Assembly (NCBI GenBank): GCA_023700245.1 | Contig: JAJPRE010000002.1 | Location: 1 to 34,362, forward strand | Origin: Candidatus Thalassarchaeaceae archaeon | Lineage (GTDB): Archaea > Thermoplasmatota > Poseidoniia > Poseidoniales > Thalassarchaeaceae | Length of the DNA: 34,362 nt | Reading direction: 5' to 3' | Made by a program: the position numbers and the translations under genes | Notes under the pieces: generated by a model | Database searches by the model: none | Seen by the model: the letters and a program-made list of their open reading frames with translations, nothing else | Told to the model about the DNA's origin: nothing | Shown here: in pieces, positions 1-34,362 of the stretch | Layout: every line of letters begins with the position of its first letter | Position numbering within the stretch: the stretch's first letter is position 1

Positions 1-3
1 ATT

Positions 4-2355
4 ATGGTTGTAATAAAAATGAGGAAAAAAATGAATAATTATAGATTTATTGTACTATCAATATTTATGTTATTTTTATCTTCAGGATTATCTTCCATCA
101 GTATTGCACAAAATTATGAACAATATGATGGACCAGGAATATCTATTGAATATCCTGAAACTCACATGCTTTTTTTGAAGGGTGCTGAAGAAAATCCTAT
201 TCTAGATAGAAATTGGTCCGTATTAACTGGATTACCTCAGGGAAGTGCATCATTCAATAGTGCCAGTGCATCCTCCTCTCCCAATTTATTAACTGCCAAA
301 TCAGCACCCTTGGAGGAGTCATTTAGATTTGATGGAAATATTTCAATATCATTATTTGCCTCATTGGAGGGCACCGGCAGTAATTCATGTAAATCAACAA
401 GTATTCTTCCTAGTCCAGTAAGTTCTGAAACTGAATTTCAAGTTACTCTTTCCATGGGGGGAATAATGATATTAGACGAACAATCTACTAATGCAATTTC
501 TATGTCTGAAGGATACACATCTCCTCATGAATTTATTGTGTTGGCTACCGATGTTAATGTGAGCATGGGTCAAGGTGATACCATCGATATATCGGTTAAT
601 GTAAGGCATGAGTGTATAGAATCAGGATCTCTGTGGTGGGGGACGTATGACATCAGGTCGGGAATTACATTTGAAGGAGATTTTATAGAAATTGAACTAG
701 ATGCAATTGTGGATGCAAATAGAATGGTAAGGATAGAATTGATGCCAATTTCTCCTTGGGGTATTGGGGACTTCACGCATCAAATAATCGAAATTATCGG
801 CCCGACTGATTGGTCTAGGATGTATCATGGAGAATGGGATGATGAGGATTTACGGCAATATCACTTTGAAGATCCTCAAGGTACGAGAATAGGTGACGCA
901 AATAGAACTATTTTGACTTGGACTTCGGATAAACCATTGGAACCTGGGAATTATATGGTCGATGTTTGTGTTGACTTATCTGATCAAAATCCAGGTAATA
1001 CTTGTAATCTGATAATAGTATTAAGATTTGTCATTCCTGAGGATCCCGTTTCATTTATTAACAGTGATTTAGCAATTTTTATTATTCCATTAGGAATAAT
1101 GGGGTGGATAGTAGTTTCACTTCGAGGGGCAATGCTCCCACTCCCAGCATATGGAGTTATTATTTTATTAGCATTTGCAAGTTTAGGGCCAGCAATGAAT
1201 TTACCCGATATAAATAATGAGCCGTATAGGGATAATGGTGCTGCACCTTCATTCATATTATTATCTCATAATCCTGATACAGGATCTGTGTCTTTATCTG
1301 ACTTATTGGATAAATATGATGTGGTAGTAATCGGTATGTTTCAACATGGTTCTCCAAATGCCCTACTTCAATACAATGATTTTTCAAATTCAATTAAATA
1401 TAATGATAAAGATATAGGTTACGTTCAAATTGCAACCGGAGAAGATTTAAGGGCGACAGATTTAGATTATTATTCTAAAATTCTCAATAATTCTTGGCCG
1501 CTTTTACTGGATGAGGCAGATTCAAATATTGGCTTTTCTTTACCAAACAGGGCTAGTGATGCTGTTATAATTATAGATTCAGCTGGATTTATATCTGAAT
1601 GGCAACCTGGATCAATGTCATCCGTAGAAATAGAAGCCGCAGCAATTAAGTCTTCTTGGGGGTCTGGAAATAATCCATTAAAAATTATATCTTCATTATT
1701 TTCTATGTCTTTACTTCCCCTTATTGTATTAGCCATGCCAAGGGATCGTAAATTTAAATTTCCTGAAGGAGCGTTGATTCCATGGGCTGGGAGTTTGTTA
1801 ATTCTATATGCTTCAATAGTGGGATTTTCATATTGGGCTATTCCTGTAGCATTATTAGCATCTTTAGGAGCGGGTACAAACTGGATATGGGTGGAATTAA
1901 TTCTGACGTTTGTACTCATATATCACGGGTTGTCTATACTAAAAAATGGTAAAATAAAAGAAATCGAAATCCTATCTAAATTCGCATATTCAAAACTACC
2001 TCAGCCATACAAGGATTGGAAAGAAATTCATAGTTTTACCGAAGACGCTTATTTGGGATTATGGTTATCATGGCTATTATGGATACAAACTCCCTCTATA
2101 ATTCCTCAAGGAGTTGGCGCGATAGCACAATCTAGTCCTTTGGGCATAATTTTATCAGTATTTGCGTTAAGTTCTTACATTCTATGTTCAGGAATCTGCG
2201 TAATTATTGCGAGGAACTTAGCTTTGATTTTTGGCCCAATTTCTAGAATCTTTGGAGAAATGAGTATCGGACTAAGGCCTAGGGCGTGGGGGTTAGCATC
2301 AACGATATTTGGAATTTGGATAATGCTCAGTATACTACTCGGTCCTTTGTTATAA
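4..2355 (+). CDS. Secreted/membrane protein with cysteine-less redoxin-like domain and C-terminal multi-helix membrane region
   Basis: I do not recognise this as a named family. In the 783-residue reading, residues 11-36 form a signal peptide, and 37-345 are an exported, beta-rich region with a few cysteines. Two membrane helices follow (about 356-374 and 378-398). Residues 415-550 read like a peroxiredoxin/AhpC-TSA fold: a SLSDLLDKYDVVVIGMF segment where the active-site strand belongs and VIIIDSAGFISEW near the end. Where CxxC or the peroxidatic Cys should sit the sequence is FQHGSPNA, with no cysteine. Residues 560-783 hold about five more helices, loosely recalling DsbD/CcdA-type transporters, but again without their cysteines. 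ATGs at 4, 19 and 31 are possible starts; 19 or 31 best fits a signal peptide. The frame is open to the window edge, so a more upstream start cannot be excluded. The domain calls are inference. Confidence 0.75.
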   Translation: MVVIKMRKKMNNYRFIVLSIFMLFLSSGLSSISIAQNYEQYDGPGISIEYPETHMLFLKGAEENPILDRNWSVLTGLPQGSASFNSASASSSPNLLTAKSAPLEESFRFDGNISISLFASLEGTGSNSCKSTSILPSPVSSETEFQVTLSMGGIMILDEQSTNAISMSEGYTSPHEFIVLATDVNVSMGQGDTIDISVNVRHECIESGSLWWGTYDIRSGITFEGDFIEIELDAIVDANRMVRIELMPISPWGIGDFTHQIIEIIGPTDWSRMYHGEWDDEDLRQYHFEDPQGTRIGDANRTILTWTSDKPLEPGNYMVDVCVDLSDQNPGNTCNLIIVLRFVIPEDPVSFINSDLAIFIIPLGIMGWIVVSLRGAMLPLPAYGVIILLAFASLGPAMNLPDINNEPYRDNGAAPSFILLSHNPDTGSVSLSDLLDKYDVVVIGMFQHGSPNALLQYNDFSNSIKYNDKDIGYVQIATGEDLRATDLDYYSKILNNSWPLLLDEADSNIGFSLPNRASDAVIIIDSAGFISEWQPGSMSSVEIEAAAIKSSWGSGNNPLKIISSLFSMSLLPLIVLAMPRDRKFKFPEGALIPWAGSLLILYASIVGFSYWAIPVALLASLGAGTNWIWVELILTFVLIYHGLSILKNGKIKEIEILSKFAYSKLPQPYKDWKEIHSFTEDAYLGLWLSWLLWIQTPSIIPQGVGAIAQSSPLGIILSVFALSSYILCSGICVIIARNLALIFGPISRIFGEMSIGLRPRAWGLASTIFGIWIMLSILLGPLL

Positions 2356-2390
2356 TTATTTTACTAATGGTAGGTATTTGACCGAGAGCA

Positions 2391-2398
2391 TCATAAAA
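2391..2398 (+). promoter_or_regulatory. Probable TATA box for tRNA-Trp
   Basis: TCATAAAA lies about 30 bases before the first base of the tRNA, the spacing expected for an archaeal TATA element if transcription starts a few bases upstream of the mature 5' end. Assigned by position and composition only. Confidence 0.35.
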
Positions 2399-2426
2399 GA
2401 ATGGCCATTGGGGATGTTATCCCTAC

Positions 2427-2615
2427 GGGGGTATAGTATAACCTGGTAGTACAGCGGGCTCCAGTTGCACGGGAATGACGACGAGAAGGTATTCTGATGG
2501 TTTTGATGACCAACTGGAGCACCGACCCATCGCAACCCGAGAGCGTGCGCCTGCCGGGTGCACGCTAGGCGGAAGATACCCGCTGATCTGGGTTCAAATC
2601 CCAGTGCCCCCACCA
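2427..2615 (+). tRNA. tRNA-Trp (anticodon CCA), with intron
   Basis: The cloverleaf can be drawn base by base. The acceptor stem is GGGGGTA (2427-2433) with TGCCCCC (2605-2611). The D stem is GTAT/GTAC (2436-2439 with 2449-2452), its loop containing GG. The anticodon stem is GCGGG (2454-2458) with CCCGC (2579-2583). The T stem is CTGGG/CCCAG around loop TTCAAAT (2593-2599). The anticodon is CCA at 2461-2463, so the tRNA is for Trp. The discriminator is A2612 and the CCA tail is encoded at 2613-2615. An intron interrupts the gene between positions 37 (G2464) and 38 (A2578), the classical archaeal site. The exons alone give a normal-sized tRNA with a 4-base variable loop. Confidence 0.95.
2465..2577 (+). 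ncRNA. tRNA-Trp intron resembling a box C/D 2'-O-methylation guide RNA
   Basis: This 113-base intron contains box C-like ATGACGA (2475-2481), box D' CTGA (2494-2497), box C' TTGATGA (2503-2509) and box D-like CCGA (2522-2525). The guide before box D, CAACTGGAGC (2511-2520), is the exact reverse complement of GCTCCAGTTG (2458-2467), which spans the anticodon loop. The fifth base before box D (G2517) pairs with C34. The fifth base before box D' (G2489 or G2490, by count of the TT before CTGA) faces position 39 through a short GGTAT/ATACC match. In haloarchaea the tRNA-Trp intron is known to guide methylation of C34 and U39; here position 39 is C. The 3' part has a 7-bp hairpin, AGCGTGC (2542-2548) with GCACGCT (2560-2566). 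Excision would be by the bulge-helix-bulge endonuclease. Confidence 0.8.
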
Positions 2616-2685
2616 CTTATTTAACACCTTAATTTGTGATATTTTGAGGGTTTGCTTGAAGGGGAGTGCATGCTTCGCTACATAC

Positions 2686-4833
2686 ATGAATGAGAAAATA
2701 TTGTGCTTATTCACTTGCATAATTATGATGATGCCACTTTCAGGTAGTTTATTTATTTCAACTTTAGATATGAAAGATAATAACTTCCAATTAATTCAGG
2801 AGGGTCAAATTTTAAATCCTCCAAATCAAGATAAAATACCATGGAACCTAGATAATCAATGGTGGAATGACACTTCTTTAGATCTGGACAGAAATGGTAT
2901 TCATGATTCATTACAAAGCACTTTGGGATTTGTAAATGTTGGAATTTCATATTTTGAATCAATTAATGATGCTGATAGGGAAATATTAGTTTCAATGGGC
3001 TACGCAATTAAACAAGAAATTCCTTCAGTCAATGCAATACTCTTAGGTAGTATAAATTCAAGTGAAATTTATAATTTAGCAGAAATCAAAGGAATTGCAA
3101 TGGTTGAAAGATATGGCTCACTAGTTTTTTATGGAGATATTCAAACTCCAGCTGTTAAAGCACAAAACTCAACGCTATATCCTGGTGCTTGGGATTTAGG
3201 AGTATCGGGTAAAGGAATAAATATAGCACTTACAGATACTGGAGTTGATGAGGAACACCCTGGCCTAAATGGCAAATTTATCGCTGGATATGATGCAGTT
3301 TGTTTTGTCCACTCCGATCCGACTTGCGTTCTGTCTGGAGGCAGGGAAACTGACGGTTCTTTCAATCCTGATGATGCTAACCAGCATGGAACAGCTTGCA
3401 TGGGGATGGCAGCAGCAACCGGAATAGAAAGTGATGGTTCTTATTCTAATTTTACTGGTTCAGCACCTAATGCTTCTACAATAGACGTTAGAATTGGTAC
3501 CGATGCAGGAGCAGGTCCTTTTGAAAATTATATCCTCGAGCAAGAATTTTATGAATCAGCCATGAATGGTTTACAATGGATCATAGATCACAAAGATGAT
3601 GCATGGCAAGGCGCCGCAGAAGAAAACTATGGTATCGACATCATATCTTTATCCTGGGGAATTACAAGTCATGAATCGGGAGGTTCAGATGGTACAGATA
3701 TGCATAGCCGTATTTTAGATGAAGCAATGGAAGTAGGAATTATTGTTTCAGCAGCCGCGGGTAACGATGGGCCTGACAATGATGGCCTTTCAGGCATGGG
3801 ATCCTCATCTCTGTCTGTAACTGTGGGGGCTACTGATGATCAAAACACAATCAATAGGGATGACGATACAATCGCATCTTATTCAAGTAGAGGTCCAAGA
3901 AGAGATAATGGCAATGGAAATCCTTTGGATGAATTAAAGCCAGAGATTAGTGCGCCTGGAAGCAATATAATTCAAGCCGAAGGCTGCGTATCATCCGGGC
4001 AATGTAATAATAATATTCCAGGCCAAGATGCATCGGATAATACTTACACCGGAAGGGGAAGTGGCACTTCATATGCAACACCCTCAGTTTCAGGAATAAT
4101 TGCATTAATTATGGAATCAAATGAAGATTTGACGCCTTTACAAATAAAAGAAATATTAAAACAAACTTCCGAAAGAAAAGGAGATCCTACTTATCCAGAA
4201 CTCGATCCATATTGGAATCGAGATTTTGGTTATGGCATGGTAGATGCTTATGCGGCAGTTACTATGGCAATTTACCTAAAGGAAACATCTCAGAGTGAGT
4301 ATGTTAATCCCTATATACAAAATCATTTATTAAATCAAACTCTTGAAAATGGGGTAATAAATATTACTGGGCATTCATGGGGGCAGGATTCTTCAGTAGA
4401 TAAAATAGAATTTAGGATTGATGGTGGTCCTTGGAATGAAGTGACATATACTTCAACTGATTCTAAAATAGGGCCGTTAACTCCATTTTTATGGCACATT
4501 TTAATCGATTCTTCAAAAATTACTAAAGGGGCGCATCAGATTGAAATTCATGCATCATCTGATGACCGTATTTCTTTACCAACTACATTAATAATAGAAG
4601 GTTCAGGCGGTTACGTGACTAATTCAAATGCACCAATATCTGTAATTATGTCGGTTTCATTATTATTCATGGCATGGATTTCAACATTAATATTTGCAAA
4701 ATTCAATATCGATGAGCATGTAAATTATGATAATATTGAGCCTATGGCGAAATCTAGCACAAGTTCTGATATTTTAAATGATGATAAATCTAATAATTCA
4801 ACTGATATTATGGATGCTGAATTGATTTCTTGA
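2686..4833 (+). CDS. Subtilisin-like serine protease (S8 family), secreted and C-terminally membrane-anchored
   Basis: An extracellular protease for protein breakdown or surface processing. The ATG at 2686 gives 715 residues and starts directly on a signal peptide (MNEKILCLFTCIIMMM); the open frame continues upstream to a TTG at 2644, but those codons look like leader. The S8 triad is visible: Asp in ALTDTGVDEEHPG (about residue 184), His in NQHGTACMG (234) and Ser in GSGTSYATPS (462), plus the oxyanion Asn in AAAGNDGPDND (360). A propeptide-like region (about 90-150) precedes the catalytic domain, and a DLDRNGIHD calcium-loop-like motif lies near 65-75. After the protease domain comes an Ig-like stretch, a single membrane helix near 650-672, and a 43-residue polar tail inside the cell. 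It lies 70 bases after tRNA-Trp and is probably transcribed separately. Confidence 0.93.
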   Translation: MNEKILCLFTCIIMMMPLSGSLFISTLDMKDNNFQLIQEGQILNPPNQDKIPWNLDNQWWNDTSLDLDRNGIHDSLQSTLGFVNVGISYFESINDADREILVSMGYAIKQEIPSVNAILLGSINSSEIYNLAEIKGIAMVERYGSLVFYGDIQTPAVKAQNSTLYPGAWDLGVSGKGINIALTDTGVDEEHPGLNGKFIAGYDAVCFVHSDPTCVLSGGRETDGSFNPDDANQHGTACMGMAAATGIESDGSYSNFTGSAPNASTIDVRIGTDAGAGPFENYILEQEFYESAMNGLQWIIDHKDDAWQGAAEENYGIDIISLSWGITSHESGGSDGTDMHSRILDEAMEVGIIVSAAAGNDGPDNDGLSGMGSSSLSVTVGATDDQNTINRDDDTIASYSSRGPRRDNGNGNPLDELKPEISAPGSNIIQAEGCVSSGQCNNNIPGQDASDNTYTGRGSGTSYATPSVSGIIALIMESNEDLTPLQIKEILKQTSERKGDPTYPELDPYWNRDFGYGMVDAYAAVTMAIYLKETSQSEYVNPYIQNHLLNQTLENGVINITGHSWGQDSSVDKIEFRIDGGPWNEVTYTSTDSKIGPLTPFLWHILIDSSKITKGAHQIEIHASSDDRISLPTTLIIEGSGGYVTNSNAPISVIMSVSLLFMAWISTLIFAKFNIDEHVNYDNIEPMAKSSTSSDILNDDKSNNSTDIMDAELIS

Positions 4834-4872
4834 CCGGGCATAATTAGTTTTTATGTACTTTTATCAATCCTT

Positions 4873-4879
4873 CTTAAAA
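4873..4879 (+). promoter_or_regulatory. Probable TATA box of the aminotransferase gene
   Basis: CTTAAAA is centred about 27 bases before the ATG at 4903. No Shine-Dalgarno-like sequence lies in between, so the mRNA is probably leaderless. Supported by position and composition only. Confidence 0.4.
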
Positions 4880-4902
4880 CCTTTAGGCACGCCTCGTAAA
4901 CT

Positions 4903-6051
4903 ATGGTGAAGTTCTCCGAGCGTGCTAATAGCATACAACCTACGGGCGTCAGAAGAATGTTTGATATGGCCGGTGATGATACTATTCAGTTTGGTTTAGG
5001 TGAGCCAGATTTTCAACCGCCTCAAGTCGCAATTAAGGCATTTACACAGGCAATGGAAGAAGGTAAAAATAAGTATACTACTACTGCGGGTTTACCAGAA
5101 TTAAGAAAAAAAATAGCCAAAGAATGGTCTCACTTATCTCCGAATCTAACCGAATCTAATGTTTGCATTACAATGAGTGGAACCAACGCTTTGTTGGATG
5201 TTTTTCTTGCTATTGTTGATCCAGGAGATAATGTTTTAATTCCTGAGCCATATTTCCCTCTATATCCTCCTGATGTAGTTATTTGTGGGGGGGAGCCGAA
5301 CCTTTATCCTTGTAATTTTGACAATGGATTCGTACCTAAAATCGATGATCTTGAGAAATTAGTCAACGATAAAACTGTGGCAATTTTATATAATTTTCCT
5401 AGTAATCCAACTGGTGCAACAGTTTCTATTGATGAACGTGACAAATTGGTTGATTTTGCAATACGCCATGATTTATGGATCATAAGTGATGAGGTTTATG
5501 ATCGAATAATATATAATGGTTCACATGTGTCATTTCTTGGTGCAGGACATGATAAATTATTCTTAATAAATTCATTTTCCAAAACGTTTGCAATGACTGG
5601 ATGGAGAATTGGATATATTCTATCTCCCGATGATGATTCAATGATTCAAATAAATAAAATGCAATATTATGTAACTGCATGTAGTAATGATGCAATGCAA
5701 TATGCTGTACTATCTGCATTAGAAAATGCTCCTGATTACCCAAACATGATGCGTGATGAATTTCAATTACGCCGCGACCTGATTTGTAGTAGATTAAATG
5801 CGATGGACGGCGTTACTTGTCACATTCCCGAAGGAGCATTCTATGTATTTCCTAAAGTAGAAGTAAACGGCTATAATAGTAAGGAATTAGCCCTAAATAT
5901 ATTACAATTAGGGGGAGTCCTATGCTCGCCCGGTACTGCTTTCGGAGAAGCAGGAGAAGGGCATTTACGCTTTGCATATACTATTGACAGAGATGGGATA
6001 TCGGAAGGCATGGATAGATTAGAAGAAGTACTAATAAAGCTAAGAGGATAA
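4903..6051 (+). CDS. PLP-dependent aminotransferase, class I/II (aspartate aminotransferase-like)
   Basis: A cytosolic enzyme that moves an amino group from an amino acid to a 2-oxo acid. At 382 residues it has the normal length of fold-type I aminotransferases of the AspC/AlaT type. Visible signatures: FGLGEPDFQPP near the start, Asn168 in NFPSNPTGA, Asp196 and Tyr199 in SDEVYDR (contacts to the pyridine ring and O3'), the Schiff-base lysine K227 in NSFSKTFAMTGWRIGY, and a C-terminal HLRFAYTI segment that carries the arginine gripping the substrate carboxylate. The substrate cannot be fixed from sequence; aspartate, alanine or an aromatic amino acid are all possible. A short membrane-protein gene follows 4 bases downstream. 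Confidence 0.93.
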   Translation: MVKFSERANSIQPTGVRRMFDMAGDDTIQFGLGEPDFQPPQVAIKAFTQAMEEGKNKYTTTAGLPELRKKIAKEWSHLSPNLTESNVCITMSGTNALLDVFLAIVDPGDNVLIPEPYFPLYPPDVVICGGEPNLYPCNFDNGFVPKIDDLEKLVNDKTVAILYNFPSNPTGATVSIDERDKLVDFAIRHDLWIISDEVYDRIIYNGSHVSFLGAGHDKLFLINSFSKTFAMTGWRIGYILSPDDDSMIQINKMQYYVTACSNDAMQYAVLSALENAPDYPNMMRDEFQLRRDLICSRLNAMDGVTCHIPEGAFYVFPKVEVNGYNSKELALNILQLGGVLCSPGTAFGEAGEGHLRFAYTIDRDGISEGMDRLEEVLIKLRG

Positions 6052-6055
6052 TGTT

Positions 6056-6310
6056 GTGTTAAACCTTTTATTAAGTTGTTTACTTATGATAATTGGTTTC
6101 CAAATTCCAGTTATCTCAATCTATTTGTTCTTTAATAATAATCAATATTTTTTAATAATTTTATTTTGTATTTTTATTGTAATTTCTGGCATATTTATGT
6201 TTAATTACGGGCCAAATGAATTAGCATTTGGCCTCTTTATAGGTTCAGGATGGAAATTATTAAATGAACTTTTAGACTATTTATTTAATCTCAATCATCA
6301 AAAAAATTGA
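6056..6310 (+). CDS. Small hypothetical membrane protein
   Basis: An 84-residue protein that I do not recognise. It is very hydrophobic, with two or three membrane helices: residues 3-25, 28-48 and a weaker one near 56-75. The start would be the GTG at 6056, four bases after the aminotransferase stop, so it would be co-transcribed with that gene. Its end overlaps the last 20 bases of the convergent membrane-protein gene on the other strand. The hydrophobic pattern and tight spacing favour a real gene, but the GTG start without a clear ribosome-binding site keeps this uncertain. Confidence 0.5.
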   Translation: MLNLLLSCLLMIIGFQIPVISIYLFFNNNQYFLIILFCIFIVISGIFMFNYGPNELAFGLFIGSGWKLLNELLDYLFNLNHQKN

Positions 6311-7352
6311 AAGGAGAATCAACCTCAGTAGTCACTTCTTCATCAATATTTTTATCGAACTTATTTTCTAAATCTTTACTTGGAGCAGTCAAACTCTTCG
6401 ATCTTAAATTTTCTAATTTTTGCTCTTGACCTATCATCCAATCAGGAATTTCCCTGTAACCATTTATGACTGAAATGGTCGTAAAAGTAGCCATCGGCAA
6501 TACGGATATTGCTACAATATAGTCTAAAATTGCGGTATCAGGTATTGTTGCAGCAGGTGCAATTGTTTGGATAATCATCTTTTCTAATTGTATTTCATGC
6601 CATTGCTCATAGTTTATCCCCAACCAACCAAGAGAAAATGCAAGTACAGTTCTCGCAAAAATCCAGTAGAGAATAAGAGGCAATATGGACGATACTCTAC
6701 CGAATTTACCCAAAAAAATCCTAAATATATATGCCAAACCTACTAATTTTTCAGATATAATTGGATGCAATCTTATTGATAGCCACAATGCAATCAAATA
6801 TCCTACCATTCCTAGTTGAAAAGCTGAATCAGGCTTGACATAACTTTCGGGCATACCTTCCATTATAATTAGGGGAACTGCAATCAAAATTACTTGCATA
6901 GGAACTGCCAATAATTGTAAACCACCATGAATCGTCATAATGTCATAATCCTCATTTTTCATTTTTAAGTAGACCAATCTACTGAGTCTTCCATATGGAC
7001 TTGAATACGCAGATAATCTAGCCCTATCTATTAATTCTGGATCATTTCTTCTGACGCTTAAGAATAATGCTGCTAAAATACCTCCTTTATTTGATATATA
7101 AAAAGGTGTGAAATTACCCATAATTAATGCTAAGGTTAATGATATAATTCCATAGGTAACTCCTGCAATTGAGACCCATCCCAGCATTTCTGTTCTTATT
7201 CCAATACTTGCATTACTGATGTCTATATCTATCAGGTAGGCAATGGCAATTAATAATGTTGGAACTACAGTCACTTGGCAAATCATGATTATAATCAAAT
7301 GGAATCTACTTAGCATTTTTCTGCTATTATCCATGTGCCTACGTATCCTCAT
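6291..7352 (-). CDS. Multi-pass membrane protein of unknown function
   Basis: A 353-residue protein that I do not recognise. About seven or eight hydrophobic segments alternate with short loops: one near residues 18-42 (after a basic start, MRIRRHMDNSRKMLSRFH), then pairs around 53-85, 145-170, 178-195, 220-245 and 275-300. A charged, cytoplasm-like C-terminal tail of about 50 residues follows (EQKLENLRSKS...). No transporter signature or catalytic motif was found. A second in-frame ATG at residue 7 is an alternative start. A TATA-like element lies about 28 bases upstream on this strand, so the mRNA is probably leaderless. It converges with the small gene at 6056-6310 and overlaps its end. 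Confidence 0.8.
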   Translation of the reverse strand: MRIRRHMDNSRKMLSRFHLIIIMICQVTVVPTLLIAIAYLIDIDISNASIGIRTEMLGWVSIAGVTYGIISLTLALIMGNFTPFYISNKGGILAALFLSVRRNDPELIDRARLSAYSSPYGRLSRLVYLKMKNEDYDIMTIHGGLQLLAVPMQVILIAVPLIIMEGMPESYVKPDSAFQLGMVGYLIALWLSIRLHPIISEKLVGLAYIFRIFLGKFGRVSSILPLILYWIFARTVLAFSLGWLGINYEQWHEIQLEKMIIQTIAPAATIPDTAILDYIVAISVLPMATFTTISVINGYREIPDWMIGQEQKLENLRSKSLTAPSKDLENKFDKNIDEEVTTEVDSPFNFFDD

Positions 7353-7377
7353 CTGGCCATAAGTTCTTCATACGATT

Positions 7378-7389
7378 ATAATGTATAAG
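7378..7389 (-). promoter_or_regulatory. Probable TATA box of the minus-strand membrane protein
   Basis: On the minus strand this reads as a TTATACATTATA-type stretch 26-37 bases before the ATG at 7352, the expected place for a leaderless archaeal promoter. Composition and spacing are the only evidence. Confidence 0.4.
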
Positions 7390-7421
7390 TTCAATTAAGC
7401 CACATTTAAAAAAAAATCAAA

Positions 7422-7430
7422 CTATATTTA
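7422..7430 (+). promoter_or_regulatory. Possible TATA box of the giant surface protein gene
   Basis: CTATATTTA lies in a strongly AT-rich stretch 58-66 bases before the ATG at 7489. It would place the transcription start near 7452 with a leader of about 35 bases. A weaker element nearer the start (around 7455-7464) cannot be excluded. Confidence 0.3.
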
Positions 7431-7488
7431 TCAATTAAACTTTGACCCCATACTTTCATACACAAATGTTCTCCCCAAAAGTTTGTCT

Positions 7489-10400
7489 ATGCGTGGCCTG
7501 TATTCTTATATCGTCGTCGTTTTGTTTGTGCTGCTTAGTGCGTCACCGATGGTGATGTTTTCAAATTATGACGATTCTCCTGAATTTAAGGTAGGGCCAA
7601 AGAGTGATGCTGTAGATTTTAGTGTATTAGAAATAGAATTAGGCAACTCATCCAACATACCTATGCAATGGGAACAACCTGATTCTAGTTTCCAAGAGTA
7701 CTTAATAAAAGGAGATGCAATACAAATCAACGTCACGTTCATTCAAAACGGTTTCACTCCTACGCAAGTCACTGCAAATGCAACATTACAAGTTTGGCAT
7801 CCGATAGGATTTCTGATTAAGAAATGGGATTTTAATGTCACATTATCTAGCTCACAATCTGCTAGATTAGATTTTATATGGACTCCTAATACTGCTCATA
7901 GTGCATTATCAGGAGATGGTTTTCTCAGCGGAGGGATGATTATCGTCGGTTTGGTCGATGCTGGCTTACAAGATGGGGACAATACTAATGATAGAGTAGA
8001 AAGATCTGTTCCGGTTGCCGCTTGGTCAGATGATTTAGATAATGGATTTTGTGGTGATGAAGGTAATGAAGGTAAATATTGTACTAATATTCCACAAGGA
8101 TATGGCAGGCCTACTTGGTTTGGTGCTGGATATGAGTCAAATGGGATGACCTTGGATGGAGATTTCCCTACTGGTACTTGGAGGATGGATAATGCATCTA
8201 GCGCAGATGGGGAATGGCACTGGAAAGTATCAGGAGATGACAGCAATAGGTATGCCTCTAATCGTTATGACCGGTTACATTGGGGTTGGGTAACCACCAA
8301 TAATCAGGATGGGTGTGCCGATGGAGTTTGGGGTGATGGATATGCACATGGACTAGGTCAAGGAGATTTCTCTTCTGGCTTATCTTCTCTGTATTCTCAG
8401 TATCTTTGCAAAGTCAAGATTAAAAGTCCGAATTTTTATTCGATGCAAATAGTTACCAAAGCATGGGGTAATATGGACTCTGGTGATTCAATTTTACTTG
8501 AAACTGATTCGGGATATGATCAAGAGTATTACAATTATACTGCAATAAATTTATCCTCAAATGAAGGCGATTGGAACAGATTGATTTGGAATGTATCTAA
8601 TTTACATCAATCTGGTGGTTTTACATTATCATTTTTGTTTAATTCCGATGGCTCAGATGCGAATGAAGGAATTCATATTGATTCATTTCTAATTTTTGGA
8701 ATTGAGAGATTTACTGAATATACTCTTAATGCAGTTTGCAATGATCCTCTTCCAAATTCTTATATCGTTTTAGCAGCCGATTCAAATCCACCTTCGTTGC
8801 ATTGCCGTGTATTTAACAAAGGATATATAGATATAACTCTTAGATATTTTACTACTTTATCTAATCAATCATGGATGTACCAATATCCATTAAGAATTGA
8901 CTCAAATAACCCTATTGATCATGATAACTTTGTAGTTAGTAAAGTTATAAAAGCACGAACAATTACCGATGTCTGGTTTAATTTATCAATACCTGATGGG
9001 ACCCTTGTACAAGAATTAGATTGGATTGTAGATATCAATGATGGTGTTTTAAATAATTCCAAATATTCACTTGTTCTGCCAGTTAAGGTTGATCCAACTT
9101 ATTCCATAACACTAACTCCTGATAAATTATCTAATCCAGCTGCTACTTTATTCCCGGGGGATAAGGCAAATATAACTATGAATCTAAAAAACAATGGGAA
9201 TCAATTAGCAACTTGGAACCTAGGTGGTACTTTTGACACATCTGAATGGCCTTCAGAAAATATTCAATGGTATGATTCAGCAACAGGTGAAGCAATATCT
9301 CTTCTTAATTCTTCTATTAATGAAGAATTTATATTAAATGCAGAAATTACAGCTCCTGAAGGTTTGGCCCCTGGAATATATACTCTTACTCTTATTGCCA
9401 ATGGGCGTGCACCTGCTACTTTTCAATCAGAAACCGTCCTATATATTGAGGTACCAGTTTTCCATAATTTGGTAGTCGCACCTATTTCAAATTCATTAAT
9501 TGCTCCTGCTAATGGCTATGGTAAAATTATCGAAATATTCCTCATCAATAATGGAAATACTGAGGAGTCTTTTGATATTTCAGTTACAACAGATAATTGG
9601 CGATTACTAGCTTCAACAAGTGCAACATTGACGCCTGGTATACCCTCGAATGGTGGAGATACTTCAATATCTCTTCTACTTCCAATGCCCGAGGGGATAC
9701 TAAATGGAACTTATAGAATTACAGTACATGCTGCAAGTACGCTGAATCCAGAATATGTATCTAGCGCAAATATTTACCTAACGGTGCCGGTTACTAATTT
9801 AGTAGAAATTCCGGATTTGGATATGACTGAAGAAATATTTAGTGCAGGTAGTGATGACAGGACTTTAAGATGGGAAATATGGAATCGTGGGAATGTTGCA
9901 GACTCTTTTGACATTTCATTCTTGCATACATCAGATGTTTTTACTTCTGCACAGGGATTAAATGAGGGAAGGACCCCATATATATCTCCAGGGTCATCAT
10001 ATAATTTATCTGTCAGTTATTCATTTGGCGAGGACGCAGATGGGACACGGACTATCACTCTAGGTGCAAGTAGCGTCGAATCTTCTAAGGCAGGAGGTGA
10101 TGCATCTGGAAATGGGCAAGCTCTGTTTAATGTTGGAACTGTTGGTTGGCTACGAGCGCTTTCTCCTCCAATTTCATCAGACGCAATGTCAATAACCGAG
10201 TCGGGCGAATCTTACTCATTAGAATATACTATATTGAGCATGCACCCTACGGATGATCAACAAATACGTGCTGAAGTTGAACTCGAAAATCAATATACAG
10301 TATATAGCGCTAGGGTTGATGAAGAGGACAGGGATTTCGTTCTTAAAGCTGGAGAATCAAGGACAGTAACTATTTTCTTGGATGTTAGAGAAGAGGATCT

Positions 10401-10926
10401 AGAAAATTTGAATAAGGATCAAGTTGATTTCGAAGTCACGCTAGTGGTAACCAGTGAATTAGATGTTTCGAAACGAACAACTACGATATCATTGACCAAA
10501 CCAGTGCCCTTAGAGGCAGGGCCTGATGCAGGAGATTATGTTTGGATTACTGGCAATATTGTCTTAATCATCATTGGTACAGTGGTATTCCTTGGTGTAT
10601 CCGTCATGACATTCAGAATTGTTAGAAAAGCTAATTCACCTTTAGAAGAAATTTCTACATTAGATGGCTATAATATGACTATGGATGCATGGGATGATGA
10701 AACTAGTACGAAAATACCATTACCTTCTGCAGATATGATTGCTAATTCTATGTTCGGAGGCTCGGAGGAAATATTCAAGCAACTATCACCGGACCTTTCA
10801 ATTTTAGAAAATCTAGAAACTAATGATTACCCCCCAATTCCTGAATCAGGATTACCTGCTGGCTGGTCTTTAGAGCAATGGAATCACTATGGTCAAAAAT
10901 GGCTAGATGAAAGAAACTTGGAATAA
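7489..10926 (+). CDS. Giant secreted surface protein with Ig/CARDB-like repeats, C-terminal membrane anchor and cytoplasmic tail
   Basis: A 1145-residue protein probably displayed on the cell surface; its ligand is unknown. I chose the ATG at 7489 (MRGLYSYIVVVLFVLL), which opens straight into a signal peptide; a TTG two codons earlier is also in frame. After the signal come an Ig-like domain (about 35-160) and a Trp/Asp-rich jelly-roll or MAM-like region with six or more cysteines (about 185-420). Several repeats of about 110 residues follow (540-1010), of the CARDB/NEW3 kind, each with an N.GN...F..S pattern such as NNGNTEESFDIS and NRGNVADSFDIS. One membrane helix lies near 1017-1041, and the last ~104 residues form an acidic intracellular tail ending in GLPAGWSLEQWNHYGQKWLD. 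Family names are inferred from pattern only. Confidence 0.88.
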   Translation: MRGLYSYIVVVLFVLLSASPMVMFSNYDDSPEFKVGPKSDAVDFSVLEIELGNSSNIPMQWEQPDSSFQEYLIKGDAIQINVTFIQNGFTPTQVTANATLQVWHPIGFLIKKWDFNVTLSSSQSARLDFIWTPNTAHSALSGDGFLSGGMIIVGLVDAGLQDGDNTNDRVERSVPVAAWSDDLDNGFCGDEGNEGKYCTNIPQGYGRPTWFGAGYESNGMTLDGDFPTGTWRMDNASSADGEWHWKVSGDDSNRYASNRYDRLHWGWVTTNNQDGCADGVWGDGYAHGLGQGDFSSGLSSLYSQYLCKVKIKSPNFYSMQIVTKAWGNMDSGDSILLETDSGYDQEYYNYTAINLSSNEGDWNRLIWNVSNLHQSGGFTLSFLFNSDGSDANEGIHIDSFLIFGIERFTEYTLNAVCNDPLPNSYIVLAADSNPPSLHCRVFNKGYIDITLRYFTTLSNQSWMYQYPLRIDSNNPIDHDNFVVSKVIKARTITDVWFNLSIPDGTLVQELDWIVDINDGVLNNSKYSLVLPVKVDPTYSITLTPDKLSNPAATLFPGDKANITMNLKNNGNQLATWNLGGTFDTSEWPSENIQWYDSATGEAISLLNSSINEEFILNAEITAPEGLAPGIYTLTLIANGRAPATFQSETVLYIEVPVFHNLVVAPISNSLIAPANGYGKIIEIFLINNGNTEESFDISVTTDNWRLLASTSATLTPGIPSNGGDTSISLLLPMPEGILNGTYRITVHAASTLNPEYVSSANIYLTVPVTNLVEIPDLDMTEEIFSAGSDDRTLRWEIWNRGNVADSFDISFLHTSDVFTSAQGLNEGRTPYISPGSSYNLSVSYSFGEDADGTRTITLGASSVESSKAGGDASGNGQALFNVGTVGWLRALSPPISSDAMSITESGESYSLEYTILSMHPTDDQQIRAEVELENQYTVYSARVDEEDRDFVLKAGESRTVTIFLDVREEDLENLNKDQVDFEVTLVVTSELDVSKRTTTISLTKPVPLEAGPDAGDYVWITGNIVLIIIGTVVFLGVSVMTFRIVRKANSPLEEISTLDGYNMTMDAWDDETSTKIPLPSADMIANSMFGGSEEIFKQLSPDLSILENLETNDYPPIPESGLPAGWSLEQWNHYGQKWLDERNLE

Positions 10927-11015
10927 ACTCATTTCTTTTTTTAGGCCATCGTGTGCGAGGACTTATGACCACTAGTATGGTGCCATGACTACTCAATTAA
11001 TGGAAGTGATTTTCA

Positions 11016-12626
11016 ATGTACAATGGACAACAACCAATTTTCATAATGAAAGAAGGCACACAAAGAACTAGCGGGAAAACTGCTCAGAGTAACAATATCG
11101 CTGCTGCTAAGGCAGTTGCAGATGCTGTACGCTCTACTCTGGGCCCAAAAGGAATGGATAAAATGTTAGTTGACAGCATGGGAGATGTCGTAATCACAAA
11201 TGATGGGGCGACAATTCTAAAAGAAATGGATATCGAACATCCGGCAGCTAAGATGATTATAGAAATTGCAAAAACTCAAGAACAACATTGCTATGATGGT
11301 ACGACGAGTGCGGTTGTAATAGCAGGAGAATTACTCAAGAGAAGTGAAGATTTAGTAGAACAGAACGTCCATCCTACAGTTATATGTGAAGGATTTAGAT
11401 TGGCAGCAGATAAAGCTGCTGAAATAATCGATGCACATGCCATTTCCGTTACTCCTTCTGCATTAGAAGAGGTCGCTAAAACTGCATTGACCGGAAAAAG
11501 TGCCGGTGCTGTAAAGGAATTTTTAGCTGATATTAGCGTTAGGGCAGTACTAGCAGTAGCACAAGTAGTAGAGGGAGAAAATGTCGTAGATCTAAATGAT
11601 GTCAAAGTAGAGAAGAAACAAGGAGGTTCAATACGCGATAGTTCGTTAATAGATGGCATAATTATGGACAAAGAACGCGTTCATAGCGGTATGCCCAAAT
11701 TAGTTTCCAATTCTAAAATTGCACTAATAAATTCTGCAATAGAAGTTAAGAAAACCGAAGTTGATGCAAAAATACAAATTACAGATCCGAATATGTTGTC
11801 TCAATTTCTGGATGAAGAAGAAAATTATCTCAAATCTCTAGTTGAGAAAATAATTAACTCTGGGGCCAATGTAGTCATCTGTCAAAAAGGAATAGATGAT
11901 TTGGCTCAGCATTATATGGCGAAGTCAGGAATTTTTGCAATTAGAAGGGCCAAGAAAAGCGATATGGAGGCCCTATCAAAAGCAACCGGGGGTAAAATAG
12001 TAACTAACGTCGATGACCTTTCTTCAACTGATTTGGGATCCGCTGCTAAAGTGGAAGAAAAGAAAATAGGAGATTCAGATATGGTCTTTGTTACTGGATG
12101 CCCTGAGGCAAAAAGTGTCTCAGTACTTTTGAGAGGAGGAACAGAACACGTCGTTGATGAAATTCGTAGAGCATTTGATGATGCCATAGGAGTTGTAGCA
12201 GTTGCACATGAAGATGGTGCAATTCTTACTGGTGGAGGATCAGTTCTCGCTGCAATAAGTAGAGATTTACGTTCGTATGCTGAAGGAATTGGGGGCAGAG
12301 AACAAATGGCCATAGAGGCTTTTTCAGGAGCATTGGAAGTAATACCTAGGACTCTTGCAGAAAATGCTGGTTTAGATCCGGTTAATACCATTATAGATAT
12401 CAGAAAAGCTCACTCAGAAGGTAAATCGACATTTGGAGTAAATGTGTATGATGGAGGCGTTGCCGATATGAAAAAAGCAAATGTTTTCGAACCAAGTAGA
12501 GTAGTTGAACAGGCAATTCAAAGTGCTTCGGAAACAGCTGTAATGATTTTGAGGATTGATGATGTAATCTCTAGTAAGAGTTCCGGCCCTATGGATGCCG
12601 GTGATTTTGATGGAATGGGAATGTAA
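11016..12626 (+). CDS. Thermosome subunit (group II chaperonin, Hsp60/TCP-1 family)
   Basis: A cytosolic ATP-dependent protein-folding machine built as a double ring of 8-9 subunits per ring. At 536 residues it has the usual length. Family motifs in order: [16 protein letters not shown] (39-54), [21 protein letters not shown] (60-80), [14 protein letters not shown] (94-107), and the apical and closing segments up to [16 protein letters not shown]. It ends in the Gly/Met-rich tail GDFDGMGM. The nucleotide loop usually reads GDGTT; here it reads YDGTT, with the catalytic Asp kept but the preceding Gly replaced. GGAAGTGAT six bases before the ATG is a plausible ribosome-binding site. An in-frame ATG ten codons later is an alternative start. 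It stands alone between two unrelated genes. Confidence 0.96.
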
Positions 12627-12669
12627 TAGTCTACGCTTCTATCATTTTTATGAAAAATAAAAACGAGAG

Positions 12670-12677
12670 TTATAATA
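12670..12677 (+). promoter_or_regulatory. Probable TATA box of the flavodoxin/SdhB-like gene pair
   Basis: TTATAATA lies about 48 bases before the ATG at 12722. This gives a leader of about 20 bases that would include the Shine-Dalgarno-like AGGTGAT at 12712-12718. It is the likely shared promoter of the two overlapping genes that follow. Confidence 0.4.
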
Positions 12678-12721
12678 ATCGGTTACGTGTGGAACAGATA
12701 TAGAGCACTTTAGGTGATATT

Positions 12722-14911
12722 ATGTCGGATGCAAGGTCATTACTTATTTTATATGGTTCACAGTCTGGCAATTCAGAAGAAATTGCTATAAATGCCGGAA
12801 AATTTTCTTCCAAAAATAATCTAAATCCAACAGTTAGGGCCATGGATGAAGTCACAGTTTCCGATATAACCTCTCAAACAAGAATTTTGATTTGCTGCAG
12901 CACTTGGGGCGACGGAGAGCAACCTGACAATGCTGAAGATCTCTGGGAAGCAGTCAACTCTGCAGATATCACCTCACTAAATAATATCAACTTTTCAGTA
13001 TTAGCACTTGGAGATTCATCTTATGACTTATTCTGTGAATCTGGTAAGGAATGGGATAATTGGTTCGAAACAAAAGGGGCCAATCGAATTCACCCCCGTG
13101 TAGATTGTGATGTCGATTTTGAAGAACCTGCTAAAATGTGGATGGAACAAAGTATTCAAAAAATGAGCGAAATCAATGTCAAGTCTGATATCGAAATTGT
13201 AACTACTGATAATGAAATTGCCAAAAATTCTGATATAATTAATAATTCTGTATCTGAAAAATTAAATGTCATGGCGTCAGATAATATCGAAGATTTTCTC
13301 AATAATGGAGACAGGGAACTTTCTGTTCTTTTCGGCTCACAATCTGGTAACTCTGAAGAGTTAGCATCAAAAATAGTAAAGGAAGCTACAAAATATGGTC
13401 TCAATGGTAAAGTTTATGATATGGATGGCCTTGATTTTAATACTCTTACTAATCATAAACGCGTACTGATTGTTTGCTCGACTTGGGGCGAGGGAGAAAT
13501 GCCAGATAATGCAGAAGAGTTGTGGAAATCTGCAAGCGATGACGCAGCGCCTAAGCTCAATAAAACCAATTATTCAGTACTCTCATTGGGTGACTCAAGT
13601 TATGATTTATTTTGTCAATCAGGAAAAGATTGGGATATTAGATTTGATGAGTTAGGGGCAAATAGATTGGTAACAAGAGTTGATTGCGACGTCGATTATG
13701 AATCATTAGCTAGTGAATGGACTTTTAATGCCCTGACTTCCATGGCAGCAGTTGACGAAACTGGTAATTTTCATGAATCGAAATTAAATTCGATTAAACA
13801 ATTCGTATCTGGGGCTGATACAGTTGGCGCTTCAGGTGATGACGGCTTTGCCATCCCCTCTTTAATTTCTGAAAAATTGCAAGTTGAAGTGTCTATATTT
13901 AGATACGATCCCCAAACAAACTCCACTGGTAAAGATACTTGGTTGTGTTCTTTACCTGGAAATATGTCTGTTCTAGAAGTTCTCAGATCTATCAAAAGCA
14001 CGCATGATGGGACCTTGACTTTCAGAGATGGAGTTGCCGATGATCCCAATACTGCAATTTCTATAAATGGCCGACTAATACTCCCTGGAACTATATGTTT
14101 AGACTCAATATATTCCTCCCAAATAGGAAAATTAACTTTAAGAATTGAACCTCTTCCATGTTTTACTGTTATTCGTGATCTATTGGTCGACACATGGGCC
14201 CTTGAGAGAGCTAGAGAAATTAGTGAACCTTGGATGATTTCTGCTACAAGAGAAGGAAAAAATACTTCCCAGGGTGCCATTGGGATAATGAGCCAATCAG
14301 AAGCATCATACTTACATTCGATAAAAGACTTTCAGAGCTCAATTCTCTTACATGCCAGCTCAGACGCTACGCCATTCTCTGAATCATATGTTGGTCCATC
14401 AAATATAGTGTCTGCATGGGCAAGACGGAACGATCCAAGGATTTCAAAAACTAAGAAGAATGAAATTGATAAATATATAGGATCAAGCCAAGGAATTAAC
14501 TCAGAAACAGATTTATCTTCGATTAGGCGTCAGGAATCTAATAATCTATCAATTTCCGATGCTTTATTGGATGCTAGAACTTTGGCACTAAGTCAATCAT
14601 CATTTACTGGAAGGCATGGTAAGCATGTATGGTGGTATACATGGTCAATAAAGAGTAGTGGCAAGGTCAATGATACAGTATTATTCAGGCAAGTTTTGGG
14701 GCCACTGGGACTTCTTAGTAATCTATTCTCAGGAGTGACTGCAAGAATGTTACTCGGATTCACTCGAACTGGTGGAAATATGATCAATGATGGCCTCGGC
14801 ATGGTTTTACCTCCGGCAGGAATAGGTAAAATGCCAAAACAATTCAATTCATCAATAAATAATCATCATGAAGTTATCGCAATTTTTAATGAACTGGATG
14901 GAAGATTTTAA
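12722..14911 (+). CDS. Tandem CysJ-like flavodoxin domains fused to an SdhB-like domain lacking all Fe-S ligand cysteines
   Basis: A 729-residue fusion, function unknown. Residues 6-150 and 198-340 are two flavodoxin domains of the CysJ/P450-reductase kind. Each has the FMN-phosphate loop GSQSGNSEE, a CSTWG(D/E)GE(Q/M)PDNAE loop and LGDSSYDLFC(E/Q)SGK. Residues 386-625 align with the SdhB/FrdB iron-sulfur subunit: VSIFRYDP, DGTLTFR, SINGR and IEPLPCFTVIRDLLVD (ferredoxin half), then YVGPSNIVSAWARR (matching FIGPAGLLQAYRW). Yet the [2Fe-2S] loop is FRDGVADDPNTAI. The CILCACCSTSCP motif is SILLHASSDATP (540-551), and the third motif (601-613) has R, L and D where Cys belongs. There is no cysteine after residue 480. 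The last ~100 residues are unrecognised. It overlaps the next gene by one base, so the two are coupled. Confidence 0.82.
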   Translation: MSDARSLLILYGSQSGNSEEIAINAGKFSSKNNLNPTVRAMDEVTVSDITSQTRILICCSTWGDGEQPDNAEDLWEAVNSADITSLNNINFSVLALGDSSYDLFCESGKEWDNWFETKGANRIHPRVDCDVDFEEPAKMWMEQSIQKMSEINVKSDIEIVTTDNEIAKNSDIINNSVSEKLNVMASDNIEDFLNNGDRELSVLFGSQSGNSEELASKIVKEATKYGLNGKVYDMDGLDFNTLTNHKRVLIVCSTWGEGEMPDNAEELWKSASDDAAPKLNKTNYSVLSLGDSSYDLFCQSGKDWDIRFDELGANRLVTRVDCDVDYESLASEWTFNALTSMAAVDETGNFHESKLNSIKQFVSGADTVGASGDDGFAIPSLISEKLQVEVSIFRYDPQTNSTGKDTWLCSLPGNMSVLEVLRSIKSTHDGTLTFRDGVADDPNTAISINGRLILPGTICLDSIYSSQIGKLTLRIEPLPCFTVIRDLLVDTWALERAREISEPWMISATREGKNTSQGAIGIMSQSEASYLHSIKDFQSSILLHASSDATPFSESYVGPSNIVSAWARRNDPRISKTKKNEIDKYIGSSQGINSETDLSSIRRQESNNLSISDALLDARTLALSQSSFTGRHGKHVWWYTWSIKSSGKVNDTVLFRQVLGPLGLLSNLFSGVTARMLLGFTRTGGNMINDGLGMVLPPAGIGKMPKQFNSSINNHHEVIAIFNELDGRF

Positions 14912-15771
14912 TGCCATTGAAATATGCTTACCATCCAGGTAATGTTTCACATAGCAGTGCTCCTGAAGTGAATGATACTATGATGCCAATAGCAAAATCA
15001 TTAGGAATCGAATTAACTATTTTAGAAGGTGCAACCAGTTGCGGCGCTGGAATTATGAGGCAAGCAAATAATAGGCTCCAATTAACACTAAATGCCCGTA
15101 CATTCGCAATGGCTGAATCTTTAGGGCTTGACATCATGACTCCTTGTGCTGCCACTGCAGGAAACTTGAACGAAGATTTACAAACTCTAAAGGGAAATAA
15201 TATTTTATTGGCAGAAATTAACTCTACTTTGATGAAAACCTGCGGTTTAAAATTCAATGGCGTCGTCAAAGTTCACCATTTACTCCACGTACTAGTCGAT
15301 GAAATCGGATTGGAAAAAATAGAATTAAAAGTTAAAAATCCCTTAAATTTTATGATAGCAGGTTACTATGGTCCGAATATGCAACAAAGTGGCATGTGCG
15401 GCGATGATGATGTTTACGACCCATCATATCTGGAAAAGTTAATTCAATCAATAGGGGGGATACCTGTTGAATGGGGTAGCCGAACTAAGAGTGTTGGAGT
15501 TCCGGGATTACTTTCTGAAGAACCCACAGTATTACTTCAATCTGCTAATGTGATTTTGGATGCAAAAGATGAAGGGGCACAATTAATAGTGAGCGCATGT
15601 AATTTATCTCATACAATAATGGACATATATCAAGGAAAAGCATCTAGAATAGTAGAAAGACCAATCAATATCCCAATAATGCACTTGACGGAAATGATTG
15701 ATTTTGCATTTGGGCATCATAATACACGATTGGCTCAACTACGAACAAGAATATCAGTCATTGGCAATTAA
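14911..15771 (+). CDS. HdrB/SdhE-like CCG-domain protein with most cluster cysteines lost
   Basis: A 286-residue protein that aligns along its length with the HdrB/SdhE/GlpC-type CCG family, which normally holds unusual [4Fe-4S] clusters. In order: YHPGNVS where YYPGCS is usual (Cys to Asn11), TSCGAG for NCCGA (one Cys lost, C44 kept), TPCAAT for TPCAAC (C79 kept, second to Thr82), then VKVHHLLHVLVD. In the second half: GYYGPN for YYGC (Cys to Pro155), TKSVG for ECCG (both lost, 194-195), and SACNLS for ACPLC (C230 kept, second to Ser233). So three of ten signature cysteines remain, too few for either cluster as known. Its ATG lies on the TAA of the upstream SdhB-like fusion, mirroring the sdhB-sdhE order of archaeal succinate dehydrogenase. 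Function unknown; probably a partner of that protein. Confidence 0.78.
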   Translation: MPLKYAYHPGNVSHSSAPEVNDTMMPIAKSLGIELTILEGATSCGAGIMRQANNRLQLTLNARTFAMAESLGLDIMTPCAATAGNLNEDLQTLKGNNILLAEINSTLMKTCGLKFNGVVKVHHLLHVLVDEIGLEKIELKVKNPLNFMIAGYYGPNMQQSGMCGDDDVYDPSYLEKLIQSIGGIPVEWGSRTKSVGVPGLLSEEPTVLLQSANVILDAKDEGAQLIVSACNLSHTIMDIYQGKASRIVERPINIPIMHLTEMIDFAFGHHNTRLAQLRTRISVIGN

Positions 15772-15776
15772 ATGAT

Positions 15777-17525
15777 TTAATAGTCGTTAAGTTCCTTTTG
15801 TTCCCTTGATTTGAAATTAATTATTTTCCTTTCATTGGGCCTTGAATTCAATTTGGTTTGATCAAATTTAGAGACTTTTGGTTGCCGTATGGCCTTTTCA
15901 CGTTCAATAAATTCTTCCGGAGTCATAACAACATCTGAATCAATTATCGAAAAATTATCTAATTTTGCCCTATCTATATTCTTTAAATTTGGAAGAGTGC
16001 GCTTAACTCTTTGAACAGCCTTCTTCATATTGTTTTCTCTTCTTAATGCAGCTATGCTAGCGCCTTCATCTCTGGTCCCTTCCGCCACTAAAACTATCAC
16101 TTCTCCTTCTCTATGTCTCCCAGTCCGACCTCTTCTTTGAATGGTTCTAGTTTCACTAGAAACAGGTTCATAAAATATTACTAAATCCGCACTAGGGATA
16201 TCTAATCCTTCTTCTCCGACTGAGGTCGAAAGTAATATATTAGAATTTCCATTTTTGAACTCCTCTAATTTCTCAATTTGTTTTTTGGGATTCATACCTT
16301 CTTCTCCAATTCTTTTTGATTGTCCAACAAATTTAATTGCCCTAGCACCCTTTAAATCATTTAAAGCAACTTCAAGTACCTTTATGGTATCCCGATAGTT
16401 TGCGAAAATAATTATTCTGCTATTAGAATTTCTTCGTAATCTTTCTCTCACTAACCGTCTTACTGCACTAATCTTCGAGTGAACTTCATCCCTTTGTTGA
16501 ATATTATTAATTAAATTTTGAATTCTCAAATCTCTCATAAACATTCGAATAGATTTATTGTCTAAGTTCATTTCCATTCTATTTAAAAATTCACCAGAAG
16601 CTGCTGTTCCTTGACACATTAGGTGATTTATCAAATGATGTAATCGCATTGCAATCGCAATTTGAGAAACTGAAATAAATGCTGTCTTATCTCCTCTTGT
16701 AATGGCGGCCTGCGCTCTTTCCATAGCCGTAGTTAATCCAATATGATTAATTTCTCCAGGCAGGACATATCTTCCCTTACGCCTTTCCTGATCAACAATT
16801 CCTTGTTGCCAAATTTTTAATGGATTAGCCATATTATGGATCTCTTCGGGAACTACAACTTTAATTTCCTGAATTTCTAAATTGGATAAATATCCTGTTA
16901 ACATATAATCTTCGGAGGATCTAAGGTGAATTCTATTAATTGATAACCTTGTACAAATCTCTGCCACTTTAGAAATTGTATGCCCAGGGCTCGCAGTCAT
17001 AGCAAGAATCAATCCATAATCAGAATTAGAATTATACATTTCACCTAATTCTGCCATGGCATGATTACCAGTGGAATGATGTGCTTCATCTATAATCATC
17101 ATTGAACAATTAGAAATATCTAAAATTCCATTTTTTATGTCATTTCTAGCAACTTGGGGAGTCGCAATTATGATACGGGATGATTGCCACAATTTTAACC
17201 GTGTTTTTTTAGGGTTTTGACCGGTTATTGAGATAGGAGGGTGACCATTACTCTCAATCATTTTAATCATTCCCTGTAGATGTTGATTGACGAGAGCAAC
17301 AGTTGGTGCAATCATTAGGATCCAACCATCGTCTTTAGTTAATTTTTCAGCTGTAGCCATCCATGCTACAGCAGTTTTACCTGCAGCAGTTGGTAGTACT
17401 AACATCATCGAATTAGTTAGAATTTCGTTTAATGCTTCCAATTGATATGCTCGTGCCTCAACTGTCTTTTCAGACAAGTTAACATGGGTTACCATGGGTG
17501 GCATGTATAGTTCGTTAGCGGACAT
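15777..17525 (-). CDS. Hef/FANCM-type superfamily 2 DNA helicase, helicase part only
   Basis: An ATP-driven helicase for forked or branched DNA at stalled replication forks. The 582 residues carry the SF2 motifs: Walker A LPTAAGKTAVAW (K50), APTVALVNQ, the DEAH box IIDEAHHSTGNHAMAE (146-149), TASPG, an insert domain (about 200-345), then IIIFANYRDT, FVGQSKRIGEEGMNPKKQIE, STSVGEEGLDIPSADLVIFYEPV and QRRGRTGR (463-470). The run from FVGQ to RRGRTGR is very close to archaeal Hef. Typical euryarchaeal Hef continues with an XPF/ERCC4 nuclease and helix-hairpin-helix part, for about 750 residues in total. Here the protein ends after about 110 residues of basic tail, with no nuclease motif (GDY.../ERK). 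It is transcribed divergently from the ribosomal operon and ends 5 bases from the converging HdrB-like gene. Confidence 0.9.
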   Translation of the reverse strand: MSANELYMPPMVTHVNLSEKTVEARAYQLEALNEILTNSMMLVLPTAAGKTAVAWMATAEKLTKDDGWILMIAPTVALVNQHLQGMIKMIESNGHPPISITGQNPKKTRLKLWQSSRIIIATPQVARNDIKNGILDISNCSMMIIDEAHHSTGNHAMAELGEMYNSNSDYGLILAMTASPGHTISKVAEICTRLSINRIHLRSSEDYMLTGYLSNLEIQEIKVVVPEEIHNMANPLKIWQQGIVDQERRKGRYVLPGEINHIGLTTAMERAQAAITRGDKTAFISVSQIAIAMRLHHLINHLMCQGTAASGEFLNRMEMNLDNKSIRMFMRDLRIQNLINNIQQRDEVHSKISAVRRLVRERLRRNSNSRIIIFANYRDTIKVLEVALNDLKGARAIKFVGQSKRIGEEGMNPKKQIEKLEEFKNGNSNILLSTSVGEEGLDIPSADLVIFYEPVSSETRTIQRRGRTGRHREGEVIVLVAEGTRDEGASIAALRRENNMKKAVQRVKRTLPNLKNIDRAKLDNFSIIDSDVVMTPEEFIEREKAIRQPKVSKFDQTKLNSRPNERKIINFKSREQKELNDY

Positions 17526-17785
17526 AGTTCAAAATGGTTGACACAATTTTGATACTTGAGTTCCATGGGATGAGATTGTTACTATCCCGATTCGTTCAAA
17601 TAGGGTATGTTAGTCGGAAGGCCGCTCACAACGTGAGATACCAGACACCTAGGGCTCTGTTTAACAACCCAAATGTTGTTTTTACAATCGTAAAATCAAC
17701 ATCGGTGCCACGGTATCTCCTTAGCGTTTTGGGCCCTTTGTTGCCGTTTACGGCAAAAAACGGAATTTAATAGGAGAAATGCAAA
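17526..17785. promoter_or_regulatory. Divergent promoter region and leader of the ribosomal-protein operon
   Basis: This 260-base gap separates the helicase (leftward) from uL3 (rightward). An AT-rich TATA-like stretch about 20-30 bases before the helicase ATG could serve that gene. On the plus strand the leader holds small inverted repeats: CTCAC/GTGAG near 17627-17639; AACAAC (17663-17668) with GTTGTT (17675-17680), followed by TTT; and TTGCCGT (17741-17747) with ACGGCAA (17750-17756). The last lies 30 bases before the uL3 start. Such hairpins could control operon expression, but no known ribosomal-protein autoregulatory element was recognised. A 78-codon open frame across the region is probably chance. 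Confidence 0.45.
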
Positions 17786-18865
17786 ATGGCAGATAAGAGT
17801 AAACCGCGCAGAGGTAGTATGGGCTATAGCCCTAGGAAACGTGCGGTTCGTCAGTTTCCTCGTATCTCATCATGGCCGGAACAAGAATCTTCTGAAATAA
17901 GAATTCAGGGATTCTCGGGATGGAAAGCCGGTATGACTCATATAATGATGCGCGACAATAATCCTAACTCTACATCCGCCGGCCAAGAAATTAGAAAAGC
18001 AGTTACAGTTGTAGAGGCGCCACCAATGAAAGTTCTTGCAGTAAGGGGCTACGCTAACACTCCATATGGCATGCAAACTGCCGGCGAAGTATGGGCAGAT
18101 TTATCCGAATCTTCTCCGGATGGGCTTATGCCTAGATTAGCAAATGACACAAAGGCCAAAAATGGTGAAGATGAAGGAATTAAGCCTGAAAAAAGAGGTG
18201 GCAGAATTCCGATAAGGAAGAAAGAAAATATTGAAGAATCATTTGAGGCTTTAAAATCTTACAATTTATGTGAAGTTAGGTTAATTGTAGCAACACAACC
18301 TAAACTAGTTAGAAGTATACCAACAAAAATACCCGAGATCATGGAAGTAGGATTAGTTGGCGGGGATGAAGCTTCTCGCCTAGAGTGGGCTAAAAATCGC
18401 CTTGGAGATTTTATCAGTATTGATGATGTATTCAAAGTTGGCCAAGAGATAGATGTAGTCGGAGTTACCAAAGGAAAAGGTTGGCAAGGATCGATAAAAA
18501 GATGGGGAATAAAATTACTAAGTCATAAAAACAGTAAACGTCGAAGGCAAGGCGGAAATATGGGAGACTTCGGTACTGCATACGTTAGGAAAACTATCAG
18601 GCAAGCAGGACAAGTAGGATATCATAAGAGGACCGAATTAAATAAAAGGATATTAAGAATCTCTAATCCAGAAGAATCTGAGGTTACTCCAGCAGGTGGG
18701 TTCTTGCATTATGGGGAAGTTAGAAATCCTTATGTCGTATTCCAAGGTAGCCTTCCAGGTCCAGCTAAAAGAATGTTAAGATTCAGAGACCCTATTCGTC
18801 CAAAAAATACTAAGTCTGAAGTTGAGATAACATATCTTAGTACTTCGAGCAAGCAGGGTGTGTGA
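17786..18865 (+). CDS. rpl3: Ribosomal protein uL3
   Basis: A large-subunit protein that binds 23S rRNA near the peptidyl-transferase centre and starts assembly. It has 359 residues, slightly longer than the ~340 usual in archaea. Recognisable segments: the basic start KPRRGSMGYSPRKRAVRQFPRI, the FSGWKAGMTHI motif near residue 53, VTKGKGWQGSIKRWG, and KRRRQGGNMGDFGTAYVRKTIRQAGQVGYHKRTELNKRIL, the extended loop that reaches the ribosome core. A Shine-Dalgarno-like AGGAGA precedes the ATG. It is the first gene of the 25-gene operon and overlaps the next by 4 bases. Confidence 0.97.
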   Translation: MADKSKPRRGSMGYSPRKRAVRQFPRISSWPEQESSEIRIQGFSGWKAGMTHIMMRDNNPNSTSAGQEIRKAVTVVEAPPMKVLAVRGYANTPYGMQTAGEVWADLSESSPDGLMPRLANDTKAKNGEDEGIKPEKRGGRIPIRKKENIEESFEALKSYNLCEVRLIVATQPKLVRSIPTKIPEIMEVGLVGGDEASRLEWAKNRLGDFISIDDVFKVGQEIDVVGVTKGKGWQGSIKRWGIKLLSHKNSKRRRQGGNMGDFGTAYVRKTIRQAGQVGYHKRTELNKRILRISNPEESEVTPAGGFLHYGEVRNPYVVFQGSLPGPAKRMLRFRDPIRPKNTKSEVEITYLSTSSKQGV

Positions 18866-19749
18866 TTATATTGAAGATTAAGACCTACAATCTACTTAAC
18901 TCAGTTGTCCAAGAAGAATTGGATGCAGGTTTATTGGCAGAAACATATGAAGTAGACACCAAAGATGGAAAAAATATATCTCTTCCAGAAGTATTTGAAT
19001 CTGAAATCCGTTTAGACCTAGTAAAATCCGCTGTCCATGCGTCTAGGGCTAATAGGAGACAACCCTATGGGCACAGGGAACATGATGGAAAAAGAGCTCC
19101 TCAACCTGGTATGAAACATTCCGTGGAGTGGTGGGGCAAAGGCCGAGGAGTATCCAGAATTATGAGAAAGACCGGTCAAAGAACCGCTGCTCAAAATCCT
19201 CATACAAGGGGAGGAAGGAGGGCACATGGGCCTATGGTAGCTAAAGATTGGTCCCAAAAACTTAATTCTAAACAAAAAACATTAGCAAGGAACTCTGCCA
19301 TAAGTGCAACCACTGATGTTGGCATGGTTTCTTCTAGAGGCCATCATTTTAATGAAAATTTGAGATTCCCAATTGTAATAGATGATTATGTTGAATCAAG
19401 AAATGGTTCAGAAGAAAAATATGATTTAGAATCTTTACCTCTTCAATATGCTACTCGTAAATTTATCGCAATGATGGAAGGTTTAGGATTAGGAGCAGAT
19501 TTGACACGTGCTAAAGATGGTCGCAAGATAAGGGCTGGAAAAGCAACAATGAGAAGTCGTAAATACAGAACTCCTAAGAGCATTTTACTCGTCGTTTCAA
19601 AGAAAGATGGATTACACAAGGCAGCAAAAAATGTACCTGGTGTAGATGTAGTATCTGCTAAAGATCTATGTGCAGAAGATCTTGCACCAGGTGGAGATTT
19701 AGGCAGATTAACAGTTTGGACTAGGTCAGCAATAGAAGCATTGGAGTGA
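18862..19749 (+). CDS. rpl4: Ribosomal protein uL4
   Basis: A large-subunit protein whose long loop lines the exit tunnel. It has 295 residues, somewhat longer than the ~250-270 common in archaea. The tunnel loop is seen in SRANRRQPYGHREHDGKRAP to KGRGVSRIMRKTGQRTAAQNPHTRGGRRAHGP (about residues 60-125), and the conserved globular end in KSILLVVSKKDGLHKAAKNVPGVDV. The GTG at 18862 overlaps the uL3 stop; a TTG three codons later (18871) is an alternative start. Confidence 0.95.
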   Translation: MIILKIKTYNLLNSVVQEELDAGLLAETYEVDTKDGKNISLPEVFESEIRLDLVKSAVHASRANRRQPYGHREHDGKRAPQPGMKHSVEWWGKGRGVSRIMRKTGQRTAAQNPHTRGGRRAHGPMVAKDWSQKLNSKQKTLARNSAISATTDVGMVSSRGHHFNENLRFPIVIDDYVESRNGSEEKYDLESLPLQYATRKFIAMMEGLGLGADLTRAKDGRKIRAGKATMRSRKYRTPKSILLVVSKKDGLHKAAKNVPGVDVVSAKDLCAEDLAPGGDLGRLTVWTRSAIEALE

Positions 19750-19754
19750 TTAAA

Positions 19755-20045
19755 ATGGTTGACCCTTATAGTATAATTTTAATGCCTTGGATTACGGAAA
19801 AAACTCTAGAAGCCAGAAGGGTCGCTGATTTTGATGGCAAGTATAGAGAAAATAATAACAGGATTGAATTCATAGTCAGAAGAGAGGCTACAAAGCCTCA
19901 AATAAGGGCTGCTATTGAAAAACTATTGGATGTCAAAGTTGATAAAGTTAATACTAAAATTACTAGATCAGGTAAACATGCTAGTATAAGATTAGCAGAA
20001 GGTTATGATGCAGAAGAAGCCGCGCTAAAGTTGGGCGCGTTTTAA
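19755..20045 (+). CDS. rpl23: Ribosomal protein uL23
   Basis: A large-subunit protein at the tunnel exit, where the signal recognition particle and translocon dock. The ATG at 19755 gives 96 residues; the frame also allows a GTG at 19746 inside the uL4 stop region, but the ATG follows GGAGTGAT at good distance. Family hallmarks are MPWITEKTLEARR near the start and TKPQIRAAIEKLLDVKVDKVNTKI in the middle. Confidence 0.95.
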   Translation: MVDPYSIILMPWITEKTLEARRVADFDGKYRENNNRIEFIVRREATKPQIRAAIEKLLDVKVDKVNTKITRSGKHASIRLAEGYDAEEAALKLGAF

Positions 20046-20061
20046 TTAATGAGGTGATATA

Positions 20062-20775
20062 ATGGGTAAAAGAACACGTTCACAACGCAGAGGTTCAAGT
20101 CCGAAGAATAGAGTTAATTCGCATCGCTTCCCTGCTTTCAATAAATTACCACGTAAAACAGATGAGGTCGCTACAATCATAGATTTGATTCATAGTCCAG
20201 CCCACACAGCACCATTGGCTAAATTAAAGTTTGAAGATGGAACAATAGGACATTTTGCTGCCCCTGAAGGAACTTCTGTTGGTCAAAACATTGCATTTGG
20301 TGAAAATGTAACATTAAGGCCAGGCAATGTAACTACCTTGGATAGGATACCTGAAGGGACTCCGGTCTGTAATGTTGAATTAAGGCCAGGAGATGGAGGT
20401 AAGTTTGCAAAATCTGGAGGTAATTCAGCTATATTGGAAACACGTATGGAAGATACTGTAAGAGTAAGATTACCCAGTGGCAAACTCAAGGAACTACACT
20501 CTAAATGCCGCGCTACGATTGGAATTTTAGGTGGCCACGGTAGAACTGATAAGCCCTTAATGAAAGCTGGTGCAGCACACCATAGGGCAAAAGCAAGAGG
20601 AAAATTATATCCAACTGTTAGCGGGGTCGCTATGAACCCAGTAGATCACCCTCATGGTGGAGGAAACCATCAAGCAGTTCACGGTCCAAACTCTGTAAGT
20701 AGAAATTCACCACCTGGAATGAAAGTTGGTAATATAGCACCAAGCAGAACAGGTAGAGGAAGAAGAAAGGAGTAG
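20062..20775 (+). CDS. rpl2: Ribosomal protein uL2
   Basis: A large-subunit core protein needed for subunit joining and the peptidyl-transferase centre. At 237 residues it has the normal archaeal length. The conserved C-terminal block GVAMNPVDHPHGGGNHQ (188-204) includes the histidine linked with peptidyl-transferase activity, and the end is the basic IAPSRTGRGRRK. GAGGTGAT ten bases before the ATG is a clear ribosome-binding site. Confidence 0.97.
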   Translation: MGKRTRSQRRGSSPKNRVNSHRFPAFNKLPRKTDEVATIIDLIHSPAHTAPLAKLKFEDGTIGHFAAPEGTSVGQNIAFGENVTLRPGNVTTLDRIPEGTPVCNVELRPGDGGKFAKSGGNSAILETRMEDTVRVRLPSGKLKELHSKCRATIGILGGHGRTDKPLMKAGAAHHRAKARGKLYPTVSGVAMNPVDHPHGGGNHQAVHGPNSVSRNSPPGMKVGNIAPSRTGRGRRKE

Positions 20776-20782
20776 ATTAGTT

Positions 20783-21283
20783 ATGGCAAGAAAATCCAAG
20801 AAAATGTTCCGGTCCCCTAAACTAGCAAGACGTCAAGCTAGAAAGCGAAGATCAAAGATTAGTGAACGTAGGAAAAAAGAATTCCTATGGAGGGGTTACA
20901 CTCTAGCAGAATTATTGGAAATGCCACTATATCCTCCTGAAGACGATCAAGAGTCTCCTTGTATAGCAACTTTAATGCCATCACGGGCAAAAAGATCTCT
21001 CGCAAGAGGACTAAATCCTGAATGTGAAAAGCTTTTAATGAAAATTAGAGAAAATGATGGAGATAAAATAGTAAAAACTCATTGTAGGGGCATGTATGTT
21101 CTACCCGAGATGGTCGGTACAAATATGGGAATTCATGATGGTAGATCTTTCATAAATGTAGAAATAATTCCTGAAATGATCGGTCACGCTCTGGGTGAAT
21201 TTGCAAGAACTAGGGCTTCAGTTACACATACAGGACCGGGTGTTGGTGCTACCCGATCGTCACAGCACGTATCCCTAAAGTGA
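20783..21283 (+). CDS. rps19: Ribosomal protein uS19
   Basis: A small-subunit head protein that contacts uS13 and the A-site tRNA region. It has 166 residues, longer than the ~135-150 usual in archaea because of extra N-terminal basic residues (MARKSKKMFRSPKLARRQARKRRSK). Recognisable parts: FLWRGYTLAELLEMP, the KTHCRGMYVLPEMVGTNMGIHDG core, and EMIGHALGEFARTRASVTHTGPGVGATRSS at the C-terminus. Confidence 0.96.
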   Translation: MARKSKKMFRSPKLARRQARKRRSKISERRKKEFLWRGYTLAELLEMPLYPPEDDQESPCIATLMPSRAKRSLARGLNPECEKLLMKIRENDGDKIVKTHCRGMYVLPEMVGTNMGIHDGRSFINVEIIPEMIGHALGEFARTRASVTHTGPGVGATRSSQHVSLK

Positions 21284-21292
21284 GGAATTAAA

Positions 21293-21817
21293 ATGAGTCG
21301 AGAAGTAGGTAAATCACAATCCGGATACACTCAATTGTTAGAGGGGTCTTACCTTTCAACTGCTAGGGCAGTTAATGTCAATGTTCATCACAAGCACTGC
21401 TACCATGTAGCTAAAGCACTTAGAGGAATGAATGCTGCAAGTGCCTTAATCTATTTGGATGATGTAATCAATAAGAAGAAAGCAATTCCGTATACTCGTA
21501 GATCTAGAAAAGGTAGGGGTGGAAATACTATGGCAGGCCATAGGAAAGGAAAAATTGGCCCAGGAGCGTACCCGAACAAAGCTTCTAAAGAATTCGTAAA
21601 ATTAATTTCTAGTGCAATGGATAATGCAAGCCAAAGATATGATACAATTGAGCCTGATGATATGGTAATAACTCACATAGCAGCCCATAGGGGCCAAATA
21701 GCAACAAATTGGAGGCCTAGGGCGCAAGGACGTGCTACTCCAAGTAACCACTATCAAGTAAATCTGGAAGTATTCCTGGAATACTTTGGCGAAGATGAAG
21801 AAGAGGATGACTTCTGA
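21293..21817 (+). CDS. rpl22: Ribosomal protein uL22
   Basis: A large-subunit protein with a beta-hairpin in the exit tunnel. It has 174 residues. The N-terminus has the archaeal/eukaryal pattern with AKALRGMNAASALIYLDDVINKKKAIPYTRR, the middle has basic GPGAYPNKASKEFVKLISSAMDNA, and the hairpin reads ITHIAAHRGQI to RPRAQGRATPSNH. It ends in the acidic tail GEDEEEDDF, unusual but not unique. The start is preceded by GAGGAATTAAA. Confidence 0.95.
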   Translation: MSREVGKSQSGYTQLLEGSYLSTARAVNVNVHHKHCYHVAKALRGMNAASALIYLDDVINKKKAIPYTRRSRKGRGGNTMAGHRKGKIGPGAYPNKASKEFVKLISSAMDNASQRYDTIEPDDMVITHIAAHRGQIATNWRPRAQGRATPSNHYQVNLEVFLEYFGEDEEEDDF

Positions 21818-21826
21818 GGTGAAATT

Positions 21827-22543
21827 ATGAGGCAAAATACTATTCGTACAATTCTCAACCGTAATGTTGAGCGTCAATTAGTTCGAGAATACTTACTAAA
21901 AGAAACAGAGAGAGCAGGATTTGGAGGATTAACCTTCAATAGGACTCCCGAAGGAACAAAAGTGACATTAAAGGCGGAACAAGTTGGAAGAGTTATCGGC
22001 CGAAGAGGTAAAGTAATTCATGAATTACAACGCCGACTACAAGAAGATTTCAATATTCACGAACCTCAATTAGAAGTTGATGAGATTGAAGAATCTAGAT
22101 TAAATGCTCAAGTAATGGCTAGTAGACTGGCTAGTTCTTTAGAAAGAGGATGGTTTTTCAGAAGAGCAGGACATAGTACGGCTCAAAATATAATGGATGC
22201 AGGCGCAAGAGGTTGCTTAGTTATATTAAGTGGTAAAATAACAGGAGCAAGGCACAGAGTAGAAAAATTCCAACAAGGTCACATCAAATTTTGCGGAGAA
22301 ACAGCTCTTGAATTTATGGATACAGGTTTCTCAACTGCGGTTAAGAAACTTGGTACTATTGGCTGTACTGTCAGAATAATGAGAAAAGGAGTCAAATTAC
22401 CTCATGAAGTCACTGTATTTGAACGTCATGAAGTAGGACTCCCAGCTCTAGAAGAAATTGCTATGATTAAACCTGAAATATTAACTGATGATCAATTTGA
22501 TTCCAACGTCGTATCAAATATTCTACCTAAGGAGGAAGAATGA
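21827..22543 (+). CDS. rps3: Ribosomal protein uS3
   Basis: A small-subunit protein at the mRNA entry channel. It has 238 residues, with a type-2 KH domain showing the GxxG-like VIGRRGK (56-62) followed by VIHELQRRLQ. The C-terminal domain contains GARGCLVILSGKITGARHRVEKFQQGHIKF, the conserved uS3 core. An acidic end (PKEEE) overlaps the uL29 start by 4 bases. GAGGTG precedes the ATG. Confidence 0.96.
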   Translation: MRQNTIRTILNRNVERQLVREYLLKETERAGFGGLTFNRTPEGTKVTLKAEQVGRVIGRRGKVIHELQRRLQEDFNIHEPQLEVDEIEESRLNAQVMASRLASSLERGWFFRRAGHSTAQNIMDAGARGCLVILSGKITGARHRVEKFQQGHIKFCGETALEFMDTGFSTAVKKLGTIGCTVRIMRKGVKLPHEVTVFERHEVGLPALEEIAMIKPEILTDDQFDSNVVSNILPKEEE

Positions 22544-22746
22544 TGAGTCACGTCAAGTCTAGGGACATAGATTCTATGAATCTGGAACAACGAGAACGTC
22601 GTCTGTTAGAATTAAAAGAAGAATTATTACAATTACGTGCTCAACAAGCCCTTGGAGGATCTTCAGCAGATGCTGGGGCTTACAAACAAACTCGTCGATC
22701 AATAGCCAGATTAATTACTAAAATTAATCAGGGGACTAAGGAGTAG
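22540..22746 (+). CDS. rpl29: Ribosomal protein uL29
   Basis: A short (68 residues) large-subunit protein near the tunnel exit. It is the expected two-helix hairpin: MNLEQRERRLLELKEELLQLRAQQALGGSS, then YKQTRRSIARLITKINQ. Two ATGs at 22540 and 22543 are possible starts, both just after AAGGAGGAAG. It overlaps the uS3 stop. Confidence 0.94.
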   Translation: MMSHVKSRDIDSMNLEQRERRLLELKEELLQLRAQQALGGSSADAGAYKQTRRSIARLITKINQGTKE

Positions 22747-22752
22747 AAATAA

Positions 22753-23052
22753 ATGGCAGGTATATGTAATCTTTGCGGACTACCTGATGAATTGTGTATA
22801 TGTCAAGAAATAGCAAAGGAACAACAAAAAGCAGTAATATCAGTAGTAAGAAGGAGGTATGGAAAAATGGTAACTATGATTGAAGGTATCGATGATACCG
22901 CTATCGATATCAGTCAACTTGCTAAAATACTGAAGGGTGCATGCGCCAGTGGTGGAACTGTCAAAGATAGGACCATTGAATTACAAGGAGATCATAAGAA
23001 ACGAGCCTCCAAAGTACTCGAACAGAATGGCTATCAAGTGGAGGTGAGGTAA
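22753..23052 (+). CDS. Translation initiation factor aIF1 (SUI1/eIF1 family)
   Basis: This factor helps the small subunit choose the correct start codon. It has 99 residues: an N-terminal cysteine cluster typical of archaeal aIF1 (CNLCGLPDELCIC, Cys 5, 8, 15 and 17, likely zinc-binding) and then the SUI1 fold with GKMVTMIEGID and LKGACASGGTVKDRTIELQGDHKKRASKVL. It sits between uL29 and RNase P p29, its normal place in euryarchaea. Confidence 0.95.
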   Translation: MAGICNLCGLPDELCICQEIAKEQQKAVISVVRRRYGKMVTMIEGIDDTAIDISQLAKILKGACASGGTVKDRTIELQGDHKKRASKVLEQNGYQVEVR

Positions 23053-23310
23053 TTGACTAATATCATAAACTTACCTTGGATTTCTAGGAACTTATATGTC
23101 ACTGATTCTTGTGACTCCACTTTAATTGGAATTTCAGGTACAGTTCTAAATGAGACAAAAAGAACTATTTCTATACATTCCGATAATAAAGAATTAAACT
23201 TAGCTAAAAATGTAATTAAATTTACAATAGATGATAACGAAGAAATAGATGGTTTATCTGTTTCTCAAAGGCCAGAAGATAGAATTAATCGAAAATATAG
23301 GAGAAATTAA
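23053..23310 (+). CDS. rnp1: RNase P protein subunit p29 (Rnp1)
   Basis: A protein subunit of RNase P, which trims tRNA 5' ends. It has 85 residues, with the Sm-like beta barrel of the POP4/Rpp29 family: GISGTVLNETKRTISIHSD, KFTIDD and RPEDRINRKYRR. The start is a TTG directly after the aIF1 stop, preceded by GGAGGTGAGG. Gene order (aIF1, Rnp1, uS17) supports the call more than sequence similarity alone. Confidence 0.9.
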   Translation: MTNIINLPWISRNLYVTDSCDSTLIGISGTVLNETKRTISIHSDNKELNLAKNVIKFTIDDNEEIDGLSVSQRPEDRINRKYRRN

Positions 23311-23311
23311 G

Positions 23312-23644
23312 ATGAGAGATATAGGAGTAGATGTAAACTCCCCTCAAGGGGAATGGGATGGGAATATGAATTGTCCATTCTATGGAAATTTAAGAGTAAG
23401 GGGACAAATAATAGAAGGAATAGTTTCTACATCCTCAATGCAAAATGCAATTGTTGTTGAACGTAGAATGCAACGTTATATGACAAAGTATGAGAGATAT
23501 GAAAAACGTACAAGACGCTATTCTGCTCACCTCCCGTCATGCATAGGGGAATTAAATCCTGGCGATAAGGTTAGAATAATGGAATGTAGGCCTTTATCTA
23601 AAACAATTAAATTCTGTGTCATAGATATGGAGGCATCAAAATGA
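23312..23644 (+). CDS. rps17: Ribosomal protein uS17
   Basis: A primary 16S-binding small-subunit protein. The ATG at 23312 follows AGGAGA and gives 110 residues (MRDIGVDVNSPQGEWDGN); the same frame is open further upstream inside rnp1, but those codons are not translated in the family. The OB-fold core CPFYGNLRVRGQIIEGIVSTSSMQNAIVVER and the LNPGDKVRIMECRPLSKTIKFCVI end are clear. It overlaps uL14 by 4 bases. Confidence 0.95.
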   Translation: MRDIGVDVNSPQGEWDGNMNCPFYGNLRVRGQIIEGIVSTSSMQNAIVVERRMQRYMTKYERYEKRTRRYSAHLPSCIGELNPGDKVRIMECRPLSKTIKFCVIDMEASK

Positions 23645-24039
23645 AGGGAATAGCTGGCAAAGTAACTGCAGGTTTACCTACGGCTGCAAAGATAGATTGT
23701 GTCGATAACACTGGTGCCAAGATTGTACAGCTAATCAACGTCCCAAAAAAAGGTGGTGTAGCTAGTAGATATCCCGCTGCTGGAGTAGGCGATATGATAA
23801 AAGTTACAGTTAAAAGGGGAACTCCAGAAACCCGCCGTCAAATTTTCAATGCAATAATCATAAGGCAAACAAGGCCTTTTAGGAGAGTAGATGGAACATG
23901 GGCAAGATTTGAAGATAATGCTTGTGTATTAGTTAATGAGAAAGGCGACTTACAAGGTTCTGACATAAAAGGCCCTGTTAGCCGAGAAGCTGCTGAAAGG
24001 TGGCCAAGAATAGCCGCAACGGCTAAACAAATTGTATGA
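23641..24039 (+). CDS. rpl14: Ribosomal protein uL14
   Basis: A large-subunit protein at the intersubunit bridge. It has 132 residues of normal length. Recognisable: AKIDCVDNTGAKIVQLINV near the start, VGDMIKVTVKRGTPETRRQIFNAIIIRQTRPFRR in the middle, and RFEDNACVLVNEKGDLQGSDIKGPVSREAAERWPRIA at the end. Confidence 0.97.
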   Translation: MKGIAGKVTAGLPTAAKIDCVDNTGAKIVQLINVPKKGGVASRYPAAGVGDMIKVTVKRGTPETRRQIFNAIIIRQTRPFRRVDGTWARFEDNACVLVNEKGDLQGSDIKGPVSREAAERWPRIAATAKQIV

Positions 24040-24050
24040 GGTGGGATGAT

Positions 24051-24485
24051 ATGGCAAGTAAGAAAGCAGGAAAGCAACGTCAGGAGCAACTTAAATCTCC
24101 ATTACATACAAAACGTAAGAGGATAAGGGCAAGATTGGTAAGTGAAGATCCAGAATTAATCTATGTTCGCACAGTAACTGTTAGGGTAGGAGACGAAGTA
24201 GAAATTCTTAGAGGTGACTTTAGTAATCCAAATAGCATTAAAGCAGAATCAAGGGGCAAAAGATTAGGTCAAGCTAGAGGAAGGGCAGGCATCAAATCTA
24301 AAGTAGTTGAAATAGATGCCAAAAATGATCGTGTATATGTCGAAGGAATGACACAAAACACTGCTGATGGTAAAGAAGAAGCAGTTCCAATAAGGCCATC
24401 CAATTTAATCGTAACAAAATTATATGAAGGAGATCCTTTAAGGATTAAGAGAATTACTGAAAGATCATTAACGGAGGGCGAATAA
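24051..24485 (+). CDS. rpl24: Ribosomal protein uL24
   Basis: An assembly-initiating large-subunit protein with a KOW motif. I chose the ATG at 24051 (MASKKAGKQRQEQL, 144 residues) because GAGGTG lies eight bases before it; the ATG at 24036, inside the uL14 stop, would add five residues and lacks such a site. The KOW region reads RTVTVRVGDEVEILRGDFSN and the core continues to GVRPSN-like IRPSNLIVTKLYEGDPLRIKRI. Confidence 0.93.
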   Translation: MASKKAGKQRQEQLKSPLHTKRKRIRARLVSEDPELIYVRTVTVRVGDEVEILRGDFSNPNSIKAESRGKRLGQARGRAGIKSKVVEIDAKNDRVYVEGMTQNTADGKEEAVPIRPSNLIVTKLYEGDPLRIKRITERSLTEGE

Positions 24486-24486
24486 A

Positions 24487-25182
24487 ATGAGTAGCAGCCA
24501 CATAAAGAGATTAATGATGCCTCGCAGTTGGCCTTTACCAAGGAAAACAAGTATATGGGTTCAAAAACCTAATCCTAGCGGTCATAGCATAGAAAATTGC
24601 ATGCCTCTTACCTTGATTCTCAGGGATGTCTTAGCAATTGCGCATACTAAACGTGAAGCAAAGAAGATTCTCCACTCTAGGAAAATATTAGTTGATGGAA
24701 GAATAGAAACCGATTCTGCAAGAGGTGTAGGATTAATGGATGTTTTAACGATTGATGGGATCAATTATCGTTGTATATTAGATACCAATGGAAAATTACG
24801 TTACCGAATCATTTCAGAAAAATCTGCTAAATCTAAGATATGCATGGTGACCGGAAAAACAACAATAAAGGGAGGAGTAACTCAACTTCACCTGCATGAT
24901 GGAAGGAATATTCTATTAGATTCAACGTCCCAATACAATACTGGGGACTCAATTGTAATTTCGCTACCAGAACAAAAAATTCTAACTCATCTACCTATGG
25001 AGAAAGATTCACTTGCATATTTAATTGGTGGAAATCACATTGGAGAAACTGCTAAAATAACTGATTTCTCTATCAAAAGATCTTCCAAACCAAATGAGAC
25101 TAGTTTTGATGATTTTCTTACAGTTTCTGAATATGTGTTCATTATTGGTAATGAATCAGATTTACCTCTGGAGGATGAATAA
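24487..25182 (+). CDS. rps4e: Ribosomal protein eS4
   Basis: A small-subunit protein found only in archaea and eukaryotes. It has 231 residues. The N-terminus HIKRLMMPRSWPLPRK is a family hallmark. An S4-type RNA-binding domain follows (TKREAKKILHSRKILVDGRIETDSARGVGLMDVL), then a central domain and a KOW-like segment (LIGGNHIGETAKITDF). It overlaps the uL5 start by one base. Confidence 0.96.
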   Translation: MSSSHIKRLMMPRSWPLPRKTSIWVQKPNPSGHSIENCMPLTLILRDVLAIAHTKREAKKILHSRKILVDGRIETDSARGVGLMDVLTIDGINYRCILDTNGKLRYRIISEKSAKSKICMVTGKTTIKGGVTQLHLHDGRNILLDSTSQYNTGDSIVISLPEQKILTHLPMEKDSLAYLIGGNHIGETAKITDFSIKRSSKPNETSFDDFLTVSEYVFIIGNESDLPLEDE

Positions 25183-25709
25183 TGTCTGAAGTAAAGAATC
25201 CTATGCTTGCGCCTAGGGCAAGTAAAGTTACAGTTAACATCGGTGTAGGCGAAGCTGGTCAAAGATTACAGTTAGCAGAAAAGGTATTAGAGATATTAAC
25301 AGGCCAAATACCGGTCAGAACCCTTTCAACACAAACTAATAGGGATTTAGGGACCCGTGAGGGTGCACCCATAGGATGCAAAGTAACAATACGTGGCGAA
25401 GATAAAATAAATTCTTTCCTGAAGGATGCTTTTTGGGTCAGAGAAAATACTCTGCCTGCATACAATTTTGATAATCAAGGAAATCTATCATTTGGAATTT
25501 CAGACTATACCGATTTCCCTGATCAAAAATATGATCCTGAAATCGGAATATTTGGAATGGATGTGAATATTTTATTGGAGCGACCAGGTCACAGAATTAA
25601 GCACCGTCGCCAACGAAGTTCAAAAGTATCGAATAGTCACCGTGTTTTTAGAGAAGAATCAAAAGCATGGTTTACTGAAAAGTTTGGATTATCAATAGTG
25701 GAGGAGTGA
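25182..25709 (+). CDS. rpl5: Ribosomal protein uL5
   Basis: A large-subunit protein that binds 5S rRNA and contacts P-site tRNA. It has 175 residues. Segments [33 protein letters not shown] and [19 protein letters not shown] are diagnostic, as are [29 protein letters not shown] and the [16 protein letters not shown] end. Confidence 0.97.
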
Positions 25710-25713
25710 TTTT

Positions 25714-25866
25714 ATGGCAAGAGATCACGGAGAAGAAATAGGCAGAACAAATGGCTGCCGCAGATGCGGCCGCCGCCGTGGACTTATTCGCCGACATGGA
25801 TTACACCTGTGTCGTCAATGTTTTCGCGATGTAGCAACAAATATAGGATTTAAGAAATATTCATGA
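25714..25866 (+). CDS. rps14: Ribosomal protein uS14, zinc-binding type
   Basis: A 50-residue small-subunit head protein, small enough to be missed by gene finders. It starts at the ATG at 25714 after GGAGTGAT and reads [20 protein letters not shown], and so on to the end IGFKKYS. Four cysteines (15, 18, 33, 36) in CRRCG and CRQC form the zinc knuckle of the short, zinc-type uS14. It lies in the standard place between uL5 and uS8. Confidence 0.96.
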
Positions 25867-25878
25867 GGTGATGTAAGA

Positions 25879-26268
25879 ATGCAATTTGACCCCCTAAGTG
25901 ACGCTTTTACGCGTATATACAATGCAGAGCAAGCAGGCCATTATGAGGTATCTGTTAATCCCGCCAGTAAACTATTAGATAGCATGTTATCTATTATGCA
26001 AAAATCAGGATATATTGGAGAATATGAGCTAATTGAAAATGGAAGAGGCGGTGGTTTCCGAATAGAATTAATTGGAGCAATCAATCGATGCGGAGTTATC
26101 AAACCTAGATATTCTGTTCAAAGATTAGATTATGATAAGTGGGAATCAAGATACTTGCCTGCAAGAGATTTTGGATTACTTATTATGACTACAAATCAAG
26201 GAATTATGAATCATTATGATGCAAAGAAGGAGAGAGTCGGCGGGCGTTTACTCGCTTACATCTATTAG
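25879..26268 (+). CDS. rps8: Ribosomal protein uS8
   Basis: A primary 16S rRNA-binding protein. It has 129 residues of normal length. Recognisable: DPLSDAFTRIYNAEQAGHYEV at the start and KPRYSVQRLDYDKWESRYLPARDFGLLIMTTNQGIMNHYDAKKERVGGRLLAYIY at the end, including the RNA-contacting GLLIMTTNQGIM turn. AGGTGATG precedes the ATG. Confidence 0.96.
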   Translation: MQFDPLSDAFTRIYNAEQAGHYEVSVNPASKLLDSMLSIMQKSGYIGEYELIENGRGGGFRIELIGAINRCGVIKPRYSVQRLDYDKWESRYLPARDFGLLIMTTNQGIMNHYDAKKERVGGRLLAYIY

Positions 26269-26279
26269 GAGGAATAATA

Positions 26280-26831
26280 ATGGTAACAATTGATCATATC
26301 TCACATAAAATATCATTGATAGGTGGAGTAAAAGCTACTATGGCTAATTCTATGCTGTCTATTTCCAAAGGAAGCAATTCTCTTTCTAGGGAATTCATAC
26401 ACACTAAAATTGAAATAAGAATTTCAGATGATGAGGTAATCGTATTCTGTAATTTACCCAGAAGGTCTGAAAAAGCATTATCTGGTACTTGGGCCGCTCA
26501 CATCAAAAATATGGTTAATGGAGTAGATACAGGTTTCGAGTACCATCTAAAAGCTGTATACAGCCATTTCCCAATGACGTTAAAGGTCTCAGGGAATAAA
26601 ATGACTGTGAATAACTTATTTGGTGAAAAGGTGCCCAGGGTCGCTAAACTGCCATGGTCACCGTCAGACGTGGAAGTTAAAATTTCAAATAAAACAGATG
26701 TAGTAGTTAAGGGGATAGACAAAGAAAAAGTTGGCCAGACTGCAGCAAATATCGAAAGATCATGCAGAATCAAGAACAGAGATAGAAGAGTGTTCCAAGA
26801 CGGAATATATATAACTTCTAAGGGTGCATAA
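26280..26831 (+). CDS. rpl6: Ribosomal protein uL6
   Basis: A large-subunit protein near the factor-binding site. It has 183 residues, made of two similar half-domains. Diagnostic segments are HIKNMVNGVDTGFEYHLKAVYSHFPMTLKV in the middle and KEKVGQTAANIERSCRIKNRDRRVFQDGIYI at the C-terminus. It is preceded by AGGAGGAATAA. Confidence 0.96.
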   Translation: MVTIDHISHKISLIGGVKATMANSMLSISKGSNSLSREFIHTKIEIRISDDEVIVFCNLPRRSEKALSGTWAAHIKNMVNGVDTGFEYHLKAVYSHFPMTLKVSGNKMTVNNLFGEKVPRVAKLPWSPSDVEVKISNKTDVVVKGIDKEKVGQTAANIERSCRIKNRDRRVFQDGIYITSKGA

Positions 26832-26844
26832 GGAGGATTTAAGA

Positions 26845-27564
26845 ATGGAATATGATAACATGACTGTCGCACAGTTGAAAGACTTACTGCGTGAAAATAA
26901 TCTACCTGTATCGGGAAAAAAATCTGATTTAATTAATCGATTATCTGAAATTAATTCTAATATTGATTCTAATGAAAATCCGACATCTGATGAAATTACT
27001 AATGAGGATACCAATGAAAATTCTACGGATGCCGTTACTCCTGACTCCGATAGCGATGAAGAAAATGATGATAAGTCCGAAGATTTCTTTGAAGAAGATG
27101 ATAACTTCTATGAAGACTTTGACGGAGTTCATACTGCTAGGCAAAAACCTGTTTTGGATGACGATACTAAAACAAATTTAAAAATTAGATCCATGCAAAA
27201 GAAAAAACAACCTGCTTTCCGTCGTCAAGAATGGTTCAGATACAAGAGATTATCACATTCTGGCTGGAGAAAACCAAAAGGATACCAATCAAAGCAACGT
27301 CTTAATATGAAGTATAGGTCTCCTATGGCAAGAATTGGTTTTGGTAAGATAGCAGCTGTTCGCGGTCTTCATTCATCAGGATTTGAAGAAGTTTTGGTAC
27401 ATCAAATTGGAGATATGGATTCATTAAATCCTGAATTACAAGCTATCAGAATAGGCTCTACGGTAGGAAATAGAAAACGTATGGCCATTCACGCACGCGC
27501 AGATGACCTTGGAGTTAGGATCTTAAATCGACGCAACATTAGTCCCCGAGGTGATCTTCAATGA
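26845..27564 (+). CDS. rpl32e: Ribosomal protein eL32 with N-terminal SAP domain and acidic linker
   Basis: An archaeal/eukaryal large-subunit protein carrying an extra domain. The ATG at 26845 follows AAGGAGGATTTAAGA and gives 239 residues. Residues 6-36 (MTVAQLKDLLRENNLPVSGK, then KSDLINRLSE) match the SAP helix-turn-helix motif known from DNA- or RNA-binding proteins. Residues 37-100 form a linker very rich in Asp, Glu, Asn and Ser. From about 115 the normal eL32 body follows: RRQEWFRYKRL, WRKPKGYQSKQRL, MARIGFG, RGLHSSGFEEVLVH, and RIGSTVGNRKRMAIHARADDLGVRILN. Haloarchaeal eL32 also has an extra N-terminal region with a different nucleic-acid-binding fold. The frame is continuous, and the end overlaps eL19. 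Confidence 0.93.
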   Translation: MEYDNMTVAQLKDLLRENNLPVSGKKSDLINRLSEINSNIDSNENPTSDEITNEDTNENSTDAVTPDSDSDEENDDKSEDFFEEDDNFYEDFDGVHTARQKPVLDDDTKTNLKIRSMQKKKQPAFRRQEWFRYKRLSHSGWRKPKGYQSKQRLNMKYRSPMARIGFGKIAAVRGLHSSGFEEVLVHQIGDMDSLNPELQAIRIGSTVGNRKRMAIHARADDLGVRILNRRNISPRGDLQ

Positions 27565-28037
27565 TGGTTACTAATCAAAAGAGAATGGCTGCTGATATTC
27601 TATCTAAAAAAGAAGGTAGAATTGTAGGGATTCATCGCGTTTGGATTCATCCAGATTACCTTGATGAAGTTACTAGTGCAGTACAAAAAGATGATGTTAG
27701 GCAATTAATCGAAGATGGAATAATTAAAGCAAAACCAATAGTCGGAATTAGTCGATCTAGAGCGCGTAAAGTTGCTGGTCAAAAGGCAAAGGGTAGGCGT
27801 AAAGGCCAAGGATCTAGAAAAGGTACAGCAAATGCTAGGGCACCAAAGAAAGAGCGTTGGATGCGGATTATCCGATCTCAAAGAAGGGTACTCAAAGAAT
27901 TTAGAGAAGATGATACTATTACAGCCTCAAAATATAGATATTATTATCGCAAAGCCAAAGGTGGATCTTATCGCTCAATTGCTGATATGAAAAGGAACAT
28001 GGAACTAGATGGAATTTCATTTGGAGGTGAACAATAA
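27561..28037 (+). CDS. rpl19e: Ribosomal protein eL19
   Basis: A large-subunit protein of archaea and eukaryotes. It has 158 residues. Recognisable: QKRMAADILSKKEGRIVGIHRVWIHPDYLDE, RSRARKVAGQKAKGRRKGQGSRKGTANARAPKKERWM and the C-terminal helix LKEFREDDTITASKYRYYYRKAKGGSYRSIADMKRNM. Two adjacent ATGs (27561 and 27564) are possible starts, right after GAGGTGATCTTCA. It overlaps both neighbours by a few bases. Confidence 0.96.
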   Translation: MMVTNQKRMAADILSKKEGRIVGIHRVWIHPDYLDEVTSAVQKDDVRQLIEDGIIKAKPIVGISRSRARKVAGQKAKGRRKGQGSRKGTANARAPKKERWMRIIRSQRRVLKEFREDDTITASKYRYYYRKAKGGSYRSIADMKRNMELDGISFGGEQ

Positions 28038-28552
28038 TGGCACATGGTAAGAATCAAAGATTAAGATTCAAGAGACGTCGAAATGGTCAGACTGATTATA
28101 GGAGGAGAATGAAACTATTACGTGGTAATGTCCTCAGGGCCGTCGTTCGTGTTTCCAATACCCAGGTTACATGTCAATTAGTAGAATTTGGAACCGGTGG
28201 GGACAAAATAATTTCTTCTGTGACTGGTCAAAATTTAGTGGACAATTATAAATGGCCATCAGAGGCATCGAGAAAATCCATTCCTGCTACATACTTAGTT
28301 GGACTGGCACTAGCAAAGAACGCATTATCTGCTGGACACACAGAAGCAATTTTGGACATCGGTTTAGCTGCTTCTTCACCTGGTAGCAGAGTATTTGCAG
28401 CGCTAAAGGGGATGATAGATGGTGGCCTTGAAATTCCACATGGTGACTCAGTTCTCCCACATGAAGATAGAATAAATGGGGCACACATTGACGAGTCATT
28501 AGCAAAATCTGTAAAGGCCACTAAGAAGGCCATAGAGGGGGCAAATAAATGA
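28037..28552 (+). CDS. rpl18: Ribosomal protein uL18
   Basis: A large-subunit protein that binds 5S rRNA with uL5. It has 171 residues. Recognisable: [21 protein letters not shown] near the start, [25 protein letters not shown], the helix [25 protein letters not shown] and [36 protein letters not shown]. The ATG overlaps the eL19 stop codon. Confidence 0.96.
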
Positions 28553-29319
28553 GCGAAGAAACCGAAGAAATTATTGAAAAGGTAGTAGTATTAGCCCCTG
28601 GACTAACTATGGCATTATATCCTCAAGAATCCGAAGAGCCTGTGCAAAGGCGTCGTGGACCCGATCCATTAGCAGGATTGAGGACATGGGTCCCTAGGAC
28701 GAGATTAGGTAAAATGGTTAGAGAGGGGCAAATTCTAACATACGAAGAGGCAATTGAAACTGGCTTTCCTATCCGTGAAGTTGAAATCGTTGATGCATTA
28801 CTTCCGGATTTAACTGATGATGTTCTAGGCGTAAATATGATTCAAAGAATGACCGATTCTGGTCGCCGTGTAAGATTTAACGTACTTTGTGTTGTTGGTA
28901 ATAGTGATGGATATGTCGGATTAGCGGTTTGTAAAGGTAAAGAAGTTTCTAGTACTATAAAGAAAGCAATAGATGCCGCTAAATTAAATCTCATACCAGT
29001 TATGAGAGGAAATGGATCTTGGGAATCATCCGAAGGTCCTGGTAACAGTGTTCCATTCAAAGTAACAGGTAGATCAGGTTCTACTAGGATAACTCTTCTA
29101 CCTGCACCATCAGGTAAAGGATTGGTAATTGGCGATTATGGTAGAAGGGTATTGTCCCTCGCTGGAGTTACCGATGTTTGGTCTCGTTCAAAGGGTCAAA
29201 CACGTTCCACGATCAATTTTGCCAAAGCTACTTACAATGCGCTAATTGAACTAAATAAAACTAGGATTACAGATTCTGACAGAAATCGTTTACATATGAA
29301 ATCTGGGAGGGAACTCTAA
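28549..29319 (+). CDS. rps5: Ribosomal protein uS5
   Basis: A small-subunit protein important for decoding accuracy. It has 256 residues, longer than the ~215 usual in archaea, because of an N-terminal extension up to [29 protein letters not shown]. The core shows [72 protein letters not shown] and the C-terminal [26 protein letters not shown]. The start overlaps the uL18 stop by 4 bases. Confidence 0.96.
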
Positions 29320-29789
29320 TGGCTTTTTTAGTTATTAGGGCTAGAAGTGACCGAGGAGTTACTGTAAAGATTAGAGATACAATGGGGATGTTAAATCTTA
29401 CAAAAGTTAATCACGCAACAATTGTTCCTAATGCACCAACATATGAGGGTATGCTAAACAAATCTAAAGATTATATTACTTGGGGTGAAATTGATTCTGA
29501 CATGATTAGTAATCTTTTGAAAGAAAGAGGCAGAATGGTTGGCGATAAACCTGTCAACGACTCTGTAATTAATGATAATAGCAAATTTTCATCTATTGAC
29601 GAATTTTCAAAAGCGATTGTGGCTGGAAATGCCACGCTAAAAGATGTTGATGGGCTAAAGCCAGTTCTAAGGCTACACCCTCCAAGAGGCTCAAAAGGTT
29701 GGGGCGGAATAAAAAGAAGTTATACGGTCGGCGGAGCATTAGGGTTCCGCGGGGAAGCTATCAGAGATTTAGTATCTAGAATGATGTAA
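29319..29789 (+). CDS. rpl30: Ribosomal protein uL30
   Basis: A large-subunit protein of 156 residues in the long archaeal form. It has FLVIRARSDRGVTVKIRDTMGMLNLTKVNHATIVPNAPTYEGMLNKSKDYITWGEID at the start and the archaeal C-terminal block LKPVLRLHPPRGSKGWGGIKRSYTVGGALGFRG. The ATG overlaps the uS5 stop. Confidence 0.95.
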   Translation: MAFLVIRARSDRGVTVKIRDTMGMLNLTKVNHATIVPNAPTYEGMLNKSKDYITWGEIDSDMISNLLKERGRMVGDKPVNDSVINDNSKFSSIDEFSKAIVAGNATLKDVDGLKPVLRLHPPRGSKGWGGIKRSYTVGGALGFRGEAIRDLVSRMM

Positions 29790-29800
29790 GAAGTGATAAT

Positions 29801-30193
29801 ATGGTTTCAAGAACAAATAAATTTCGTGGAAGTAGATACCACGGTAGAGGAAAAAAAGCAGGTCGTGGAGCAGGTAAAAGAGGTGGAAGAGGTAATGCTG
29901 GAATCAATAAGCACCGTTTATTGACAAGGCTAAAATATATGCCTGGCCACTGGGGAATGTATGGATTTAATCGCCATCCAAGTTTAATAAAAGTTAATGT
30001 TTCTATTAATCTTCAAGAAGTTCAAGATCGTGCTGAAGGAGATTCAATTGATCTCTCTTCTATGGGATATGACAAATTATTGGGGAAAGGAAGAATAGAA
30101 CGACCAATTAATATTACAGTATCTAAGGCAAGCGCTACGGCTATCTCAAAAGTTGAAGCTGCTGGTGGTTCAGTAATTATTAATGAAGAGTAA
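29801..30193 (+). CDS. rpl15: Ribosomal protein uL15
   Basis: A large-subunit assembly protein of 130 residues, on the short side of the archaeal range. The N-terminus is Gly/Arg-rich (KFRGSRYHGRGKKAGRGAGKRGGRGNAG), as usual, followed by MPGHWGMYGFNRHPSL and the domain ending VSKASATAISKVEAAGGSVIIN. GAAGTGATAAT precedes the ATG. It lies just before secY, its normal neighbour. Confidence 0.95.
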   Translation: MVSRTNKFRGSRYHGRGKKAGRGAGKRGGRGNAGINKHRLLTRLKYMPGHWGMYGFNRHPSLIKVNVSINLQEVQDRAEGDSIDLSSMGYDKLLGKGRIERPINITVSKASATAISKVEAAGGSVIINEE

Positions 30194-30215
30194 AAATAAA
30201 GGAGTGTAATGTATT

Positions 30216-32138
30216 ATGGTAAATCGAAGGCCCAATGTTATCGGTCTTGTTATTATGTCAACCATTTATTGGGGTGCATTATACTACTGGCTAAGATTTG
30301 ATTTATCTTCTAACGTTGCCGAAGTTCAAACTGAAGCATTATTATTGTTCAGTCTTTCTATTCCTTATGTTGCATTCGTTATGTGGGGTGCTATGAAGGA
30401 TTTACCTGAAGGAATATCTAATATCCCTTATATCGGTAAATACTTTAAAGCATTTATTTGGATAATTATTCTGGGGATATTCGCATATTGGGCATGGCGA
30501 GATAGTAGCCTAGTTGGCTACCTGTTTGTTGCTATAGCATTACTTGGGTTAGCAGTAGGCTTAGCACTCGCTTGTCTTTTGTACACTGGCGAAGAAGCAA
30601 GCAGATTATATGGTCTAAAGAGATTAGTCGACGTATATCCAAGTATAACTAAACCAGAAGGACATGTTAGATTTAATCAAAAATTATGGACTACAACCCT
30701 AGTTCTAATAATATATTTCGGAATGACAAATGTTATGATTTATGGACTTTCTGATACTACATTAGATATTTTTTCTTCATTTAGATCAATAATGGCTGGA
30801 GCATCTGGCTCTATAATGCATTTAGGAATTGGACCCATAGTTACTGGTTCAATTATAATGCAATTGTTCTCTGGGGCAAAAATAATTCAACTGGATTTAC
30901 AGGATTCTGCTGATAAACAATTGTATCAGGGAGTACAAAAAATATTAGTATTGATAATGATACCAATTGAAGCAATTCCGCAAGTATATGGATTCTTGGA
31001 TCCTTCAGAGACTGTAATATTAGATTATGGCGTGGGCTGGGCAAATACATTAATTGTATCCCAATTATTCATTGGATCGCTTCTTGTATTCCTTCTCGAT
31101 GAATTAGTAAGCAAGTGGGGTATAGGAAGCGGAATTTCATTATTCATTGCTGCAGGAGTAGCTCAATCTACATTTGTAGGCACACTTTCCCCATTGCCGA
31201 CAATTGAAGGAGCATCTCTATCAATAGATAATCCTCCTTCGGGTACTCTTCCTATGATTTTCTATGTCTTAAGGACCGCATCCAATCAACAATTAGTGGC
31301 AGATAACGGGTTTGAACTAATGTTACTAAATCATGCCAATCCTATTGCCGCTTTAGTTTCATCAATAATTGTATTCATAGTAGTGGGATATGCAGAATCA
31401 AGTAAATTAGAATTGCCACTGACACATGGTAAAGTAAGAGGGCATAGAGGCCAATATCCAATAAGACTAGTTTACGCAAGCAATATTCCAGTGATACTTA
31501 TGGCTGCATTATTGGCCAATGTAAATATGTTCACGCTATTATTCTGGAGCCATCCCGTTTTACGTACAACTCCTATAATTGGTAAGGATGGATGGGGAAG
31601 CAAGGCCGAATGGTTCGGTGCGTACAAACCAGGTGCGACTACTCCTCATGATGGATTCGCATGGTATGCCTCCATGGTAAATGGGGTGGGCGACTGGCTC
31701 ATGCCTCTACTCAATCAAACCGGGGATGTTTATGGCCACAGTTTAACTGAAATTATGCTCCACGTCTTTATCTACGTATTCTTTATGACAGCCGGTTCTA
31801 CTGTATTCGCTAAATTTTGGATCGAGACTACAAATATGGGGGCAAAAGATGTTGCAAAGCAAATAGAAAGAACTGGAATGCAGATCCCTGGCTTCCGAAA
31901 GAATCCAGTTGTACTGGAGAGAATCTTAGAGAGATATATCCCACCAGTTACTTTGTTCTCCGGCGCCTTCGTAGGACTTCTGGCTTCGGGTGCCGATCTG
32001 CTAGGGACAGTGGGTAACGCGACGGGTACAGGGCTTCTATTGGCAGTTGGAATAATACTAAGGACATACGAACAGATTCAAAAGGAGCAAGCTATGGAAA
32101 TGCATCCTGTATTAAGAGAATTCTTTGGCGCTGACTAA
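30216..32138 (+). CDS. secY: Preprotein translocase SecY with extra N-terminal four-helix domain
   Basis: The pore of the Sec translocon. It has 640 residues; typical archaeal SecY has about 430-490. The canonical protein begins near residue 138 with VDVYPSITKPEGHVRFNQKLW. Before it lie four hydrophobic segments (about 8-27, 41-59, 77-95, 100-122) that are not part of standard SecY. The core has GIGPIVTGSIIMQLFSGAK, GIGSGISLFIAAGV, GHRGQYPIRLVYASNIPVIL, and the end SGADLLGTVGNATGTGLLLAVGIILRTYEQI. A loop of about 70 residues (450-510) between two late helices is also longer than in methanogens. GGAG lies 14-17 bases before the start. It is the last gene of the operon; adenylate kinase, common next in other archaea, is absent. 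Confidence 0.95.
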   Translation: MVNRRPNVIGLVIMSTIYWGALYYWLRFDLSSNVAEVQTEALLLFSLSIPYVAFVMWGAMKDLPEGISNIPYIGKYFKAFIWIIILGIFAYWAWRDSSLVGYLFVAIALLGLAVGLALACLLYTGEEASRLYGLKRLVDVYPSITKPEGHVRFNQKLWTTTLVLIIYFGMTNVMIYGLSDTTLDIFSSFRSIMAGASGSIMHLGIGPIVTGSIIMQLFSGAKIIQLDLQDSADKQLYQGVQKILVLIMIPIEAIPQVYGFLDPSETVILDYGVGWANTLIVSQLFIGSLLVFLLDELVSKWGIGSGISLFIAAGVAQSTFVGTLSPLPTIEGASLSIDNPPSGTLPMIFYVLRTASNQQLVADNGFELMLLNHANPIAALVSSIIVFIVVGYAESSKLELPLTHGKVRGHRGQYPIRLVYASNIPVILMAALLANVNMFTLLFWSHPVLRTTPIIGKDGWGSKAEWFGAYKPGATTPHDGFAWYASMVNGVGDWLMPLLNQTGDVYGHSLTEIMLHVFIYVFFMTAGSTVFAKFWIETTNMGAKDVAKQIERTGMQIPGFRKNPVVLERILERYIPPVTLFSGAFVGLLASGADLLGTVGNATGTGLLLAVGIILRTYEQIQKEQAMEMHPVLREFFGAD

Positions 32139-32578
32139 TCTTACTCTACTGTCTAAGTTGTATCAATCCTCATTTTTAATGTATTTATGTGCCTAACTGA
32201 CATGCGTGTTTTCATCCATTTTCGCATGATTGCTAGCAAACTCACAATCAATTTAACTAGTCATATTCATAAACTAAAGTCAGCCCGTCGGGCCGTTGCG
32301 TCACACTGGCGTTGAAGATTGAGTGCCTCGGTACTATGATTTCTTCATTCAAGTGAGATGCAGCCGAGGAAGTGCGGCCACGAACTTAGTTCGTGGTTGA
32401 GGAGGTTAACCACAATTATGACTTGACTCCTGAAATAGGGAGTGCAAGACAAAGCAGATTATTTTTCATTCAATTCAAAATGATGGTGATTCTGCGCCAA
32501 TAACCAATAAGTGACAACTTTAGTGACCATTAATAAACACAAACTTCCGAAAGGATCAGTGATTTTGCTTCACGCGAA
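32139..32578 (+). promoter_or_regulatory. Intergenic region: end of the ribosomal operon and promoter/leader of 16S rRNA
   Basis: No protein gene is seen in these 440 bases. A T-rich stretch after secY (around 32170-32185) could end the operon transcript. An AT-rich TATA-like element at about 32264-32275 would start the rRNA precursor near 32300. The leader is structured. CCTCGG (32326-32331) can pair with CCGAGG (32364-32369). CCACGAACT (32378-32386) is an inverted repeat of AGTTCGTGG (32388-32396). TGAGGAGGTTAA (32398-32409) is the exact complement of TTAACCTCCTCA (34111-34122) behind the 16S gene, so a processing stem is likely. Nothing resembling SRP RNA or RNase P RNA was recognised. Confidence 0.6.
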
Positions 32579-34049
<1,471 letters not shown>

Positions 34050-34067
34050 AAGAAAACTCGGAAAACC

Positions 34068-34099
34068 GGGAGGCGGGGCGTTTATTCGCCCCGTCTTCC
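34068..34099 (+). terminator. GC-rich hairpin behind 16S rRNA
   Basis: The stem GGGAGGCGGGGCG (34068-34080) pairs with CGCCCCGTCTTCC (34087-34099) over 13 base pairs, with two or three G-T wobbles, around the loop TTTATT. It stands 18 bases after the 16S end and before an AT-rich stretch. It could be a transcript end or a processing element of the 16S precursor; both fit. No strong T-run follows directly. Confidence 0.5.
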
Positions 34100-34205
34100 A
34101 ACCTTTCCATTTAACCTCCTCACTAATTTACTCAAACCTATTAATTTATTCTTCTATTTGAAAAATATGCGATTTAATGTACTATTTTATTGTTTTTAAT
34201 AAGAA

Positions 34206-34215
34206 CATATATACC
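34206..34215 (+). promoter_or_regulatory. Probable TATA box of the lipoprotein gene
   Basis: CATATATACC lies 23-32 bases before the ATG at 34238 with no ribosome-binding site in between, which suggests a leaderless mRNA. Confidence 0.45.
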
Positions 34216-34237
34216 ACGACTATATCGTAGCGTGAAC

Positions 34238-34362
34238 ATGCGAACAATTCTCGCAACGATGATGATGCTGTTAATGACGACTGCCGCCCTTGCGGGCTGC
34301 GCTGGATCCGATGTCTCTCAAGACGACGTGGATACGGCAAGAGATGAAGGATATGCCCAAGG
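34238..34362 (+). CDS. Putative lipoprotein (N-terminal fragment, cut by window end)
   Basis: Only the first 41 codons are in the window. They read as a lipoprotein signal peptide: a basic start (MRTILATMMMLLMTT), a hydrophobic core, and the lipobox ALAGC with the modifiable cysteine at about residue 21. A polar, acidic mature start follows (AGSDVSQDDVDTARDEGYAQ). A GTG two codons upstream (34232) is also in frame. The mature function cannot be told; binding proteins of transporters are the commonest proteins of this kind. It lies in the place where a 23S rRNA gene would be in a normal rRNA operon. Confidence 0.75.
   Translation, partial: MRTILATMMMLLMTTAALAGCAGSDVSQDDVDTARDEGYAQ

Follow-up and report, generated by a model that had tools for sequence, protein, structure and literature searches.

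SecY is among the few membrane proteins present in all cells; its core is treated as fixed, and its accessory factors are regarded as separate proteins. The locus described here raises the question of whether a SecY protein can carry an additional membrane domain in its own chain, and what such a domain might do. The window (the whole stretch of DNA analysed here, 34,362 nucleotides of contig JAJPRE010000002.1 from a Candidatus Thalassarchaeaceae archaeon) contains a secY gene in which about 137 residues precede the conserved beginning of the protein. An earlier note, made from the sequence alone, had proposed that these residues, with four membrane helices, could be a built-in accessory factor. 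The features of the gene are as follows.

30200–30204, forward strand: Shine-Dalgarno core AGGAG, upstream of the extended ATG start (sequence)
30216–32138, forward strand: secY gene, 640 codons, with four added N-terminal helices and a complete core (open reading frame; Pfam plug and SecY; NF006341)
30216–30626, forward strand: N-terminal extension, residues 1–137, a four-helix membrane domain (hydropathy, AlphaFold2, dN/dS)
30237–30293, forward strand: added helix 1, residues 8–26, with invariant Y18, G20 and W25 (hydropathy, AlphaFold2)
30330–30395, forward strand: added helix 2, residues 39–60 (hydropathy, AlphaFold2, conservation)
30396–30443, forward strand: conserved loop between helices 2 and 3, predicted to be cytosolic, D62-L-P64 ... 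G74 (conservation, charges)
30444–30500, forward strand: added helix 3, residues 77–95, with conserved K78, W82 and W92 (AlphaFold2, conservation)
30504–30578, forward strand: added helix 4, residues 97–121, glycine-rich and the best conserved, with G101, V105 and G111 (AlphaFold2, conservation)
30579–30665, forward strand: link and N-terminal peripheral helix of SecY, residues 122–150, SRLYGL..VYPSITKPEGH (alignment; helix at 130–140)
30708–30809, forward strand: SecY TM1/plug region, Pfam Plug_translocon (Pfam)
30810–32069, forward strand: SecY core, Pfam SecY (Pfam; the core of the model resembles Sec61/SecY structures)

The open reading frame begins with ATG and is unbroken over its 640 amino acids, as the earlier note had read it. 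The Pfam domains of the archaeal translocon channel are both present, with Plug_translocon at residues 165–198 (PF10559, 4.2e-10) and SecY at residues 199–618 (PF00344, 1.2e-66), and the protein scores above the cut-off of the archaeal SecY equivalog NF006341, in which residue 134 corresponds to model position 7. For residues 1–137, there is no NCBIfam match and no Pfam match that passes its cut-off. Because the solved archaeal SecY proteins align with the window's protein only from residue 134 (residue 10 of Pyrococcus furiosus SecY) or residue 137 (residue 7 of Methanocaldococcus jannaschii SecY), the first 137 residues are extra relative to them. Residues 122–150 align as the counterpart of the N-terminus in SecY proteins that have no extension. 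Hydropathy places four helices in the extension (8–26, 42–60, 72–90, and 103–121), and the AlphaFold2 model likewise has four (8–30, 35–60, 77–95, and 97–121), so that Pfam, NF006341, hydropathy and structure prediction agree with the earlier description of four hydrophobic segments ahead of the conserved SecY start. The SecY of the window's order thus has 14 membrane helices, four added and ten of the core. The protein remains a SecY by virtue of its core, as a variant; ten helices and an N-terminus at the peripheral helix are the usual condition of the family, not its defining trait.

The extension could be spurious if ribosomes in fact initiated close to the canonical start of SecY, with an upstream frame that is open by chance, a reading for which we see hardly any room. 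In the window, there is no in-frame ATG or GTG among codons 60–170, and the sole candidate is a TTG at codon 122 that has no ribosome-binding site, in keeping with the earlier claim that no good start lies near the canonical one. The ribosome-binding site claimed for the long start is likewise borne out, both by the AGGAG at 30200–30204 and by the relatives: among 56 genes from this order, the long start follows a strict Shine-Dalgarno core in 38, whereas control positions show one in 8.0%. What speaks for a shorter product is an in-frame ATG near the canonical position, 29 codons before the junction, in 23 of 56 relatives. However, this codon is a start codon of any kind in 35 of the 56 genes and is never preceded by a Shine-Dalgarno core (0/35), the other 21 genes have no start codon there, the Shine-Dalgarno cores stand at the upstream start, and purifying selection acts on the upstream codons. 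The median dN/dS in close pairs is 0.08 for the extension and 0.025 for the core, and mismatches in the extension are distributed over the three codon positions as 0.42/0.33/0.67. The extension is translated into protein and is under selection, though with less constraint than on the SecY core.

Its distribution was examined across the Thermoplasmatota, as the earlier note had advised for the Poseidoniia and Thermoplasmata. All 87 complete secY reading frames (45 + 42) of the window's family (f1) and the family sister to it (f2) carry the four-helix extension, and the secY fragments that reach the N-terminus have it too. Because the extension is collinear in all 87, an assembly artefact is ruled out. 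Families f1 and f2 are probably two families of Poseidoniales (marine group II), an assignment based in part on f3, the class's third family, whose SecY groups in the tree with named SecY proteins of marine group III. The four-helix extension was seen in no other group. At the same place, eight other Thermoplasmatota families (f3, f6, f11, f20, f24, f27, f33, and f35) have a two-helix extension, among them the named Ferroplasma acidarmanus, Aciduliprofundum/DHVE2, and marine group III. Among the families read, the SecY of f4, f5, f7, f8, f15–f18, f26, f30–f32 and f38 starts at the peripheral helix, as is usual. SecY in this phylum is therefore a variant protein with zero, two or four added helices, and since many families have no extension, it is dispensable in general. 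The statement of the earlier note that SecY has ten helices in all known cases fails because Ferroplasma acidarmanus and Aciduliprofundum bear two more. Some individual genes have peculiarities of their own: in two marine group III genes (L055, L057) the two-helix SecY seems to start at TTG, with no ATG at the conserved start; one secY (G176:C11:10530-12077) has two TAG codons within its frame, which may be read through as pyrrolysine or may reflect a sequence error; and another (G007:C2:257673-259598), in a genome of few contigs, lies in several pieces with frame changes and stops that are probably sequencing errors.

Modeled alone with 50 relatives, the extension forms a four-helix bundle at high confidence (pLDDT 90.7, pTM 0.83). 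The full-length model is of moderate quality (pLDDT 72.7, pTM 0.68), with the extension helices at pLDDT ∼80–87, and it matches SecY/Sec61 structures with the two-halved SecY fold (best TM-scores 0.8–0.87 by target length). That the extension folds as a compact unit is strongly supported by these predictions. Charged residues are unevenly distributed among its loops: D+E is 3.4 vs K+R 0.75 in loop 1, K+R is 2.15 in loop 2, D+E is 1.5 vs K+R 0.28 in loop 3, and K+R is 4.9 at the junction with SecY. These values fit an N-terminus in the cytosol, followed by an acidic loop 1 outside, a conserved and charged loop 2 on the cytosolic side, a short acidic loop 3 outside, and a basic junction in the cytosol. 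A topology with both ends of the domain in the cytosol (N-in/C-in), in register with SecY TM1, is strongly supported. No conserved charged residue occurs inside the added helices except K78, which stands at the start of helix 3 after the conserved loop 2 and lies at the cytosolic edge, and helix 4 holds no charged residue. The invariant G101, V105 and G111, together with the uncharged character of helix 4, fit helix packing rather than a hydrophilic groove.

Several known proteins were considered as the source of this domain. A fused YidC/EMC3, SND3, Sec61beta or SecE was rejected, and a fused EMC6 is considered unsupported, as neither sequence nor fold searches gave a match. No Oxa1 model, PF01956 included, occurred among the families listed (25 of 26 for 50 four-helix members; 25 listed for 22 two-helix members). 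The three-helix bundle with a hydrophilic groove typical of Oxa1 proteins found no counterpart by fold (best E 4.4) or in conserved charged helix residues other than K78. As for an EMC6/OPTI/GET2-like partner, EMC6 (PF07019) matched neither the extension nor anything in 60 genomes of the phylum, with a model that scores below its cut-off even in two matching control archaea. Neither Sec61beta (PF03911) nor SecE (PF00584) was among the matches listed within the extension. The Foldseek comparison of the four-helix part alone that the earlier note had suggested was run against the PDB, and no solved structure matched at E<=0.001 (best E 4.4), including the SND3 fold in entry 9i78. The weak Pfam matches of the extension (Dicistro_VP4, DUF7670, DUF4131, and LiaI-LiaF-TM_PspC) are inconsistent between members and lie below the cut-off where a cut-off was printed, and PDB sequence matches to metabotropic glutamate receptors (E 0.3 and worse) were set aside as hydrophobic chance. 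A standalone homologue of the four-helix part was found neither in the window's own genome nor in 116 genomes of the phylum; since no separate gene resembles it, the domain is not a recent fusion of a recognizable protein. Of the idea of a built-in accessory factor, the conserved built-in membrane domain is well supported, while a YidC-like or EMC6-like identity is not, for want of a sequence or fold match.

How the four-helix and two-helix forms are related was approached through trees and profile comparisons. In a SecY-core tree built without the extension, with a single, long outgroup and deep branches that are not firmly resolved, all four-helix SecY proteins descend from a single origin (SH-aLRT 100), and five changes are needed to account for the states of zero, two and four helices. 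That the four-helix domain arose once, on the stem of the order, is strongly supported. When models were built with one family left out, they scored the two-helix extension of that family at 19–57 bits, compared with 8.5–14 for the best of 900 decoys (SecY core hairpins, and shuffled and reversed extensions). By these scores, the two-helix forms are one family. The two-helix extension may be ancestral, with several losses, or may have been gained more than once; the sequence homology favors one origin.

The tie of the four-helix form to the two-helix one is weak. With the junction included, hhalign pairs them at 98.7%, but this shared stretch is part of SecY itself; without it the value is 72%, with a score of 26.3 vs 16.3 ± 4.0 for block-shuffled profiles (maximum 28.4; z ∼2.5). 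The two-helix model finds its best match on helices 3–4, around a W-x-W-x-D motif, in 37 of 53 extensions, and the top scores of the two-helix HMM on the four-helix form slightly exceed those of all decoys (14.6 vs 10.3 for the best decoy). A search of the phylum with the two-helix model recovered no four-helix SecY at E 0.05. It is suggestive only that helices 3–4 may be the old two-helix extension and helices 1–2 a later addition. Two other derivations were tried and found unconvincing: an internal hairpin duplication of helices 1–2 and 3–4 (hhalign 18.1 vs 13.2 ± 2.6 when shuffled, maximum 19.4), and an equivalence of helices 1–2 with the two-helix form (24.2 vs 22.1 ± 4.1).

We also recorded the surroundings of the gene. 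The 16S rRNA gene lies directly 3′ of secY on the same strand (window 32578–34049), and this order is found at 9 of 10 Poseidoniales loci and at none of four two-helix loci. Three long open reading frames of the window have no Pfam match, at 4–2355 (783 aa), 6291–7352 (353 aa), and 7483–10926 (1147 aa). SecDF was found in many genomes, the window's included.

What might the extension do? On our reading it is no part of the pore and not an Oxa1-type insertase; everything beyond its fold and topology we infer. SecY is translated as one chain from the conserved start, with the four-helix domain ahead of the peripheral helix. The extension runs into this helix (H0), which, as Lewis and Hegde (PMC8675477) show, lies against H4 of the half it belongs to; for the N-terminal half, H4 is TM4. 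With H0 beside TM4 and a link of ∼8 residues (122–129), helix 4 should sit beside the N-terminal half of SecY. In the 1RHZ structure, Sec61beta binds near this place. The domain would then pack outside the pore, near TM1/TM4 and the Sec61beta site, a placement of helix 4 that, like the topology, favors a permanent accessory subunit or docking platform over an element of the gate. A role as accessory factor is plausible. Our best explanation, to which we give about an even chance, is that the extension is a covalently attached accessory subunit that packs against the N-terminal half of SecY outside the pore. Its function would be to stabilize the channel or adjust it, or else to provide a place where partners in membrane-protein biogenesis can dock. 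A bolder version of it is tentative: a stepwise-grown translocon subunit of lineage-specific fold, fused to SecY as a two-helix hairpin in the Thermoplasmatota and enlarged to a four-helix domain in the ocean order, so that these archaea would have a translocon in one chain, equipped with its own docking platform or chaperone for membrane proteins.

The reading nearest to these is that the hairpins serve SecY itself, as early signal anchors for its insertion and topology, or are an ornament, nearly neutral and retained since it was acquired. It is a minority view that we nonetheless take seriously, given that the number of helices varies from zero to four across the phylum while the SecY core is kept, and that the extension evolves faster than the core; retention throughout the order, the invariant positions and the stable predicted bundle argue against pure ornament. 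An active helper, i.e., a fused part that inserts multipass proteins or chaperones them within the membrane in the manner of SND3, YidC/TMCO1 or the PAT complex beside Sec61, seems to us unlikely. The compact four-helix bundle with its conserved cytosolic loop would suit such a function, and SND3 sets a precedent as a small multi-helix insertase of unusual fold beside Sec61 (PMC12572126). Against it stand the empty searches of Pfam and PDB sequences and of the PDB fold library, the SND3 translocon entry among them, and the lack of conserved charged residues inside the helices. A separate YidC-like (EMC3/TMCO1) gene is, moreover, already present in nearly all genomes, including the window's own, which together with the missing sequence and fold matches also tells against a YidC-like origin. 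The YidC-like proteins of Poseidoniales may themselves carry an extension: in G000:C7:16823-17212 and its relatives the frames are ∼300–400 aa, compared with ∼200–235 aa in many relatives.

That the extension makes up for a small subunit, Sec61beta or SecE, that has weakened or diverged is the least probable of these functional readings, and we consider it quite improbable. It draws on the proximity of the proposed position to the Sec61beta site and on Sec61beta itself, which is strongly diverged class-wide (22–30 bits in all Poseidoniia vs 37–66 bits in most of the remaining phylum) and absent at E 0.001 from the window's draft genome and some relatives. However, most Poseidoniia still yield a Sec61beta match, two-helix families such as f24 and f27 have a well-conserved Sec61beta, marine group III combines a weak Sec61beta with only two added helices, and the divergence of SecE keeps it from scoring across most of the phylum, irrespective of the SecY type.

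A covalently attached accessory subunit, as we prefer to read the extension, can be set against known translocons. Reviews describe archaeal SecY as TM1–10 (PMC2910488). We found no description of this N-terminal extension of SecY in the open-access literature that was searched, subscription journals being outside its scope; the two-helix extension at the same place in eight other families is new here. With the SecY of M. jannaschii (1RHZ) and P. furiosus (3MP7), the window's protein shares the complete core, the plug, the SecY Pfam domain and the fold, but it has four more helices, whereas those proteins match from residues 7 and 10 and have no extension. The two-helix Thermoplasmatota SecY has its extension at the same junction (Y-x-G-x-x-S-K/R-L), with both ends cytosolic as in the four-helix form, but only 83–101 residues precede the core instead of about 150, and homology between the two is only suggestive. 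As the two-helix form occurs in cultured Ferroplasma and the Aciduliprofundum group, its role is open to experiment. For annotation, the N-termini of extended forms should not be trimmed to the canonical start.

Among SecY/Sec61-linked biogenesis factors, the Oxa1 superfamily (YidC, EMC3, TMCO1) and EMC6/OPTI offer functional parallels, but the extension has no sequence or fold match to the Oxa1 superfamily. SND3 is likewise a small multi-helix membrane protein beside Sec61 (PMC12572126), and the likeness is one of analogy only: SND3 is encoded by a separate gene and has a hydrophilic groove, and the extension matches it neither in sequence nor in fold. A conserved, built-in domain, present throughout an archaeal order and in smaller form in cultured acidophiles, amounts to a natural experiment on the origins of translocon accessories. 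In this order of abundant ocean archaea, the universal export channel comes with a built-in addition beyond its ten-helix core.
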